This document shows, one piece after another, positions 1 to 64,000 of a stretch of DNA of 64,000 nt. Source of the DNA: an uncultured Ruminiclostridium sp. Lineage in GTDB: Bacteria > Bacillota > Clostridia > Oscillospirales > Ruminococcaceae. A program made the position numbers and the translations under genes. A model generated the notes under the pieces. The model worked only from the letters and a program-made list of their open reading frames with translations, did no database searches and was not told where the DNA came from. The stretch is taken from the NCBI GenBank assembly GCA_947594425.1, contig CANQED010000002.1, positions 126,364 through 190,363 of the forward strand, given 5' to 3'. Positions within the stretch are counted from its first letter, which is position 1. The number at the start of each line of letters is the position of its first letter.

Positions 1-570
1 ACCGCCGCGTACCGCACGCACGTAATTTGTCTCTACATATATGCTTACGGGGTCAAGTCCCGACGCGTAATAAGCGCCCGAGGGCGACATGATTATCATA
101 AAATAATACTTCTCACCGGGGCGAACGCCTAAGAACGGGTCTACCGCGATGATAAAGGGTCTGATGTACAGCGACGCGCCGTCGGTATGCGGTACCCAGT
201 CAGCGTCTACCTTAACAAGCTCGTGCAGTGCCTGTAGGCAGTCCTGCTCGTTGAGCTGAGGGATAACAAGTCTCTCGGCGGATACGTTCATTCTCTTAAA
301 ATTCTCCTCGGGGCGGAAGAACTGTATATCCCCGTTAGGCGTTCTGTACGCCTTAAGTCCCTCGAATATCTCCTGACCGTAATGCAGTACCATTGCCGCG
401 GGAGAAAGCGTGATATCGCCGTAAGGAACTATTCTTGCATCATGCCAGCCCATACCCTCGTCATAGTCCATAATGAACATATGGTCGGTAAAGATATGAC
501 CGAACCCGAGCTTTGTCTCGTCGGTCGGCTTAGCCTTAGGCGATGTGGTTTTTTCGATCCTGATGTCCAT
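1..570 (-). CDS. ilvE: Branched-chain amino acid aminotransferase, partial (C-terminus beyond window start)
   Basis: Minus-strand frame reads MDIRIEKTTSPKAKPTDETKLGFGHIFTDHMFIMDYDEGMGWHDARIVPYGDITLSPAAMVLHYGQEIFEGLKAYRTPNGDIQFFRPEENFKRMN..., characteristic of IlvE. Confidence 0.9.
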   Translation of the reverse strand, partial: MDIRIEKTTSPKAKPTDETKLGFGHIFTDHMFIMDYDEGMGWHDARIVPYGDITLSPAAMVLHYGQEIFEGLKAYRTPNGDIQFFRPEENFKRMNVSAERLVIPQLNEQDCLQALHELVKVDADWVPHTDGASLYIRPFIIAVDPFLGVRPGEKYYFMIIMSPSGAYYASGLDPVSIYVETNYVRAVRGG

Positions 571-856
571 AATAAATCTACCTGCCTTGCTTTTATTTTG
601 TTCCCTTATGTCACGGGCAGCCGCAAAAGCGTGCCGTTATGCTCCGCATTTGCCGCCGTCCGTTTGCGACGGGAAAGATAAACTTTAATAAAGTATACCA
701 CATTTTTTTGTAAATGTAAATATCTTTTTCGGAAATTTTGAAAGATTTGTTTTTCATTCTTTCATTTTTGAAAAAATTTTTACCGCCTGCGCTCTTTCAC
801 CCTTGACTTTTTAATAAAACAGATATATAATACTAAGAAAAAAAGGAGGTATCCAT

Positions 857-1366
857 ATGGATACAAAAGTAGTTAATTTGCTTGTTCAGCAGATAAACAA
901 GGAATTTTACTCGGCGTACCTTTATCTCGACTTTTCAAATTATATGTATGATAAAGGGCTGTCGGGCTTTGGCAACTGGTTCAAGATACAGGCGCAGGAA
1001 GAAAGAGACCACGCGCTGCTGTTTTTGCAATATCTTCAAAACAGCGGCATAAGACCCGAGCTTTCCGCCATAGACAAGCCCGCGATAGAGTTATCCGACC
1101 CTAAGCAGGTGCTGGCAGAGACGTTAAAGCACGAGCAGTATGTCACCTCGCTGATAAACGACATCTACGAGGCCGCATTTTCGGTAAAGGATTTTCGCAC
1201 TATGCAGTTCCTCGACTGGTTTGTTAAGGAGCAGGGCGAGGAAGAAATGAACGCAAACGACCTCATCACCCGCTATGACCTTTTCGGCGGCGACCCGAAA
1301 GGGCTTTATATGCTCGACAGCGAGCTCGGCGGCAGAGTATATTCCGCACCGTCCTTGCAGCTGTAA
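857..1366 (+). CDS. ftnA: Ferritin
   Basis: 169 aa with ferritin motifs (QINKEFYSAYLYLDFSNYM, EERDHALLFLQYL, EQGEEEMNANDLI); RBS aaggaggt. Confidence 0.93.
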   Translation: MDTKVVNLLVQQINKEFYSAYLYLDFSNYMYDKGLSGFGNWFKIQAQEERDHALLFLQYLQNSGIRPELSAIDKPAIELSDPKQVLAETLKHEQYVTSLINDIYEAAFSVKDFRTMQFLDWFVKEQGEEEMNANDLITRYDLFGGDPKGLYMLDSELGGRVYSAPSLQL

Positions 1367-1385
1367 ATATTATTTGCAAAAACTC

Positions 1386-1412
1386 GACCCTGTCGTTTAT
1401 ATCGGCAGGGTC
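1386..1412 (+). terminator. Rho-independent terminator after ferritin gene
   Basis: GACCCTG..CAGGGTC hairpin followed by AAATTTTT. Confidence 0.7.
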
Positions 1413-1418
1413 AAATTT

Positions 1419-1667
1419 TTATGCTTTTAAATTTTTGTCATTTGACTTATTCTTTTCCTTAATAGGAACGGAGAAAGGATATATCTCGTGATAAGAGTCG
1501 GTGTCCTTGCCATTGCCCGAGGGGATAAGCCCAGTGCAGTCGTCCGACGAGGACGAGGCGCAAAAATTATCGAGCAGTATCTCCTCCATACGTCCGCGCT
1601 CTTCGGCATTGTCGGGCACGTCCTTTTTTAACAGCCTTATATCCTTTTTCAATCTGTTGTTGTCCAT
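1419..1667 (-). CDS. Hypothetical 82-aa protein
   Basis: ORF in gap between convergent genes; upstream GGAGGTAAT RBS on minus strand. Confidence 0.45.
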   Translation of the reverse strand: MDNNRLKKDIRLLKKDVPDNAEERGRMEEILLDNFCASSSSDDCTGLIPSGNGKDTDSYHEIYPFSVPIKEKNKSNDKNLKA

Positions 1668-1684
1668 AATATTACCTCCCGTAT

Positions 1685-1720
1685 GCGCTAATTATTATGC
1701 GCGTGCTAATTATTATGCAC
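1685..1720. repeat. Two adjacent hairpins sharing the loop TAATTATTAT
   Basis: GCGCtaattattatGCGC immediately followed by GTGCtaattattatGCAC. Confidence 0.6.
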
Positions 1721-1742
1721 GTTTAGGAAGATAATATCCAAA

Positions 1743-3116
1743 TCAGTTAGTTATGCCGAAGCCGAGTATGCGCAGCAGTATCACGTTAGTACCCTCGGCG
1801 GGTACGGGAGTAAGGGTCACCTTGTGTTCGCCCTTTTCACCGCTGAATATAAGCACCTGATCGGGATTGTTCCAGCCGCTCGGCGACGAGGTCGGGAACA
1901 GACCGGTCTCCTCTCCGTCTACAGTCACCTTTACCGATGAGAAATTAGGGCTGTCGGCGCAATGATATATCATAAACAGATTGTCCCCCGTAAAGGTAAA
2001 CTCCATAGGCTCTGCCGCATCGTCAGCGCTGCCCTTAGCCATCCAGCCGTTGGGGAACTGCGTAAGAGTGTCCGCCTCGGTCAAAGAACCCGGCGAGGTT
2101 ATATTGATAAGCTCGGGGTTGTATACCCTGTCGGTAAGCATCATATGCTCAAATCTGCTGTCGTACACCCACTCGTCGGGTATCGGCTTTATCTCGGTAT
2201 CGCCGCCCGCCTTTACCGCCTCGTCGACTTTCTCGAACATATTGACGATAAGGTCTTTGGTCATCTCGTGACCCCATACGTTGGGGTGCGACTCGTCGTC
2301 GGAGTAGTCCTCCCACGTCATTCTGCCGCTGTCAAATTCGGGCTTGAGCACATTATTGAGCGATACCATGGGCAGGCCGTACGCCTCTCCGACAGGGCTC
2401 ATAGTGTCCTCGCAGGTATGCCCGCTCTTAAGGACGGTAAAGTAAAGTACCACGGCGGGCTGATTTTCCGCCGAGAGCAATTCTCTTACGAGAGCCTCAT
2501 AGCTGTCCTTGTAAAGCTGCTCTTTGCCGTCGTTTACCGCAAATTCCACAAAAACAAGGTCGGGATCTTTATCCAAAACGTCTCTGTGCAGGCGGATATT
2601 GCCGAGTATGCTCGGGGTGCCGCTCATTCCCGCGTTGACATAATTTATCGTCGTGTCGGGATATTTTTCACAAAGATAATCGTAGGTGAGCTTTGCCCAG
2701 CAAAGGTCCGCGCCCGCGGTAAGTCCCTCGGTTATCGAGCCGCCGAGGAAAGCCACCGTCACCTCTTCTTTATTCTCGAGCTTGTTTATCACCTTAGCCA
2801 TACGCGCGGTGTCGCCCGTAGTCATAAGCGAACGCGAAACCATATCGTCGTATATCTCCTCTTCTGTCTTGCTTTCGTCGCCCGATGCGGCGGCGTCCGT
2901 GCTGTCTGCGTCGGTGCTTTCCTCGCTGTCGGTGCTGTCCGTGCTGTCCGCAGTGTCCGAGCTCTCGCTCTGCTGTGCGCCGCTGCTTTCCTGCGAGACG
3001 GAAGAATTTGACTCGGTCGAGGTCACCGACGAGCCGCCCGTGCTGTCACACGCCGCAAACGACAAGCAGCATATAAGTGCGAGCGCCGCAGCGGCAATTT
3101 TTTTCATTCTTTTCAT
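1743..3116 (-). CDS. Lipoprotein with SGNH/GDSL-type hydrolase domain and Ser/Asp/Thr-rich linker
   Basis: Lipobox-like LICCLSFAAC; VAFLGGSITEG (block I), EFAVNDG, DDESHPNVWGH (catalytic D-x-x-H). Confidence 0.8.
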   Translation of the reverse strand: MKRMKKIAAAALALICCLSFAACDSTGGSSVTSTESNSSVSQESSGAQQSESSDTADSTDSTDSEESTDADSTDAAASGDESKTEEEIYDDMVSRSLMTTGDTARMAKVINKLENKEEVTVAFLGGSITEGLTAGADLCWAKLTYDYLCEKYPDTTINYVNAGMSGTPSILGNIRLHRDVLDKDPDLVFVEFAVNDGKEQLYKDSYEALVRELLSAENQPAVVLYFTVLKSGHTCEDTMSPVGEAYGLPMVSLNNVLKPEFDSGRMTWEDYSDDESHPNVWGHEMTKDLIVNMFEKVDEAVKAGGDTEIKPIPDEWVYDSRFEHMMLTDRVYNPELINITSPGSLTEADTLTQFPNGWMAKGSADDAAEPMEFTFTGDNLFMIYHCADSPNFSSVKVTVDGEETGLFPTSSPSGWNNPDQVLIFSGEKGEHKVTLTPVPAEGTNVILLRILGFGITN

Positions 3117-3387
3117 AGAACCTCCTTTAGCATAGCATTCCCTAAACCTCGGGAATAATTTTTACCGTAAAAACAGTATAGCGCATTTTAGCCGTAAAGT
3201 CAAGTGCGACTTCATTCAACAAAATCCGCGCCCGATAATAGAATATAACAGCCGATAATATTCTCGGCAAAGACAAAAGCTAAAATAACGGCGCCGATTT
3301 TTCTTACAGCTTGAATAAACCCGCGCGGCGCAGTTAAAAATATAATTGCAGTACATTTCAGACACTTTCTGTGAAAGGATAATCATT

Positions 3388-3738
3388 ATGACAGTAAAAA
3401 GAGGAGAGATCTATTACGCCGACCTAAGTCCCGTTGTCGGCAGCGAGCAGGGCGGACTGCGTCCTGTACTTATCGTCCAAAACGACGTCGGCAACCGCCA
3501 CAGCCCCACGGTGATAGCCGCGGCTATCACCAGCCAAAAGGATAAATCCAAGCTGCCTACGCATATCTCGATAAACGCGGACAGCTGCGGACTTCAAAAG
3601 GACTCGATAGTCCTGCTCGAGCAGGTGCGCACGCTTGATAAGCAGCGGCTGAAAGAGCGTATGGGCGAGCTCGACAACGGCTCTATGAGCAGGGTGGATA
3701 ACGCCCTGTCGGTAAGCTTCGGACTTAACGGCGTATGA
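3388..3738 (+). CDS. mazF: MazF/PemK-family endoribonuclease toxin
   Basis: MTVKRGEIYYADLSPVVGSEQGGLRPVLIVQNDVGN; RBS GAAAGGATA; no antitoxin ORF recognised directly upstream. Confidence 0.9.
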   Translation: MTVKRGEIYYADLSPVVGSEQGGLRPVLIVQNDVGNRHSPTVIAAAITSQKDKSKLPTHISINADSCGLQKDSIVLLEQVRTLDKQRLKERMGELDNGSMSRVDNALSVSFGLNGV

Positions 3739-3755
3739 TCTTTGACCGATAAAAA

Positions 3756-3792
3756 CACCCGCCGCAAGGATCTCCCCTGCGGCGGGTGAATT
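3756..3792. terminator. Bidirectional terminator between convergent mazF and ilvC
   Basis: CACCCGCCGCA..TGCGGCGGGTG flanked by A-rich and T-rich tracts. Confidence 0.8.
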
Positions 3793-3812
3793 TTTGCCGT
3801 TATAGCCTCAGC

Positions 3813-5404
<1,592 letters not shown>

Positions 5405-5438
5405 TACTTTTCCTTTCGGCAAAATTAAATACGGCGGG

Positions 5439-7070
5439 TCATATTATCGTATTCTCGTCCTCGTCTACTCTAACCTCGAGCAGATAACAGCCGTCGGACG
5501 ATATAAGCGCGTCTATAGCCTTTTCCGCCTCTAAGGTATCGGTGACCCGCTCGGCGGGTATCCCGTATGCCTGCGCGAGCTTTACAAAATCGGGGCTGCC
5601 GTCAAGCGCTACCGCCGTCTGCCTGTCGCCGTAAGCGTTGGTCTGCACCTCGCGCACCATGCCGAGCCTGTTATTTGCCATAACTATTATCTTAACATTT
5701 ATATTGTGCTGGACAAGCGTGGCAAGCTCCATAAATTCCATCTGAAAGCTGCCGTCGCCGCACACGGCTACTACCGTCCTGTCGGGCATTGCCGCTTTAG
5801 CGCCCTCGGCGGCGGGGACGGAATATCCCATAGTGCCCATACCGCCCGAGGTCAGCAGCCTGCCGCCCTTTTTAAGAGCGATATTAGCGCACGTCCAGAT
5901 CTGATTTTGTCCTACGTCGGCGCATACCACGGCGTTTTCGGGCAGCTTTTCGGATAATATGCGTATAAACTCCTTGGGGTCGGCGCAGCCCTGCTTTATC
6001 TGCCGCGGGGGTCTTACCTGCTCCGCCTTTTTGGCATTTAGCGTCTGTATCCATTCGTAATGGTCATAATTTTGCGCAAGCGAAAGCAATTGAGTAAGTA
6101 TATTTTTAAGGTCGCCCACGACGGGGGTCGTGACCGGCAAATTCTTTCCTATCTCGGCGGGGTCTACGTCTATATGTATCACGTTTACGCCCTCAAGGCG
6201 GTTTATAGCGGTGACAGCCCTGTCGCCCACTCTCGCACCGAGAAGAATAAGCAGGTCGCAGTGATTTATCGCATAATTAGCCGTAGGCGTGCCGTGCATA
6301 CCTATCATGCCGATAAACAGCGGGTGCTCGGAGGATATAGAGCCAAGCCCCATCATGGTATTTACCACGGGGATATTTGTCCGCTCGGCAAACTCGCACA
6401 TAAGGTCTGCGGCGTTAGCGGTAAAAAGTCCGCCTCCCGCGCATATCAGCGGGCGCTCGCTCTTTTCTATAGCGGCTATCGCGCGCTTTATCTGTAATTT
6501 ATTGCCCTCGACGCTCGGCTTGTATGAGCGTATATTTACGGTCTCGGGGTACTCGAAGTCTATTTCGGCCTTTTGTATGTCAAAAGGCATATCTATCAGC
6601 ACGGGGCCGGGTCTGCCGCTGCCGGCGATGTAAAACGCGTTCTTAAACACCACGGCGGTGTCTTTGGGGTCTTTTACAAGATAGCTGTGCTTAACAAACG
6701 GCTCGGCAGCACCTGTTATATCCGCCTCTTGGAAAACGTCCCTGCCTATCATATCGCTGCTGACCTGTCCGGTTATCAGCACCATGGGTATGCTGTCCAT
6801 ATAGGCGGTAGCTATCGCGGTGATAAGATTAGTAGCGCCGGGTCCCGAGGTAGCCACAGCTACGGCGGGTCTGCCCGTCATTCGTGCATAGCCGCTCGCG
6901 GCATGCCCCGCGTTTACTTCGTGGCGGACAAGTATATGCCGTATCCCGCCCTTTAACATCTCGTCATAAAACGGGCAGATAGCGGCTCCGGGATAGCCGA
7001 ACACCGTCGTTATCCCCTCCGCCTTAAGCGCCTCGGTCATTGCTTTAGCAACTGTCATTCTCTCCGCCAT
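5439..7070 (-). CDS. ilvB: Acetolactate synthase large subunit
   Basis: TPP-enzyme signature: GYPGAAICPFYDEML, GPGATNLITAIATAYMDS, CGDGSFQMEFMELATLVQ. Confidence 0.97.
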   Translation of the reverse strand: MAERMTVAKAMTEALKAEGITTVFGYPGAAICPFYDEMLKGGIRHILVRHEVNAGHAASGYARMTGRPAVAVATSGPGATNLITAIATAYMDSIPMVLITGQVSSDMIGRDVFQEADITGAAEPFVKHSYLVKDPKDTAVVFKNAFYIAGSGRPGPVLIDMPFDIQKAEIDFEYPETVNIRSYKPSVEGNKLQIKRAIAAIEKSERPLICAGGGLFTANAADLMCEFAERTNIPVVNTMMGLGSISSEHPLFIGMIGMHGTPTANYAINHCDLLILLGARVGDRAVTAINRLEGVNVIHIDVDPAEIGKNLPVTTPVVGDLKNILTQLLSLAQNYDHYEWIQTLNAKKAEQVRPPRQIKQGCADPKEFIRILSEKLPENAVVCADVGQNQIWTCANIALKKGGRLLTSGGMGTMGYSVPAAEGAKAAMPDRTVVAVCGDGSFQMEFMELATLVQHNINVKIIVMANNRLGMVREVQTNAYGDRQTAVALDGSPDFVKLAQAYGIPAERVTDTLEAEKAIDALISSDGCYLLEVRVDEDENTII

Positions 7071-7138
7071 TTTCTCACCCTTTCCATCATTAAACACTAT
7101 TATAACTCTACACTCGATAAAAGTCAAGTGCTATAATA

Positions 7139-7606
7139 TCATCTGCGCGAATTGTCCTTAAGCGCGCGCTCTATCGTCCTTGCCGCGTCGCGCTTTGCGG
7201 CGTCGTCGCGCTTGTCGTAGAGCTTTTTGCCCTTGCACAGTCCGACCTGCACCTTTACTATGCTGCCCTTAAAATACACCGAGATAGGCACGAGCGTCAG
7301 CCCCTGCTGCTTTACCGCGCCGAACAGGCGCATTATCTCCCGCTTGTGCATAAGCAGCCTGCGCTCGCGCAGCGGGTCGCGGTTAAATATGTTGCCTTTC
7401 TCGTACGGCGAGATGTGCATTTGCTTTATATATGCCTGTCCGTCCTCTATCGATATCCAGCTGTCCTTAAGATTGAGCCCGCCCGCGCGTATAGACTTTA
7501 CCTCGGTGCCGGTAAGCTCTATTCCCGCCTCGAGGCTCTCGAGGATAAAATAATCGTGGCGCGCCTTGCGGTTCTCGGCTATTGTTTTTACAGAAGCTTT
7601 TTCCAT
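7139..7606 (-). CDS. smpB: SsrA-binding protein
   Basis: NRKARHDYFILESLEAGIELTGTEVKSIRAGGLNLKDSWI. Confidence 0.96.
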   Translation of the reverse strand: MEKASVKTIAENRKARHDYFILESLEAGIELTGTEVKSIRAGGLNLKDSWISIEDGQAYIKQMHISPYEKGNIFNRDPLRERRLLMHKREIMRLFGAVKQQGLTLVPISVYFKGSIVKVQVGLCKGKKLYDKRDDAAKRDAARTIERALKDNSRR

Positions 7607-7807
7607 CCGCACTCTTCTCCCTCCCCAATTCTTCCAATATATTTTACTATATTTTCATAAAAATATCAAGGGGAATTTTCGGCTTCTACACTCTAAAATA
7701 TTTTGCAATTATTTTTTTCAATTCTTGCGCAAAAGTAAAACAATATGCGACATATTGTGATTATTTTAATAATTAAACAAATTTTATTGAAAAAATTAAA
7801 AAAACTG

Positions 7808-7835
7808 TTGCAAATTTTTCCCGTATGTGCTATAC
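7808..7835 (+). promoter_or_regulatory. Predicted sigma-A promoter of gdhA with ~150-nt leader
   Basis: TTGCAA-16-TATACT with extended TGC element. Confidence 0.6.
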
Positions 7836-7966
7836 TTTAATAGTACGAAAGGCTAACGGAGCTTCGGGCTAAATTTTGCACGGTGCGGCAATATTCGACA
7901 GCCGCGCGGCACAAAAATCACATCGTCATCCCATATCAGCACAGTATCCCGCGCCGATAGCCTTAA

Positions 7967-9346
<1,380 letters not shown>

Positions 9347-9380
9347 TACACGATAAAGCCGTACCCTTTAGGAGGGCAAT

Positions 9381-9548
9381 ATGAAAAACGACTCTTTAAG
9401 CCACGGCAAAAAGAATACAGGCACAAGGGCGCACGACTGCGACCTTAAAGACAATGTAAATTCACGCCGCTCTGAGGACATTTCCTCGTCCGGAATAGAA
9501 TTTCATAAGCCTTTTTCAAAAGGCTCAAAAAAGCCCGAGGATAAATGA
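9381..9548 (+). CDS. Hypothetical 55-aa basic/polar peptide
   Basis: MKNDSLSHGKKNTGTRAHDCDLKDNVNSRRSEDISSSGIEFHKPFSKGSKKPEDK; strong RBS TAGGAGGGCAAT; not in supplied ORF track. Confidence 0.55.
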   Translation: MKNDSLSHGKKNTGTRAHDCDLKDNVNSRRSEDISSSGIEFHKPFSKGSKKPEDK

Positions 9549-9571
9549 CCCTCGGACGGAATATCAAAACT

Positions 9572-9602
9572 AATCCCCGCAGTTTTCACTGCGGGGATAA
9601 TT
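9572..9602. terminator. Terminator hairpin between convergent genes
   Basis: ATCCCCGCAGttttcaCTGCGGGGAT. Confidence 0.75.
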
Positions 9603-9616
9603 GTTATATATTCGGT

Positions 9617-11080
9617 TTAATATCTCGTCATTGAATAAGTGAACGAGCTCTTAAGCTCTGAGGCGGAGATAAATCTTCCCCAGTGTACCGAGCTGTTATA
9701 ATTGCCCTCGGCTACGACTACGCCCTCAGGCCCTACGTCAAGTATCAGCACCGTATGGGTGTCGTTATTCAGCCTCAGCATATCGCCTATGCGCAGCTTA
9801 TTGATATTTAACGTATAATTCTTAGGTATATCCTTGCCCTTAAACAGCGAGTCGCTTATCTCAAGCGCAAACGCCATGCAGCCCTTTGCGGTAAAGTTGG
9901 TCTTTATGCCCTTAGAGTCGGTATAGGTGGTCTTATATACCTTGCTGTTATCCCACGCCATACCCTCTTTATACTTGCTCTTAAACGCGATAAGCTTATT
10001 ATAGATGTCGTTGTACTTCATGGGCATATTATTGTTAGTGCCCGCCTTTTGCGTAAGGGTAAAGCCATCGCCGCATTTAGTGCAGGAATATGTAGTATAC
10101 CCGTCCTTAGTCGAGGTGGACTCTACGTTCTTGGTGCGCTGATATTCGTGCTGTCCGTACTCGCTGTGAGTAGCTCCGCACACGGTGCATTTTTGGAACA
10201 AAACGCAGGTATCGCCGTCGGCGTATTTCTGGGTATCCCACGAATGGTCCTTTACAAGGGTGTCGGTCTTTTTAGTGCCGCATACCGTACAGGTATATTC
10301 TGCCTGACCCTCTCTGTAGCAGGTGGCTTCTTTAATAACCGAGCTTACCTTCCACTTGTGGTTGGTACATGCCGCAGGCTTCTCGGGCGCTTTGGTAGCG
10401 GCGGGAGCTTTGGTAACAGTAGGAGCTTTAGTGGCGGGGGCCCCAGTCTGAGGAGGCTTAGTGGCGGGTGCCACGGTCTGAGGAGGTTTAGTCGCGGGTG
10501 GGTTGGTCTGCGGCGGATTTGTCGCGGGCGGGTTTGTCGCTGGCGGATTGGTCTGCGGTGCTTTAGTAGCGGGAGCTTGTGTCTGCGCGGGCTTAGTAGC
10601 GGGCGCGTCGGTCTGAGGCTTCTGCGTCTGTGTGTTGCCGCTAGAGGTCTTATCGTCGGAAGTGTCTGACGAGGTCTTATCGTCAGAATTATCGGAAGAG
10701 TTCTTATCATCCGAGGTGTCGGAAGAAGTCTTGTCGTCCGAACTGTCGGAAGAAGTCTTGTCGTCCGAACTATCGGAAGAGGATTTGTCGTCGGAACTGT
10801 CGGAAGAGGTCTTGTCGTCCGAACTGTCACCCGAGGTCTTGTCGTCCGAGGTGCTGTCACCCGAGCCATTGCCCGAGGTGCTGTCACCCGAGCCGTTATC
10901 CGAGGTGCTGTCACCCGACTGAGCCGAACTGTCGGATATCGTCGTCGAGGTGCCGTCTGCGGGGACGTTGCTTGTCGTTTCGCTCGCGGAGCAGCCTGTC
11001 AGCAATACGGCAAATACTGCCGCTGCCGAAGCAATTTTCAATAAAAACTGCCTTTTCATATATTTACTTTCCTTTCCCAA
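9617..11080 (-). CDS. Secreted lipoprotein with long Ser/Asp and Pro/Thr low-complexity repeats, CxxC zinc-ribbon-like repeats and a C-terminal NlpC/P60-like domain
   Basis: Lipobox LLTGCSA; (SSDDKT)n repeats; CTVCGTKKTDTL; C-terminal GCMAFALEISD...IGDMLRLNNDTHTVLILDV. Confidence 0.7.
   Translation of the reverse strand: MGKESKYMKRQFLLKIASAAAVFAVLLTGCSASETTSNVPADGTSTTISDSSAQSGDSTSDNGSGDSTSGNGSGDSTSDDKTSGDSSDDKTSSDSSDDKSSSDSSDDKTSSDSSDDKTSSDTSDDKNSSDNSDDKTSSDTSDDKTSSGNTQTQKPQTDAPATKPAQTQAPATKAPQTNPPATNPPATNPPQTNPPATKPPQTVAPATKPPQTGAPATKAPTVTKAPAATKAPEKPAACTNHKWKVSSVIKEATCYREGQAEYTCTVCGTKKTDTLVKDHSWDTQKYADGDTCVLFQKCTVCGATHSEYGQHEYQRTKNVESTSTKDGYTTYSCTKCGDGFTLTQKAGTNNNMPMKYNDIYNKLIAFKSKYKEGMAWDNSKVYKTTYTDSKGIKTNFTAKGCMAFALEISDSLFKGKDIPKNYTLNINKLRIGDMLRLNNDTHTVLILDVGPEGVVVAEGNYNSSVHWGRFISASELKSSFTYSMTRY
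10640..10920 (-). repeat. Degenerate tandem repeat encoding (S/T)SDDKTSSD
   Basis: Reiterated tcggaagaggtcttgtcgtccgaact units. Confidence 0.85.
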
Positions 11081-11104
11081 AAACGCCTGTTAGGCGCAAG
11101 ACAA

Positions 11105-11452
11105 TTATGACTCGGGAGTGTCGTGTACTGTCCTGTTCTCGGCAATGCTGCTCTTAAGTATCCTTATCTTGGTCCTGTCGCTGCCGGTTTCGATAAGAAC
11201 GGTGTCCTCCTTGACACTGAGAACTCTGCCGATAATGCCGCCCGCGGTGACTACCTCGTCGGCTACCTCGAGATGGTCGAGCATCTCTTTCATTTTCTTA
11301 GAGCGCTTTTTCTCGGGTCTTATGATAAGAAAATAGAAGATAACTATCATAAGCACAAGAGGTATCAGCATTAAAAGCATACTTGCGGGATTTTGCGTTC
11401 CCTGAGCCTGCTGTCCGCCGGCTGTCGTCATAAATTTAATAAGCTCTGTCAT
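11105..11452 (-). CDS. yajC: Preprotein translocase subunit YajC
   Basis: LLMLIPLVLMIVIFYFLIIRPEKKRSKKMKEMLDHLEVADEVVTAGGIIGRV. Confidence 0.95.
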   Translation of the reverse strand: MTELIKFMTTAGGQQAQGTQNPASMLLMLIPLVLMIVIFYFLIIRPEKKRSKKMKEMLDHLEVADEVVTAGGIIGRVLSVKEDTVLIETGSDRTKIRILKSSIAENRTVHDTPES

Positions 11453-11502
11453 AATTGTTTTCCTTTCTTTTTAAGGCGGTCTGCCGCCTGTTGATATTAT
11501 AC

Positions 11503-11571
11503 CATAAATTGCGGCTGACCCGTCAGACGCGGGCGGCGCAAGCCGACGGGCGCAACGCGCCAAAATTTATG
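11503..11571. repeat. Cloverleaf-like palindromic element 1
   Basis: Outer stem CATAAATT/AATTTATG enclosing CTGACccGTCAG, CGGCgcaaGCCG and GGCGCaacGCGCC. Confidence 0.7.
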
Positions 11572-11581
11572 ATACAATGTT

Positions 11582-11651
11582 CTCAGCCGCCTGTGTAAAC
11601 AGGCAGCCGCGTAAGCGGCGTAGATTTGACAAGTCAAATCTACCGGCTGAG
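11582..11651. repeat. Cloverleaf-like palindromic element 2
   Basis: Outer stem CTCAGCCG/CGGCTGAG enclosing CCTGtgtaaaCAGG, GCCGCgtaaGCGGC, GTAGATTTGACaaGTCAAATCTAC. Confidence 0.8.
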
Positions 11652-11714
11652 GTTATTATAGCACAGATTTACACACATGTCAATTTCATTTGTGTAAACG
11701 GTGCAAATTTCCTT

Positions 11715-12932
11715 TTATCCGAGCATTACCGCCTTGCAGCCCGCGTCGGTGAGCAGCTTTTCGGCATTAGCGGCGTCGGTGATATCGCCGCTGAGCCTTA
11801 CGGATATTTCCCTGCTTCCGGTAAGCTTTTTGACCTCGGAGATAAGCTGCGGCAATGCCTTAGCCATATCCTTTTCTATCTGCAAGGTCTTGCCGTCGGC
11901 GATATCGAGCTTAGTGCCGAACATCGCGGTATCTATATGGATAACTATCTCGCAGCCCTTTGCCTTATCTATGCTCGAGAATATCTCGGCGGTCGCGTCG
12001 TATGTCGTTGCTGCCGCACTGATAAGGTCGTCAGCGTCTATCTCGATATAAGAGGCGCTGTTTTTAGCCGAGGCGGCGAGCGCCGCTGCGAGGGCGGAGA
12101 GCCTGTCGGCACGGTCGTTTGCCTTTACGCTCGCGGGCAAAAGATTATAGTCGTACTGCCTGAATGCGGGGAACATCGTATTTTGCAATAGGATGGTCTT
12201 AAAGCCTGCGTCGGATATTTCTTTAGTAAGCTCACCGAAGTACTCGGAGGCTTTATCGGCGGCGGGGTTTACCCACGGCTTGCCGCCCTTATTGGCATAA
12301 TTGTCGAGCCACATCCAGCCCTCGGACGCGTGATAGCTAGTAGAGTCTATCAGGTGCGGCGTGGTGCGGTCTAATAGTGTCGAGAACGCCGCCGCAGGGA
12401 CAACTCCCGCTTTTTTACACTCGTCGACTATCTGCTTTAATGTCAGCGTGCCCTTTATCACTGTATCGGAGCTCTTAGCGGTCTTATTGTCGGACTTATA
12501 CAGCAATTCTCCGTCGGTATTTTTGAGGACGAATACCACCTGCGAGCACTTATCCTTGACTGAGTCGAGGTATTTAGTCAGCGCCTGCGCCGAGTTTAGC
12601 GTGCCGTCGGGCGCGACAAGGGTAAGCCCCTGCTCGGCGGGCTTTTGCTCGGCGGGCTTAGTGGTAGAGGGCGCCGCCGTGGTCTCGGGAGCTGTGCTCT
12701 CGGGCGCTGTGCTTACGGGCGGGGTCCATACGGGCTCGCTCGGGGTCGAATTTTCCTCGGCGCGCTCGTTAAAGAAATTAATCACCGTCGGCGCGACCGA
12801 ATATCCCACAAATACAAGCGCCCCTACTATAATAAGCAGGAGGATTATTTCAAAGACCTTTCTGCCTGTGCTTTTTCTTTTTTTGTAAAGATTTTTGTGA
12901 TTGCGCTTTATCTTAGCGCCTTTTTTCTTCAT
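11715..12932 (-). CDS. Membrane-anchored putative glycoside hydrolase-like protein
   Basis: N-terminal basic region + TM (FEIILLLIIVGALVFVGYSVAP), Pro/Thr linker, then TIM-barrel-like pattern; family call is tentative. Confidence 0.5.
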   Translation of the reverse strand: MKKKGAKIKRNHKNLYKKRKSTGRKVFEIILLLIIVGALVFVGYSVAPTVINFFNERAEENSTPSEPVWTPPVSTAPESTAPETTAAPSTTKPAEQKPAEQGLTLVAPDGTLNSAQALTKYLDSVKDKCSQVVFVLKNTDGELLYKSDNKTAKSSDTVIKGTLTLKQIVDECKKAGVVPAAAFSTLLDRTTPHLIDSTSYHASEGWMWLDNYANKGGKPWVNPAADKASEYFGELTKEISDAGFKTILLQNTMFPAFRQYDYNLLPASVKANDRADRLSALAAALAASAKNSASYIEIDADDLISAAATTYDATAEIFSSIDKAKGCEIVIHIDTAMFGTKLDIADGKTLQIEKDMAKALPQLISEVKKLTGSREISVRLSGDITDAANAEKLLTDAGCKAVMLG

Positions 12933-12950
12933 TGTATGCTGCTCCTTTTT

Positions 12951-13544
12951 TCAGACACTGGTATTATATCCCGTAAGGGCGTAAAACGCCAAGGACATTA
13001 TCCCTATAAACACCATCATTATCGGCATCCCTCTGAATGCCGCGGGTACGAGCGGAGAATTAAGCCTGTCGTTTGCGATATGCAGGAAAAACACCGCTAT
13101 CATAAAGCCTGCCGATATTCCCACCGCAAAGCCCATATACGCGAAAAAGTCGCCGTGGTAAACGTTATTCAAAAACAGCGCGCCGAGCACCGCGGCGTTG
13201 AACACCGACAGGTGGACGTACTTTTTTATCCGCTTAAACAGCTTAGGCATAAAGCGCCAAACTATCAGCAGACTCCCCGTGTATACTATGCTTATTATCA
13301 CCGTATATATAAGCGGCATTACGACATAAAAATATTCATAGTCGCAAAGCAGACCATCTATCGGATAGGTTATAAGGCTCGACACTACCAGCACATACGC
13401 TATACCGAGCCCGAGCCCGACCATATTTCCCGTCTTGCGCGAGGCGTAAAACGCAACGCTGGTGCCGAGCGCACGCGAGAATATCGCGTTTTCTACAAAC
13501 ATCGCGATCATCGCCGTATTGACAAACGCCGCTAACATCGACAT
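12951..13544 (-). CDS. RnfA/RsxA-like membrane subunit (divergent)
   Basis: Aligns by eye with RnfA (NAIFSRALGTSVAF..., FNAAVLGALFLNN, GFAVGISAGFMIAVFFLHIANDRL...VPAAFRGMPIMMVFIGIMSLAF). Confidence 0.75.
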   Translation of the reverse strand: MSMLAAFVNTAMIAMFVENAIFSRALGTSVAFYASRKTGNMVGLGLGIAYVLVVSSLITYPIDGLLCDYEYFYVVMPLIYTVIISIVYTGSLLIVWRFMPKLFKRIKKYVHLSVFNAAVLGALFLNNVYHGDFFAYMGFAVGISAGFMIAVFFLHIANDRLNSPLVPAAFRGMPIMMVFIGIMSLAFYALTGYNTSV

Positions 13545-13562
13545 AATAACGCTCTCCTCCCG

Positions 13563-14237
13563 CTACTTTGTATTGTCGGCGGACTGCTGCTGTTTTATCC
13601 TGCGGTTTCTCGCAAAATTATACAGCGCGCGAAAAGTCCCCGCCATTATCCCCACGAGTATAAACCCGCCGAAAGGAGCCTCAAACGCCGATATATTGAG
13701 CTCCATAAGCTTTATCCCCGCAAAGGTGCCAAAGCATATCATCTCTCTTAGCGCACCGGTCACCGCGCATACCGCAGCAAATCCTACCGCGAAGAAAAAC
13801 ACATCTATCATCATCTCGCCGCGCCGCCTTAAATAAAATCGGCTCTCGGTCTTGGAAAATATCAGCGCGTTGGTAATTATCAGCGGCATATATATACCGA
13901 TAAGCTCTACCGTAAGCGGGAAAATCTGCTCGAGCAGCAGCACGGTAGGGATATATATCACCGAACCCACCAAAGCATAAATAATGACCCTTAAGGTATA
14001 CACTATCTTTTTCGGGACGAACGAGCAGATAAAGATAGTCAGCATAGATATCACCGCGAAGGCTATGGCTATGACCACGCCCTTTTTAAAGGTGGTCGCG
14101 GCGATAACTACGGGGGCGTTTACTATGCCCGTCATAAGCACGATATTCTGCTTTGCAAGCCCGTCGAGCAGACTGCGGTCAAAGCCGCGCTCAGTCTTCT
14201 TTTCCCGTATCGCTTTCAGCTTTTTCGTCGCCGCCAT
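13563..14237 (-). CDS. RnfE/RsxE-like membrane subunit (divergent)
   Basis: GLAKQNIVLMTGIVNAPVVIAATT, IGIYMPLIITNALIFS, GALREMICFGTFAG, PFGGFILVGIMAG. Confidence 0.78.
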   Translation of the reverse strand: MAATKKLKAIREKKTERGFDRSLLDGLAKQNIVLMTGIVNAPVVIAATTFKKGVVIAIAFAVISMLTIFICSFVPKKIVYTLRVIIYALVGSVIYIPTVLLLEQIFPLTVELIGIYMPLIITNALIFSKTESRFYLRRRGEMMIDVFFFAVGFAAVCAVTGALREMICFGTFAGIKLMELNISAFEAPFGGFILVGIMAGTFRALYNFARNRRIKQQQSADNTK

Positions 14238-15519
14238 CGTCCGCCGCCTGCCTTTCTTTATTTTTTCTTTGCTCTTTAACTTGAGATACTTTCTTAGATA
14301 TATTCTCGGCAGCGTCCTTTATGCTGACGTGCCGCTTGCGCTTTACCTTTGTGACCTTGCTGTCTATAGGGGGCATATTAAAGTTGACCGGCTCTGCGAT
14401 AATTTCCTGCGTATCGGTAAGCGCGGGGGTCTTGCCCTGCTTTACGTTTTTGGACACTCGCTCGAAAGAGCCGAGATTTTCCTTTAGATAAGACGCTAAG
14501 CGCTTAATGCCGGTGCATATATTAAAGTACAGTCTGTCAAGATACAGCGCGAGGGCGTTTGTGACAAGCAGTGAGAACACGAATACTCCCTCTATCTGCG
14601 CGGTATTGCGAAACGCCACCGTTATCGCGCCGAGCAGCAGCCCGTATATCAGTCTCCCGCCGTTAGTAAGCGGCAGCGTCTGCGGGTCGTTTGCCAAGAA
14701 TATGAACCCGAACAGCACGAACCCGCTTATAAAGCGGAACGTGAGGTCGTCAAGCGACGGGTTCAAAAGATACGACAGCACCGCCATAACTCCCATACCG
14801 CCTACCGTCGCGGCAAGCGATACGCTCCTGCGCAGTATAAGGCACACCATACACACCGCAAGTATCAGTATGTGGGTAGTCCCCATAGGCCCCGCAAAGT
14901 TGCCCATAAGTATCTCGAGCGGCGTCAGCGCGGGGATAGCCCCCGTCTTTATAAATAAGCTCTCTATGCCGTTAGTAAGCACCGCATTGCTCGTGTCAAA
15001 AAGCTCGAGACCCGCCGACGTGGTGGGATAAAGCAGCACCTGCTGAGGATAGCACATTATCAGAAAGGCTATCGATACCGCCGCGGGATTGAATATATAG
15101 TTGTCCTTTCCGCCGAAAATATGCTTTACCGTTATCGTGAGCAGTGAGCCTACCGCTACTATATAATACGGCACGCTCGCGGGCAGCATAAGCGACAGCG
15201 CGAGCCCGTAAGCGATAGTGGACAGGTCCTTAAAGCTGTATTCTTTTTTAGAAAGAAAGCAGCCTATCATATCGGTAAGCACGCAGCATACCACCGCCAC
15301 GCCGCAGACAGCCGCCGCCCGAGCGCCGTAGCGGAACACCGCCATAACGGTGATAGCCAACATAAACAGTATCTGGTCGCCGTATACGCTGCGGGGCTTG
15401 CGCAGCTTTTTGCGCGCCGCCTCGGTAGTCATGAGCAGCGGCGCGTCGTCTATTTTTTTAAGAAGCTCATCGTTTGTCAAAGAAAAACTTCCCCCTCCAA
15501 ATATCGTCAGCCGCCGCAC
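14191..15519 (-). CDS. RnfD/RsxD-like membrane subunit (divergent)
   Basis: YGLALSLMLPASVPYYIVAVGSLLTITVKHIFGGKDNYIFNPAAVSIAFL; FIFLANDPQTLPLTNGGRLIYGLLLGAI. Confidence 0.8.
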   Translation of the reverse strand: MRRLTIFGGGSFSLTNDELLKKIDDAPLLMTTEAARKKLRKPRSVYGDQILFMLAITVMAVFRYGARAAAVCGVAVVCCVLTDMIGCFLSKKEYSFKDLSTIAYGLALSLMLPASVPYYIVAVGSLLTITVKHIFGGKDNYIFNPAAVSIAFLIMCYPQQVLLYPTTSAGLELFDTSNAVLTNGIESLFIKTGAIPALTPLEILMGNFAGPMGTTHILILAVCMVCLILRRSVSLAATVGGMGVMAVLSYLLNPSLDDLTFRFISGFVLFGFIFLANDPQTLPLTNGGRLIYGLLLGAITVAFRNTAQIEGVFVFSLLVTNALALYLDRLYFNICTGIKRLASYLKENLGSFERVSKNVKQGKTPALTDTQEIIAEPVNFNMPPIDSKVTKVKRKRHVSIKDAAENISKKVSQVKEQRKNKERQAADDGGDEKAESDTGKED

Positions 15520-16163
15520 TTAAGGCTGTCTAAGGCGCTCTTAAAATCATCCGCGCCGAAAAGATAGCTCCCCGCGACCAAAACATCCGCTCCCGCCTCA
15601 GTGACGATTTTTGCGGTATCGGCGTTTATCCCGCCGTCCACCTGTATATTCATCTTATCAAAGCCGTTTTGGCGGCAGTATTCTCTAAGCTGTCTTACCT
15701 TGTCGGCACACTCGGGGATAAAGCTCTGCCCGCCGTACCCCGGCTCTACCGTCATAATAAGCACCATATCGCATAGCGGGAGGTACGGGTAAACGCTCTC
15801 TATGGGTGTGTTCGGCTTTAGGGCAAGTCCCGCGCGCATACCGAGCCGTCTTATCTCGGAAAGATTGTTCTCGGTATCCCCCGCGCTCTCGATATGGATA
15901 GTGAGCATATCGCTGCCTGCCTCGGCAAACCTCGGTATAAGCTTTGTAGGGTCGATTATCATAAGGTGTGTGTCAAAGAACATACCGGATACGCGGCGCA
16001 GTGCCTTTACCACATTATTGCCGTAGGTGATATTGTCTACGAACACCCCGTCCATAACGTCTATATGGAGCCAGTCAACGCCCGCGCCCTCGGCTCGTCC
16101 GACCTCTTCGGCGAGGCGTGAAAGATCCGACGCAAGAATAGATGCGGAAACGATCGTATTCAT
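15507..16163 (-). CDS. rpe: Ribulose-phosphate 3-epimerase
   Basis: VSASILASDLSRLAEEV, DWLHIDVMDGVFVDNITYG, VEPGYGGQSFIPE, VDGGINADT. Confidence 0.96.
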   Translation of the reverse strand: MNTIVSASILASDLSRLAEEVGRAEGAGVDWLHIDVMDGVFVDNITYGNNVVKALRRVSGMFFDTHLMIIDPTKLIPRFAEAGSDMLTIHIESAGDTENNLSEIRRLGMRAGLALKPNTPIESVYPYLPLCDMVLIMTVEPGYGGQSFIPECADKVRQLREYCRQNGFDKMNIQVDGGINADTAKIVTEAGADVLVAGSYLFGADDFKSALDSLKCGG

Positions 16164-16415
16164 TTTATGCCGTCCCTCTCCTTACAAACATAACTATTCA
16201 CATTAATGATACATCATAACTTTCATTTCGTCAAGTGAAAACTCCGCAATATTTTCCTTTTTCAGCCTATTTTACAAAAAAGTCAAAAAAATCGACCTTT
16301 TAATTGTCAATATACTTAAAGCAAGATTTTGCATTATTGTGAATAAAAAGGCAGAAAGTGTTAAAAATAGCTTTAGGCAGGTATAAAACAAACCTTATTA
16401 TGAAAGGAATAACGT

Positions 16416-17147
16416 ATGAAGAAGATCAAATTTGCTAAAGTAAAGGAATTTTTCAAGGGCAAGGGGTTTATAGGCGCGCTGTGCCTGAGCGTTGCGGCGA
16501 TAGGCATTGCAACATATGTCGCATACGACCAGACGTTACGGGATATAACCTCACAGCCGAGCTTTACCCCCACCACCGAACAGCAGGTCGCAAACGACGT
16601 TTCGGGCGTACCTAAGGAGGAGGAAACAAGCGCTCCCGCCGAGAGCGCGGACGCTCCCGTATCCACGGAAGAGCCCGACAGCAGTATCGACTCTCAGCCC
16701 GACGAGGACGAAAAGGCTAACAACTTTGTGTCGGGCGAGCCTGAGAGAATGATGCCCGTGCAGGGCGAGATACTAAACCCCTACAGCGGCGGCGAGCTTG
16801 TCAAGAGTGAGACGCTAGGCGTATGGAAGACCCACGACGGCATAGATATTGCCTGCGAGGAGGGCACGGATATACGCGCCGCGGCGGCGGGCAAGGTGAT
16901 ACAGATACGCGACGACCCGCTCTGGGGAGTGTGCGCGGTGATAGACCACTATGACGGGTATCAGGGGTATTATTTCGGGCTGGATAAGGCGCTGGAGATA
17001 AAAGAGCAGCAGGAGGTGGACGCGGGCGACATTATCGGAAAGACTGCGCCTTTTGACTGCGAGGCAAAATTGCCGCCTCACCTGCACTTTGGCGTAAAGC
17101 TGAGTGAAAAATGGATAGACCCCGCCGAATTTATCGGGGAAGAATAA
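16416..17147 (+). CDS. spoIIQ: SpoIIQ-like M23 (LytM) peptidase-domain membrane protein
   Basis: Single N-terminal TM; LytM metal motifs KTHDGIDIACEEGT and PPHLHFGV. Confidence 0.75.
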   Translation: MKKIKFAKVKEFFKGKGFIGALCLSVAAIGIATYVAYDQTLRDITSQPSFTPTTEQQVANDVSGVPKEEETSAPAESADAPVSTEEPDSSIDSQPDEDEKANNFVSGEPERMMPVQGEILNPYSGGELVKSETLGVWKTHDGIDIACEEGTDIRAAAAGKVIQIRDDPLWGVCAVIDHYDGYQGYYFGLDKALEIKEQQEVDAGDIIGKTAPFDCEAKLPPHLHFGVKLSEKWIDPAEFIGEE

Positions 17148-17203
17148 ATTAAACAACTCGAAAAACACCTTGCGGCGTTTTCCGAAGCTGAAACTTATCT
17201 CAA

Positions 17204-17236
17204 ATGGGGGCAAAAACCTGATGTTTTTACCCCCAT
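17204..17236. repeat. Intergenic hairpin
   Basis: ATGGGGGcAAAAACctgatGTTTTTaCCCCCAT. Confidence 0.6.
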
Positions 17237-17380
17237 ACCCCCTTTTTCTTCCGAATATTTTAGCTTGATATTTTTTATTAAAACCTTTTTCGACAGACAA
17301 AGGGGTATCTTAGGCGATTGCCTGATACCTCTTAATTTTTTACTATTTTAAAATTTTCACAAAAATTTTAAGAAAATATG

Positions 17381-17409
17381 TTGCAAAATCAAACTCTTTA
17401 TGCTATAAT
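17381..17409 (+). promoter_or_regulatory. Predicted sigma-A promoter of cmk operon
   Basis: TTGCAA-17-TATAAT, preceded by TGC extended -10. Confidence 0.65.
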
Positions 17410-17449
17410 CAATAAGAATAGATTAAAATTGAGAGAAAAGGTGACGCGT

Positions 17450-18124
17450 ATGAGCATAGCGGTAGCGCTTGACGGACCTGTCGGAGCAGGCAAAAGCACA
17501 ATAGCTAAAGAATGTGCAAAGCGCCTCGGCTTTGTTTATATCGACACGGGCGCTATGTACAGGAGCATAGGCTTATACTGCGTCAATAACGGCGTCGACA
17601 TAAACGACGACAACGCGGTGGCGGCGGCTCTGGCGGACATTACGCTAAAGATAAAGCCCGACAAAGAGGGTCAGCACGTTATACTCTGCGGCAACGACGT
17701 CACCGACAAGATACGCACCCCCGAGATAAGCATGGCGGCGTCGAGAGTTTCCGCCGTGCCTAAGGTAAGAGAGTTTTTGCTCGAATTGCAGCGCAGCTTT
17801 GCCCGCACCCAAAATGTGATAATGGACGGGCGGGATATAGGCACCGTGGTGCTGCCCGACGCAAAGGTCAAGATATTCCTCACCGCGTCGGACGAGATAA
17901 GAGCAAAGCGCCGCTATGACGAGCTTGTCGCAAAGGGAGAGCAGGTAAGCTACGAAGATGTGCTGAAAGACCTGAGAAAAAGGGACTATGACGACTCGCA
18001 CCGCAGCGCCGCACCTCTTAAACAAGCCGAGGACGCGGTTTTGGCGGACACCTCCGAGCTCGATTTTGACGGCTCGTGCGCACTGATAGAGAATATCATC
18101 AGGAGCAAGGCGGGAGCGCTATGA
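17450..18124 (+). CDS. cmk: Cytidylate kinase
   Basis: MSIAVALDGPVGAGKSTIAKECAKRLGFVYIDTGAMYRSIGLY. Confidence 0.97.
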   Translation: MSIAVALDGPVGAGKSTIAKECAKRLGFVYIDTGAMYRSIGLYCVNNGVDINDDNAVAAALADITLKIKPDKEGQHVILCGNDVTDKIRTPEISMAASRVSAVPKVREFLLELQRSFARTQNVIMDGRDIGTVVLPDAKVKIFLTASDEIRAKRRYDELVAKGEQVSYEDVLKDLRKRDYDDSHRSAAPLKQAEDAVLADTSELDFDGSCALIENIIRSKAGAL

Positions 18125-18786
18125 TATACGAGTTTTTCAGAAAGTTTGTATGGATGGGCATGCATATTAAGCACCGCATAACCGTTATCGGCGGCGACAA
18201 CCGCCCGTACAAGCATAAGATAAAGGGCGGCTACATCATAGCCTGCAACCATCAGGAATACAGCGACCCACCGCTTATCGCGGCGGTCAACCGCGCGAGA
18301 TTTTCCTTTATGGCAAAGTCCGAGCTGTTTGAGAAAAACAAGCTGTTCGCGTGGCTGATAAGGCGCTGCGGAGCGTTCCCCGTCGTGCGCGGCGCGGGCG
18401 ACGGCTCGGCGATAGAGCACGCGGTAAAGGATCTCGAGGACGGGCGGGCGTTCGTGATATTTCCCGAGGGCACGCGCTCTAAGGACGGAAACATCGGCAG
18501 AGCAAAGTCCGGCATAGCGATAATAGCGGGCAAATCCGGCGCTCCGGTGCTTCCCGTATGCATAAAATACGGCAAGAAAGAATTTCGCCGTAAGGCCTAT
18601 ATCTCGATAGGCGAGATGATCCCCGCCGAGCAGATACGGCTAAAGAGCGACGACCGCGCGGAGCTAAGGCGGGTGTCAAATCTGATAATGGACAACATAC
18701 GCCTGCTAATGGACGGCATGAGCGAATACGGCGAGCCGCTGCCTAAGCAGTATAAGGGCGAAACGTCCGAAGATGACAACTCGTGA
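18121..18786 (+). CDS. plsC: 1-acyl-sn-glycerol-3-phosphate acyltransferase
   Basis: ACNHQEYSDPP (HX4D-type), FPEGTRSKDG; ATGA overlap with cmk. Confidence 0.93.
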   Translation: MIYEFFRKFVWMGMHIKHRITVIGGDNRPYKHKIKGGYIIACNHQEYSDPPLIAAVNRARFSFMAKSELFEKNKLFAWLIRRCGAFPVVRGAGDGSAIEHAVKDLEDGRAFVIFPEGTRSKDGNIGRAKSGIAIIAGKSGAPVLPVCIKYGKKEFRRKAYISIGEMIPAEQIRLKSDDRAELRRVSNLIMDNIRLLMDGMSEYGEPLPKQYKGETSEDDNS

Positions 18787-21011
18787 GCGGGGTTGATATT
18801 AAGGTCGCGGACACCGCGGGCTTTTGCTTTGGGGTCAGCCGAGCGGTAAAGATAGCCGAACAGACCGCCGCCGATAAAGGCGGGTGCCGCACTCTCGGCC
18901 CTCTGATACATAACGAGAAGGAGATACGGCGGCTCAGCGCTCTCGGCGCAAAGCCCACAGACCGTCCCGAGGACGCTGACAAGACGCTGATAATACGCTC
19001 TCACGGCGTGGCTAAGAGCGTATACGACCGCATAGAGCGGCTCGGCATAGAATACGTCGACGCGACCTGCCCTTTCGTATCCCGTATACACCGTACGGTA
19101 TCCAACGCCGAGGGCTGTGTGATAATAGCGGGCGACAAGGATCACCCCGAGGTAGTAGGTATAGTCGGGCACTGCCCCGATAGGGATAAGGTGTTCATTG
19201 CCTCGACCGAGGAAGAATTAATAGGCGCGCTTGACAAGGCTAAAAGCATTAGTCAAAATGCACTAACTTTAGTCGCTCAGACGACCTTTAATTCAGCAAA
19301 ATGGAAAAGTTTTCAGTCAATTGCAAAAAAGCACTATACAAATATAAGGATTTTTGATACAATATGTAGTGCGACCGCCGAGCGTCAGGCCGAGGCGGAA
19401 CAATTAGCCGCCAAGTCGATACTAATGATAGTTGTCGGCGGCAAAAATTCCAGCAACACACAAAAGCTGGTGCAGATATGTCAAAAACACTGTCCCGTGC
19501 TGTTTATACAGCAAGGCGGTGATATTGATAAAGCCGCAGTGCGCAATATGCTCGCGGGGTCGAGCGGCGGCACGGTAGGCATTACGGCGGGAGCATCCAC
19601 CCCTGCCTACTTAATAAAGGAGGTTCATAATATTATGAGCGAAATCATCAAGGATGAAGACATTGACTTCATGGCGGAGGTCGACAAGACCTTCAAAAAA
19701 GTATATATAGGGAACAGGGTCAAGGCTGTCGTTGTCGCCGTAAACAACAACGAGGCTGTCGTTGATTTAGGCACGAAGCACTCGGGCTATATACCCGCTG
19801 ACGAGCTGTCACAGAACCCCAACGACAAGCCCGAGGACGTAGTAAAGGTCGGCGACGAGATAGACGCGATAGTCACCTCTATCAATGACGCAGAGGGCGT
19901 GGTAATGCTTTCCAAGAAAAAGGTGGACAGCGTGCTCGGCGTTGAGAAGATGGCTAAGGCTATGGAAGAAAACGAGACCGTCGAGGGCGACGTTACCGCT
20001 GTAGTAAAGGGCGGTATAATCGTTGCCGCTAACGGCACGAGAGTATTTATCCCCGCGTCGCAGACCGGTGTTCCGAGAGACGGGAAGCTTGAGACCCTGC
20101 TCAAGACCAAGGTGCGCTTTAAGGTAATAGAGGTCACCGAGGCAAGAGGCAGAGTGGTAGGCTCTATCCGCCTTGTAAAGAAGGAGGAGAGAGAGGCCGC
20201 AAGAGCCGCATTCTGGGAGAACATAGAGGTAGGTCAGAAGTTTACCGGCGAGGTCAAGTCCATTGAGAGCTACGGCGTATTTGTAGACCTCGGAGGCGTT
20301 GACGGAATGGTACATTCGAGCGAGCTTACATGGAGCCGCATTAAGCACCCTAAAGAGATAGTAAGCATAGGCGACAAGCTCGACGTATTCGTAAAGAGCT
20401 TTGATCCCGACAAGAAAAGAGTATCGCTCGGCTGCAAGAAGGACGAGGACAATCCGTGGCTCAAGTTTGAGCAGCAGTTTGCCGAGGGCGACGTTATCGA
20501 GGCTAAGATAGTCAGCATAACTCCGTTCGGCGCGTTTGCTCAGATAATACCCGGCGTTGACGGTCTGATACACATCTCGCAGGTAGCCGCCGAAAGAGTT
20601 AATAACGTAGCTCAAGTGCTCTCCGTCGGCGACGTAGTAAAGGTAAAGATAGTAGAGATAAACAGCGAGAGCAACCGCGTCAGCCTGTCTATACGCGCTC
20701 TGCTTGAAGAAAAGCCCGCCGAGGAGGACGCTCCCGCTGAGGCTGCTCCCGCAGAAGAGGCTCCCGCCGAGGAGGTAAAGCCCAAGAGGACCCGCAAGAA
20801 AGCTGCTCCCGTTGAGGAGGCCCCTGCCGAGGAGGCACCCGCTGAGGCTGCTCCCGCAGAAGAGGCTCCCGCAGAGGAAGTTAAGCCTAAGAGGACCCGC
20901 AAAAAGGCCGCTCCGGTTGAAGAAGCGCCTGCTGAGGAGGCTCCCGCTGAGGAGGCCGCAGAAGCGCCTGCCGCTGAAGCCGCTCCCGCAGAGGATACAC
21001 CTACAGAATAA
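18783..21011 (+). CDS. ispH: Bifunctional IspH (LytB) / ribosomal protein S1 fusion with Ala/Pro/Glu + KPKRTRKK tail
   Basis: GTG start; IspH Cys motifs GFCFGVSRAV, DATCPFV, ICSATAERQ; then S1 domains (AVVDLGTKHSGYIP, GVFVDLGGVDGMVHSSEL, GAFAQIIPGVDGLIHISQ). Confidence 0.95.
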   Translation: MSGVDIKVADTAGFCFGVSRAVKIAEQTAADKGGCRTLGPLIHNEKEIRRLSALGAKPTDRPEDADKTLIIRSHGVAKSVYDRIERLGIEYVDATCPFVSRIHRTVSNAEGCVIIAGDKDHPEVVGIVGHCPDRDKVFIASTEEELIGALDKAKSISQNALTLVAQTTFNSAKWKSFQSIAKKHYTNIRIFDTICSATAERQAEAEQLAAKSILMIVVGGKNSSNTQKLVQICQKHCPVLFIQQGGDIDKAAVRNMLAGSSGGTVGITAGASTPAYLIKEVHNIMSEIIKDEDIDFMAEVDKTFKKVYIGNRVKAVVVAVNNNEAVVDLGTKHSGYIPADELSQNPNDKPEDVVKVGDEIDAIVTSINDAEGVVMLSKKKVDSVLGVEKMAKAMEENETVEGDVTAVVKGGIIVAANGTRVFIPASQTGVPRDGKLETLLKTKVRFKVIEVTEARGRVVGSIRLVKKEEREAARAAFWENIEVGQKFTGEVKSIESYGVFVDLGGVDGMVHSSELTWSRIKHPKEIVSIGDKLDVFVKSFDPDKKRVSLGCKKDEDNPWLKFEQQFAEGDVIEAKIVSITPFGAFAQIIPGVDGLIHISQVAAERVNNVAQVLSVGDVVKVKIVEINSESNRVSLSIRALLEEKPAEEDAPAEAAPAEEAPAEEVKPKRTRKKAAPVEEAPAEEAPAEAAPAEEAPAEEVKPKRTRKKAAPVEEAPAEEAPAEEAAEAPAAEAAPAEDTPTE
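20710..20960 (+). repeat. In-frame tandem duplication in S1 tail
   Basis: EEAPAEEVKPKRTRKKAAPVEEAPAEEAPAE unit present twice. Confidence 0.85.
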
Positions 21012-21188
21012 TTACAAAGAGGTAAGGCCGAAAGGTTTTACCTCTTTTGGTATTTTTTGGCAGAGGTTTTCCGAAAATTTTAAATTATCGGTAAAAGGTC
21101 TTGAATTTTTGCACAAAAGGTTGTATAATAAGAGAGTGTTTAGATTTTAAGGCAAAATTGCTTTGATATACGAAAGGAAAACAGTGCA

Positions 21189-21968
21189 ATGACCAAGAAG
21201 AATACCGCCGCTACTATTATCACGATAGTTATCGCAGCTTTGGCGCTTGCGACGACTTTGTTTTTGCTGTACAGAATGTCACAGGAGCAGACGCAGGAGA
21301 TGCCGCCCGCGGCGTTTGTCCCCTCCGACGAGGTAAACGTCGAGATGAACGAGAACGCGGTAAAGCTTGTAAAGAATAACTGCGAGGTGTTTAGGGTATT
21401 TTTACAGTACGGTCTGCCGCACGAGACGGAGCCCTATAACAACAAGCCCGACGACGGTCTTTACACCGTCAAGAGTGACACATACAAGAGCGTGGCCGAC
21501 CTGGAAAAGCTGCTCAAAGAGACCTTTGTGGAAAAAGAGGCACAGCGCATACTCGACGGCATAGGCGATAACGGCAAGATATTTGCCGACCAAAAGGACG
21601 GCACACTCGGCATAGCCGAGAGCTGCATAGACAGCACGGGCAAATTTAAAGGGCTCGACTACGCATATTCTTGGACCAACGCTAACGTTACCCTGCTCCC
21701 CGTTTCTAATACCGAATGCAAGATAACAATAGAGCTTGCTCCCGACAACGGCAGCGGCTCGGTAGCAATAGGCTCGGCAGACAGCTCGGCCGAGAGCTCT
21801 CAGGTCGAGAGCTCGCAGGCGCAGACTTCGCAGGCCGACAGCTCTGCCGCCGACAGCTCCGCAACCTCGTCTGATACTTCCGCACAGGCTCAAGGTAAAT
21901 CCAAGACCTTTACGGTAAATATGCTTAAGGTAAACGGCGTTTGGCTGCTCGAGAAGTTAGCTTATTGA
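21189..21968 (+). CDS. Hypothetical single-pass membrane protein with Ser/Ala-rich segment
   Basis: N-terminal TM, Ser/Ala-rich low-complexity SADSSAESSQVESSQAQTSQADSSAADSS. Confidence 0.7.
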   Translation: MTKKNTAATIITIVIAALALATTLFLLYRMSQEQTQEMPPAAFVPSDEVNVEMNENAVKLVKNNCEVFRVFLQYGLPHETEPYNNKPDDGLYTVKSDTYKSVADLEKLLKETFVEKEAQRILDGIGDNGKIFADQKDGTLGIAESCIDSTGKFKGLDYAYSWTNANVTLLPVSNTECKITIELAPDNGSGSVAIGSADSSAESSQVESSQAQTSQADSSAADSSATSSDTSAQAQGKSKTFTVNMLKVNGVWLLEKLAY

Positions 21969-21972
21969 TCTA

Positions 21973-22263
21973 ATGGATAAAAAGGACAATCCGCTTAAGG
22001 TATACGCGGTGGCGGGACAGATAGGCTTTTTGGTCATAGTCCCGCTGGTGGTGTTCATCTGGGGCGGGAGCGCGCTGATAAACGCGCTCGGGCTGCCGCA
22101 GCAGCTTATAATAGTATGTGTGCTGCTCGGTATACTGACGATGGTGTCGGGTACGGCGAGCTTTCTTACAAAGCTTGTCAAAATGTACGCAAAGGACGAT
22201 AAAAAGCAGATCGCGGTGCATAAAGACCTCCGTGACAACGACTATTACGACGACCGGGACTGA
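21973..22263 (+). CDS. AtpZ/AtpI-like small membrane protein
   Basis: Two-TM 96-aa ORF at head of atp operon. Confidence 0.65.
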   Translation: MDKKDNPLKVYAVAGQIGFLVIVPLVVFIWGGSALINALGLPQQLIIVCVLLGILTMVSGTASFLTKLVKMYAKDDKKQIAVHKDLRDNDYYDDRD

Positions 22264-22268
22264 TAGCT

Positions 22269-22685
22269 TTGAACAAGCTGATAAAAAGATACGGCATCGC
22301 GGCAAAGGAGCTGAAAGCACTTTTGCCGTATTATATAATCGCATTTGCGCTTATCTGCGCGGTATCGGCTGTGCTGTGCATATTCGGCATAGGCGGGGTG
22401 ACATTGTTCACGGGAGCCGCCGTCGGGACGGCGGTATCTGTCTTAAGCTTTGCGGCGCTCGCCGTCAGCTGCCAGAACGCCGCGCATATGAATGAAAAAA
22501 GCGCGCGGCTGTCCATGAACGGGACGTATGCCGCGAGATATATCTCGATATTTATTATATTGGGCGTGCTGATGTATTTTCGGCTGATAAATCCGCTGAC
22601 GGCGATACTTCCGCTGTTCGTGCCGAGAATAGGCTACACGCTGAACGCGATATTTTTCGATAAAGACAAAAAGAGAAAGGAATGA
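22269..22685 (+). CDS. atpI: ATP synthase I-like membrane protein
   Basis: Four-TM pattern, TTG start, immediately upstream of atpB. Confidence 0.6.
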   Translation: MNKLIKRYGIAAKELKALLPYYIIAFALICAVSAVLCIFGIGGVTLFTGAAVGTAVSVLSFAALAVSCQNAAHMNEKSARLSMNGTYAARYISIFIILGVLMYFRLINPLTAILPLFVPRIGYTLNAIFFDKDKKRKE

Positions 22686-23422
22686 GTGCTTTGCAGGAGC
22701 TTTGCACACAGGTGACAAACGCCGCCGAGTTTACGGTCAAGGGGCCTTTGCAGTCGCTTAAATTCAGCATTGGCGGACTTGATATAGTTATCAGCGAGAG
22801 CATTGTGGTACAATGGATAGTGATAGGCATACTCGCGGTGGTATTCTTTATCCTCGGGCGCAATCTTAAGCTGCGCGCCACATCCCGCAGACAAATGGCG
22901 GCGGAATACATAGTCGGATTTTTCCGCGGCATGGTAAACGACACTATGGGCGTAAAATACAAGAAGTACACCGTCTATATCGGCGCGTTGTTTTGCATGT
23001 CGCTGGTGTCGAGTTTAATGGGACTGCTCGGACTGAGAGCGCCCACCTCGGATCTGTCGGTGGTGGCGACCTGGGGCGCGATAACCTTTATATTAACGCA
23101 GAGAAACAAGATAAAGACGGGCGGTATCAAGGGCTTTTTCAAGGGCTTTGTCGAGCCTATGCCGTTTATGCTGCCGTTTAATATCATCGGCGAGATAGCT
23201 AACCCCGTATCGCAGTCCTTGCGTCACTTTGCAAATATACTCGCGGGGTCGGTAGTAGGCGGACTTATCTACTTTGCGCTGGGACAGGTGGCGGGCGGTT
23301 TAGCGTCGATAGGCGTACCCGCTATATTGTCGCTGTACTTTGACCTGTTCTCGTCGTTCATTCAGGCATACATATTCTGCACGCTGACTATGGCATATGT
23401 GTCAATGGCGGAGTGCGACTGA
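22682..23422 (+). CDS. atpB: F0F1 ATP synthase subunit a
   Basis: AAEYIVGFFRGMVNDTMG, PFNIIGEIANPVSQSLRHFANILAGSVVG. Confidence 0.96.
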   Translation: MSALQELCTQVTNAAEFTVKGPLQSLKFSIGGLDIVISESIVVQWIVIGILAVVFFILGRNLKLRATSRRQMAAEYIVGFFRGMVNDTMGVKYKKYTVYIGALFCMSLVSSLMGLLGLRAPTSDLSVVATWGAITFILTQRNKIKTGGIKGFFKGFVEPMPFMLPFNIIGEIANPVSQSLRHFANILAGSVVGGLIYFALGQVAGGLASIGVPAILSLYFDLFSSFIQAYIFCTLTMAYVSMAECD

Positions 23423-23467
23423 TTAAGGTATTCACCCGCAAGGGTAATAATACAAGAACAAGCATAC

Positions 23468-23769
<302 letters not shown>

Positions 23770-23793
23770 AAAACAAGGAAAGGAAGCGAGAAG

Positions 23794-24342
23794 ATGGATA
23801 TTCTTTCTTTGCTGAGAGCCTTTGACGAGGCGGCAGGTCAGCCCACGTTCTCGCTCGTGGACATAAATGTTGATACGATAGTTTTCACGCTTATCAACAC
23901 GGGGATAATCGTACTTATTTATTTCTTCTTTCTTCATAAGCCGGTATGCAAGATACTCGATCAGCGCGCTGCGGCGGTGAACAAGGACATGGACGACGCC
24001 GAGAAGGCTCGCAAGGAGGCCGAGGCCGCTAAGGACGAGTACGAGCAGCGCCTTTTACAGTCTAAGGACGAGGCGGGGAAAATACTCGCCGACGCGACAA
24101 AGCGCGCGCAGCAGCGTTCTGACGAGATAGTTTCTCAAGCTAACGCCGAGGCCGCGGCATTAAAGCAGCGCGCGGAAGAAAGTATCGAGCGCGATAAAAA
24201 GCGCGCGGTGAACGAGATAAAGGACGAGATAGCGGATATGGTCATCTTAGCCGCGTCAAAGGTCGCCGAAAAGGAGATAAGCGCAGAGGACAACGAACGC
24301 ATAATCGCGGGAGAGTTAGAGCGCATCGGAAAGGAGAACTGA
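23794..24342 (+). CDS. atpF: F0F1 ATP synthase subunit b
   Basis: IYFFFLHKPVCKILDQRAAAVNKDMDDAEKARKEAEAAKDEYEQRL. Confidence 0.95.
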   Translation: MDILSLLRAFDEAAGQPTFSLVDINVDTIVFTLINTGIIVLIYFFFLHKPVCKILDQRAAAVNKDMDDAEKARKEAEAAKDEYEQRLLQSKDEAGKILADATKRAQQRSDEIVSQANAEAAALKQRAEESIERDKKRAVNEIKDEIADMVILAASKVAEKEISAEDNERIIAGELERIGKEN

Positions 24343-24343
24343 T

Positions 24344-24889
24344 ATGGCATCGGTCGATAAAGTATACGGCGACGCGCTGTTTTCTCTTGCGGCCGAGCAG
24401 TCCGATGAGGTCCTGACGGAGATCTTTTCGCAGCTTAAGGCGGTGAGGGAGATATTTGCCGATACCCCCGAGCTGATAAAGCTGTTAAAGGCTCCGACCG
24501 TGAGCGCCGAGGACAAAATATCGGTGCTGCGCGAGGCGTTCGATGGAAAAGTACACGAGTATCTTTTAAATTTTCTGCTTATTTTGGCGGAAAACGGACG
24601 TGCCGACAGGCTCGACAAGATAGCCGCCTATTTCACCGCGCTTTATAACGAGCGTATGGGGCTAGCGGATGTGACGGTAGTTTCGGCTATGCCGCTAAGC
24701 AATGAAATGACGGAAAAAATAAAGCAAAAAATGGAGCAGGTCACAGGCAAAAAGGTAACCCTTAAGCTTAGGACCGATCCCTCGATAATAGGCGGCGTCA
24801 AGATAAGCTGCGGCGGCACGCGGATAGACGCGAGCGTAGAGTCGCGGCTTGCACAGCTGCGCGGCGAGATAGCGGGCATTATCGAGTAA
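24344..24889 (+). CDS. atpH: F0F1 ATP synthase subunit delta
   Basis: VYGDALFSLAAEQ; LRTDPSIIGGVKISCGGTRIDASVESRLAQLR. Confidence 0.95.
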   Translation: MASVDKVYGDALFSLAAEQSDEVLTEIFSQLKAVREIFADTPELIKLLKAPTVSAEDKISVLREAFDGKVHEYLLNFLLILAENGRADRLDKIAAYFTALYNERMGLADVTVVSAMPLSNEMTEKIKQKMEQVTGKKVTLKLRTDPSIIGGVKISCGGTRIDASVESRLAQLRGEIAGIIE

Positions 24890-24910
24890 GGCAGAAAGGA
24901 AGGGCTTTAA

Positions 24911-26422
24911 GTGGAATTAAGACCCGATGAGATAACCGGGATAATAAGATCCCGCATAAAGGATTTCAGTTCAAAGCTAAAGCTGGAGGACACGGGTACC
25001 GTCGTCACGGTCGGCGACGGCATTGTCCGCATACACGGACTTGAAAAGTGTATGCTTAACGAGCTGCTTGAATTTGAAAACGGAGTGCGCTGTATGGCGA
25101 TGAACCTCGAGCAAGACTTTGTCGGAGCGGTAATGCTCGGCGAGGACGACGATATAAAAGAGGGCGACACCGTTAAGCGCACGGGTACCGTCGTATCGGT
25201 GCCTGTCGGGGACGAGCTGCTCGGCAGAGTGGTAAACGCCCTCGGACAGCCTATCGACGGAAAAGGGCCGGTCACCTCGACCGAGACCCGCCCGATAGAA
25301 AGGATAGCCCCCGGTATTATCACCAGAGAGCCTGTCAGCGTACCGTTGCAGACGGGTATAAAGGCGATAGACTCTATGATACCGATAGGCAGAGGCCAGC
25401 GTGAGCTGATAATCGGCGACCGCCAGACGGGTAAGACCGCAATAGCGGTAGATACGATAATAAACCAGAAAAAGACAGGCGTTATCTGCATATACGTCGC
25501 TATCGGGCAAAAGGCGTCCACGGTGGCAAACGTTGTGGAGCAGCTAAAGACCGAGGGCGCTATGGACTATACCATAGTCGTTTCCGCCTCGGCGAGCGAG
25601 CTTGCGCCGCTGCAATACATAGCGCCGTATTCGGGCTGCGCTATGGGCGAATATTTTATGGAGCAAGGCAAGGATGTGCTGGTCGTATACGACGACCTGT
25701 CAAAGCACGCGGTAGCCTACCGCGCACTCTCCCTGCTGCTTAAGCGTCCGCCCGGACGTGAGGCGTACCCCGGCGACGTATTCTATCTTCACTCAAGACT
25801 GCTCGAGCGCGCCGCTAACCTCAACACCGAGTACGGCGGAGGCTCGCTCACAGCGCTGCCGATAATAGAGACGCAGGCGGGCGACGTGTCGGCATATATA
25901 CCTACTAATGTAATATCCATAACCGACGGGCAGATATTCTTAGAGACCGAGCTTTTCCACTCGGGCGTAAGACCCGCGGTGAACCCCGGTATATCGGTAT
26001 CGCGTGTCGGCGGCAACGCTCAGATAAAGGCTATGAAAAAGGTAGCGGGCACGCTTAAGCTCGACTATTCGCAGTTTAGAGAGCTGCAGGCGTTCTCGCA
26101 GTTCGGCTCGGATCTTGACAAGGACACAAAAGAGCGCCTTGCAAAGGGCGAAAGGATAGTCGAGGTGCTAAAGCAGCCGCAAAACTCCCCCGTCGCGGTG
26201 GAAGATCAGGTCATTATAATCTACGCAGTTATCAATAATTATCTTAAGGATATAAAATTGTCGGACGTGGCGGAATTTGAGCGCGCGCTGTATAAGCATA
26301 TCGACGAGAGATACCCCGAAATTCCCGACGGGATAAGAAAAGACAAGGTCCTCTCCCCCGAAAATGAGGAGAGGCTGAAAGAGGCTCTCGCGGAGTTCTC
26401 GCAGCAGTACTCTAAATTCTGA
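24911..26422 (+). CDS. atpA: F0F1 ATP synthase subunit alpha
   Basis: [44 protein letters not shown]. Confidence 0.98.
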
Positions 26423-26436
26423 TAAGGAGCACGCTT

Positions 26437-26664
26437 ATGTGGGTAATGTCATACGACAAAAAGCAGCTGATAGACGCCGAGCGCTTTACGGTACAGAAGA
26501 ACATCGGCGGAGGTCAGGATAAAAAATGGGCGATAAGCGCCGGAAAGCGCACTCTCGAGTACATTTTCGGCTATTACCCCGACGAGGAGAGCGCAAAGGC
26601 GGAGCTTAAAAGAATTTGCGACGCTATCGGCGAGGGAAAGCCCTGTTACACCTCGGCTAAATGA
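26437..26664 (+). CDS. Small hypothetical protein inserted between atpA and atpG
   Basis: 75-aa ORF, likely start MSYDKKQL at 26446 after AAGGAG; collinear with operon. Confidence 0.65.
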   Translation: MWVMSYDKKQLIDAERFTVQKNIGGGQDKKWAISAGKRTLEYIFGYYPDEESAKAELKRICDAIGEGKPCYTSAK

Positions 26665-26691
26665 CACCTTATTCATAAAAGGAGAGCAATT

Positions 26692-26814
26692 ATGAAAAAA
26701 GCGGCATTCGCACTAAGCATAGTATCTGTATGCCTGTCGGCGCTGACTTTGGCGCTGGTGGTATTGCAGCTTATCGCAAGAAAGACAAAATATATCGAGA
26801 CGGACGAGATATGA
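26692..26814 (+). CDS. 40-aa single-TM small protein between atpA and atpG
   Basis: MKKAAFALSIVSVCLSALTLALVVLQLIARKTKYIETDEI; RBS AAAGGAGAGC; not in supplied ORF track. Confidence 0.6.
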   Translation: MKKAAFALSIVSVCLSALTLALVVLQLIARKTKYIETDEI

Positions 26815-26874
26815 CAGCCCCCTTTTTATCAGCCGCGAAAGGAGAATTGTCCTTAACGGGACAAGGTGATAGCT

Positions 26875-29161
<2,287 letters not shown>

Positions 29162-29175
29162 TAAAGGACGGCAGT

Positions 29176-29586
29176 ATGACACCATTCAGATTAAAGATAC
29201 TCACCCCCGAAAGGCTATTGTTTGACGGCGAGGTGCAAAGCGTCATAGTGCGCACCACCGTCGGCGATAAGGGGATACTCGCCCACCACGAGCCGTATGT
29301 TGCGGCGCTCGGTATCGGGCAGGCTAAGATAAAAGACCCCGACGGCAAAGAGCGCGTCGGCGCGGTGTCCTCGGGTATAGTAGAGGTCACGGCGGAAAAG
29401 ACGACCATACTCGCGCAGTCCTTTGAATGGGCGGACGAGATAGACGTCGACCGCGCGGAAAAAGCCCGCGCGCTTGCCGAGGAGAATATCACGCGCTGGA
29501 AGAACGACCAGCGCAAGCTGGATATCGCGGAGTACAAGCTCAAAAGAGCTATCAACCGCATTTCCACAGCGGAAAGAAAGTTATAA
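29176..29586 (+). CDS. atpC: F0F1 ATP synthase subunit epsilon
   Basis: FRLKILTPERLLFDGEVQSVIVRTTVGDKGILAHHEPYVAALG. Confidence 0.95.
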   Translation: MTPFRLKILTPERLLFDGEVQSVIVRTTVGDKGILAHHEPYVAALGIGQAKIKDPDGKERVGAVSSGIVEVTAEKTTILAQSFEWADEIDVDRAEKARALAEENITRWKNDQRKLDIAEYKLKRAINRISTAERKL

Positions 29587-29594
29587 TAAAAATT

Positions 29595-29632
29595 CGGGGC
29601 TGACCTTATAATAGGCGCAGCCCCGTTAAATT
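29595..29632 (+). terminator. atp operon terminator
   Basis: CGGGGCTG..CAGCCCCG followed by TTAAATTTT. Confidence 0.8.
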
Positions 29633-29654
29633 TTCACCCAAAAAATAAAAGCAA

Positions 29655-29942
29655 AAACCCGATCTCTTAAAAAATCGGGTCTTTGTTGTTTGAGAATGAG
29701 GAGAAAAATCTTTTCACAATATACCTACTTGTTTGCAGCGCTTATGGTTACAGCGCAGGCGGTATCTGCCGGAATGTCCGGCAGTCCGCCCGGAAGAATA
29801 AACATTGCTCAGTTTAAAGTCGGGGAGGGGTCGTACCGACGATTTGCTTAAAAGGTAGAATGGCGTTATAAGTCTTTGTAAAAAATATGTAATATTGAAA
29901 AGGAGAAGTTGATGTGATATTATGCTGTCTTTTTCTTCCTAC
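29655..29942 (-). ncRNA. Putative structured small RNA (or short-peptide mRNA) on minus strand
   Basis: Minus-strand TATAAT at 29954..29949, own terminator (ACCCGAT..ATCGGGT + TTTTTGCTTTT), internal GGCGG..GCCGG..CCGGC..CCGCC hairpin, and long closing IR CTTTTCAcAATATAC/GTAATATTGAAAAG. Confidence 0.4.
29657..29680. terminator. Bidirectional terminator hairpin
   Basis: ACCCGATctcttaaaaaATCGGGT with T-rich tract on the minus strand. Confidence 0.7.
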
Positions 29943-29975
29943 AATCAAATTATAACAGAAAAAATCCCAAAATGC

Positions 29976-30057
29976 AATTACAAAGCGGTTACAATGAGGT
30001 TACAATTCAGCAACAAATAATTACAAAACGGTTACAACGGTTACAAATCGGTAACAG
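29976..30057. promoter_or_regulatory. Helically phased direct-repeat array (consensus GGTTACAA, ~11-bp period, 8 units)
   Basis: Units start at 29976, 29987, 29998, 30009, 30019, 30030, 30039, 30050. Confidence 0.8.
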
Positions 30058-30093
30058 TGCGGCGAGCAGAATAGTTAAAATATAAAATTTCGG

Positions 30094-30122
30094 TTGCAAA
30101 ATAACGCGAAATATGCTATACT
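30094..30122 (+). promoter_or_regulatory. Predicted sigma-A promoter of guaA
   Basis: TTGCAA-17-TATACT with TGC extended -10. Confidence 0.65.
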
Positions 30123-30156
30123 TTAGAAAATGCAGAAAGACGAAAGGAGAAAAATT

Positions 30157-31701
30157 ATGGTAGGACACGAAAAGGTACTGGTGATAGATTTCGGCGGGCA
30201 ATACAATCAGCTTATCGCCCGCAGAGTAAGAGAGCATAACATATACTGCGAGGTTTTTCCCTACAAAACGCCTATTGAAAAGATAAAGGCGGAAGCTCCC
30301 AAGGGCATTATTTTCACGGGAGGTCCCGCAAGCGTATATCTTGACAGCTCCCCGCATATCTCAAAGGAGATATTCGAGCTCGGCGTGCCGATACTGGGGA
30401 TATGCTACGGCGCGCAGCTTATGGTATATACTCTCGGGGGGAAGATAGGAAAGGCGGACGACAACTCGCTTGCGGAGTTTGGCAGGACGGAGTGCGACTT
30501 TGACGGCGACTGCGCGCTTTTTGACGGGCTGAAAGAGCGCTCGGTAGTTTGGATGAGCCACAACGATTACATAGAAAAGCTTCCCGACGGCTTCCGCGCG
30601 GCGGCTAACAGCGCAAAATGCCCCTATGCGGCCATAGAGGACCCCGCAAGAAAATTTTACGCCACGCAATTTCACCCCGAGGTAAATCACACCGAGCAGG
30701 GCTTTGAAATGTTGGGAAAATTCTTATTCGACGTTTGCGGCTGCAAGGGCGACTGGACGATGTCGAGCTATGCGGAGAGCGCGATAAAGGAGATACGCGA
30801 AAAGGTCGGAAACGGCAAGGTGCTGCTCGCGCTTTCGGGAGGGGTCGACAGCTCGGTAGCCTGCGCCCTTTTGTCAAAGGCGGTGGGCAATCAGCTGACC
30901 TGCGTATTTGTCGACCACGGATTTATGCGCAAAAACGAGGGCGACGAGGTGGAAAAGGCCTTTGCCGACTGGGACGTTAATTTTGTCAGAGTGAACGCGG
31001 GCGAGAGATTTATTAAAAAGCTCGAGGGCGTAAGCGAACCCGAGCGCAAGCGCAAGCTGATAGGCGAGGAATTTATCCGCGTCTTTGAAGAAGAGGCAAA
31101 GAAGATAGGCAAGGTGGACTTTCTCGTTCAGGGTACCATCTACCCCGACGTTATCGAGAGCGGCACGGGCGACGCCGCCGTGATAAAATCTCATCACAAC
31201 GTCGGCGGACTGCCCGACTATGTGGACTTTAAAGAAATAATCGAGCCGCTGAGGTTGTTATTCAAGGACGAGGTGAGAAAGCTCGGCATAGAGCTCGGGC
31301 TTGCCGACTATCTTGTATGGCGTCAGCCTTTCCCCGGCCCCGGGCTTGCCATAAGAATAATCGGAGAGATCACCCGCGAAAAGCTGTGCATCCTGCAAGA
31401 CGCAGACCTTATCTTCCGCGAGGAGATAGCCGCCGCAGGGCTCGACCGCGATATAAATCAGTACTTCGCGGTGCTTACCGATATGCGCTCTGTCGGCGTT
31501 ATGGGCGACGGCAGGACGTACGACTACACCCTCGCGCTGCGCGCCGTGACCACAAGCGACTTTATGACCGCGGACTTTGCAAGAATACCGTACGACGTGC
31601 TCGAAAAAGCGAGCGTGAGGATCGTCAACGAGGTGGGGCATATCAATAGAGTGTGCTATGACGTGACAAGCAAGCCGCCGGCGACGATTGAGTGGGAGTA
31701 A
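30157..31701 (+). CDS. guaA: GMP synthase (glutamine-hydrolysing)
   Basis: [48 protein letters not shown]. Confidence 0.97.
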
Positions 31702-31717
31702 TCCCGGAGGCGCTTAA

Positions 31718-32200
31718 GTGGACATTTTATTTAAAACCGACGACTTTGTATTTTCATACAGGGTCGGCGGCATATTGATCCGCAACGGGAAAATCTTATT
31801 ACAGCGCCCGAAGAATGACGATTATGCCATTATCGGCGGGCATGTCGCTGCAATGGAAACAAGTGTCGAGACCCTTAAGCGCGAATTTGAAGAAGAGCTT
31901 CACACTAAAATAGAGGTAGATGAGCTTGTGGCGGTCGGAGAGATATATTTTCCGTGGGACAACAGACCCTGCCATCAGATATGCTTGTATTATAATGTGC
32001 ATTTGGCGGACGATAATATTCCGTTAGACGGAGTTTTTCATGGATATGATGATTTTGATAACGAAAGAATAGACTTGGACTTTTGTTGGGTCCCGTTAGA
32101 AGAATTAAAGGGAGGCGCTAAGGTTTATCCTTTGGAGCTGATACCGTATATCCTTGAACCGCGTAAGAAAATCGTACATTTTATTTCGAGGGAAGTTTGA
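31718..32200 (+). CDS. NUDIX hydrolase
   Basis: Nudix box GGHVAAMETSVETLKREFEEELHTKIEVDEL. Confidence 0.9.
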   Translation: MDILFKTDDFVFSYRVGGILIRNGKILLQRPKNDDYAIIGGHVAAMETSVETLKREFEEELHTKIEVDELVAVGEIYFPWDNRPCHQICLYYNVHLADDNIPLDGVFHGYDDFDNERIDLDFCWVPLEELKGGAKVYPLELIPYILEPRKKIVHFISREV

Positions 32201-32230
32201 TTATATTTTTTAGAGGTAAACAAAGTACAA

Positions 32231-32266
32231 AAGAGCTATCGGATATTAAGTCCGACAGCTCTTTTT
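32231..32266. terminator. Cassette terminator, copy A
   Basis: AAAGAGCTaTCGGAtattaagTCCGAcAGCTCTTTTT; same hairpin at 38165. Confidence 0.8.
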
Positions 32267-32269
32267 GTT

Positions 32270-32788
32270 TTAGTATAAAATCCCTTTCTCTTTCATTTCA
32301 ACTATTTCCGGCGTGCTTTCATGGTATTTACCAATAATCAAATACAGATAGTTTCTCAAATGTATTATATCTTCCCTGTCCATTGCAATAGTCAGGTGGT
32401 TTGCCGTTAAGCCGTCGTGCCAAAAGTATACTTGCCAGTCGATAGAGATATCGATTATTTCATGAGTACCATTTTCAACACTCAGTTCTTTTTTCGGGGA
32501 CATTTTAAAGCAAAAATCCGGCTCGACAAACACTACATTTACAGGTTCGGTCAATCTGTCACTTATTAAATCATCAAGAGCTTGTGCAAGACCATCGACT
32601 TCAAGTGATAAAAAAACCTCGTCGTTCGTTCCTTTATAATTGAGCCATGGCTCAGAAGAAAACGAATAGCTCACCTCGCACCAACAACCGTATTCATCGT
32701 AGGCGCGCTCGGTTTCATTTTGGTACTGCTGAATTTGGAGCTTTACGATAATCCCGTCTAAATCCATTTGCAACCACATATTAATCAT
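32270..32788 (-). CDS. Cassette A cargo: hypothetical 172-aa protein, possibly immunity-like (WapI-like)
   Basis: ISIDWQVYFWHDGLTANHLTIAMDREDIIHLRNYL; family inference weak. Confidence 0.6.
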   Translation of the reverse strand: MINMWLQMDLDGIIVKLQIQQYQNETERAYDEYGCWCEVSYSFSSEPWLNYKGTNDEVFLSLEVDGLAQALDDLISDRLTEPVNVVFVEPDFCFKMSPKKELSVENGTHEIIDISIDWQVYFWHDGLTANHLTIAMDREDIIHLRNYLYLIIGKYHESTPEIVEMKEKGILY

Positions 32789-32893
32789 CCCTTTCTATTA
32801 GCCTTTAGCTTGTTAAAATTTGTTCCACCGAGGTGTCACCAAGCCCTGCGCAGAACCGCTTACCCTAACACTCCTCACCGCAAAAACCACCTC

Positions 32894-33451
32894 TCAACTA
32901 TTAGCAAACGCAATAATCGCGTCGATATTATCGATAACGAACTGCTGCGCGTCCCTATTATAAAGCACAACGCGATAATTGCCGTAGGGGCTTGTCCTCA
33001 TTTCGGCGGTAATGCCGAGCTTTTCCCCGTCCTCAGTGGGGAGCTTTTTTAACTTGCCGCTCGCGTCGGCTTCTTCAAAAAGCGCGCCGATATTTATAAG
33101 CCAAGTTGTTATGTACTTGTAGCTTATCAGCTTCATCGTTTCGGTATTGATAAGGGCGTTAATTCTTTTAGTGATTTCACTAACAGGTATAGGAGATTCC
33201 GAAAAGGCAAACTGCGCAAGCTTGTCCTGCGTTATCGCAAACGGAACACGCGACGGCTTTTTCGGAGGCTTTATCCCGCCCGCGTCGATGACCTGCCGCA
33301 AGATATCAGACACATAGAATAGACACCGTGACAATCGCACGTTGTTTATAATATCTGCTTGCGCGGCGGGCCGGTCGTCTACTGGGTTTATGCCGTTAGC
33401 TAATTTGTCAATGTATGTCTTCGCGTAAGCGATTTTTTCAAGCTCTGTCAT
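32894..33451 (-). CDS. Hypothetical 185-aa protein, cassette core gene copy A
   Basis: About 91% identical by eye to 38667..39224; RBS AGGGAGGG. Confidence 0.8.
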   Translation of the reverse strand: MTELEKIAYAKTYIDKLANGINPVDDRPAAQADIINNVRLSRCLFYVSDILRQVIDAGGIKPPKKPSRVPFAITQDKLAQFAFSESPIPVSEITKRINALINTETMKLISYKYITTWLINIGALFEEADASGKLKKLPTEDGEKLGITAEMRTSPYGNYRVVLYNRDAQQFVIDNIDAIIAFANS

Positions 33452-33492
33452 GGGAGCCCTCCCTAAAATGTTAAAGCGTTTTTCTATATATT

Positions 33493-33520
33493 ATTATAAT
33501 GTATTTTTCGAGGTTGTCAA
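33493..33520 (-). promoter_or_regulatory. Cassette promoter, copy A
   Basis: Minus-strand TTGACA-16-TATAAT. Confidence 0.8.
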
Positions 33521-33606
33521 GGGGAGAGGGATTTGATAATAAATCTTTCGACCTCACATCTATTGTAACGCTTCACAAGATGATATAAAATGTACGTTTT
33601 ATAGGA

Positions 33607-33635
33607 TTGACAATTTTAGTAAGTTGTGCTATTAT
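33607..33635 (+). promoter_or_regulatory. Predicted promoter of the MTase-like/DUF262 operon
   Basis: TTGACA-17-TATTAT; leaves ~500-nt leader before ORF start at 34150. Confidence 0.5.
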
Positions 33636-34149
33636 AATAATGTATAAATATGGATGCGGTGGGTAATGCCTGTTAGCTATTATAAGCTAAATAAATTACT
33701 TATAGATAAAAATTAATCAAACCGATTCAAAGAGTGCGACCTAAATCATTTTTAATATGTTTGCCAAAATGAGCCGCAATGAATATATGTAGTTAGAAGC
33801 CTCTCCGAAATCTGCCAGGCCCTATTCCCTTGCAGTATAAAGATAAAGCCCGAATGCTTGTATCTCTCAAATCGAGCAGGATTTATCGTTACATGCAGAA
33901 TAATGTCCGAGCCGATTTGCCATCCTATTGCTTGTTAGCCTGTAACCCGTGATTTCGTTGTAATGCAGGAATTTACGATTTAAGATGGACAAATTGAGAA
34001 AGATAATGAACAACTTTACAAAATCATTGATGCAGCAGAGATCAGCTCAGAATAACTGCAAACATATAGAATCCACGTATAAGAAAATTACCTGTGCAAA
34101 TATTAAATGGAGCCCATATTATTCAGTATATCACATTATTGGAGGATTT

Positions 34150-35664
34150 ATGAGTTCTTATACATATAAGCAAGAATCGAAGAATCAAGTACGTCATACG
34201 GTTATTCGGAACGCCGTTGAATTGCTTACTATTAGGCGAAGCGAAGCCTGCTGCGTTCGCAATTCATATGTCCGTGATCTATACGACTATTATCTATCAT
34301 TACCTGAATCTCACGAGCAGACCGAAGCAGCAAAAATTGAGCCGGAATATATCCGTGAATGGGAACACATACATTCAAATTTAATTGGGTATAAGCGCCC
34401 CGATGAATTGTCTGTTTGTTATTTGTCCGGCCCTGAGCCTGAAAATGACTTTAATGAACTGGTAAATATGGGCGTTCTCCCTCAGAATATATGGGCATTC
34501 GAGAATGAACGAAGTACTTATCTGCGAGCATTGGACTCGTTAGACGGAATTACATTCATGCAGCCGAAAATTGTGAAAACGTCTATTGAGAAATTTTTTG
34601 AAAACTCGCCTAAGACATTTGATATAGTTTATATTGACGCTTGTGCATCCCTAATATCTGACCAACACGCTCTTCGCTGTGTTGCAAGCCTATTTAAAAA
34701 TTACCGTCTAAACTCGCCCGGCATATTGATCACAAATTTTGCTTATCTAAATCCCACAGAGACTGCGCAATATATAGATTTGATTTCAAGATATAACATA
34801 ATTCAGCATAACAGGACTGCCAATTTGATAAACGAATCAGGAAAAATACGATTCAAGTATGATGGTCTTGATATCAACAAACAAGTAGAGCAAAACCTTG
34901 AAGATGCTTATGGCGATTTTATTACAGCTATGGTTTGTAATGCGGCTTCTATCACCATTCCTACATTACGTTTTTGTAACTCAACATACTTGCAGGCAAT
35001 TTCAACAAATAATCCGACATCCAATGATTATTTGAGTTATTCGGATGTAAACACAATAAAAGACAATACACTGTATAAATTTCTGACATCAAATTCTTTA
35101 TTAAGCCAAGAAGGAGCTTCCTTCTCCGGAATAGAACGCGTAAATAAATTAGCTGTAGAATTGTCAGGGCTTTCGCAAGGTTTTGACCTGTTGTCTTGTT
35201 TACGTAAACTGCATGATATCAGGACTAAAGCAGGCAACTTCCGTCCTGAGCTTCAAGATGTCGTAGATTTCTTTGATACCGGCAATAAATTGTACCAGTT
35301 CTTGGACAAGCCTAACAGAGTTTTGTTTTTTGATTCTGTTATAAATCAGCTATCGTATCCCATGCATTATGTATCTGATAAAGCCAAAAGGCTTACATAT
35401 ATTGCCAAAAGCACAAGGATGTTTACTGATATGCTGTTGTTTGACGAGTGCAGATATATTTATGATTGGATTCCTGCAATTCATCAAATTCCCAAAGCTT
35501 TTTCAAATCCAAGCTGGCAATATACATTCCGTTTTGGGCTTGATGGACTAATAAAGCAAAGAATCAACTATAATAACGAGTTCTTCTTTCAGGGATCGGT
35601 TGTATCTAAAACAATTCCCGGATTTGAAGCCAAGGTTTTTCCAAAAAGAATTAAAATCAATTAG
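34150..35664 (+). CDS. Putative Rossmann/SAM-methyltransferase-fold protein, partner of double-DUF262 protein
   Basis: GGAGG RBS then MSSYTYKQ; pattern ELSVCYLSGPEPENDF / NIWAFENERSTYLRAL / FDIVYIDACASLI resembles MTase strands 1, 2 and 4; motif I not canonical. Confidence 0.6.
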   Translation: MSSYTYKQESKNQVRHTVIRNAVELLTIRRSEACCVRNSYVRDLYDYYLSLPESHEQTEAAKIEPEYIREWEHIHSNLIGYKRPDELSVCYLSGPEPENDFNELVNMGVLPQNIWAFENERSTYLRALDSLDGITFMQPKIVKTSIEKFFENSPKTFDIVYIDACASLISDQHALRCVASLFKNYRLNSPGILITNFAYLNPTETAQYIDLISRYNIIQHNRTANLINESGKIRFKYDGLDINKQVEQNLEDAYGDFITAMVCNAASITIPTLRFCNSTYLQAISTNNPTSNDYLSYSDVNTIKDNTLYKFLTSNSLLSQEGASFSGIERVNKLAVELSGLSQGFDLLSCLRKLHDIRTKAGNFRPELQDVVDFFDTGNKLYQFLDKPNRVLFFDSVINQLSYPMHYVSDKAKRLTYIAKSTRMFTDMLLFDECRYIYDWIPAIHQIPKAFSNPSWQYTFRFGLDGLIKQRINYNNEFFFQGSVVSKTIPGFEAKVFPKRIKIN

Positions 35665-35675
35665 GAGGAACAAAT

Positions 35676-38006
35676 ATGAGCATAGAATTAGATTGTACAG
35701 ACATCATTGAGATATTCAAAACTCATTTAAAAATTGAAAACTCCGTAAAATCAATTTCTCATACCTTTTTGAATGAAAGGTATGCCAATCGTATCGACTT
35801 TGCTCCCTATTTTCAGAGGAAGTATGTTTGGGATAGCGAGAAAGCGTCATATTTTATTGAGAGCATTATGCTTGGGACAGAAATACCACCAATTGTTTTG
35901 TTTGATGATGGAATCAAAAATGAAGTTATTGATGGCAGGCAGCGTTATGAGACGATCAAGCGCTTTTTAGAAAATACTTTTGCATTAGACAAAAAAGGAT
36001 TAAAATCCTTAACCGGTTTTTGTGACCTTCATTTTTCGCAATTACCGAACGATGTTATTGCTGAGTTTAAGAACACCAAAATACGCATTCTCCAGTTCAG
36101 TATTGTCAACGAACCATCACTAACTTCTGAGCAGAAAGATAAAGTTAAAAAGGAAATTTTCAAAAGATATAACTCCGGGATAATAGCTCTAAAGCAACAA
36201 GAAATTGACCGAGCAGCTTACATAAACGATCCATTTGTTCACACCTTTAAGGAAAGATTGGAAAAAGATAATCCTCTGCGGAATAAGTGCCAGCTTATCT
36301 TAATGCCAAGGCGCAAACAAAGTATGAACGAGCGAGATAAAGTCAATTACATTCTATCAAGAGCACGCAATGTTCTTTCTATGCGGTATATTCCGATTCA
36401 AAGTTACGCAGCTGCAAGCTCTAAATCCGATGTGATTCGCAACTATATGTTGATAAAAGTTGAAAAGGAATCTGTTGAAAATACGCTTGTTATGTTTGAA
36501 CAGGTCATTAACAGACTTTGTGACATACGTAACGAATTTGTTGAATTAGAATCATCCATCTCTGATAACACCTTGTTTTTCGAGGTTCTGTTTTGGGGAT
36601 TATCAATTGTGCTTGAAACGTCCCACGAGCTATTTTGGGCAATAAGTGCAAATCAGATTGCACATGATGTTCTTCAATGTACGGATATCCCTTGTTTTTG
36701 GAAAAATATATCCGTTGAGAGAAACGAATTTGGAATGGTGTTTTTCTCAACAGGCAGCCATTATTATAAGTCTATTTTGAACAGATATACATTTATTGCA
36801 AATTACTTGCAAGATAAAACCGGTATAGATTTCTCGTCAAAAATCAAAAATAAAGCTTCTTTTGATTCGATAATGTCTCAAACCCCGCTGATTGACCAAT
36901 ATAATAATTTCAAACTTTCAAAGACTGATCCTGTTTCAGCGACAGTTTATGACATTTTAACAGACGTGAAAACATCAAATTTCATCATACGCCCGGATTA
37001 TCAAAGATCAGAGGTTGAAAATAACATCCAAAAAGCCTCATATTTAATGGAAAGTATTATGCTCGGCATTCGCATTCCGCCAATTTTTATTTTTCGTCGC
37101 TCCGATAGTGTTAGCGAAGTTATTGACGGGCAGCAACGGCTACTGTCTATTCTTGGATTTCTTAAAGAAACATATAAAGATGAAAATGGGAAAGAGCAAA
37201 AATCTAATAAGCATGGATTTAAGTTATCTAAATTACGTTTCCTAAAAGAACTTAACGGAAAAGACATTGCCGGCGTCGAGGAAATCGACCCTAATTTCAA
37301 GGATCGGATTCTGGATTTTCAAATTGATATTGTTGAAATTAATCAGTCCCAGAACCCTCATTTTACTCCCATTGATCTTTTCCTTAGGCTTAATTCAAAG
37401 CCTTTCCCGATTGAGCCGAACACCTTTGAGATGTGGAATGCTTATGTGACAAAAGAATATCTCGAAACAATTAAAGAATACGCGAAAGAATACTCCGGAA
37501 AACTATTTAAACCGATCGATACACGTATGAAGAATGAAGAGCTAATAACTATGTTGGCATATTTAGCCTATATTGAAAAGAAAGATCAAATTAAACCGGG
37601 CGATTATTTGAATATCTTTGTACGAAATCAAAGAATAAATGCTAGGTTCAGAACAAAAGGTAATATCACAACAAAACTCGGCGAAATATCAAGTACGAAT
37701 GATCCTGTGTTTGGCGAGGCAATAGACGACGTTAAGTTATTCATTGAAAAGCTTCAGGCTCTTTGCGGAAGCAGATTCCAAGATTTCAATAAGATGTTGG
37801 GACATTCTCGGAAATACACTCTGAGCCGAACTAATCAAAATTTTTATCTGTTATGGATTGCTCTTGATCATATTGATTATGAGCGTGTTAAACAAAACAA
37901 GGCTGAGATATTTAAAAAAATAACAAATTTATTTTTGCAGAGCCAATACATAAACGACGATGAATTTGACGTAAAAGGTTTCATCCGGGAGCTTTCGAGT
38001 ATATAG
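35676..38006 (+). CDS. Tandem double-DUF262 protein (GmrS/ParB-like), no DUF1524 HNH domain recognised
   Basis: Two DUF262 signatures: PYFQRKYVWDSEKASYFIESIMLGTEIPPIVLF...VIDGRQRYETI and PDYQRSEVENNIQKASYLMESIMLGIRIPPIFIF...VIDGQQRLLSI. Confidence 0.85.
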   Translation: MSIELDCTDIIEIFKTHLKIENSVKSISHTFLNERYANRIDFAPYFQRKYVWDSEKASYFIESIMLGTEIPPIVLFDDGIKNEVIDGRQRYETIKRFLENTFALDKKGLKSLTGFCDLHFSQLPNDVIAEFKNTKIRILQFSIVNEPSLTSEQKDKVKKEIFKRYNSGIIALKQQEIDRAAYINDPFVHTFKERLEKDNPLRNKCQLILMPRRKQSMNERDKVNYILSRARNVLSMRYIPIQSYAAASSKSDVIRNYMLIKVEKESVENTLVMFEQVINRLCDIRNEFVELESSISDNTLFFEVLFWGLSIVLETSHELFWAISANQIAHDVLQCTDIPCFWKNISVERNEFGMVFFSTGSHYYKSILNRYTFIANYLQDKTGIDFSSKIKNKASFDSIMSQTPLIDQYNNFKLSKTDPVSATVYDILTDVKTSNFIIRPDYQRSEVENNIQKASYLMESIMLGIRIPPIFIFRRSDSVSEVIDGQQRLLSILGFLKETYKDENGKEQKSNKHGFKLSKLRFLKELNGKDIAGVEEIDPNFKDRILDFQIDIVEINQSQNPHFTPIDLFLRLNSKPFPIEPNTFEMWNAYVTKEYLETIKEYAKEYSGKLFKPIDTRMKNEELITMLAYLAYIEKKDQIKPGDYLNIFVRNQRINARFRTKGNITTKLGEISSTNDPVFGEAIDDVKLFIEKLQALCGSRFQDFNKMLGHSRKYTLSRTNQNFYLLWIALDHIDYERVKQNKAEIFKKITNLFLQSQYINDDEFDVKGFIRELSSI

Positions 38007-38164
38007 ATAACAGCCCTTCGCTGACAACATCGTGAATAGCCCGTAATATATTGATAATCTGAATAATCCCGATGCCTTGAGCAAAATAATATATACAAAA
38101 TTAGTTAAGTCACGCTTTTAGAGAGCAAGTGAGAATTATTTAGCTGTTACAAAAAATAAAAATT

Positions 38165-38201
38165 AAAGAGCTATCGGATATTAAGTCCGACAGCTCTTTT
38201 T
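38165..38201. terminator. Cassette terminator, copy B
   Basis: AAAGAGCTaTCGGAtattaagTCCGAcAGCTCTTTTT. Confidence 0.8.
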
Positions 38202-38204
38202 GCT

Positions 38205-38588
38205 TTATCCATTATTACACATGCGATGGAACGCATTCCAAAATTCATTCCAGTTTTCAGGAGTTGCATCTTGACCTTTACAAGCGACAGATATATCTTC
38301 TATATGTATTTCAAATGTCCAAATATCAGCCGGCGGCATCCAACACATTGATGATTCGTAACAATGCATATTCCATTTATCAATACCTAATCTTTTGATC
38401 TCATTGTAAAATGTATCAATTTTATCAGTAATATCAAAATGATGCTTTTCTCCGTTTTTATAAGCGTCAATTAAAAATTTACCGTCAGATACAGATAATA
38501 TCGCATACTCCAGATAGTTTATTTTACTATCCGAAAAACAATCTATATATCTGTTAACAGTAAACTTAAAACCACTTAGTTTTGCCAA
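38205..38588 (-). CDS. Cassette B cargo: hypothetical 127-aa protein
   Basis: MAKLSGFKFTVNRYIDCFSDSKINYLEYAIL...; unrelated by eye to cassette A cargo. Confidence 0.6.
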   Translation of the reverse strand: MAKLSGFKFTVNRYIDCFSDSKINYLEYAILSVSDGKFLIDAYKNGEKHHFDITDKIDTFYNEIKRLGIDKWNMHCYESSMCWMPPADIWTFEIHIEDISVACKGQDATPENWNEFWNAFHRMCNNG

Positions 38589-38666
38589 CTATTCATACCT
38601 CATTTTATTAATGTCACTTAATCTTGCTCTGATTTCTACTATAATCATCATATTAAAACTTCTCCC

Positions 38667-39224
38667 TCAACTATTAGCGCAAGCAATGATCGCGTCGATA
38701 TTATCGATAACGAACTGCTGTGCGTCCCTATTGTATACGACGACGCGATAATTGCCGTAGGGGCTTGTTCGCATTTCTGATGTTATGCCGAGCTTTCCCC
38801 CGTCCTCGGTGGGGAGCTTTTTGGCTTTCCCGCTCGCGTCGGTTTCCTCAAAAAGCGCGCCGATATTTATAAGCCAAGTTGTTATGTACTTGTAGCTTAT
38901 CGGCTTCATCATATCGGTATTGATAAGGGCGTTAATTCTTTTAGTGATCTCGCTTACCGGTATAGGAGAGTCCGAAAAGGCAAATTCTGCGAGCTTGTCC
39001 TGCGTTATCGCAAACGGAACACGCGACGGCTTTTTCGGCGACTTTACTCCGCCCGCGTCGATGACCTGCCGCAAAATATCGGACACATAGAATAAGCACC
39101 GTGACAATCGCACGTTGTTTATAATATCCGCTTGCGCGGCGGGCTGGTCGTCTATCGGATTTATGCCGTTAGCTAATTTGTCAATATATGATTTCGCGTA
39201 AGCGATTTTTTCAAGCTCGGTCAT
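38667..39224 (-). CDS. Hypothetical 185-aa protein, cassette core gene copy B
   Basis: Paralogue of 32894..33451. Confidence 0.8.
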   Translation of the reverse strand: MTELEKIAYAKSYIDKLANGINPIDDQPAAQADIINNVRLSRCLFYVSDILRQVIDAGGVKSPKKPSRVPFAITQDKLAEFAFSDSPIPVSEITKRINALINTDMMKPISYKYITTWLINIGALFEETDASGKAKKLPTEDGGKLGITSEMRTSPYGNYRVVVYNRDAQQFVIDNIDAIIACANS

Positions 39225-39265
39225 GGGTGCCCTCCCTAAAATGTTAAAGTGTTTTTCTATATATT

Positions 39266-39293
39266 ATTATAATGTATTTTTCGGGGTTGTCAA
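39266..39293 (-). promoter_or_regulatory. Cassette promoter, copy B
   Basis: Minus-strand TTGACA-16-TATAAT. Confidence 0.8.
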
Positions 39294-39365
39294 GGGGAGG
39301 AATTCAATTTACATATTGCTCTTTTCCGAATAATATGATATACTATTTTAAAAGGAGATGTTTTT

Positions 39366-40295
39366 ATGCCTATTCCTAAATATTATGAATTTTTTGCGCC
39401 GGTTATGGAGTGCCTTGCAGACGGCAAAACTCACACCGCAAAGGAAACCCGTGAATACTGTGCAAGCTATTATAAACTATCGGATAAAGAACAGAGCGAA
39501 AAGCTCCAATCGGGCCATACGATATTATTAAATAGGGTCGGCTGGGCGCGTACATATCTGTCCAAAGCAGGTCTTATACAAAAAGTAAACGGGGGAGTTT
39601 ATGCGATAACTTCCGAGGGCAAAAAGGCAATTGCGGACGGTTATAACAAAATTACTGTTGAATTTTTGGAGCAATATCCGACGTTCAACGATTTTACCAA
39701 AAAAACATTCGGAAAAAAAGATAATCAAAATAATATAATTGAAGGTATTTCTGTCTCGCAGGAACAAAGTCCCGAGGAGTTGCTCGAGGACGCGGCTATG
39801 CAGCTTGATTCCAATCTATCCGAGGAGCTTTTGGGAGAGCTTATGAAAATATCCCCTTATGATTTTGAGGAAGTAGTAATTAAGCTGCTTATCAAAATGG
39901 GATATGGAAAACCTGAGGAGAACAAGGAAGCCGTGACCCCAAAGTCCGGTGACGAGGGCATCGACGGCATTATCAGTGCAGATAAATTCGGATTTGATTC
40001 GATCTATATTCAAGCAAAGCAGTGGAAGTCTGGGAGCGTTGTCGGCAGACCCGAAATTCAGAAATTTTTAGGAGCTCTCGCCGGACAGGGAGCGTCAAAA
40101 GGCATTTTCATTACCACAGCGCAGTTTACAAAAGAAGCAATCTCGTATGCCGCAAAGCAGCTTCACAGCAAAATCGTCCTTGTGGACGGCAATCAGCTTG
40201 CCAAGCTGATGATAGAGTACGACCTTGGCGTATCGACTGTCGCAGTGTATAAAGTAAAGCGTATAGATACAGATTTCTTTAATGAGGATATATAA
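39366..40295 (+). CDS. mrr: Mrr-family restriction endonuclease
   Basis: N-terminal winged-helix Mrr_N; catalytic SGDEGIDGIISAD...IYIQAKQWKSG...VGRPEIQKFLGALAGQGASKGIFITTAQFTKEA. Confidence 0.93.
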   Translation: MPIPKYYEFFAPVMECLADGKTHTAKETREYCASYYKLSDKEQSEKLQSGHTILLNRVGWARTYLSKAGLIQKVNGGVYAITSEGKKAIADGYNKITVEFLEQYPTFNDFTKKTFGKKDNQNNIIEGISVSQEQSPEELLEDAAMQLDSNLSEELLGELMKISPYDFEEVVIKLLIKMGYGKPEENKEAVTPKSGDEGIDGIISADKFGFDSIYIQAKQWKSGSVVGRPEIQKFLGALAGQGASKGIFITTAQFTKEAISYAAKQLHSKIVLVDGNQLAKLMIEYDLGVSTVAVYKVKRIDTDFFNEDI

Positions 40296-40357
40296 TCGTA
40301 TAAATAATCTGTTATTTTGACAAGTATGTTCCTATATTTTTCCCCAAGGAGACCCCT

Positions 40358-40834
40358 ATGTACAAAATCATGTTCGTCTGTCACGGCAACATCTGCCGCT
40401 CGCCCATGGCGGAATATATTTTGCGCGACATATTAAATAAGCGCGGCTGCGGGGACTTGTGCCTGATATCCTCCGCCGCCACAAGCACTGAAGAGATATA
40501 CGGCGGGAGCGGCAACCCCGTCTACCCTCCCGCAAAGGCGCAATTGTCAAAGCGCGGGATAGACTGTTCAAAAAAGCGCGCCGTTTTGCTGCTCAAAAGC
40601 GACTATGACCGCTATGACCTTTTTATCGGGATGGACGGTATGAATATCCGCAATATGCACCGCATATTCGGCGGCGACCCCGAGGGCAAGATACATAAGC
40701 TTAAGGAATACACCGTCGGCGGCGACGTTGCCGACCCGTGGTACAGCGGGGATTTTGACACGGCGTACAGCGAGATATACGACGCTTGCAGCGCTTTAGC
40801 CGGTATGATAATAGGCGGCGGGCTTTTTGTATGA
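40358..40834 (+). CDS. Low-molecular-weight protein-tyrosine phosphatase
   Basis: KIMFVCHGNICRSPMAEYIL (CX5R), VADPWYSGDFDTAY. Confidence 0.94.
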   Translation: MYKIMFVCHGNICRSPMAEYILRDILNKRGCGDLCLISSAATSTEEIYGGSGNPVYPPAKAQLSKRGIDCSKKRAVLLLKSDYDRYDLFIGMDGMNIRNMHRIFGGDPEGKIHKLKEYTVGGDVADPWYSGDFDTAYSEIYDACSALAGMIIGGGLFV

Positions 40835-40864
40835 TAAATATACCGAAATAAGAATACGAGAAAG

Positions 40865-41142
40865 AGTGAGCATAAATGGCTCACTTCAGTCTGTAGAAAA
40901 AGGTCGATATAAAGCGGAAGGAAAGAGGAGTTTGATGGGAAAACCATCAGGGTTTTCACCCTCAAGTTTAGATAAAAGCCGCTCGCAGAGCGGCAAAATC
41001 GAGGAAACCCGCTACAGCGGGTGGTCGATTTTTTGTCAGCTTGTCGGAAAATCTGACCCATAGGGAGGGTTTTTCGACAAGCTGGAGTGAGCACAAATAG
41101 CTCACTTTTACTTTTGCCTGTATATTTCGTGTAGCACGAAAA
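40865..41142. repeat. Array of abutting hairpins (intergenic structured element)
   Basis: AGTGAGC..GCTCACT (40865, 41086), GATGG..CCATC (40934), GCCGCTCgcaGAGCGGC (40978), AAAATCGA[CCCGCTacAGCGGG]TCGATTTT (40995), AGCTTGTCG..CGACAAGCT (41038), TTTCGTGtagCACGAAA (41126). Confidence 0.8.
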
Positions 41143-41224
41143 TAATTCCAAAACTTAATCATTTCCCTTGACGGTATCGGTTTTTTATGGTAAAATTTTT
41201 ATATCAACTTTACGGAGGATAATA

Positions 41225-42418
41225 ATGGATAATATTTTAAGCGTTGTCAATCCTATATACTTGACGGGGAAAGGGACCGCGTCGATGTTGGCGGCCCGAG
41301 GCGATAAAGACGCGGTAGAATTGATGAAGCAGATAAGCGCCGAGGCGGATAAACGAGGTGGTTCTTCCGCAATGCCGCCGATGTTGGCGAACAGCTTCTG
41401 CGTCGGGCAGCAGGCGCGCTATGAGATCTACAACACGCTTGCAGAGCGTTTCGGCAAGGCGAACATAGTGGATCTCCCGTGCGGATATACGCCGAGAGGC
41501 ATGAGCGTGACAAAGCATGGAAAGCGCTATTTCGGGCTTGACCTGCCTATCGTTATCAGCGAAATGGCGTCAGCCGCCGCAAAGGTCATGACCCCCGAGC
41601 AGTCAAAGCTCGCCGTATATAGGGGCGTGGACGCGACTAATTATGAGTCTTTAAGAGACGCTCTTGGCGACGCCGAGGGCGAGATATGTATAATCACCGA
41701 GGGGCTTATCCCTTATTTTAACGAGCCCGAGCTAATCAGTATGTGCGGGGCTGTACGCCGCTTGCTCTCGGAATACGGCGGGTGCTGGATAACGGCGGAT
41801 CACAGCGTGGTAGGAATATACAGCGATACCTTCCGCGCCCTTTACGGCGATAATAACAGCGATATGCTGGCCCTTACCAAAAGCTCCGCGTCGGAGATCG
41901 CCGGTGTGAAATTATGCCAAAACTCCATGTGCAAAAACGGCTATGCGGCGGCGGAGGCTTTCTTAAACGCGCAAGGCTTTGCGGTAGAAAGGCACAGTAT
42001 ATCCGATTATCTGCCCGACCTTAACGGCGTGGATACCGATAAGCTGCGCGACGCGTACAGACCTATGGAGGCGTGGATAATGACCGCGGATCCTGCCGCT
42101 GACAGTACCTCCGACAGCAAAGACAAAAAGCCGTTTTCGGTAAAAATGGATATCGAGGGCGAAAATATGACGGCTGTATTGAGCGGTCGCCTTGACACCA
42201 TAACCGCGCCCGAGCTGCTGGAAAAGTTCGAGAGCGCTAAGCAGGGCGTAACATCCTGCACCGTAAACGCAAAAGAGTTGGAATACATCTCCTCTGCAGG
42301 GCTGCGTGTTCTGCTTATTATCTATAAGGCTCTGAACGGAAATATGAAAGTAGAGCAGACAAATCCCGTGGTAAGAGAGATACTTGAAGTAACGGGCTTT
42401 GAGCAGTTTTTACTGTAA
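41225..42418 (+). CDS. LCM/PPM-type methyltransferase-like domain fused to C-terminal STAS domain
   Basis: ANIVDLPCGYTPRG, YFGLDLPIVISEM, CIITEGLIPYFNEPEL; then STAS NMTAVLSGRLDTITAPELLEKFES...LEYISSAGLRVLLIIYKAL. Confidence 0.75.
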   Translation: MDNILSVVNPIYLTGKGTASMLAARGDKDAVELMKQISAEADKRGGSSAMPPMLANSFCVGQQARYEIYNTLAERFGKANIVDLPCGYTPRGMSVTKHGKRYFGLDLPIVISEMASAAAKVMTPEQSKLAVYRGVDATNYESLRDALGDAEGEICIITEGLIPYFNEPELISMCGAVRRLLSEYGGCWITADHSVVGIYSDTFRALYGDNNSDMLALTKSSASEIAGVKLCQNSMCKNGYAAAEAFLNAQGFAVERHSISDYLPDLNGVDTDKLRDAYRPMEAWIMTADPAADSTSDSKDKKPFSVKMDIEGENMTAVLSGRLDTITAPELLEKFESAKQGVTSCTVNAKELEYISSAGLRVLLIIYKALNGNMKVEQTNPVVREILEVTGFEQFLL

Positions 42419-42428
42419 AGGCGGGCTT

Positions 42429-43205
42429 TTATATAATAAACATACCGCCGCAAAGGACGGTTATCACAGCGTCGATAAGCCCGAGAGCAAAGCAGCCCAG
42501 CCCGCACAGCACCGAGCGTGATATGTATGTCGGGCAGTATTCTCTCGCCCTGCGCTCGGCAACTTTAGAATTAAGGCAGGAGAAAATGCACGCGGACATT
42601 TTCAGCGAAAGGCGGCACTGATACGAGATTATAAGTATCCCGAGCACCGACGACGGCACGACCAAGACCGCCGCGGCGGCGACCCCCGCCGAGCCGAACG
42701 CACCGACAAAGCACGCGGACGCCATCCCCGCGCCTATTCCTCTAAGCAGCGGCACAAGCACTATCACGGGCTGACCCACCGCGCAAAATCCGAAGAAAAA
42801 CGGCGCCGCCGCCCATATCAGCGCGCCGAAAAACGACGCCGAGGCGTTTTCAAAAAATCCGCCGTTTACCCTAAGCGCAAGATAGCTGTCCAGCACCTCG
42901 CGCGACAGCGAGCTGAACACCCCGTCGTATAGGAAAAAGCCCAAGACCGCCCCTATCGCCGCAATTATCAGCAATGCCGCGAATGCCGCCCTGCCCCTGC
43001 TTTGATGTCGGACGGAGGGTATGTAGATAGGTAGCTCGACAGGGGGCAAAACCTCGCCGCTTTTATCCTCGGGCTCGGTATCGGCGGAGACATCTGCGGA
43101 AGCGTCGGGCTCGTATATCCCGCCGCGCTCTTTGCCAAAATTCGTATCCGTCCAAAAGCCCGGCTCGGGTAATTTTTGCGATATCAATTCCATAGCTTTG
43201 ATCAT
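42429..43205 (-). CDS. SpoIIM-like stage II sporulation membrane protein
   Basis: GFFLYDGVFSSLSREVLDSYLALRVNGGFFENASASFFGALIWAAAPFFFGF, hydrophobic C-terminal TM segments. Confidence 0.6.
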   Translation of the reverse strand: MIKAMELISQKLPEPGFWTDTNFGKERGGIYEPDASADVSADTEPEDKSGEVLPPVELPIYIPSVRHQSRGRAAFAALLIIAAIGAVLGFFLYDGVFSSLSREVLDSYLALRVNGGFFENASASFFGALIWAAAPFFFGFCAVGQPVIVLVPLLRGIGAGMASACFVGAFGSAGVAAAAVLVVPSSVLGILIISYQCRLSLKMSACIFSCLNSKVAERRAREYCPTYISRSVLCGLGCFALGLIDAVITVLCGGMFII

Positions 43206-43328
43206 CCTTTCTGCGCTTGTCCTATCAAATAATATGCGCAGAATTCATGAATATGACTATGAAAAAATGTCCCCGTGTAATGCCTTCCACCCTTAGCGAA
43301 GAAGTCACAAAAACCGAATAGGATATCA

Positions 43329-43358
43329 AATCGGCGTGCCCGCTTGGGCACGCCGATT
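43329..43358. terminator. Strong hairpin in intergenic region
   Basis: AATCGGCGTGCCCgcttGGGCACGCCGATT. Confidence 0.7.
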
Positions 43359-43429
43359 TATATTTACAGCGGACAAATTGCTGTCCGACTGCCGCTCGTC
43401 TTGAGAGGTTGTATGTGCAGGATATTAGC

Positions 43430-43482
43430 TTACACATTCCTTTGCTGATTTTACATTCATTTTACAAACACACGATAACAAA
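43430..43482 (+). promoter_or_regulatory. Candidate Pho-box-like array upstream of pstS
   Basis: TTACAC 43430, TTACAT 43451, TTACAA 43462, ATAACA 43475; upstream of TATCAT/CATATA -10. Confidence 0.45.
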
Positions 43483-43551
43483 TTTGATTTTGCAGGGCTA
43501 TCATATAGCTGTACCCAAAAGGTAAATGAAAAAGCAAAGGAGAATTTTAAG

Positions 43552-44361
43552 ATGAAGAAGATTTTAACATTAGCACTTACCGCGGCTTTAGCGGTATCGA
43601 CGCTTGCCGGATGTTCCGGAAATCAGAAAAGCGGTACGGTCAACACCGACGGCTCGACCTCTATGGCGGACGTTATGGGGGCGCTGACTGAGGCTTTTAA
43701 GGGGAAAGAACCGAATATTACCGTCAACTACTCAGGCACGGGTTCGGGGTCGGGAATAAGCGGGGTGTTGGACGGCACCTGCGATATAGGACTTTCCAGC
43801 CGCGAGCTTAAACAGGAAGAGATGGACAAAGGCGCGGTCGCGCATATCGTCGCTTTAGACGGCGTTGCGGTCGTTTTGAACCCGAAGAACACCGTAACAG
43901 ATCTTACTACGGAGCAGATCGCGGATATCTTTACAGGTAAAATTTCAAGCTGGTCGGAGCTCGGCGGAGCGGACGCGCCGATTGCGATATACGGGCGTGA
44001 GGACGGTTCGGGGACACGCAGCGCGTTTGAAGAGATCGTTGGAGTCGAGGGTATGTGCGCATATACGAACGAATATGGCTCTACCGGCGATGTTATCGGA
44101 AATGTTGCCTCCAACGAAAATGCGATAGGCTATGCCTCTCTCTCCGCTGTGGACAGCAGCGTTACCGCCGCAAAGGTGAACGGCGTTACACCGAGCGAGG
44201 CTACAGTCAAGGACGGCAGCTACACTATCCAACGCCCGTTTGTGATGGTTACAAAGAAAGATGCACAGCTGTCCGAAGCGGCGCAGACATTCCTCGATTT
44301 TGCAATGAGTGAGGAAGCGGCGGAGTACATAGCGGCGGCGGGCGCAGTATATCCTAACTGA
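43552..44361 (+). CDS. pstS: Phosphate ABC transporter substrate-binding lipoprotein
   Basis: VSTLAGCSGN; NYSGTGSGSGISGVLDGTCDIGLSSR; REDGSGTRSAFEEI. Confidence 0.96.
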   Translation: MKKILTLALTAALAVSTLAGCSGNQKSGTVNTDGSTSMADVMGALTEAFKGKEPNITVNYSGTGSGSGISGVLDGTCDIGLSSRELKQEEMDKGAVAHIVALDGVAVVLNPKNTVTDLTTEQIADIFTGKISSWSELGGADAPIAIYGREDGSGTRSAFEEIVGVEGMCAYTNEYGSTGDVIGNVASNENAIGYASLSAVDSSVTAAKVNGVTPSEATVKDGSYTIQRPFVMVTKKDAQLSEAAQTFLDFAMSEEAAEYIAAAGAVYPN

Positions 44362-44362
44362 T

Positions 44363-45235
44363 ATGAAAAAAGCAAAATTAAAAGCGGTAGAGAGAGCCAT
44401 GCAGGTTCTCTTTACCCTATGCGGACTTGCGGCGGTCGGATTTGTGCTGCTTATCACCGTTTACCTTGTAATTTCTGGCATTCCGGCAATACAAAAAGTC
44501 GGTCTATTCGATTTCCTTTTCGGTCAGACCTGGGCGGCAAGTCAGGATCGGTACGGTATTTTTCCCCTTATCCTGACGTCCGTGTACGGTACGGCGGGAG
44601 CTATCGTGATAGGTGTGCCGATAGGCTTTTTCACGGCGGTATTTCTCGCTAAGGTCGCGCCGAAAAAGGTGGCGAATGTTATACGTCCCGCCGTGAGCCT
44701 TTTGGCGGGGATACCGTCGGTGGTATACGGACTTGTAGGTATGTGCGTGCTTGTGCCGGCGTTGCGAGAATGGCTTAATCTTCCCGCAGGGGACAGCCTT
44801 CTTGCGGCGATAATCGTCCTTGCTGTGATGATTTTGCCATCAGTTATTTCTCTTTCCGAAACCGCTTTAGAGGCGGTGCCGAAAGAATACGAGGAGGCGT
44901 CGCTCGCTCTCGGCGCGACAAAGCTGGACACGTATTTTCGCGTTTCGGCTCCCGCGGCAAAAAGCGGCATTGCGGCGGCGGTAGTTTTAGGTATAGGACG
45001 GGCTATCGGCGAGGCTATGGCAATTATGATGGTGGCGGGAAATGTCGCAAATATGCCGGAGCTTACCCGCTCGGTGAGATTTCTCACGACAGGTATTTCG
45101 ATAGAGCTTAACTATTCTCAGGACGGCAGCTTACAGCGGCAGGCGCTGTTTTCTATCGGACTTGTCCTGTTCCTCTTTACCATGCTGATAAATGCTTTTC
45201 TGAATCTCGTTTTGAAGAGAGAAAAGGAGCGCTGA
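44363..45235 (+). CDS. pstC: Phosphate ABC transporter permease
   Basis: LLAGIPSVVYGLVGMCVLVPAL; GIGRAIGEAMAIMMVAGN. Confidence 0.95.
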   Translation: MKKAKLKAVERAMQVLFTLCGLAAVGFVLLITVYLVISGIPAIQKVGLFDFLFGQTWAASQDRYGIFPLILTSVYGTAGAIVIGVPIGFFTAVFLAKVAPKKVANVIRPAVSLLAGIPSVVYGLVGMCVLVPALREWLNLPAGDSLLAAIIVLAVMILPSVISLSETALEAVPKEYEEASLALGATKLDTYFRVSAPAAKSGIAAAVVLGIGRAIGEAMAIMMVAGNVANMPELTRSVRFLTTGISIELNYSQDGSLQRQALFSIGLVLFLFTMLINAFLNLVLKREKER

Positions 45236-45236
45236 T

Positions 45237-46076
45237 ATGAGACGAAAAGTATATGAGATAATAGGTCGGGTCCTTTTATACGGCTGTGCGGCGATAACTA
45301 TCGGACTGCTGCTGTTTCTTATCGCGTATATCCTTTTTCGGGGTGTCGGCGGGATAAGCTGGCAGTTTTTATCCACCTCGGAAAGCGTCATAAACGGCAC
45401 AATAGGTATTCTTCCCGCGATAGAAAACACGCTTTTTGTAATACTGGTATCCCTTGTCATAGCGCTTCCGTTAGGCGTGGGCGCGGCGATTTATCTGACA
45501 GAATACGCAAAAAACAAACGGTTTGTCGCGGTCATCGAGTTTGCCTCGGAAACTCTCGCGGGTATCCCGTCGATAATTTACGCGCTTGTCGGGGTAATTA
45601 TCTTCTGCACCGCGCTGAAACTGCAAAAGACGCTGCTGTCAGGGTCGCTGACGTTAGTAATCATGATTTTGCCGACGATAATACGCTCAACTCAGGAGAG
45701 CCTTAAAACCGTACCGCAAAGCTATCGCGAGGGCGCTTTGGGGCTTGGCAGCGGAAAATGGCACATGATACGCACGGTCGTGCTGCCGTCCTCTATTGAG
45801 GGAATAGTGACGGGGTGTATTCTTGCTGTCGGTCGTGTGGTGGGCGAAAGCGCGGTGCTGATGTATACGGCGGGTATGAGTATGGCAATGCAGAGCTTTT
45901 CCATTGACAGCATAACCGGCGCTTCGGGTGCTACACTGACCGTCGCACTTTATCATTACGCCAAGGAAAACGCGGATTTTCAGGTCGCGTTTTCAATAGC
46001 GACGATACTTTTGATACTTACCGTGCTTATCAATTTTGCTGCAGCATTTCTCGGCAAAAAGCTGAAAAGGAGCTGA
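45237..46076 (+). CDS. pstA: Phosphate ABC transporter permease
   Basis: ETLAGIPSIIYALVGVI; AVGRVVGESAVLMYTAG. Confidence 0.95.
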   Translation: MRRKVYEIIGRVLLYGCAAITIGLLLFLIAYILFRGVGGISWQFLSTSESVINGTIGILPAIENTLFVILVSLVIALPLGVGAAIYLTEYAKNKRFVAVIEFASETLAGIPSIIYALVGVIIFCTALKLQKTLLSGSLTLVIMILPTIIRSTQESLKTVPQSYREGALGLGSGKWHMIRTVVLPSSIEGIVTGCILAVGRVVGESAVLMYTAGMSMAMQSFSIDSITGASGATLTVALYHYAKENADFQVAFSIATILLILTVLINFAAAFLGKKLKRS

Positions 46077-46079
46077 ATT

Positions 46080-46838
46080 ATGACTGACACTGTAATTTCT
46101 GCAAAGCATTTAGACTTTTACTACGGCGAGACCCACGCTCTAAAGGACATCTGCCTTGATATTCCCGAGCATAATATTACAGCGCTGATAGGTCCCTCGG
46201 GCTGCGGAAAATCTACATTTTTACGAACTATCAACCGTATGAACGACCTTATAGAGGGTGTAAGAGTGACAGGCTCGCTTTCATATCGCAAAGAGGAAAT
46301 ATATGCCGCGGGTCGTGATGTGACGGCTCTTCGCAAGAATATCGGCATGGTGTTTCAAAAGCCCAACCCGTTCCCGATGTCGATATATGACAACGTGGCG
46401 TACGGACCGCGTACTCACGGTATCCGTGCAAAAGCAAAGCTTGACGAAATCGTCGAACAGTCGCTGCGGGACGCGGCTATTTGGGACGAGGTAAAAGACA
46501 GGCTTAAAAAGAATGCACTTGGGCTGTCCGGCGGACAGCAGCAAAGGCTTTGTATTGCCCGCGCGTTAGCGGTAAAACCCGACGTACTTCTTATGGACGA
46601 GTCCACCTCGGCGCTCGACCCTATCTCTACCTCCAAAATTGAAGATTTAGCTATGGAGCTAAAAAAGGATTACACTATCGTAATAGTCACTCACAATATG
46701 CAGCAGGCGGTGAGGATATCGGATAGAACAGCGTTTTTCCTTTTGGGAGAGCTGATAGAGTACGGCGACACCGAGAAAATGTTCTCTCAGCCGGAGGACA
46801 AGCGCACCGAGGACTATATCACGGGGAGGTTCGGATAA
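46080..46838 (+). CDS. pstB: Phosphate ABC transporter ATP-binding protein
   Basis: [57 protein letters not shown]. Confidence 0.97.
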
Positions 46839-47494
46839 TGAGAACAAAATTCGACGAGCAGCTTAATACTTTGGGGCAGGAGCTTATCAAAATGGGCTCG
46901 CTGTGCGAGGAGGTCATTTCTCTGGCGGCGTCCGCTCTTATTCAAAAGGACGACGCGCTTGCGGCGAAGATTGCCCCGCTCGACCACGAGATAGACGAAA
47001 AGGAACGTCAGATCGAATCTATGTGTCTGCGGCTTTTACTACAGCAACAGCCTGTGGCGCGGGATCTCAGACAAATTTCCGCCGCCTTAAAAATGATAAC
47101 CGATATGGAGCGTATAGGCGATCAGGCGGAGGAAATAGCTGAGATACTGCCGTTTCTTAATGATAGGACATTACCCGAACATATCAAAATTCGTGAAATG
47201 GCAAAGGCGACGATAAAAATGGTAACCGACAGCGTGGACGCTTATGTAAAGCAGGACACGACCATTGCCGAGGCGGTCATTTCCTCCGACGACATCGTGG
47301 ACGATTATTTCAAGGATATTAAAAGCAGTCTTATCTCGCTTATCGCACAAAATTCCACCGAGGGGGAATATGCCCTTGACCTTTTGATGGTGGCAAAATA
47401 TTTTGAACGAATAGGAGATCATGCCACAAATATTGCAGAATGGGTGTTGTTTTCCGTCACAGGAGAAAAAAGCATACAGCCCCCGACAGGTTGA
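46838..47494 (+). CDS. phoU: Phosphate signalling complex protein PhoU
   Basis: RDLRQISAALKMITDMERIGDQAEEIAEI; AKYFERIGDHATNIAEWV. Confidence 0.96.
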   Translation: MRTKFDEQLNTLGQELIKMGSLCEEVISLAASALIQKDDALAAKIAPLDHEIDEKERQIESMCLRLLLQQQPVARDLRQISAALKMITDMERIGDQAEEIAEILPFLNDRTLPEHIKIREMAKATIKMVTDSVDAYVKQDTTIAEAVISSDDIVDDYFKDIKSSLISLIAQNSTEGEYALDLLMVAKYFERIGDHATNIAEWVLFSVTGEKSIQPPTG

Positions 47495-47572
47495 AAAAAG
47501 CATGAAAATGTGCTATGATAATATGGGCTTGTGCAGGCGGTCCTTTGCCTGCTTTTCATTTCTTGAAAGGAA

Positions 47573-48250
47573 GTGAATATATTGATCTACTGCGTTGAAG
47601 ATGACAGCGGTATCCGTGACTTAATGATATATACCTTGAACGCCGCAGGCTTTGAGGCAAAGGGGTTTTCGGACGGAGCGTCCTTTTGGGAGGCGCTGCG
47701 TGAGTTTACCCCGGAGCTTGTGCTTCTTGATATTATGCTCCCCGGAGAGGACGGTATCAGTATCTTGAAACGGCTGAGGGAAAGCGGCAATAATGTGCCT
47801 GTTATTATGGCTACTGCCAAAGGGACCGAATATGACAAGGTGATAGGGCTTGACCTCGGCGCGGACGATTATCTTGCAAAGCCTTTCGGCATGATGGAAA
47901 TGCTGTCCCGCGTAAAAGCGGTGCTCCGCCGTGTTTCTCATGTTTGTCAAAGTGAGGTGTTATTGCACAGCGGTATACAGATGGACACGGCACAGCACAT
48001 TGTAACAGCGGACGGAACAAGGATAGAGCTTACCTATAAGGAATATGAGCTGCTGCGAAAATTTATGGAAAATCCCGGACGGGTGTTTACACGCGACCAA
48101 CTTCTCACAAGTATATGGGGCAACTCTTATATCGGAGAGACCCGCACGGTGGACGTTCATATCGGCACACTGAGGACAAAGCTGGGACGCTGCGGCGACT
48201 GCATTGAGACCGTGCGCGGCGTAGGTTATCGGTTAGGGGCGGAGAAATGA
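47573..48250 (+). CDS. phoB: PhoB-family response regulator
   Basis: Receiver LVLLDIMLPGEDGISIL plus winged-helix TYKEYELLRKFMENPGRVFTRDQLL; GTG start. Confidence 0.9.
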   Translation: MNILIYCVEDDSGIRDLMIYTLNAAGFEAKGFSDGASFWEALREFTPELVLLDIMLPGEDGISILKRLRESGNNVPVIMATAKGTEYDKVIGLDLGADDYLAKPFGMMEMLSRVKAVLRRVSHVCQSEVLLHSGIQMDTAQHIVTADGTRIELTYKEYELLRKFMENPGRVFTRDQLLTSIWGNSYIGETRTVDVHIGTLRTKLGRCGDCIETVRGVGYRLGAEK

Positions 48251-49914
48251 CAAAACGAATTTTCAGGTCTATATGTCTTGTGGCGATAGCGGTTTTTCTT
48301 GCCTGTGTAGTGCTCTTTCTCTGTGTGCTTTATGATTATTTCGGAAATGTTCAGCAAAACGGATTAAAGACGCAGACAGAGCTTGCGGCGCAGGGAGTCG
48401 AGGCTGTCGGCGCGGAATATTTTGAGGGACTTATTACAAAAGATTACCGTATCTCATGGATAAGCGCGGACGGAAAAGTGCTTTACGACAGCGAAGCGGA
48501 CTTGTCCGAAATGGAAAATCACCTTGAACGCGAGGAGATAAAGGAGGCGCTTGAATCAGGCTACGGCGAAAGCTCGCGCTACTCATCGACGCTTATGGAA
48601 CGCACGCTTTACAGCGCAAAAAGGCTGTCCGACGGAACAGTAGTCCGCCTTTCTGTCGCTCAAAGCACGCTCTTGATGCTGCTTCTCGGAATGCTGCAGC
48701 CTCTTGCGGTGATAATCCTTATCGCAATTGTGCTGTCGATGTTTTTAGCGTCGCGGTTGTCGAAGAAAATAGTAAAGCCGCTTAACAGCCTTGACCTTGA
48801 CGACCCGCTTTCAAACGAGGGATATGACGAATTGTCACCGCTGCTCCGCCGTATAGATACCCAGCAGCGGCAAATCAAAAATCAAGCTGACGAACTCAGA
48901 AAAAGGCAGGAAGAATTTGAAGCCGTTACCGAAAATATGTCGGAGGGGATAGTTGTCCTTAATACAAAAGGCGTGATCCTCAGCATAAACCGCGCGGCGG
49001 AAAAGCTTTTTGACGCTTCACATGACCGCGTCGGGCAGCATATGCTGTCTATCAATCGCAGCGCCGAAATATCCGAACTTCTTTCTCAAATAGAAAAAGG
49101 CGTCCGTGCGGAGAAAACGCTTGAATTGAAAGGCAGAAAATACCGATTAGATATAAGCCCTGTATCGGAGGATGAAAAAGTTACCGGCGCTGTGCTTTTA
49201 ATGCTCGATGTTACGGAAAAAGAGCAGGCGGAGCAAATGCGCCGAGAACTTACCGCTAATGTTTCCCACGAGCTCAAAACGCCTTTGCATACCATCGCGG
49301 GGTGCGCGGAGCTTTTGGAAAACGGCATGGTGCGCCCCGAAGATACGGCGAGGTTCTATTCTCAAATCAGCAATGAAACCGCCCGCATGATCGCTTTGGT
49401 GGAAGATATTATACGCCTTTCCCATTTGGACGAGGGTGCGGAGGATATAAAGCGGGAGCGCGTCGATCTTTACGAGCTTGCTGCCCAAACGGTGAAGTCG
49501 CTTTCCCACGAGGCGGAAAATGTCGGTGTTTCCGTCAGCATTGAGGGTGAAAACGCTGTAGTATATGGCATACCGCAGCTTCTTGAAAGCATTGTTTATA
49601 ACCTCACGGACAACGCGATAAAATATAACCGTCAGGGCGGAATGGTAAAAGTATCGGTAGAACGCCTTTCGGATGGCGTCCGCCTCACGGTATCCGATAC
49701 GGGGATCGGTATTCCGCCCGAACATCAAGAGCGCATTTTCGAGCGGTTCTACCGAGTAGACAAGAGCCGTTCAAAAGAGCTTGGCGGCACCGGCTTGGGA
49801 TTATCCATCGTCAAACACGCAGCAAGACTTCATAATGCGAAAATAGAACTGCAAAGCGTTGAGGGAGAGGGCACGAAGGTAAAGGTCACTTTCCCGACAG
49901 CAGAGGATGAATAA
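48247..49914 (+). CDS. phoR: PhoR-family sensor histidine kinase
   Basis: NVSHELKTPLHTIAGCAELL; DNAIKYN; DTGIGIPPEHQERIFERFYRVDKSRSKELGGTGLGLSIVKH. Confidence 0.92.
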   Translation: MTKRIFRSICLVAIAVFLACVVLFLCVLYDYFGNVQQNGLKTQTELAAQGVEAVGAEYFEGLITKDYRISWISADGKVLYDSEADLSEMENHLEREEIKEALESGYGESSRYSSTLMERTLYSAKRLSDGTVVRLSVAQSTLLMLLLGMLQPLAVIILIAIVLSMFLASRLSKKIVKPLNSLDLDDPLSNEGYDELSPLLRRIDTQQRQIKNQADELRKRQEEFEAVTENMSEGIVVLNTKGVILSINRAAEKLFDASHDRVGQHMLSINRSAEISELLSQIEKGVRAEKTLELKGRKYRLDISPVSEDEKVTGAVLLMLDVTEKEQAEQMRRELTANVSHELKTPLHTIAGCAELLENGMVRPEDTARFYSQISNETARMIALVEDIIRLSHLDEGAEDIKRERVDLYELAAQTVKSLSHEAENVGVSVSIEGENAVVYGIPQLLESIVYNLTDNAIKYNRQGGMVKVSVERLSDGVRLTVSDTGIGIPPEHQERIFERFYRVDKSRSKELGGTGLGLSIVKHAARLHNAKIELQSVEGEGTKVKVTFPTAEDE

Positions 49915-49934
49915 TGTAGAATATAAAATTCAAA

Positions 49935-49957
49935 GACCGCGGCGATAGAACGCGGTC
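49935..49957 (+). terminator. Terminator-like hairpin after phoR
   Basis: GACCGCGgcgatagaaCGCGGTC. Confidence 0.6.
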
Positions 49958-49982
49958 TTATAAGATTTATTACATTTTGTAT

Positions 49983-50020
49983 GGAATGGATTTTAGAGTT
50001 TGTTTCTAAAATTCATTCCA
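49983..50020. repeat. Long inverted repeat
   Basis: TGGAATGgATTTTAGAgtttgttTCTAAAATtCATTCCA. Confidence 0.65.
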
Positions 50021-50061
50021 TATTTACATTTTTATATCGGTTATGTTAAGATAATTACCAT

Positions 50062-50658
50062 TCAAAATCGAAAGGAGAAATGTAAATTGCCGAAATTAAG
50101 TACGATAAGTTGTGTGGAAGCTGAACCGCTGAAACGGATATAATTTGTGGCGGTCAACCTTATCACGCAAGGACTGTTCATTCCTACTTCTATCATGTAC
50201 TCGAAAAGCGCCTCCGGACGGATAGCTTTACCAAATTCGATCGCTTCCTCGGGCTCAAGAGCATTGCCCGTGTCGGTTATAGGCGAGCCTATCTTCTTTT
50301 GCCGGCTTTTATTGAATATCTGATCACGGTCCGCCAGAAGTATATTGCTGACCAGATCCTCTATCCTCGCGGTGTGCCAGAGCTGCCACACCATAGGCAC
50401 CCTGTCAGCGCCGGCATAGTGAAGATCGGTCTCCCACGGCTGTCTTGGCACAAGGTCATTTTGGTGACCAGCAAGTATATACTCCGCCACATAGTCCGCC
50501 ATGGTTTTCTCGCTTCCGCCGGACACGCACGCCGGGTGCACAAGCGCGTGAAGCTGAAGTGCCAGAGATTTTACCTTCTCGGGGTCTCTCTTATCTAACG
50601 CCTCATGGAAAGCGGAGTTGACTGTATTGTAATTATCATAGAATTTCTGCTTAGTCAT
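50062..50658 (-). CDS. Hypothetical 198-aa protein, possibly DinB-like
   Basis: MTKQKFYDNYNTVNSAFHEALDKRDPEKVKSLALQLHALVHP...; fold inference tentative. Confidence 0.55.
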   Translation of the reverse strand: MTKQKFYDNYNTVNSAFHEALDKRDPEKVKSLALQLHALVHPACVSGGSEKTMADYVAEYILAGHQNDLVPRQPWETDLHYAGADRVPMVWQLWHTARIEDLVSNILLADRDQIFNKSRQKKIGSPITDTGNALEPEEAIEFGKAIRPEALFEYMIEVGMNSPCVIRLTATNYIRFSGSASTQLIVLNFGNLHFSFRF

Positions 50659-50898
50659 GGTGGTTGCTCCCTTTAGATTTTGATTTGTTAAGATAAATTA
50701 TATCAGCCGCGCAAGGGAATGTCAAGAGCTTTAGAACGAGGCGAAAAGCCGATATTCATAAAGTATTACTTACAGCGATAAATGATTCGAAAAGCCCAAA
50801 AAGTATTCATGAACTTGTGGCAATACGATTATTATACATTACACTTTTGAGTGCGACAAGGAGTTCATAGAGAGGAAATTTTGACGCTTCACATAACA

Positions 50899-50931
50899 CA
50901 TCTCCCTCAAGGAATTACCTTGAGGGAGATG
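50899..50931. repeat. Perfect 14-bp-stem hairpin
   Basis: CATCTCCCTCAAGGaattaCCTTGAGGGAGATG. Confidence 0.7.
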
Positions 50932-51002
50932 GATAAATCTTAATTCTCCGTTAATGATATCACGCTAAACTCACGGGGACATTGTTATTATCTCAAGCTA
51001 TA

Positions 51003-53081
51003 TCAGCGGGTAATCTTCACGCTCACGCAGCTTGTGCCGCTCAAGCTTTCGCTGAGCTTGTCGGGCTGGCAAACTCCCGCATACAGCGTGAACGCGTCGG
51101 AGTATACGCCGCGCTCGCCGTTTTCGTCAACGTCGGTGAGCATATCCTTATCGAAAGGCACTTCTACGGTCTTTTCCTCCCCCGCCATAAGGCTAACTCG
51201 CATAAAGCCGCAAAGGCTGTGGCGCGGCAGGGCGTATTTTCCCTCGCTCTTAATGTATAATTGCACGACCTCTTCGGTATCTCTGCCGCCGCAGTTTTTG
51301 ACCGTGACCTTAGCGGTATCGCCGAGATATTCAAGCCCGGTACACTCTACCCGCGAATACGTCAACCCATAGCCGAACGGGAAAAGAATATTCTCGTCGG
51401 TAAAGCGATAGCTCCTGCCGCGCATAGAATAATCCTCAAAGTCGGGCAGCTTCTCGCTGTCGGCGTAAAATGTCACCGGCAATTTACCCGACGGGGACAC
51501 GTCGCCGAAAAGTATACGCGCAAGCGCCGTGCCGCCCTCGCTCCCGGGGTACCACACATGGATAAGCGCGTCGGGATCATACTGTATATTTATCGAGCTG
51601 CCCGCCGCGCACACTATCACAGTGGGCTTTTGAAGCTCGGATATAAGCTGAATTAAGCGGCGCTGACTTTCGGGCAGGAGCAGATCTTTTTTATCTCCGG
51701 AGGAAAACTCGTTGCCGGTGTCGCCCTCTTCTCCCTCGATAGTCGCGTCAAGTCCTACGCACAATATCACCGCGTCCGCATTTTCTGCGGCGGCAAGCGC
51801 CTCGGCGTATCTGTCGCCCGCTAACGCAAGTCCCGATATACGGTCCTTATAAAGGTGGCAGCCCTCGGCATAGAGCACCCGCCCCTTAAATCTTTCGGTT
51901 ATCCCGCGCAAAAATGTGACGTACCCGTCCGCACGCCCGCAATAATTGCCCTCTAGCGCGGCGGTGCTGTCGGCGTTAGGTCCTATCACGGCGATAGTTT
52001 TGAGCTTATTCTCGTCGAGCGGGAGTATGCCGTTATTTTTAAGCATTACCATACTGCGCTCGGCGCTGAGCTCGTTTTCTCTCTTATGCTCGGGGCAGGA
52101 TATGACGGTATACGGTATACTGTCGTATTCGCACTCGTCGTCAAACATACCGAGCAATATCCTTGTGCGCAAAACATGCACGCAGGCGCGGCGTATGTCC
52201 TCTTTAGTGATAAGTCCCTCGTCAAGTGCCGCGAGCAAATTCATATACGTACAGCCGCAATTTACATCGCAGCCCGCCTTTAGCGCCATAGCTGCCGACT
52301 CGGTCGGAGTGGCGGTGACGTGGTGGTTCTCGTGAAAATCTCTTATTGCCCAGCAGTCTGATACAAAATACCCGTCAAAGCCCCATTCTTTAAGCTTTTG
52401 CATAAGGGTATCGCTCGCGCAAGCGGGCTCGCCGTTTACACGATTATACGCCCCCATAACGCCCTGCACCTTAGCGTCCTTTATCAGCGCCCTGAACGCG
52501 GGGAGATAGGTCTGCTCCATCTCTTGCTTGGACACCTTAGCGTCAAATTCGTGGCGCAATGCCTCGGGGCCGCTGTGTACCGCGAAATGCTTAGCGCAGG
52601 CGGTGGCGCGGAGGACTTTTCCCTCGCCCTGAAGCCCCCTTACATACGCTGAGCCGAGACTTGCCGTAAGATACGGGTCCTCGCCGTAGGTCTCGTGACC
52701 CCTGCCCCAGCGCGGATCGCGAAAGATATTGATATTAGGCGACCATATGGTAAGCCCCTTATAGATATCGCGGTCGCCGCGCCTTGAACAGGCGTTGTAT
52801 TTAGCGCGCGCCTCTATCGAGGTTATCTCGGCTATGCGGCGCACGGTTTCGGTATCGAATGCCGCCGCAAGACCTATCGCCTGCGGGAAAACCGTAGACG
52901 TGCCCGCGCGCGCAAGCCCGTGCAGCCCCTCGTTCCACCAGTTATAGGCGGGTATGCCGAGCCGCTCTACCGCGGGCGCGTCGTATCTCAGCTGTGCCGC
53001 CTGCTCCTCGGTGGTAAGCTCGTCAGCGAGCGTCTCGGCGCGATCATGTGCGCTCAAAGTCTTGTCAAGATATTTTTTCAT
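51003..53081 (-). CDS. Glycoside hydrolase family 3 (beta-glucosidase/xylosidase)
   Basis: GIPAYNWWNEGLHGLARAGTSTVFPQAIGLAAAFD; DGYFVSDCWAI. Confidence 0.95.
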   Translation of the reverse strand: MKKYLDKTLSAHDRAETLADELTTEEQAAQLRYDAPAVERLGIPAYNWWNEGLHGLARAGTSTVFPQAIGLAAAFDTETVRRIAEITSIEARAKYNACSRRGDRDIYKGLTIWSPNINIFRDPRWGRGHETYGEDPYLTASLGSAYVRGLQGEGKVLRATACAKHFAVHSGPEALRHEFDAKVSKQEMEQTYLPAFRALIKDAKVQGVMGAYNRVNGEPACASDTLMQKLKEWGFDGYFVSDCWAIRDFHENHHVTATPTESAAMALKAGCDVNCGCTYMNLLAALDEGLITKEDIRRACVHVLRTRILLGMFDDECEYDSIPYTVISCPEHKRENELSAERSMVMLKNNGILPLDENKLKTIAVIGPNADSTAALEGNYCGRADGYVTFLRGITERFKGRVLYAEGCHLYKDRISGLALAGDRYAEALAAAENADAVILCVGLDATIEGEEGDTGNEFSSGDKKDLLLPESQRRLIQLISELQKPTVIVCAAGSSINIQYDPDALIHVWYPGSEGGTALARILFGDVSPSGKLPVTFYADSEKLPDFEDYSMRGRSYRFTDENILFPFGYGLTYSRVECTGLEYLGDTAKVTVKNCGGRDTEEVVQLYIKSEGKYALPRHSLCGFMRVSLMAGEEKTVEVPFDKDMLTDVDENGERGVYSDAFTLYAGVCQPDKLSESLSGTSCVSVKITR

Positions 53082-53099
53082 ATGCTTTCCCCTATAATT

Positions 53100-56000
53100 T
53101 TATTCGTCGCCTGCGGTTATCACAAACGAATTAAAGTCAAAGTCGCAGCCCGGCAAAAACGCGAACCGCACGGTATATTTTCCCCTCATATCGGGCAAGG
53201 GACAGGATACCGATATGGCCTCCTCGCTGAAAGGAAACTCTATTATCTGCTTTATTTCCTCGCCGCTGTCCGACTGAAAATATACATGTATCGAATCGTT
53301 GTCGTGGCGCGTCCTGCCGTTTACGGTTATCTTAGAGCAGCCTTTGACAAAGTCCATATCCTCATAATCGATAAATACGTTGTTGCCTATCTTGTTTATA
53401 GAATTATTTTCTTTGACAAAAGTGTCTCCGTGCAGGGTGTCACAGTCTGCGGCGGGTATCAGCTCGTATGCCTTAAGCTTAGGCTCAAAGCAAAAGCCGC
53501 CGAAATCTATCCTTAAATCGCACTTGTCAAACTCGAAGTATATGTCCTTTAGCCCCGTTATCCTCTTATCAAGCGTATAGCTGTTTTCTATGTACGTCTG
53601 CCAGATAAAGTCCGCCTGATAGGTAAACTCGCCGAGGCGCTCGGAGCCGTCCTCATACGGCTTTCCTGCCCAGAGCCTGAACTTAAACGGCGCGTTAGAG
53701 TGCCAGTTTATCACGCTTATTGAGAATTTGTCGCTGCCGTATTTTCCGAAATCGGTCTTTAAAAAGCCGACTATGTTATTATCCCTCTTGATATTTACGC
53801 CGCCGCGCTGTACCTCGTCCATAGGCTTAAGGCTGTAGCTGTAAAGGCAACCCGGCTGAAATTCGTACGGGTCTAAGCACGGTCTGCCAAAGCCCTCGGC
53901 ACAAAATTCGAGCTCGGATATCACCTCGGGCTGTCCCTTTCCGTTATCACAGCGGCAGGAGAGCCTGAACGCCCCGTCGCCGAGCGCCTTAACAGTCACG
54001 GTATTGCCGCTGACGCTCACCTCGCCAAGGTTGGTCGCTATGCCGCTGTCGGTGACGGCGCTCCACGTAAGTGTGGTGTAGTCGGCGTTCTCGGGATAGA
54101 GCCGCGCGCTTACCTCGCAGGTCGGTCTGTCGGGACTGAGCACCACGTCGCCCTTACGTATAAGCTCTATCTTTCTCAGCGGCGTTTCGGTGATATCGGG
54201 AGAAAATGTGACGTTCTCGCTAAGGCACACGCCCTGCCTTACCTCGGCGGGGAGCGCGGTTATAGTTACGCTCTCGTCGGGCAGCCCTTTAGCAGAGGCG
54301 GTGACAGTTATCTCCCCCGCCTTGCCGCTTGACGCGACGAATGCCACAGCCTTGCCCGAAAACAGCCGCCTCGATACGGATTTATATTCGTCATAGTCGG
54401 TGCTGTCGCCGTTATCAAAGCCGACCAGCCGCCCGCCCGTGACCTTTATGCTTACGCGGTCGCGGGCATTTTCTACGGGATAGCCGTCCTTGTCTACTGT
54501 AGATATAACTATCGCCGCTATGTCCTCGCCGTCCGCGAGTATCGAGGTGCGCTCGGGTGAGAGCACTATCCTTGCGCTGTCGGAGAATGAGTGCTTTACA
54601 TCCGAGAGTACTTCTCCGCTGTCGGTAACGCCTGTTACCCTTATCTCGCCCTTTTCGTACGGCACCTGCCAAGCCGCAGTGTATTCGCTTACCGCCTTTT
54701 TGCCGACCGAGCGCCCGTTTACGAAAAGCTCGACCTCTTTAAGATTAGTATAAGCTACCACGTCGATAAGCTGTCCCTCGTTAAAGTCCCAGTACGGCAT
54801 AAGGTGCAATACGTTTTTGCCGCTCCACGCCGCCTGATACAGATAAAAGCTGTCCTTTTTAAGTCCCGCGGTGTCTATATTGCCGTAATAGGCGTTTTTG
54901 GTAGAATACGGCGAGGGCTCTCCGATATAGTCCGCCCCCGTCCATATAAACATACCCGCGCATACGTCTATATCGCGGTTGTCCGCTATGACCTTTTGCG
55001 CGGTCTTTGCGCCCGCGCCCGCCTTACAGTTTCCGAGTGAGGAGCATTGCAGGTCGTCATGAGTCATAAAGCAGGAGGATAGGGGGAAATGATATACCCC
55101 TCGGCTCTTTACGCCCGAGGTGGTCTCGCTGCCGTATATACGCCAGTCGGGGTGCTCGACGTGGTGCTTCTCATACAATTCTTCGCCGTAATTATAGCCC
55201 GCGAGGTCTACCTGCTCGGCGCAGTTTTGCGCCCCTTGCCACGGCATATAGTTAGAGCCGATGGTGGTGGGCGCGTTTATCAGCGGGTCGTGCTTTCTTA
55301 CCGCGGCGTTAAGCATCTTCGCCACCTCGCAGCCGCGCGGAGAAACGTGGGTGTCGTATATCTCATTGCCTACGCTCCACATAATCACCGAGGGGTGATT
55401 GCGGTCGCGGCATATCCACGCGGCGACGTCCTTTTCGTACCACTCGCCGAAAAAGCGCGCATAGTCGTACTCGGTCTTAGGTCTCTCCCACATATCGAAA
55501 AGCTCGCTGTCTACAAGTATCCCGAGCTCGTCGCATAAGTCCATAAACGCCGAGGCGGGAGGATTGTGCGAGGTGCGCACCGCGTTAGCGCCCATTTCTT
55601 TCATTTTTAATAGCTGACGACGCGCCATAGACTTATTAAACGCCGCGCCGACACAGCCGAGGTCGTGGTGCAGGCACACGCCGTTAAGCTTTATATGCCT
55701 GCCGTTAAGATAAAATCCGCTGTCGGGGCGGTATTCTATGCTCCTAAGTCCCACGCGGCAGACGCTCTCGTCAATAGTCGCGCCGTCCTTTATGAGCCTG
55801 ACCGATAGGCTGAGCAGATTGGGCGACGCAATATCCCATATATGCTCCTGCCCGATATTATTAAGCGTAAAATCCGCTGTGACGGTCATTTCGGCCTTAT
55901 ATGTACCCTTATACAATTCTGCGCCGTCCGAGCGCAAGGCTATCTCTACGTCGAGCCCCTCGGCATTAGCGGTGTCAGCCGTAACATGACAATTCCACCC

Positions 56001-56459
56001 GTCGCCCTTCTCGGCGTGGAAATATACCCCGTCGGTGACGATATGCGCGGTATCGGTAACATAAAGATATACGTCGCGGAATATCCCCGCCCCCGAGTAC
56101 CAGCGGCTGTTAGGAGCCTCGTGCCGCACGAGCACGGTTATCTCATTTTCTCCGTCGTGAAGATAGTCCGTCAGCTCCGCCTCGAAAGAGGTATACCCGT
56201 ATCTCCACTCTTTGCAGACCGCGCCGTTTACGTACACAGTGCAGTTCATATACACGCCCTCAAAATAAAGGCGTATGCTCTTGCCGCTTATTTTGCCGAA
56301 ATCATAGACCTTTTTATACCTGCCGTAGGACGTTTCGTACAAGTCCTTAACATTGTATATAAGCCAGTCGTGGGGCAGATGTATCGGCGCATACTCTGCC
56401 TGCTCGGTGGGCGAGGAGCATTTGCAAAAGCTCCAGCCGTCGTTAAAAAGTACTTTCAT
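53100..56459 (-). CDS. Glycoside hydrolase family 2 (beta-galactosidase-like) with C-terminal extra domains
   Basis: GVCLHHDLGCVGAAFNKSMARRQLLKMKEMGANAVRTSHNPP; VIMWSVGNEIYDT. Confidence 0.95.
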   Translation of the reverse strand: MKVLFNDGWSFCKCSSPTEQAEYAPIHLPHDWLIYNVKDLYETSYGRYKKVYDFGKISGKSIRLYFEGVYMNCTVYVNGAVCKEWRYGYTSFEAELTDYLHDGENEITVLVRHEAPNSRWYSGAGIFRDVYLYVTDTAHIVTDGVYFHAEKGDGWNCHVTADTANAEGLDVEIALRSDGAELYKGTYKAEMTVTADFTLNNIGQEHIWDIASPNLLSLSVRLIKDGATIDESVCRVGLRSIEYRPDSGFYLNGRHIKLNGVCLHHDLGCVGAAFNKSMARRQLLKMKEMGANAVRTSHNPPASAFMDLCDELGILVDSELFDMWERPKTEYDYARFFGEWYEKDVAAWICRDRNHPSVIMWSVGNEIYDTHVSPRGCEVAKMLNAAVRKHDPLINAPTTIGSNYMPWQGAQNCAEQVDLAGYNYGEELYEKHHVEHPDWRIYGSETTSGVKSRGVYHFPLSSCFMTHDDLQCSSLGNCKAGAGAKTAQKVIADNRDIDVCAGMFIWTGADYIGEPSPYSTKNAYYGNIDTAGLKKDSFYLYQAAWSGKNVLHLMPYWDFNEGQLIDVVAYTNLKEVELFVNGRSVGKKAVSEYTAAWQVPYEKGEIRVTGVTDSGEVLSDVKHSFSDSARIVLSPERTSILADGEDIAAIVISTVDKDGYPVENARDRVSIKVTGGRLVGFDNGDSTDYDEYKSVSRRLFSGKAVAFVASSGKAGEITVTASAKGLPDESVTITALPAEVRQGVCLSENVTFSPDITETPLRKIELIRKGDVVLSPDRPTCEVSARLYPENADYTTLTWSAVTDSGIATNLGEVSVSGNTVTVKALGDGAFRLSCRCDNGKGQPEVISELEFCAEGFGRPCLDPYEFQPGCLYSYSLKPMDEVQRGGVNIKRDNNIVGFLKTDFGKYGSDKFSISVINWHSNAPFKFRLWAGKPYEDGSERLGEFTYQADFIWQTYIENSYTLDKRITGLKDIYFEFDKCDLRIDFGGFCFEPKLKAYELIPAADCDTLHGDTFVKENNSINKIGNNVFIDYEDMDFVKGCSKITVNGRTRHDNDSIHVYFQSDSGEEIKQIIEFPFSEEAISVSCPLPDMRGKYTVRFAFLPGCDFDFNSFVITAGDE

Positions 56460-57325
56460 ATATCCTCCTGAGGTTTGGGCGTAGATTTTCTTACTCTCTT
56501 AATTATATACCCTGCGGCGCAAAAAATCAAGAACGCCGCAAGAAATGCAAGTACCACCGACGCTCCCGCAGGAAAATCTAACTCGCAGGTGACTTCCATC
56601 CCCGCGATAAAGCATACCTCCGACAGCACCGCGCTGCATACCGTCACCCCGCGAAAGCTCTTAAACACCCGCATGCTCGACAGCGCGGGAAAAACTATCA
56701 GGCTGGATATCAGCAGCGCGCCCATTATCCTCATGCCGACGACCACAGTGAGCGCGGTAAGCAGCGAGATAACGGTATCGTACAGCTCGGTGCGCACGCC
56801 CGTCGCCCCTGCAAAGCCCTCGTCAAAGGTCACCGCGAATATTTTATTATAGAAAACTATAAACAGTATTATTACCACCGCCGAGCATAGCACACTTAGC
56901 AAGAGGTCGTCGCCCGTTATCGCCATAATGCTGCCGAACATATAGCTGCTGACGTCGGCATTGCCGCCCGATTGAGATAGCACGACCGCGCCTATAGCGA
57001 GCGCCCCCGAGGAGAACACCGCCACCGCCGCGTCGCCGCTCAGCTTGCCCGCGCCGCTTAGCTTTAGCAGTAAAAAGGCGGCTATGACGACCACGGGGAT
57101 AGATACCCACAGCGGGGCTAAATTCATCGCCGCCGCGACCGCCAGCGCGCCGAACCCGACATGCGACAGCCCGTCGCCTATCATAGAAAAGCGCTTTAAT
57201 ACCAGCGGCACTCCGAGCAGTGACGAGCAAAGCGACACGAGCATACCCACAATAAGCGCCCGCTGGAAAAATTCGTAGGACAGCATATCAAGCACTTTCC
57301 CCGCCCCCTTTCGTATGGTGCTCAC
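56456..57325 (-). CDS. znuB: Zinc/metal ABC transporter permease
   Basis: RFSMIGDGLSHVGFGALAVAA; MRIMGALLISSLIVFPALS. Confidence 0.92.
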   Translation of the reverse strand: MSTIRKGAGKVLDMLSYEFFQRALIVGMLVSLCSSLLGVPLVLKRFSMIGDGLSHVGFGALAVAAAMNLAPLWVSIPVVVIAAFLLLKLSGAGKLSGDAAVAVFSSGALAIGAVVLSQSGGNADVSSYMFGSIMAITGDDLLLSVLCSAVVIILFIVFYNKIFAVTFDEGFAGATGVRTELYDTVISLLTALTVVVGMRIMGALLISSLIVFPALSSMRVFKSFRGVTVCSAVLSEVCFIAGMEVTCELDFPAGASVVLAFLAAFLIFCAAGYIIKRVRKSTPKPQEDI

Positions 57326-58049
57326 AGCAGCAATGACAGTCGCAGGTGCTCATTGTGTGGAAGATGTCAGACGCGCGGTATTCCTCGGTCGTGCCGAAAT
57401 AATACTGCCCGCCCTCCATATGCAGCACGCGGTTAGAGCACCTCAGCGCCCCGTTAAGGTCGTGGGAGATCATAATTACGGTGACCCCCATATCCTTATT
57501 CAGCCGCCGCACGGTATCATACATATCCTGCGCGGAGTAGGGGTCGAGCCCCGAAATAGGCTCGTCGAGCAGCAGCAGCTTCTCGGTGGCGCACAGCGCC
57601 CGCGCGAGCAGCACCCTTTGCTGCTGCCCGCCGGACAGCTCGCGGTAGCTTCTGCCCGAGAGCATATCCACCCCGGTAAGCTTCATATATTCCTCCGCCT
57701 TATTTTTGTCGGATTTAGAATAAAACGGCTTTATCCCAAGCTTAGACAGTCTGCCCGAAAGCACGACCTCTCTTACCGTCGCGGGAAAATCCCTCTGGGT
57801 CAAAGTCTGCTGCGGCAGATAGCCTATCTCGCTTTGCTTTAGCCCGCCCGAGAATATTATCTGCCCCGACTGCGGCTGCTTTAGACCGAGCAATAATTTC
57901 ATAAGCGTGGTCTTACCGCTACCGTTTTCACCTACTATGCCGAGAAAGTCCCCCTGATATACGGTAAACGACAGGTCGTTTATCACATTAAGACCCTCGT
58001 ATCCCGCGGATAGATTTTTACATTCGATAAGCGTCTGCGTACTAAACAT
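57288..58049 (-). CDS. znuC: Zinc/metal ABC transporter ATPase
   Basis: [50 protein letters not shown]. Confidence 0.94.
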   Translation of the reverse strand: MFSTQTLIECKNLSAGYEGLNVINDLSFTVYQGDFLGIVGENGSGKTTLMKLLLGLKQPQSGQIIFSGGLKQSEIGYLPQQTLTQRDFPATVREVVLSGRLSKLGIKPFYSKSDKNKAEEYMKLTGVDMLSGRSYRELSGGQQQRVLLARALCATEKLLLLDEPISGLDPYSAQDMYDTVRRLNKDMGVTVIMISHDLNGALRCSNRVLHMEGGQYYFGTTEEYRASDIFHTMSTCDCHCCCEHHTKGGGESA

Positions 58050-59022
58050 CCCCTTTCAGCGACGGCGAGAGCGCCGCCAAATTCTTTCTCATAAGCGAGA
58101 TATAGTCCTCGCCGCCGTCAAGCTCGTCCTCAGATACGGTATGGCAGGAATAGAGCATGACCGCCTTTGCCCCCGTCTCCTCGGATATTACGTCGGCGGT
58201 CTTAGAGCTGTTGAACTCGAAATAATATACCGCCTTGATGTTCTCTTCTTTTACCGTGTCTATAAGCCTTGCCACCGTGCGCGCCCCGGGCTCGGAGTGC
58301 TCGTCGCAGGAGGCAAACGCCGCCATATATTTTAGCCCGAATTCGTTGGTAAAATATCTGAACGCAAACTTGTCCGCGAATATTATCGGCTTGTCCGCAC
58401 CCTGCGCGGCGGATTTAATATCCGATATGAGGGACTTAAGCCGCTTAGAAAAATCATTCGCGTTATCGGTGTAGATATCCGCATTCTCTTTATCCGCGTT
58501 GCAAAACGCGTCGCTTACCGCGTCGAGCATAGACAGCATATTTGACGGAGAGGTCCAGATATGCGGGTCGAATAATTCTTCTTCCTCGTGAGAGTGGTGC
58601 TCCTCCTCGTCCTCGTGTCCGTCGAGCTTTAGCGCATAATCGGAGAGCCTTATCGCCGCGCAGTCTTTAAGCGCGCCCGACTCTACAAGCCGCTCGGCCC
58701 AGTATTCGTCGCTCCCGCCGATATATAAAAATATATCGCAGCCGCTTATCCTCTCGAGCTCTCTCGGCGAGGGCTCATACCCGTGCCCGCTCTCGCCGCT
58801 CGGGCATATCATATCGACGGTGACGTTATCGCCGCCGACCTGCCGCGCAAGGTCGTATGCGGGAAACACCGTCGCCGCGACCTTTATTTTGCCGTCGTCG
58901 GTATAAGCTTGCTTAGCCGTACAGCCGCAAAGCAGTATTGCCAAAAAAACAGCCGCCGACAACAGCGCCGCTATCCTCTTCACTCTGACACTTCCTTTTG
59001 CTGCGAAAGGCAATTCTCGCAC
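58042..59022 (-). CDS. znuA: Zinc ABC transporter substrate-binding lipoprotein
   Basis: LLCGCTAKQ; His-rich loop HEDEEEHHSHEEEELFDPHIW. Confidence 0.93.
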   Translation of the reverse strand: MRELPFAAKGSVRVKRIAALLSAAVFLAILLCGCTAKQAYTDDGKIKVAATVFPAYDLARQVGGDNVTVDMICPSGESGHGYEPSPRELERISGCDIFLYIGGSDEYWAERLVESGALKDCAAIRLSDYALKLDGHEDEEEHHSHEEEELFDPHIWTSPSNMLSMLDAVSDAFCNADKENADIYTDNANDFSKRLKSLISDIKSAAQGADKPIIFADKFAFRYFTNEFGLKYMAAFASCDEHSEPGARTVARLIDTVKEENIKAVYYFEFNSSKTADVISEETGAKAVMLYSCHTVSEDELDGGEDYISLMRKNLAALSPSLKGDV

Positions 59023-59387
59023 AGCCCGTAAAATACCGTGCGGGTCGGGTCTACCGCAAATCCGTGCTCGGCGCGGATATGTCCGTCTATCTCCTTAAGG
59101 TGCTCACACTCGAGGTGAAAAAGCCGCCCGCACTTAAGACACTTTAAGTGAAAATGCCTCGACTGCGTGCCGCAGTCGGCGTACTGATAGCACGCGCTGC
59201 CGCCGTCGGTCAAGATGTATTTTCTGACTGTATAGCTTTTGCACAGCCTCTCAAGATTACGGTAGACGGTGGTCCTGCCGACCTCGTTTTTAAGTCCCGC
59301 GCAGATATCGTCGACCGTGAGATGACGGTCCGCGTTAGCCCTCAGATATTCTTCAATAAGCTCGCTTTGCTTAGTCTTATAATTCAT
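58980..59387 (-). CDS. Fur-family regulator (Zur-like)
   Basis: TVDDICAGLKNEVGRTTVYRNLERLCKS; HFHLKCLKCGRLFHLECEHL. Confidence 0.9.
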   Translation of the reverse strand: MNYKTKQSELIEEYLRANADRHLTVDDICAGLKNEVGRTTVYRNLERLCKSYTVRKYILTDGGSACYQYADCGTQSRHFHLKCLKCGRLFHLECEHLKEIDGHIRAEHGFAVDPTRTVFYGLCENCLSQQKEVSE

Positions 59388-59413
59388 AAAACCGCCCCTT
59401 TGTCAGAAAGGTA

Positions 59414-59440
59414 AATTGAAAATGAAAACCGATTTCAATT
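59414..59440 (-). promoter_or_regulatory. Candidate Zur operator
   Basis: AATTGAAA-N11-TTTCAATT inverted repeat upstream of the fur-family gene and znuABC. Confidence 0.5.
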
Positions 59441-59557
59441 TATTATACACCCGGCCGTCTTATTTGTCAACAGAAAAGTTTGATTTTGGGGTTGTTTTTT
59501 TTACGGGATAATGTTACAATAAGTATATACACTTTGCCTGACAAAGGGGACATAAGC

Positions 59558-61801
59558 ATGGATATAAAGGGCACACTAAAGGCCGAGCCGACCGGCGCGC
59601 TCGGGGCGGTAAGATTATCGTGGCAGCCGATAAAGGACTGTATAAAATACCACGTATTTTTTAAAAAAGAAAATAACGCATATAAAAAGATAAATACCAC
59701 CCACGGCCTCTCGGTGGTGGTGTCGGGGGTGGACACCTCGGCGCTCTGCCACTTTAGAGTATGCGGAATTAAGGCGTCGGGGCAGTCGGTGACGGTCGGC
59801 GAGGCGGATAATTCCGCTATGCTGAAGCAGGTCAAATTTCTCACTATAGGCTCATATAATCTCGAGCGTCTTTTTGACGGCACACCGAGGCTGACCTGCG
59901 ACCGCACGTTTAGAAAATATTCGCCGCTGAGCTTATTTTTCCCAAACCCCGTCCCCGAGGGAAAATTATACGACGATATCGACCTTTCAAAAAGCGCGGG
60001 CGAATATCTCGCGTCCACCGACGCGGATTATCTGCTGATAGATTTTTACTCGACGGCGCAAAGCGGGCTTGTCAAGATAGGCGACAGCTTTGTCACGGGC
60101 GGCAAGGACTTTTTCGACAGCGAATGCTATAAAAAGAATAAGGAACAAGCACAAATAATGCCGCAGATACTTCCCGAAGAGGTGGCTAAGCCGCTTATGG
60201 ATATTTTCGCCTCGCGGGTACTGAGCAGATTTACCAAGGATAAGATAATACTCGTGCGCTTTGCCCTGCCGCGCTATTATGCGGTGGGCGAGCATGTCAG
60301 GATAAGCGGCGGCAACGCGCAGTTAGACGAATATATCCGTATGCTCGAGGAGCTTTTTATCAAGGCGGCTCGCCCGATAACGGTAGACATCAGCCGCGAA
60401 TATTTCGGCGATTATGAAGCGTCGGACGGCACTCAGGCCGTAATGGAAAAATTCTACTTTACGCGGCTTGCTAAGATACTTGAGGACATCACCCGAGGCG
60501 GCATTAACGCCTATTATGACGACGGCGAGGATATAAATATCAAGCTCGACAGGATACTGTACTATTATAACAGCGTATCGGCGCGCGGCTTTTACAACAC
60601 CCTTTTTGAAGAAAACAGCGCCGCGAGCGTTATAATGATGCGCACCTCGCGCGAATTTATCAGCGAGAACCGCGAGATAATAAAGGCTATAATGCGCCGC
60701 GGCTTTACATCAATAAAAGAAGTGCTCGACTGCTGCGACTTAAGCTCCGACCGCGAATTTATAAAGACCGTAAACGCGATATACGCGGTAGAATGCGGGG
60801 ATCTCGGTCTGTCATCATATACCGCTATGATGAATGTGCAAAATTCTTGTCCCAACATCCGCCGTCCGCTAAAAAAGCTTATCGCGGACGTTCTTAAAAA
60901 GTCCCTCGGCGAAGATATAGTAGTCACCGACCGCAACACAGCCTTTATGCTAAAGGCGGCATACGACCTGCTAAAGGGCGATACGATACAGTCGGTCGCG
61001 CAAAATGCGCAGATGTACCTCAAGCTCTGCGCCCAGACCCCCGTTGACGTGTGGGGCAGCTGCGTATCGCGCGAGCCGCTTAACCGCTCGGTAAATGTAT
61101 GCGTAAATAAATATATATTTAAAAATTCCCCCGTGTGGGCGTTTGACAAGCCGATAAATACCGACGACGGATTTTTCGACCATGCCGAGCTTTTCGGCGG
61201 CGAATGGCGCAGGCGGCTTACCGAGGAGGTATTTTTGCGAAAGGCCCCCGAGATCATTAAAGGCAGCATAGGCAAGTGGATCATCGTTGACTTTTACGAC
61301 CTTTGCTCACAAATGGCGAGATATAGGGGCGGCTGCTTTGCGGTGGACAATTTTGTCAAGCGCAGCCCGTATTTTGCACAGATACACGGCGAGGTCGAAT
61401 TATTCTCCCTTGACGCGGACAAGGACAGAAGTCTTATAATGAGCGCCGCCGAAAGAATGGCCATACTGCTGTCCGAGGTCTACGGCGACAGGATAATACT
61501 AAATCGCGTGCGCCTAAACACCGAGTACCGCGACCTTGACGGAAATATAAAGCCGCTGACCGATACCGCTAAGCGCCGCGACAACGCGCAGAGCGCCATA
61601 ACTCTCTGCGAGGAGTATTTTGCAAAGCTTACCGACTGCTATGTGCTGGATATCACAAAGCACTGTATCTCGGACGACAGCTTTATCCTCGGCGGCGCGC
61701 ATATAGCGCATTATGAGGAGATATACTATCTCGCCGCCGCCGCGTATGTTGATTATATCGTAAAGGAACGCCCGCCGCAGAGGGTGTTTGATAAGCTGTG
61801 A
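59558..61801 (+). CDS. Two-domain DUF6270-like (SGNH-hydrolase-fold) protein with N-terminal FN3-like domain
   Basis: VDVWGSCVSREPLNRS...IIVDFYDLCSQMARYRGGCFAVDNFVK, and a parallel N-terminal copy FLTIGSYNLERLF...LLIDFYSTAQSGLVKIGDSFVTG. Confidence 0.65.
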   Translation: MDIKGTLKAEPTGALGAVRLSWQPIKDCIKYHVFFKKENNAYKKINTTHGLSVVVSGVDTSALCHFRVCGIKASGQSVTVGEADNSAMLKQVKFLTIGSYNLERLFDGTPRLTCDRTFRKYSPLSLFFPNPVPEGKLYDDIDLSKSAGEYLASTDADYLLIDFYSTAQSGLVKIGDSFVTGGKDFFDSECYKKNKEQAQIMPQILPEEVAKPLMDIFASRVLSRFTKDKIILVRFALPRYYAVGEHVRISGGNAQLDEYIRMLEELFIKAARPITVDISREYFGDYEASDGTQAVMEKFYFTRLAKILEDITRGGINAYYDDGEDINIKLDRILYYYNSVSARGFYNTLFEENSAASVIMMRTSREFISENREIIKAIMRRGFTSIKEVLDCCDLSSDREFIKTVNAIYAVECGDLGLSSYTAMMNVQNSCPNIRRPLKKLIADVLKKSLGEDIVVTDRNTAFMLKAAYDLLKGDTIQSVAQNAQMYLKLCAQTPVDVWGSCVSREPLNRSVNVCVNKYIFKNSPVWAFDKPINTDDGFFDHAELFGGEWRRRLTEEVFLRKAPEIIKGSIGKWIIVDFYDLCSQMARYRGGCFAVDNFVKRSPYFAQIHGEVELFSLDADKDRSLIMSAAERMAILLSEVYGDRIILNRVRLNTEYRDLDGNIKPLTDTAKRRDNAQSAITLCEEYFAKLTDCYVLDITKHCISDDSFILGGAHIAHYEEIYYLAAAAYVDYIVKERPPQRVFDKL

Positions 61802-61859
61802 TCTTTAGGAAAATCCTAAGGCGCTGCGCCTTTTACCCCGTATAATACAGCAAAAATTG

Positions 61860-61886
61860 ACCGTGGACTGAAATTAAGCCCACGGT
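61860..61886. terminator. Terminator-like hairpin between convergent genes
   Basis: ACCGTGGactgaaattaagCCCACGGT. Confidence 0.6.
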
Positions 61887-61905
61887 TCGTTGTATTTACT
61901 TGCGT

Positions 61906-64000
61906 TTACTTCGTCTTGACCGTTATCGTCTTAGCCGCACCGTAGAGCGCGGTCTTTCCGCTCATCTTGTACGCCTTTATTCTAAACGTGTATGAGGTCT
62001 TAGACTTAAGTCCCGACTTCTTAAACTCAACGGTAGAGTTCTTAGTTAACTTGCCCGCGCGCTTCCATACGCCGCCCACTTTCATCTCTACGATATAACC
62101 GTCGGCGCTTGTATTTTTGCTCCACGACAATCTAACCGCATTCTTAGCGGAGGCTTTGAGCTTCAGCCCGCTCACCGCGCTCGGGCTTGTGCGTACCGAT
62201 ATGGTCTTAGCGGTGCCGTAGAGAGCGGTCTTTCCGCTCATCTTATAGGCTTTTACGCGGAAGGTGTACGCGGTGCCTGCCTTTAGCTTAGACTTCTTAA
62301 ACTCTACGGTAGAGTTCTTGGCTATCTTGCCTACGCGGACCCACTTAGCGCCGTCTTTCATTTCAATGATATAGCCGTCGGCGCTTGTGTTCTTAGTCCA
62401 AGTGAGGCGTAATGCGTCAGCAGCGCGTGCTTTGAGCTTAAGGCCGCTAATCGCGCTCGGGTTGGTGCGCGCGGATATGGTCTTGTACCCACTGTAAAGG
62501 GCGGTCGAGCCTATCATCTTGTATGCGCGTATGCGGAAGCTGTACGCTGTGCCCGCTTTAAGCTTAGATATGCGGTACTCGGTGGTGGAATTCTTGCTTA
62601 TCTTAGCGACACGCACCCACCTATTGCCGTCCTTGCGCTCGAGGATATACCCGTCGGCGGCGGTGTTCTTATTCCACGAAAGGCGCAGGGCGTCGGCCGC
62701 GCGGCCTTTGAGCTTAAGGCCGGATACGGCGGAAACAGTTTTCTTTGCCGTGTAGGTATCCTTATAGCTGTCGCCGCAGACGGAGCAGGTGTGCAGTGTA
62801 TAGCCCTCGGCGGTGTAGGTCGGAGCGACTACCTTATCGACATATGTGTGCTTACCGGTCGGGGGTATTATTTTCCCATCATGCGCATAACAAACCGAAC
62901 ACCAGCGCGACATTACGCCGTTTACCACGCAGGTCGGCTCGGTGCTGACCTCCCACTCTCCCCAAGTGTGCTCACCCGTAGGGGGAATTTCGCGAGAGTC
63001 AAATTCGCCGCAAATAATACAGCTTCTGAGGTAATTGCCCGACGACCAGCAAGTCGGCGGGTTTAGCAGCTCCCACTCAGAGAAAGTGTGGACTATCTCC
63101 GTAAGCTCTTCGTCCGTCGGCGTCGGGTCTTTAGCCGCACCATTGCATATCGTGCAGCGATGTGTTTTTATCCCCAAGCTTAAGCATTTACCTAAGCACT
63201 CTAAGCTCCATTCGTCATTATAAACGTGCTCGTGCGGAGTATAATCAAAATGCACCTTATTTAATTTGACAAGGTCAACTAAGCTTGCGCTGCCATCTAT
63301 TTTGTCCCACTGCTCGCGAGTTCCCAAAAAGTATATCTCTCCCGGCAGATCGTAATATCTTTCGCCGTTTTCGGCGGTTTGCCATCCGTTGCTGACAAAT
63401 TCCCAGTTAAGCGCGTCAACGTCCAGCTTTTCCATGCTGCTCGGGACAGTCAGTGATTTAAGCGAATCGCAGCAATTAAACGCGTTGGGCTCTATGTTCT
63501 TTACACCCTCGCGCAATGTAACAGACTTTAAGGCGGTGCAGAAGAAGAACACATCGGTTTTTAATGTTTCGACGCCGCCCGATACTTCCGCCGTTTCAAG
63601 ACTGTCACAGCCCGAAAAAGCAAGGCCCTCTATATCGGTCACCGAGTCCGGGATGATTATTTGCTTAAGCTGGTCACATTCATTAAACGCATATTCGTCT
63701 ATCTTTGTTATCGTGTTAGGAATAGTAAATTCCGTAAACCCGCAGCCCGAGAAGAAGCCTTTAGGCAATTCGGTAAGGCTATTAGGAAGCTTTACGCTCG
63801 TTAACGAGCTGCAAGCGTCAAAGCAGTCATAGCCTATAGTCTTTATGCTCTCGGGGATGACCGCACTTTCGAGCGAGCCGCAAAGAGCAAACGCCCTATC
63901 GCCTATTTCGGTTACACCCTCGGGGATAACAAGCTTAGTTATAGCACTGTCATAAAACGCCTGATGACCTATCATCTCAACATTGTCGGAAAGGATAATA
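61906..64000 (-). CDS. BspA-type leucine-rich-repeat surface protein with three C-terminal FN3 repeats, N-terminus beyond window
   Basis: Repeated ITKIDEYAFNECDQLKQIIIPDSVTDIEGLAFSGCDSLETAEV; three SAVSGLKLKAxAxxALRLSWxKNTxADGYI repeats. Confidence 0.9.
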   Translation of the reverse strand, partial: IILSDNVEMIGHQAFYDSAITKLVIPEGVTEIGDRAFALCGSLESAVIPESIKTIGYDCFDACSSLTSVKLPNSLTELPKGFFSGCGFTEFTIPNTITKIDEYAFNECDQLKQIIIPDSVTDIEGLAFSGCDSLETAEVSGGVETLKTDVFFFCTALKSVTLREGVKNIEPNAFNCCDSLKSLTVPSSMEKLDVDALNWEFVSNGWQTAENGERYYDLPGEIYFLGTREQWDKIDGSASLVDLVKLNKVHFDYTPHEHVYNDEWSLECLGKCLSLGIKTHRCTICNGAAKDPTPTDEELTEIVHTFSEWELLNPPTCWSSGNYLRSCIICGEFDSREIPPTGEHTWGEWEVSTEPTCVVNGVMSRWCSVCYAHDGKIIPPTGKHTYVDKVVAPTYTAEGYTLHTCSVCGDSYKDTYTAKKTVSAVSGLKLKGRAADALRLSWNKNTAADGYILERKDGNRWVRVAKISKNSTTEYRISKLKAGTAYSFRIRAYKMIGSTALYSGYKTISARTNPSAISGLKLKARAADALRLTWTKNTSADGYIIEMKDGAKWVRVGKIAKNSTVEFKKSKLKAGTAYTFRVKAYKMSGKTALYGTAKTISVRTSPSAVSGLKLKASAKNAVRLSWSKNTSADGYIVEMKVGGVWKRAGKLTKNSTVEFKKSGLKSKTSYTFRIKAYKMSGKTALYGAAKTITVKTK
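61920..62730 (-). repeat. Three near-identical FN3-encoding tandem repeats (~280 bp each)
   Basis: Repeated ctcatcttgtacgcctttat / ttaaactc(a/t)acggtagagttctt / ccgtcggcgcttgt blocks. Confidence 0.85.

Follow-up and report, generated by a model that had tools for sequence, protein, structure and literature searches.

An eight-box phased array beside guaA is probably the switch of a previously undescribed non-coding RNA gene in an Oscillospirales genus

The 64,000-nucleotide stretch of uncultured Ruminiclostridium DNA analysed here, which we call the window, contains a phased array of eight short boxes (29976..30057, minus strand) next to guaA (30157..31701, plus strand; assigned from its open reading frame and orthologues). 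Our search recovered exactly the unit starts listed in the original prediction, 29976, 29987, 29998, 30009, 30019, 30030, 30039 and 30050. The description of these units as near-perfect was slightly generous: four of the eight are exact copies of GGTTACAA, two read AATTACAA and one GGTAACAG, and the last, AGCAACAA, is degenerate. On the minus strand, where the wording is TTGTAAC or TTGTTAC, the boxes are in order TGTTAC, TGTAAC, TGTAAC, TGTAAT, TGTTGC, TGTAAC, TGTAAC and TGTAAT. The steps between them are 11, 11, 11, 10, 11, 9 and 11 bp in plus-strand order (11, 9, 11, 10, 11, 11 and 11 in minus-strand order), and because the cumulative box positions deviate by no more than 1 bp from a 10.5-bp helical lattice, all boxes lie on one face of the helix, as had been proposed. 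In 5000 dinucleotide shuffles, no run of phased boxes was as long as the longest one in this intergenic region. The three-box pattern TGTWAH-N5-TGTWAH-N5-TGTWAH is matched by the array with 0 mismatches, and even when 2 mismatches are allowed only 0.2 matches are expected in the window.

The elements of a promoter lie at one end of the array. On the minus strand, the last box abuts a weak −35-like sequence, TTGCAT (29972..29977), which stands 17 bp before a −10 element with TG in front (an extended −10; 29949..29954). This element is a perfect TATAAT at 29954-29949, and it is the one that had been placed 21 bp from the array. Downstream is a predicted non-coding RNA of ~300 nt (29648..29945, minus strand), with its start estimated from the −10 and its end at an intrinsic terminator located by a terminator scan (29652..29685, minus strand); on the plus strand, the same palindrome may serve to terminate the atp operon as well. 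Beyond the other end of the array, a scan identified the guaA promoter, TTGCAA-17-TATACT (30094..30122, plus strand), whose −35 lies 36 bp from the array by our measurement, where 37 bp had been given.

A DNA search with the array and the minus-strand region gave matches, some of them weak, in 52 of the 71 genomes of an Oscillospirales genus and none in the other 19. There were often several matches per genome; nearly all lay within the array, and the best reached across the minus-strand −10. Read on the minus strand, the resulting promoter class can be written as (TTGTAACCNNN)n-TTTGTAATTGNATTT-N14/15-TATAAT, that is, TTGTAAC or TTGTTAC every ~11 bp, a terminal TTGTAACCGNTTTGTAATTGNATTT, 14 or 15 bases and TATAAT, with TTG(C/T)AT kept at the −35. 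Because these loci had been chosen by similarity to the array and the minus-strand region, we assembled an independent set of 37 stretches in public genomes (metagenome-assembled Ruminiclostridium, Eubacterium and Oscillospiraceae), chosen solely by 22 fixed bases at the array end. Of these sites, 35 have TATAAT, with at most 1 mismatch, at either of two neighbouring offsets; at any other offset it was found in no more than 7. Extra boxes were found at −11 in 29 sites and at −22 in 25. The fixed offset of the −10 in this independent set argues that the array belongs with the minus-strand promoter. Array and promoter architecture are conserved across the genus by sequence comparison; most of the genomes compared are metagenome-assembled, and all of our evidence is drawn from sequence.

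Orthologous eight-box arrays, with steps identical to those in the window (11-9-11-10-11-11-11) and the boxes in the same positions, are present in genomes G009, G030 and G035, where they adjoin an NlpC/P60 gene and not guaA. In G014, G024 and G031 the array also adjoins the NlpC/P60 gene, but it precedes a lipoprotein gene in place of the RNA. Many other copies precede short leaders followed by lipoproteins or small membrane proteins, and no Pfam family was found for the six of these proteins tested. We propose that the array is the operator of the minus-strand promoter, with an activator seated at the weak −35, and assign this explanation as a whole a probability of about 0.6. Activation is the natural reading because the last box touches the −35; in Staphylococcus aureus, activation accompanies WalR sites that precede the −35, in whichever orientation they lie (PMC10746227).

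The original prediction, of an OmpR/PhoB-type array with a period of ~11 bp tied to a promoter, is supported in this general form: similar arrays precede other genes, and a search for them was successful both in the same genome and in its relatives. In the former, boxes in the TTACAA orientation lie upstream of DUF348-G5-3D, LysM-G5 and WG-repeat genes, a count that is a lower bound because it comes from pattern and BLAST searches only. At the DUF348-G5-3D gene, four boxes spaced exactly 11 bp apart stand ~45 bp before TTGACA-17-TATAAT, an arrangement (L236-L243) conserved in eight relatives, in two of which the open reading frame filter missed the gene and the promoter is the same. Cell-wall genes, the expected company of a WalR-type regulator, are represented by the arrays upstream of DUF348-G5-3D, which are kept in relatives, and of LysM-G5. 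The window's own genome also has a six-box array at L140 2035-2093 (G000:C2, about 50534-50592), with steps of 11, 9, 11, 10 and 11 bp; it is flanked by a WG-repeat/zinc-ribbon gene on one side and a transglutaminase-like lipoprotein gene on the other.

The boxes and the distribution of candidate proteins both bear on which regulator would work the array. TGTWAH fits seven of the eight boxes, which also vary where it permits variation (base four is A or T, base six C, T or A), and the direct repeat TGTWAH-N5-TGTWAH that marks WalR operators is present. The genome encodes seven proteins with a Trans_reg_C domain. Among its OmpR-family two-component regulators, only the WalR-like L146 (G000:C11:53147), encoded on another contig than the array, occurs wherever arrays do. 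It is present in 68 of the 71 genomes, and no array matches were obtained in the remaining three (G043, G048 and G062); with 19 genomes matchless, this co-occurrence has a chance probability of ~0.017 if the genomes are treated as independent, which they are not. Sixteen of the genomes that encode L146 also lack array matches. Each of the four other full-length OmpR-family two-component regulators is missing or only distant in some array-bearing genome. L147 was rejected for want of a close orthologue in array-bearing G025, G021 and G030, and L144 and L148, each missing from or only distant in array-bearing genomes, were likewise set aside. An autoregulated response regulator was also considered and rejected, as no paired boxes were found in the ~1.5-kb flanks of Trans_reg_C genes in five genomes.

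The best NCBIfam model for L146 is YycF, with 209.7 bits against a cut-off of 340, and that for its partner kinase is WalK. The kinase has a HAMP domain and no PAS domain, a feature also reported for Clostridioides difficile WalK, from which the intracellular PAS domain is absent (PMC9210968). The L146 recognition helix, VDVNIRRLRMKIE, follows the pattern VDVN[IV]RRLRMK[IV]E and is nearly unchanged in relatives of ~60% identity. The WalR-like protein at G000:C11:53147 is most likely the regulator of the array.

The same promoter and RNA could instead be served by another binder, either the SARP-type protein L150 or an OmpR-family protein that is not the same one in every genome. SARPs bind heptamers phased at 11 bp, the period alone cannot tell regulator families apart, and each of the four array-bearing genomes tested encodes relatives of L150 at 35-72% identity. 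In SARP operators, however, the last box usually lies ~8 bp from the −10, and the corresponding gap here is 22 bp. Against any other binder stand the agreement of the boxes with TGTWAH down to its free positions, the recurrence of the same boxes at cell-wall genes and the preservation of the L146 recognition helix, and we regard this alternative as unlikely, if worth keeping in mind.

What the minus-strand promoter would produce was assessed in the window and in G009, G030 and G035. In all four, no convincing open reading frame with a ribosome site was found behind the array, and a terminator closes the transcript after ~300 nt. The four transcripts have in common a 5′ end GUAGGAAGAA, an ACCCCUC stretch, a UGCCGG..CCGGCA hairpin and, before the terminator, GUAUAUURUGAAAA..UUUUCUCCUC, of which UUUUCUCCUC is an anti-Shine-Dalgarno stretch. 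In the window, the conserved 3′ motif GUAUAUUGUGAAAAGAUUUUUCUCCUC, which includes such a stretch, was delimited by alignment and a covariance model to 29702..29728 (minus strand), and the region is predicted to pair with GUAGGAAGAA at the 5′ end of the RNA. When the 71 genomes were searched with a covariance model of the 3′ part, the four loci were recovered at E<1e-13 and the next best match was no better than 2e-3. The RNA folds better than shuffled sequences, with z-scores of −5.7, −5.4 and −5.0 including the terminator and −3.1, −4.8 and −1.7 without it, the last value (G009) being barely better than chance. This conservation amounts to three independent lineages, since G030 and G035 are nearly identical. 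No Rfam family reached the gathering threshold for any of 12 related loci, the window giving sub-threshold matches only, and a search of the literature on TTGTAAC arrays or small RNAs in this bacterial group found nothing relevant.

These features suggest that the eight-box array is probably the switch of a previously undescribed, non-coding RNA gene. Its product most probably acts in trans as a small RNA, through the pyrimidine-rich stretches UUCUCCUUUU, ACCCCUCCCC and UUUUCUCCUC, which would pair with Shine-Dalgarno sequences; part of the UUUUCUCCUC/UUCUCCUUUU pairing stretch is predicted to be engaged by the 5′ end of the same RNA. Within the predicted RNA, a weaker three-box TGTWAH-like run, TTATAAGTCTTTGTAAAAAATATGTAAT, is present with 2 mismatches at 29866-29893 (plus strand). 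A second set of apparently non-coding transcripts, of other sequence and behind the same kind of promoter, was observed in G064, G067, G058 and G068. Members of this family (L056, L057, L063 and L071, from another clade) have CGGGTGCRGGRCRG and CTGCTGCCG in common, and most end in CCTTCCTT before the terminator.

The RNA also contains a tiny open reading frame with a GTG start at 29672-29722 (minus strand), MKRFFSSFSNNKDPIF, whose counterparts are MKSCFFSSF in G030 and G035 and MKKSCFFSSF in G009, with in-frame insertions and deletions and no Shine-Dalgarno sequence. The transcript might accordingly be a small messenger for an MKSCFFSSF-like peptide and not a regulatory RNA, a possibility that draws on two features kept close to the 3′ end in the four genomes: a start codon, which is ATG except in the window, where it is GTG, and length differences of exactly 3 nt. 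The want of a Shine-Dalgarno sequence in front of the frame argues against translation, and in the window the frame reads into the terminator. The predicted pairing between the 5′ and 3′ ends accounts for the same conserved bases. We consider the small-messenger reading improbable.

It had also been suggested that the array could control either side. Only the minus-strand side is conserved; for the guaA side, close relatives in the genus retain TTGCAA-17-TATACT upstream of guaA and lack the array, so that guaA was rejected as the conserved target and is probably not one. A stronger form of this idea holds that the array chiefly controls guaA from upstream, as at the G5/3D gene, with the minus-strand transcript as a by-product. 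The orientation of the boxes and the 36 bp to the guaA −35 do resemble the conserved G5/3D arrangement (~45 bp), and S. aureus WalR has been reported to touch purine genes (PMC10746227). But the conserved guaA promoters of relatives stand without an array, the orthologous arrays elsewhere have no guaA beside them, and the fixed geometry is with the minus-strand −10, and we consider guaA as the chief target highly doubtful. Since orientation and distance match the G5/3D arrangement, an additional effect of the array on guaA may still occur in this one genome.

The regulator first proposed was the PhoB/PhoP homologue in the pst-phoU-phoB-phoR cluster of the same window (47573..48250, plus strand), which would bind the array and control guaA or the minus-strand transcript by phosphate. 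The array consists of OmpR-family-type repeats with an 11-bp period, as do Pho boxes, and WalR and PhoP boxes are akin in sequence, but the direct repeats of TTHAYA expected of a Pho box are absent: none of the eight boxes fits the Bacillus subtilis PhoP consensus, and even with 2 mismatches allowed, the three-box PhoP pattern was not found in any part of the window. G009 has the orthologous array, and G070 and G034 are rich in arrays, yet none of the three has an orthologue of the homologue at E≤1e-55. The sequence of the boxes and the phylogenetic profile thus led us to reject PhoP/PhoB, an assignment that now appears very remote, and to conclude that the array is probably worked by a WalR-type cell-wall regulator. 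Upstream of pstS, by ~85 bp, the window contains a different repeat, TTTACA-N5-TTTACA (43450-43466, plus strand), which is unlike the array boxes and is likely a Pho box for the homologue at 47573.

The arrangement that we favour, an activator-bound operator in front of a small RNA gene, has a counterpart in streptococci, in which the OmpR-family regulator CiaR acts through 11-bp direct repeats to produce csRNAs, which are short, end at a terminator and carry pyrimidine-rich segments complementary to ribosome sites (PMC8186281). Regulator-type boxes, a promoter, a terminator and an intergenic region free of open reading frames are likewise found together here, and as judged from sequence alone the repeats, the short terminated transcript and the pyrimidine-rich anti-ribosome-site stretches are all alike. 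In contrast to the csRNA promoters, the box is TTGTAAC rather than TTTAAG and there are up to eight boxes rather than two; the RNA, of ~300 nt, is unrelated in sequence and comes from another branch of the phylum. The operators of WalR (YycF) in Bacillota share TGTWAH-N5-TGTWAH with its free positions, the cell-wall targets and a WalR-like regulator common to the array-bearing genomes, but here the boxes number four to eight, steps of 9 and 10 bp occur at set points in the arrays, the targets include many lipoproteins as well as a non-coding RNA, and the regulator falls below the NCBIfam YycF cut-off. Pho boxes, too, are direct repeats in tandem with an 11-bp period, located upstream of the −35 or overlapping it; they differ in their consensus and in a regulator that is absent from array-bearing relatives.

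In the mechanism that we envisage, several phosphorylated molecules of an OmpR-family response regulator would bind the phased TGTWAC boxes, and those beside the weak −35 would recruit RNA polymerase to TATAAT at 29954-29949. The ~300-nt RNA would then be made, ending at the terminator at 29652, and its pyrimidine-rich stretches would pair in trans with the Shine-Dalgarno sequences of other mRNAs. If the regulator is the WalR-like protein, the RNA would belong with the lipoproteins and the cell-wall G5/3D and LysM-G5 proteins to one cell-envelope regulon. We hold with the same confidence as above that this is a two-component regulon in the style of CiaR and its csRNAs, including a new small RNA; activation, non-coding function, targets and the identity of the regulator are parts that we infer.

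More tentatively, each genome of these gut Oscillospirales may contain several long, helix-compensated arrays through which a WalR-type envelope regulator turns on lipoproteins together with lineage-specific non-coding RNAs. The same ancestral promoter would give an anti-Shine-Dalgarno small RNA in one clade where the sister clade makes a lipoprotein mRNA, and in the window there may be an action on guaA as well. Our analysis names a candidate for the regulator and indicates that the neighbouring phosphate regulator is the wrong one. If our favoured reading is right, the promoter code of a whole envelope regulon would be legible from sequence alone in little-studied gut bacteria, and that regulon would include a small RNA without an Rfam family. 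The promoter shared by lipoprotein and small RNA in sister clades would then make it practicable to study how a small RNA gene can arise behind a switch that was already in place.

Follow-up and report, generated by a model that had tools for sequence, protein, structure and literature searches.

The window, by which we mean the whole 64,000-nucleotide stretch analysed here, comes from an uncultured Ruminiclostridium sp. and carries, behind guaA, two neighbouring minus-strand cassettes (copies A and B) that have a promoter, a 185-aa core gene and a terminator in common and differ in the cargo gene between core and terminator. The features of the region, in window coordinates, are:

31718-32200, plus strand: NUDIX gene after guaA (PF00293), left border of the variable region
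32229-32272, minus strand: copy A terminator hairpin and common right block (repeat search, genome search, folding)
32270-32788, minus strand: copy A cargo, 172 aa, WapI-like immunity family (PF24716, E=1.7e-9)
32894-33451, minus strand: copy A core gene, 185 aa, predicted N-terminal helical segment and winged helix
33493-33520, minus strand: copy A promoter TTGACA-16-TATAAT, 12/12 consensus positions; common upstream block from CTCCCC, at about 33525
33985-35664, plus strand: 559-aa protein of no family (no confident match), between the copies beside the GmrSD-type gene
35676-38006, plus strand: 776-aa GmrSD/DUF262-type restriction protein, between the copies (PF03235, E=2.7e-30, two stretches; PADLOC NsnA, 1e-54)
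38165-38207, minus strand: copy B terminator hairpin and common right block (repeat search, genome search, folding)
38205-38588, minus strand: copy B cargo, 127 aa, TTG start, orphan (homology searches)
38589-38651, minus strand: 20-codon ORF MMIIVEIRARLSDINKMRYE, stop TAG, in frame with and directly before cargo B
38667-39224, minus strand: copy B core gene, 185 aa, 91% identical to A (alignment)
39266-39293, minus strand: copy B promoter TTGACA-16-TATAAT (alignment, consensus scan)
39366-40295, plus strand: Mrr-type (type IV) restriction endonuclease beside copy B (PF04471, E=1.8e-35; PADLOC mREase_IV, 2.9e-76)

An earlier note, made from the letters alone, had described this pair, and pairwise alignment of the minus strands confirms that the two cassettes are real and lie where it placed them. 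Similarity runs from CTCCCCTTGACA through the core to ...AATAGTTGAG, breaks off, and restarts at the cargo stop codon TAAARCAAAAAGAGCTGTCGGACTTAATATCCGATAGCTCTTT. Between the cores, 16 of 185 residues differ, as had been counted approximately by eye, and the cargo genes (172 versus 127 aa) and spacers are unrelated as claimed, with similarity ending sharply on both sides. In a repeat search the two copies have 300 nt at 89% and 43 nt at 98% in common. The right-hand 43-nt block, which holds one A/B difference and terminates with the hairpin, begins within the cargo stop codon; the exchanged segment therefore extends precisely from the core stop to the cargo stop. Whole-genome BLAST with copy B gave as further matches only the core and the terminator of copy A.

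The only complete (12/12) sigma-70 consensus matches in 32000-39600 are the two cassette promoters, both with a 16-nt spacer. Across 71 genomes of the genus, the promoter 29-mer occurs only at A, at B and at a WapI cassette of a second species (G035); outside WapI cassettes the promoter is not conserved. The hairpin 29-mer, identical in A and B (29/29), resembles a terminator and has a T-rich tail. Its folding energies are -22.8 and -21.4 kcal/mol (z -8.9 and -6.0 against shuffles), and a search of the 2.6-Mb assembly that allowed up to 3 mismatches located exactly two copies (reversed-pattern control, 0). No Rfam element was detected at the hairpin or elsewhere in 31500-40500, and an operator repeat was not identified. 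Promoter and terminator together differ between A and B at 4 of 112 sites, compared with a core dS of 0.38 (dN 0.041, pS 0.297); under the core synonymous rate this gives a binomial P=1.5e-12, in a calculation that assumes independent sites and cannot separate flank selection from flank exchange. Given this disparity, the frame itself is either constrained or exchanged, while the dN/dS of 0.11 indicates that both cores are under purifying selection.

Fixed flanks around different cargo, flanks far more conserved than the synonymous sites of the core, and one cargo of the WapI family would all suit an integron-like or immunity-array system with active swapping, its cargo genes being regularly exchanged between a fixed promoter and terminator. 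We regard such a system as very improbable, since the promoter is confined to those three loci and the terminator occurs only twice in its own genome, since no integrase or other recombinase ORF was recognised in the island and no attC, attI or att repeat in the region, and since a single swap is seen within the frame. A transposon reading was dropped because the cassette ends lack terminal inverted repeats and no transposase is present. Conserved 5' and 3' blocks around variable protective genes are also a feature of esaG/tipC immunity-gene recombination (PMC9484751). In the cassettes, by contrast, the constant block consists of a separate upstream gene, a promoter and a terminator, and the exchanged genes are unrelated rather than paralogues.

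The order of events can be read from the second species, in which promoter, core and WapI gene follow one another in the same order (locus L046/L128; WapI 67% identical to cargo A) elsewhere on the chromosome, close to a type II DNA methyltransferase. The core tree pairs A with B as sisters (100/98), within a clade that includes L046 and L031 (100/94). The gene order in G035 and the sisterhood of A and B together imply that the core-WapI operon predates the A/B duplication and that B is the copy with replaced cargo. Judged from gene order and tree, the ancestral copy is probably A, with B a duplicate in which an orphan took the place of the WapI gene. Hence the cargo swap between conserved flanks proposed in the earlier note stands insofar as cargo was replaced at least once, WapI being the partner in another species too; its integron-like array does not, and what the frame documents is one swap. 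In G035 itself (L046:4990-6101), the core has an in-frame deletion of most of its N-terminal segment, and the terminator hairpin is interrupted at the contig end by an apparent IS end (TGACCCCAAAAAGTTAGACA).

Cargo A matches PF24716 at 38.5 bits (curated cut-off 27) over residues 11-155 and, on this profile match, is classed as a WapI-family immunity protein. RHS repeats (PF05593) are absent from this genome (G000) and from G035, and a B. subtilis positive control was matched; cargo A, if protective, is hence an orphan, and an orphan immunity role is possible. An immunity gene of PF24716 with no toxin beside it recalls the WapI immunity proteins and polyimmunity loci of polymorphic toxin systems (PMC3482391, PMC5566331). 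The cassettes differ from these in that no toxin was found and in that the cargo genes form no tandem immunity arrays, each following a constant core gene instead. No confident homologue of cargo B was found among 394 genomes of the order, in plasmids or in viral contigs. Its sole marginal match beyond its own genome is in G033 (26%, E 1.5e-4), its best weak match, to the uracil-DNA glycosylase inhibitor MCUGI (E=0.0082, 54 residues), is a lead only, and its single-sequence AF2 model (pLDDT 43) is unusable. Cargo A thus falls in a recognised immunity-protein family, whereas B is unproven as such. The TTG start of cargo B directly follows the TAG of the in-frame 20-codon ORF, an arrangement that may reflect coupling or a premature stop. 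This ORF (38589-38651) has a good ribosome-binding site.

The cassettes are set in a defence island, the GmrSD-type gene lying between the copies and the Mrr-type gene beside B. Behind guaA, gene content differs in all eight relatives checked (L129-L136), a variable site of the kind by which genomic islands are recognised; guaA and the PTP gene are not adjacent in relatives, and G035 has a broken NUDIX remnant downstream of guaA. The guaA gene is an integration site elsewhere. It also features in papers on genomic islands and integration sites (for example, PMC9376610). No direct repeat of the guaA 3' end was found beyond chance. Integrase-like ORFs were noticed by eye behind guaA in L133 and L136, and L130 carries an Mrr gene 84% identical to that of the window. 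The 559-aa protein and the GmrSD-type protein (33985-38006) could possibly form a two-gene defence system.

In a region this variable, the pair could be an ordinary duplication whose differing downstream genes are chance neighbours with no functional link, and several cores elsewhere do lack a downstream partner. We consider this unlikely, given that the core-WapI order is maintained together with its promoter across species and sites, and that the replacement in B is exact from stop to stop between unusually conserved flanks.

The core protein belongs to no Pfam, NCBIfam, PADLOC or PHROG family and has no solved relative, the best hits, a designed scaffold and ribosomal eS10, being non-significant. 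A PDB fold search likewise gave no significant match. Its AlphaFold2 model (pLDDT 92) has helices at residues 3-18 and 38-56, followed by a winged-helix-type domain from about 75 to 185, with weak matches to PadR and antirepressor folds. The first, third and fourth viral Foldseek matches are antirepressor or repressor domains (probability 0.97-1.00), with weak E-values (best 1.2e-3) and low TM-scores. The core is thus predicted, on the model, to consist of an N-terminal helical segment and a winged helix resembling phage antirepressor (KilAC-type) domains. KilAC/ANT-type C-terminal domains are its best viral fold matches, but unlike phage antirepressors it has no sequence-level Pfam match and no BRO-N or AntA domain. 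Among 47 members of the core family there was no WYL match in Pfam and no KilAC/ANT profile match at E 0.05.

The same winged helix is fused behind RecQ-HRDC in six genomes, with homology detected by profile search (E 1e-15 to 1e-23). Three of the fusions (L170, L171, L172) are confirmed by Pfam and three (L205-L207) rest on similarity to L170; the confirmed genes, RecQ-HRDC helicases with the core winged helix as an extra C-terminal domain, are:

L170:591-2786
L171:2421-4772
L172:2117-4723

In contrast to these Clostridia fusions, the core is free-standing, has its own N-terminal segment and adjoins no helicase in the cassette. Some members of the genus have two such C-terminal domains in tandem (L070, L075). 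One further protein (L173:1166-2437, 424 aa) combines a Sigma70 region-4 match with a core-type winged helix at its end, and its N-terminus (LGVDPTTGE) resembles the LANGINP motif of the core. The core is present in 23 of 99 relatives, in 33 of 393 genomes of a class sample and in 12 of 399 of a phylum sample, RecQ fusions being included in the last two counts. It was found in no plasmid and not in IMG/VR, and among phage records in three short unannotated contigs.

The genes beside the core were surveyed in a clade of 41 cores, the window copies included. Defence genes adjoin or neighbour the core as DUF3427-PLD type IV restriction (L038, L039), AbiEi/AbiEii with a pRiA4-ORF3-like gene (L041 by scan, L040 read as the same gene order), a YobI/Tmn-like NTPase (L042), a TIR-STING effector (L055), PtuA-PtuB of Septu (L118), Druantia E (L119), AbiLi (L044) and PDC-S18 (L034). 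Methyltransferases or type I/IIG restriction genes lie near the core in L035, L041, L046 and L061, and giant helicases of about 1600 aa (DEAD/Helicase_C plus UvrD) overlap or adjoin it in L032, L033 and L175. The pRiA4-ORF3-like gene stops 3 nt before the core in L035, L037, L040 and L041, in two of these loci directly after AbiEi-AbiEii. Many loci of the clade (for example, L036, L043 and L045) have no defence gene nearby, and outside the clade the core stands beside tcdA and other household genes. Defence enrichment around the in-clade core is evident by inspection; in a coarse PADLOC comparison, 93 in-clade neighbours yielded 91 matched families and 86 out-of-clade neighbours 47, counting families rather than loci, with a control that is not fully matched and no P value claimed.

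The 185-aa protein is supported as the constant module. It does not always keep the same cargo, and its partners vary widely across the family. Elsewhere it often closes a defence operon instead of heading a cargo slot. L042 shows a second replacement: L042:4734-5961 matches L038:4810-5941 at 74%, the match starting some 60 codons short of the end of the L038 restriction gene and continuing through core and MutT. Upstream of this DUF3427 type IV restriction remnant (about 60 codons), L042 has the YobI/Tmn-like NTPase in place of the restriction gene. Together with cassette B, this shows that partners beside a constant core have been exchanged at least twice, once upstream and once downstream.

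Such exchange bears on whether core and cargo act on each other, as a toxin-antitoxin-like or effector-immunity pair. Two-gene operons, AbiE neighbours in relatives and an immunity-family cargo are consistent with a pair of this kind, yet we give it little chance: the selected core sequence is kept with unrelated partners or with none (L031, L034, L043, L061), so no cognate pairing is conserved, and the missing Rhs repeat genes of G000 and G035 also speak against it.

The frequent position of the core at the end of operons and its RecQ fusions favour a role on DNA with helicases. As a detached RecQ-type C-terminal DNA-binding domain, the core would be an accessory subunit acting on DNA and aiding nearby helicases, nucleases and immunity proteins, with the cassette as its operon. 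Pairings with DEAD-UvrD helicases (three), DUF3427 helicase-nucleases (two) and the Druantia E helicase (one) fit this role. We think it somewhat unlikely, given that no helicase is encoded beside A or B, that promoter and spacer are conserved in WapI cassettes, and that a small immunity protein is an unobvious partner for a helicase subunit.

The reading we prefer, at a probability of about one half, is that the defence island behind guaA holds A and B as paralogous operons of two genes each. Their core, from a Clostridia family that has no name, would be a winged-helix protein that probably binds DNA and that defence and competition loci carry as an exchangeable accessory module. The promoter-core-WapI-terminator operon predates the split of the window lineage from G035. 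After its duplication, the stretch from core stop to cargo stop in copy B was replaced by an orphan gene, presumably by recombination with the flanks as homology, leaving promoter and hairpin nearly unchanged. The core is most likely an accessory or regulatory protein that acts by binding DNA, and in the WapI-type cassette it would control its own operon, as favoured by the conserved promoter spacer, the restriction of the promoter to these cassettes and the winged-helix fold. It may, less surely, bind its own promoter with the conserved -35/-10 spacer and would thereby control a co-transcribed protective gene, WapI immunity in A and the orphan protein in B.

In this the core would work like the BrxR/CapW WYL-domain regulators of phage-defence loci (PMC9122601, PMC9122589), of a different fold family. 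Those are winged-helix proteins, as the core is predicted to be, and are likewise carried with many unrelated defence systems or islands, 48% of BrxR homologues co-localising with known systems (PMC9122601). The core differs in having no WYL domain or Pfam match, in its N-terminal helical segment and KilAC-like winged helix, and in standing often last, not first, in an operon. The last-gene position in many defence loci is unusual for a regulator and counts against regulation, and distant family members without defence context, such as those beside tcdA, count against the preferred reading as a whole, as do the weak Foldseek similarity with its low TM-scores, the lack of an operator repeat and the lack of promoter conservation beyond the WapI cassettes. 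More tentatively, the core may be a new family of defence-island adaptors, a free-standing RecQ-type/KilAC-like winged helix that sits on many unrelated anti-phage or anti-toxin genes in Clostridia, regulating or assisting them while partners are replaced.

The cassettes show, with unusual clarity, a real replacement of cargo in a duplicated operon, and they provide a lead to a defence-associated protein family that has no name. If the preferred reading is true, defence and competition genes throughout gut Clostridia are marked, and perhaps controlled, by one small uncharacterised protein family, much in the manner of WYL regulators elsewhere. The core would then be a marker by which new systems could be discovered, examples being the 559-aa protein next to GmrSD and the orphan cargo B, and would tie RecQ helicase biology to defence islands.

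Follow-up and report, generated by a model that had tools for sequence, protein, structure and literature searches.

A methyltransferase-fold protein encoded with a nuclease-free double DUF262 protein: most likely an anti-virus immune system

Introduction

The common view of DUF262 proteins is that they supply the sensor half of a modification-dependent nuclease. The type IV restriction enzymes of the GmrSD, BrxU and SspE group join the DUF262 NTPase fold, with its QR, DGQQR and FxxxN motifs, to a His-Me/HNH effector domain. In the two-protein, GmrSD-like systems TgvAB and GrwAB of Vibrio two DUF262 domains act together, the NTPase motifs of both are needed, and a DUF1524 nuclease is carried on one of the proteins (PMC11411939, PMC12137116). 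Menshen (NsnA-NsnB-NsnC) is a multi-gene system with a DUF262 protein, NsnA, that is devoid of DUF1524, and in PD-T4-2 and the DUF262 plus HEPN pairs a DUF262 protein is likewise accompanied by a separate partner. Published DUF262 proteins have been described as NTP-driven sensors controlling an effector (PMC10952713, PMC11411939, PMC12137116).

Here we describe two adjacent genes, A and B, in a 64,000-nucleotide stretch of contig CANQED010000002.1 from an uncultured Ruminiclostridium sp. (hereafter the window). Protein B has the DUF262 fold and motifs in common with GmrSD, BrxU and SspE and differs from them in that their effector domain is missing from the pair, while TgvAB and GrwAB differ from A-B in that the latter holds both DUF262 domains in one chain, has no DUF1524 and has a methyltransferase-fold partner. 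Immunity against viruses is the most likely function of the pair, and A is also found alone in known virus-defence hotspots in numerous other bacteria.

Results

The A-B locus and the surrounding DNA

Gene A (34150..35664, + strand) encodes a 504-aa protein of an undescribed family with a class I methyltransferase-type fold, and gene B (35676..38006, + strand) encodes a 776-aa tandem DUF262 (GmrSD_N) protein with no nuclease domain. According to the open reading frame list the two genes lie on the same strand with an intergenic gap of 11 nt, and GC content across the pair is 0.35-0.38 versus ~0.5 in the flanks and chromosome, in agreement with the original prediction of two genes 11 bp apart in an AT-rich island. 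The start of gene A was placed at the ATG at 34150, behind a GGAGG Shine-Dalgarno sequence (34141..34145, + strand); although the reading frame extends back without a stop to an ATG at 33985, the relatives begin at 34150. A consensus scan returned a promoter-like site, TTGACA-17-TATTAT with TG before the -10 (33607..33635, + strand, 11/12 matches), which is weak evidence because such sites are no rarer in shuffled sequence; the leader between this site and gene A would be ~500 nt long (33607-34150). No Rfam family matched within 32000-39400, and conservation of the leader of gene A was looked for in the related loci and not found; an RNA element in the leader or between the genes was accordingly rejected.

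The cassette is flanked by two minus-strand copies of a module (32230-33451 and 38165-39224), in each of which a 185-aa gene is followed by a different small protein and then by the same 43-nt terminator-like hairpin. The copies of the 185-aa gene are 89-91% identical, the small proteins are a WapI-like immunity protein of 172 aa and an unmatched protein of 127 aa, and the terminator-like elements form a 43-nt direct repeat (left copy 32230..32272, right copy 38165..38207, both on the - strand) with 98% identity that brackets the cassette. An Mrr gene occupies 39366-40295 and starts 1,360 nt downstream of the pair. This gene had been cited as support for a defence context; it is indeed present, but as evidence it is weak, and the P4 and P2 hotspot placements and the swapped partners of B described below are much stronger.

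Protein B contains two DUF262 domains and no nuclease

Pfam places two GmrSD_N (DUF262) stretches in protein B (E 2.7e-30), and the N- and C-terminal halves of the protein are 34% identical (E 1e-12), bearing out the expectation of two DUF262 signatures in one 776-aa chain. The first domain (35781..36221, + strand; Pfam residues 36-182) is NsnA-like, with a PADLOC NsnA match of 1e-54 over B residues 13-348, and carries YFQR at 45-48, IDGRQR at 85-90 and FKRYN at 162-166. The second (36930..37445, + strand), assigned from two Pfam stretches, its invariant residues and a relative from Priestia megaterium, with its extent taken from the alignment, carries YQR at 442-444, IDGQQR at 483-488 and FLRLN at 569-573. 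The motifs P-x-[FY]QR, DG[R/Q]QR (DGRQR in the first half, DGQQR in the second) and FxxxN (F162/N166 and F569/N573) are kept without exception by each half in all 13 relatives compared, which suggests two functional nucleotide pockets.

Pfam found no nuclease domain (HNH or DUF1524) in either A or B. The C-terminal half of B shares 36% identity with a plasmid-encoded protein of Priestia megaterium which ends in an HNH domain, has no first DUF262 and has no A annotated nearby, and B terminates just where the HNH tail of this relative starts. A hidden HNH at the C-terminus of B was therefore rejected, the fold search also showing no nuclease, and the original prediction was right in seeing no DUF1524 or HNH there. 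The overall confidence of the AlphaFold2 model of B (pLDDT 82.6) is low by pTM (0.59), and its fold matches, to ParB CTPases and more weakly to SspE, are of low significance and consistent with the known DUF262 fold.

We compared the pair with each of the named systems and rejected all of them. GmrSD was excluded by the missing nuclease, and TgvAB/GrwAB by the single chain lacking DUF1524. Protein B matches PD-T4-2_A at 8e-20, but the cognate second gene of PD-T4-2 is missing here, protein A having a methyltransferase fold and no PADLOC match at E<=1. Menshen resembles B in its NsnA-type protein, but B has two DUF262 domains in tandem, the NsnB ATPase and NsnC are absent, and neither A nor the tested neighbours match NsnB or NsnC, unlike the true Menshen locus L122 (below). 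The prediction that no named system would match consequently stood, and A-B would be a new variant within DUF262-based immunity; the partner family is undescribed relative to the PADLOC model set of 2023 that was used, and may have been described since.

Protein A has a methyltransferase-type fold with an aberrant motif I

At E<=1, protein A matched nothing in Pfam, PADLOC or NCBIfam, none of the 67 family members matched PHROGs (0/67), and solved structures searched by sequence gave no meaningful match for either protein A or protein B. The AlphaFold2 model of A (pLDDT 92.4, pTM 0.93) has a class I methyltransferase-type core at residues ~85-200 and large, helical N- and C-terminal parts, and Foldseek returned SAM methyltransferases as its best PDB neighbours (E 1e-4). 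Protein A had been predicted to be Rossmann- or methyltransferase-like without a GxGxG, and the model agrees, with a non-canonical GPEPxND at motif I. By model position and conservation, GPEPEND (A residues 94-100; 34429..34449, + strand) forms the loop after strand 1 and replaces the glycine-rich SAM motif I, and FDIVYID (residues 157-163; 34618..34638, + strand) forms strand 4, whose D163 occupies the place of motif IV. Protein A therefore shares with the class I SAM-dependent methyltransferases the predicted Rossmann core, the acidic residue after strand 2 (E118) and the D after strand 4, and differs from them in the motif I loop, in large helical terminal parts that have invariant residues of their own and in matching no family model. 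A may use SAM or a nucleotide-like ligand, although its motif I is aberrant.

The invariance of GPEPxND and FDIxYxD is partly a matter of selection, because both served as scan patterns, while the other conserved residues are unaffected by this ascertainment. E118, N196, Y254, D386, Y417, K420, D432, R435 and D465 are kept in paired and solo A proteins, the last six making up an invariant or near-invariant group located in the C-terminal part. The DNA-methyltransferase motifs D/NPPY and PC are absent from A. Eleven of the 67 A proteins, the one in the window not being among them, weakly match PADLOC mad2 (PDLC04134), a generic HsdM-like model which matches proteins in 300/300 genomes and 14/14 controls, so that such a match means only "methyltransferase-like". 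An identification of A as Mad2 of MADS was rejected for this reason.

A and B are co-inherited in Bacillota

A profile scan for family A yielded 63 genome loci and 6 viral loci. The Bacillota clade comprised 17 loci, counting the window and one viral contig, and B lay directly downstream of A in 16 of the 17, with a spacing of -32 to +32 nt among loci in which both genes are intact; the pair, whose co-occurrence elsewhere had been left as a check, is thus conserved. Two of the 16 paired B genes are broken: in L012 (Dorea sp. 5-2) two insertions interrupt B while A is intact and 99.8% identical to the A of a neighbour strain, and in L015 B is frameshifted. The sole locus of the clade without B (L018) has a truncated A. 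A single change on the tree suffices for the paired state, which allows one origin of pairing; support at the base is weak because L023 and L024 fall near L033. Furthermore, the identity matrices of A and B correlate with r = 0.97 (12 loci; 0/10000 permutations), the pair is kept together down to ~38% identity, and changes are about two to four times as frequent at third codon positions as at the other two, as expected of genes under selection. A and B are co-inherited as a conserved two-gene unit. Among 399 genomes of the phylum B was found at E<=1e-20 only in its own genome; 391 genomes of the class gave one further tandem protein (L120).

A RhuM-family gene adjoins the pair in four Lachnospiraceae-type loci (L011:13146-14150, L013:12976-13980, L015:4239-5243 and L027:7859-8872), the assignment coming from a Pfam match for the L011 copy and from membership of the same sequence cluster for the L013, L015 and L027 copies.

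Family A extends beyond Bacillota and occurs alone

None of the 51 other A members in the tree has B, and the flanks of ~50 solo A genes gave no convincing DUF262 gene. Their hosts include Pseudomonadota, Bacteroidota, Verrucomicrobiota, Cyanobacteriota, Myxococcota, Planctomycetota and a Methanosarcina (an archaeon), among others, and A is thus a broader family than the A-B pair, spanning phyla. E. coli Z0117EC0055 (L135) has a P4-like satellite at ssrA in which a full-length A (WP_021572920.1; profile match E 9e-168) is the one gene separating the integrase from psu, and the identical int-A-psu order, again with A as sole cargo, was found in Photorhabdus (L058). The int-psu site of P4-like satellites is a hotspot of anti-phage systems (Rousset et al., PMC9122126).

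Other neighbours of solo A genes include AbiE-BrxL (L049), a STAND-like NTPase (L050, weak match), Septu, a Gabija-type helicase and DISARM/Druantia-type methylases, and ordinary genes, some of them metabolic, are interspersed among these; type II and III restriction-modification genes also count among the neighbours. No main text of a paper was found to hold accessions of solo A or Priestia relatives.

Relatives of B are found with other partners

In a viral contig (L078) a tandem relative of B with 36% identity overlaps the gene of an AbiC-like membrane protein (PF16872), and the two genes (L078:6721-10331) lie in a P2-like prophage, flanked by its portal and gpA genes. The gpA-gpQ site of P2-like prophages is a second anti-phage hotspot (PMC9122126), and the pair located there is another candidate system in its own right. 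Single-DUF262 relatives adjoin HEPN proteins in L079 and L121, and one further relative of this kind lies in a complete Menshen operon (L122), together with NsnB and NsnC, where all three Nsn models match. The Priestia relative has its HNH in cis with DUF262. The DUF262 unit thus stays constant while the effector varies among an HNH nuclease, HEPN, an AbiC membrane protein and A. For the tandem protein of L120, no A is present in the ~240 bp upstream before the contig ends, and viral contigs queried with the Priestia and L120 proteins yielded no further B loci.

Where a single-DUF262 protein is coupled with a HEPN-type partner, in prophages or in the chromosome (L079:7935-9765, L080 and L121:6015-7761), the combination itself looks like a recurring two-gene defence unit.

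Discussion

We infer from the sequences that A-B blocks phage, B sensing and A acting. The reading we prefer, at about even odds, is a two-gene anti-phage system with B as its NTP-driven sensor or regulator and A as its effector enzyme. Protein B, a fused pair of ParB/Srx-like DUF262 NTP-binding domains, would sense infection, the trigger possibly being modified phage DNA or another phage cue, and through NTP binding and hydrolysis would switch its partner; A, which has a class I methyltransferase-type fold, would then be the enzyme that executes the response on a small molecule, a nucleic acid or a protein. The roles were allotted in this way because the DUF262 unit stays while the effector changes, because published DUF262 proteins have a sensor role and because neither TgvAB nor GrwAB can do without either of its DUF262 domains. 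They could be reversed, since there is a B without an A in L078 and apparently in L120. Of the two-component system originally envisaged, the conserved unit in a defence setting, the methyltransferase-like partner and the double DUF262 all stand, and what finds no support is the DNA-modification role of A.

Since A outside Bacillota does not need B, it may also sense by itself, with B perhaps a mere accessory. A would then be a self-contained immune gene, sensor and effector in one, to which B was added later as a Bacillota-specific regulator or anti-counter-defence accessory; the solo genes of other phyla, the P4 hotspots with A as sole cargo and the persistence in Dorea sp. 5-2 of an intact A beside a doubly interrupted B all fit this account, which we consider rather unlikely but a serious rival. 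Against it speaks the retention of B with A in the Bacillota clade down to ~38% identity with both pockets strongly conserved, which points to an essential role of B there. The same Dorea locus bears on a toxin-antitoxin arrangement, where one protein (A, or in the reverse case B) is toxic, the other restrains it and phage triggers release. A small, closely spaced pair on mobile AT-rich DNA and a relative of B paired with an abortive-infection membrane protein are what such an arrangement might look like, but an intact A beside a broken B disfavours A as a toxin held by B, and, A alone being common and B alone existing too, we regard the idea as improbable.

The original prediction had A perhaps reading, making or protecting a DNA modification for B, and a modification-restriction pair of this kind, in which A marks host DNA or the target of B as self, leaving B to restrict phage DNA that is unmarked or marked, could appeal to the methyltransferase fold of A, to the weak mad2 matches and to the modification-dependent restriction typical of the DUF262 family (PMC4619093, PMC11411939). 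The claim found no support in the comparison: B is without a nuclease, A has neither DNA-methyltransferase motifs nor a DNA-methyltransferase family match beyond the mad2 hits in some relatives, hits which say only "methyltransferase", and A usually occurs without B. We give this account little credence; A is more likely a self-contained enzyme or effector, because of these missing motifs and matches and because most phyla have it without a partner, P4 satellite defence hotspots with A as sole cargo included. Finally, the ordinary metabolic genes among some solo-A neighbours would suit a metabolic or regulatory pair carried by chance in mobile islands and unrelated to immunity, but the P4 and P2 hotspot placements and neighbours such as type II/III restriction-modification, AbiE/BrxL, Septu, the Gabija-type helicase and DISARM/Druantia-type methyltransferases make this very improbable.

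As a wider picture, somewhat less likely than not, we tentatively suggest that family A is a new, phylum-spanning kind of single-gene immune enzyme built on a methyltransferase fold, that it does not modify DNA, and that in Bacillota it was placed once under a nuclease-free double DUF262 switch; DUF262 proteins would accordingly serve generally as NTP-driven sensors whose effector (nuclease, HEPN RNase, membrane AbiC or methyltransferase-fold enzyme) can be exchanged. A-B and its relatives suggest that the DUF262 unit is a portable sensor and that its output may be other than DNA cutting. The analysis also brings out an unnamed enzyme family, present across bacterial phyla and in an archaeon, which forms the whole cargo of P4 satellite hotspots known for other, proven anti-phage cassettes (PMC9122126), and the E. 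coli member makes the idea testable in standard laboratory strains. Among the remaining members of the family, a verrucomicrobial operon conserved in two genomes (L049:2-8266 and L063:2-7931) has a solo A with a large gene on one side and AbiEi/AbiEii/BrxL-type genes on the other.
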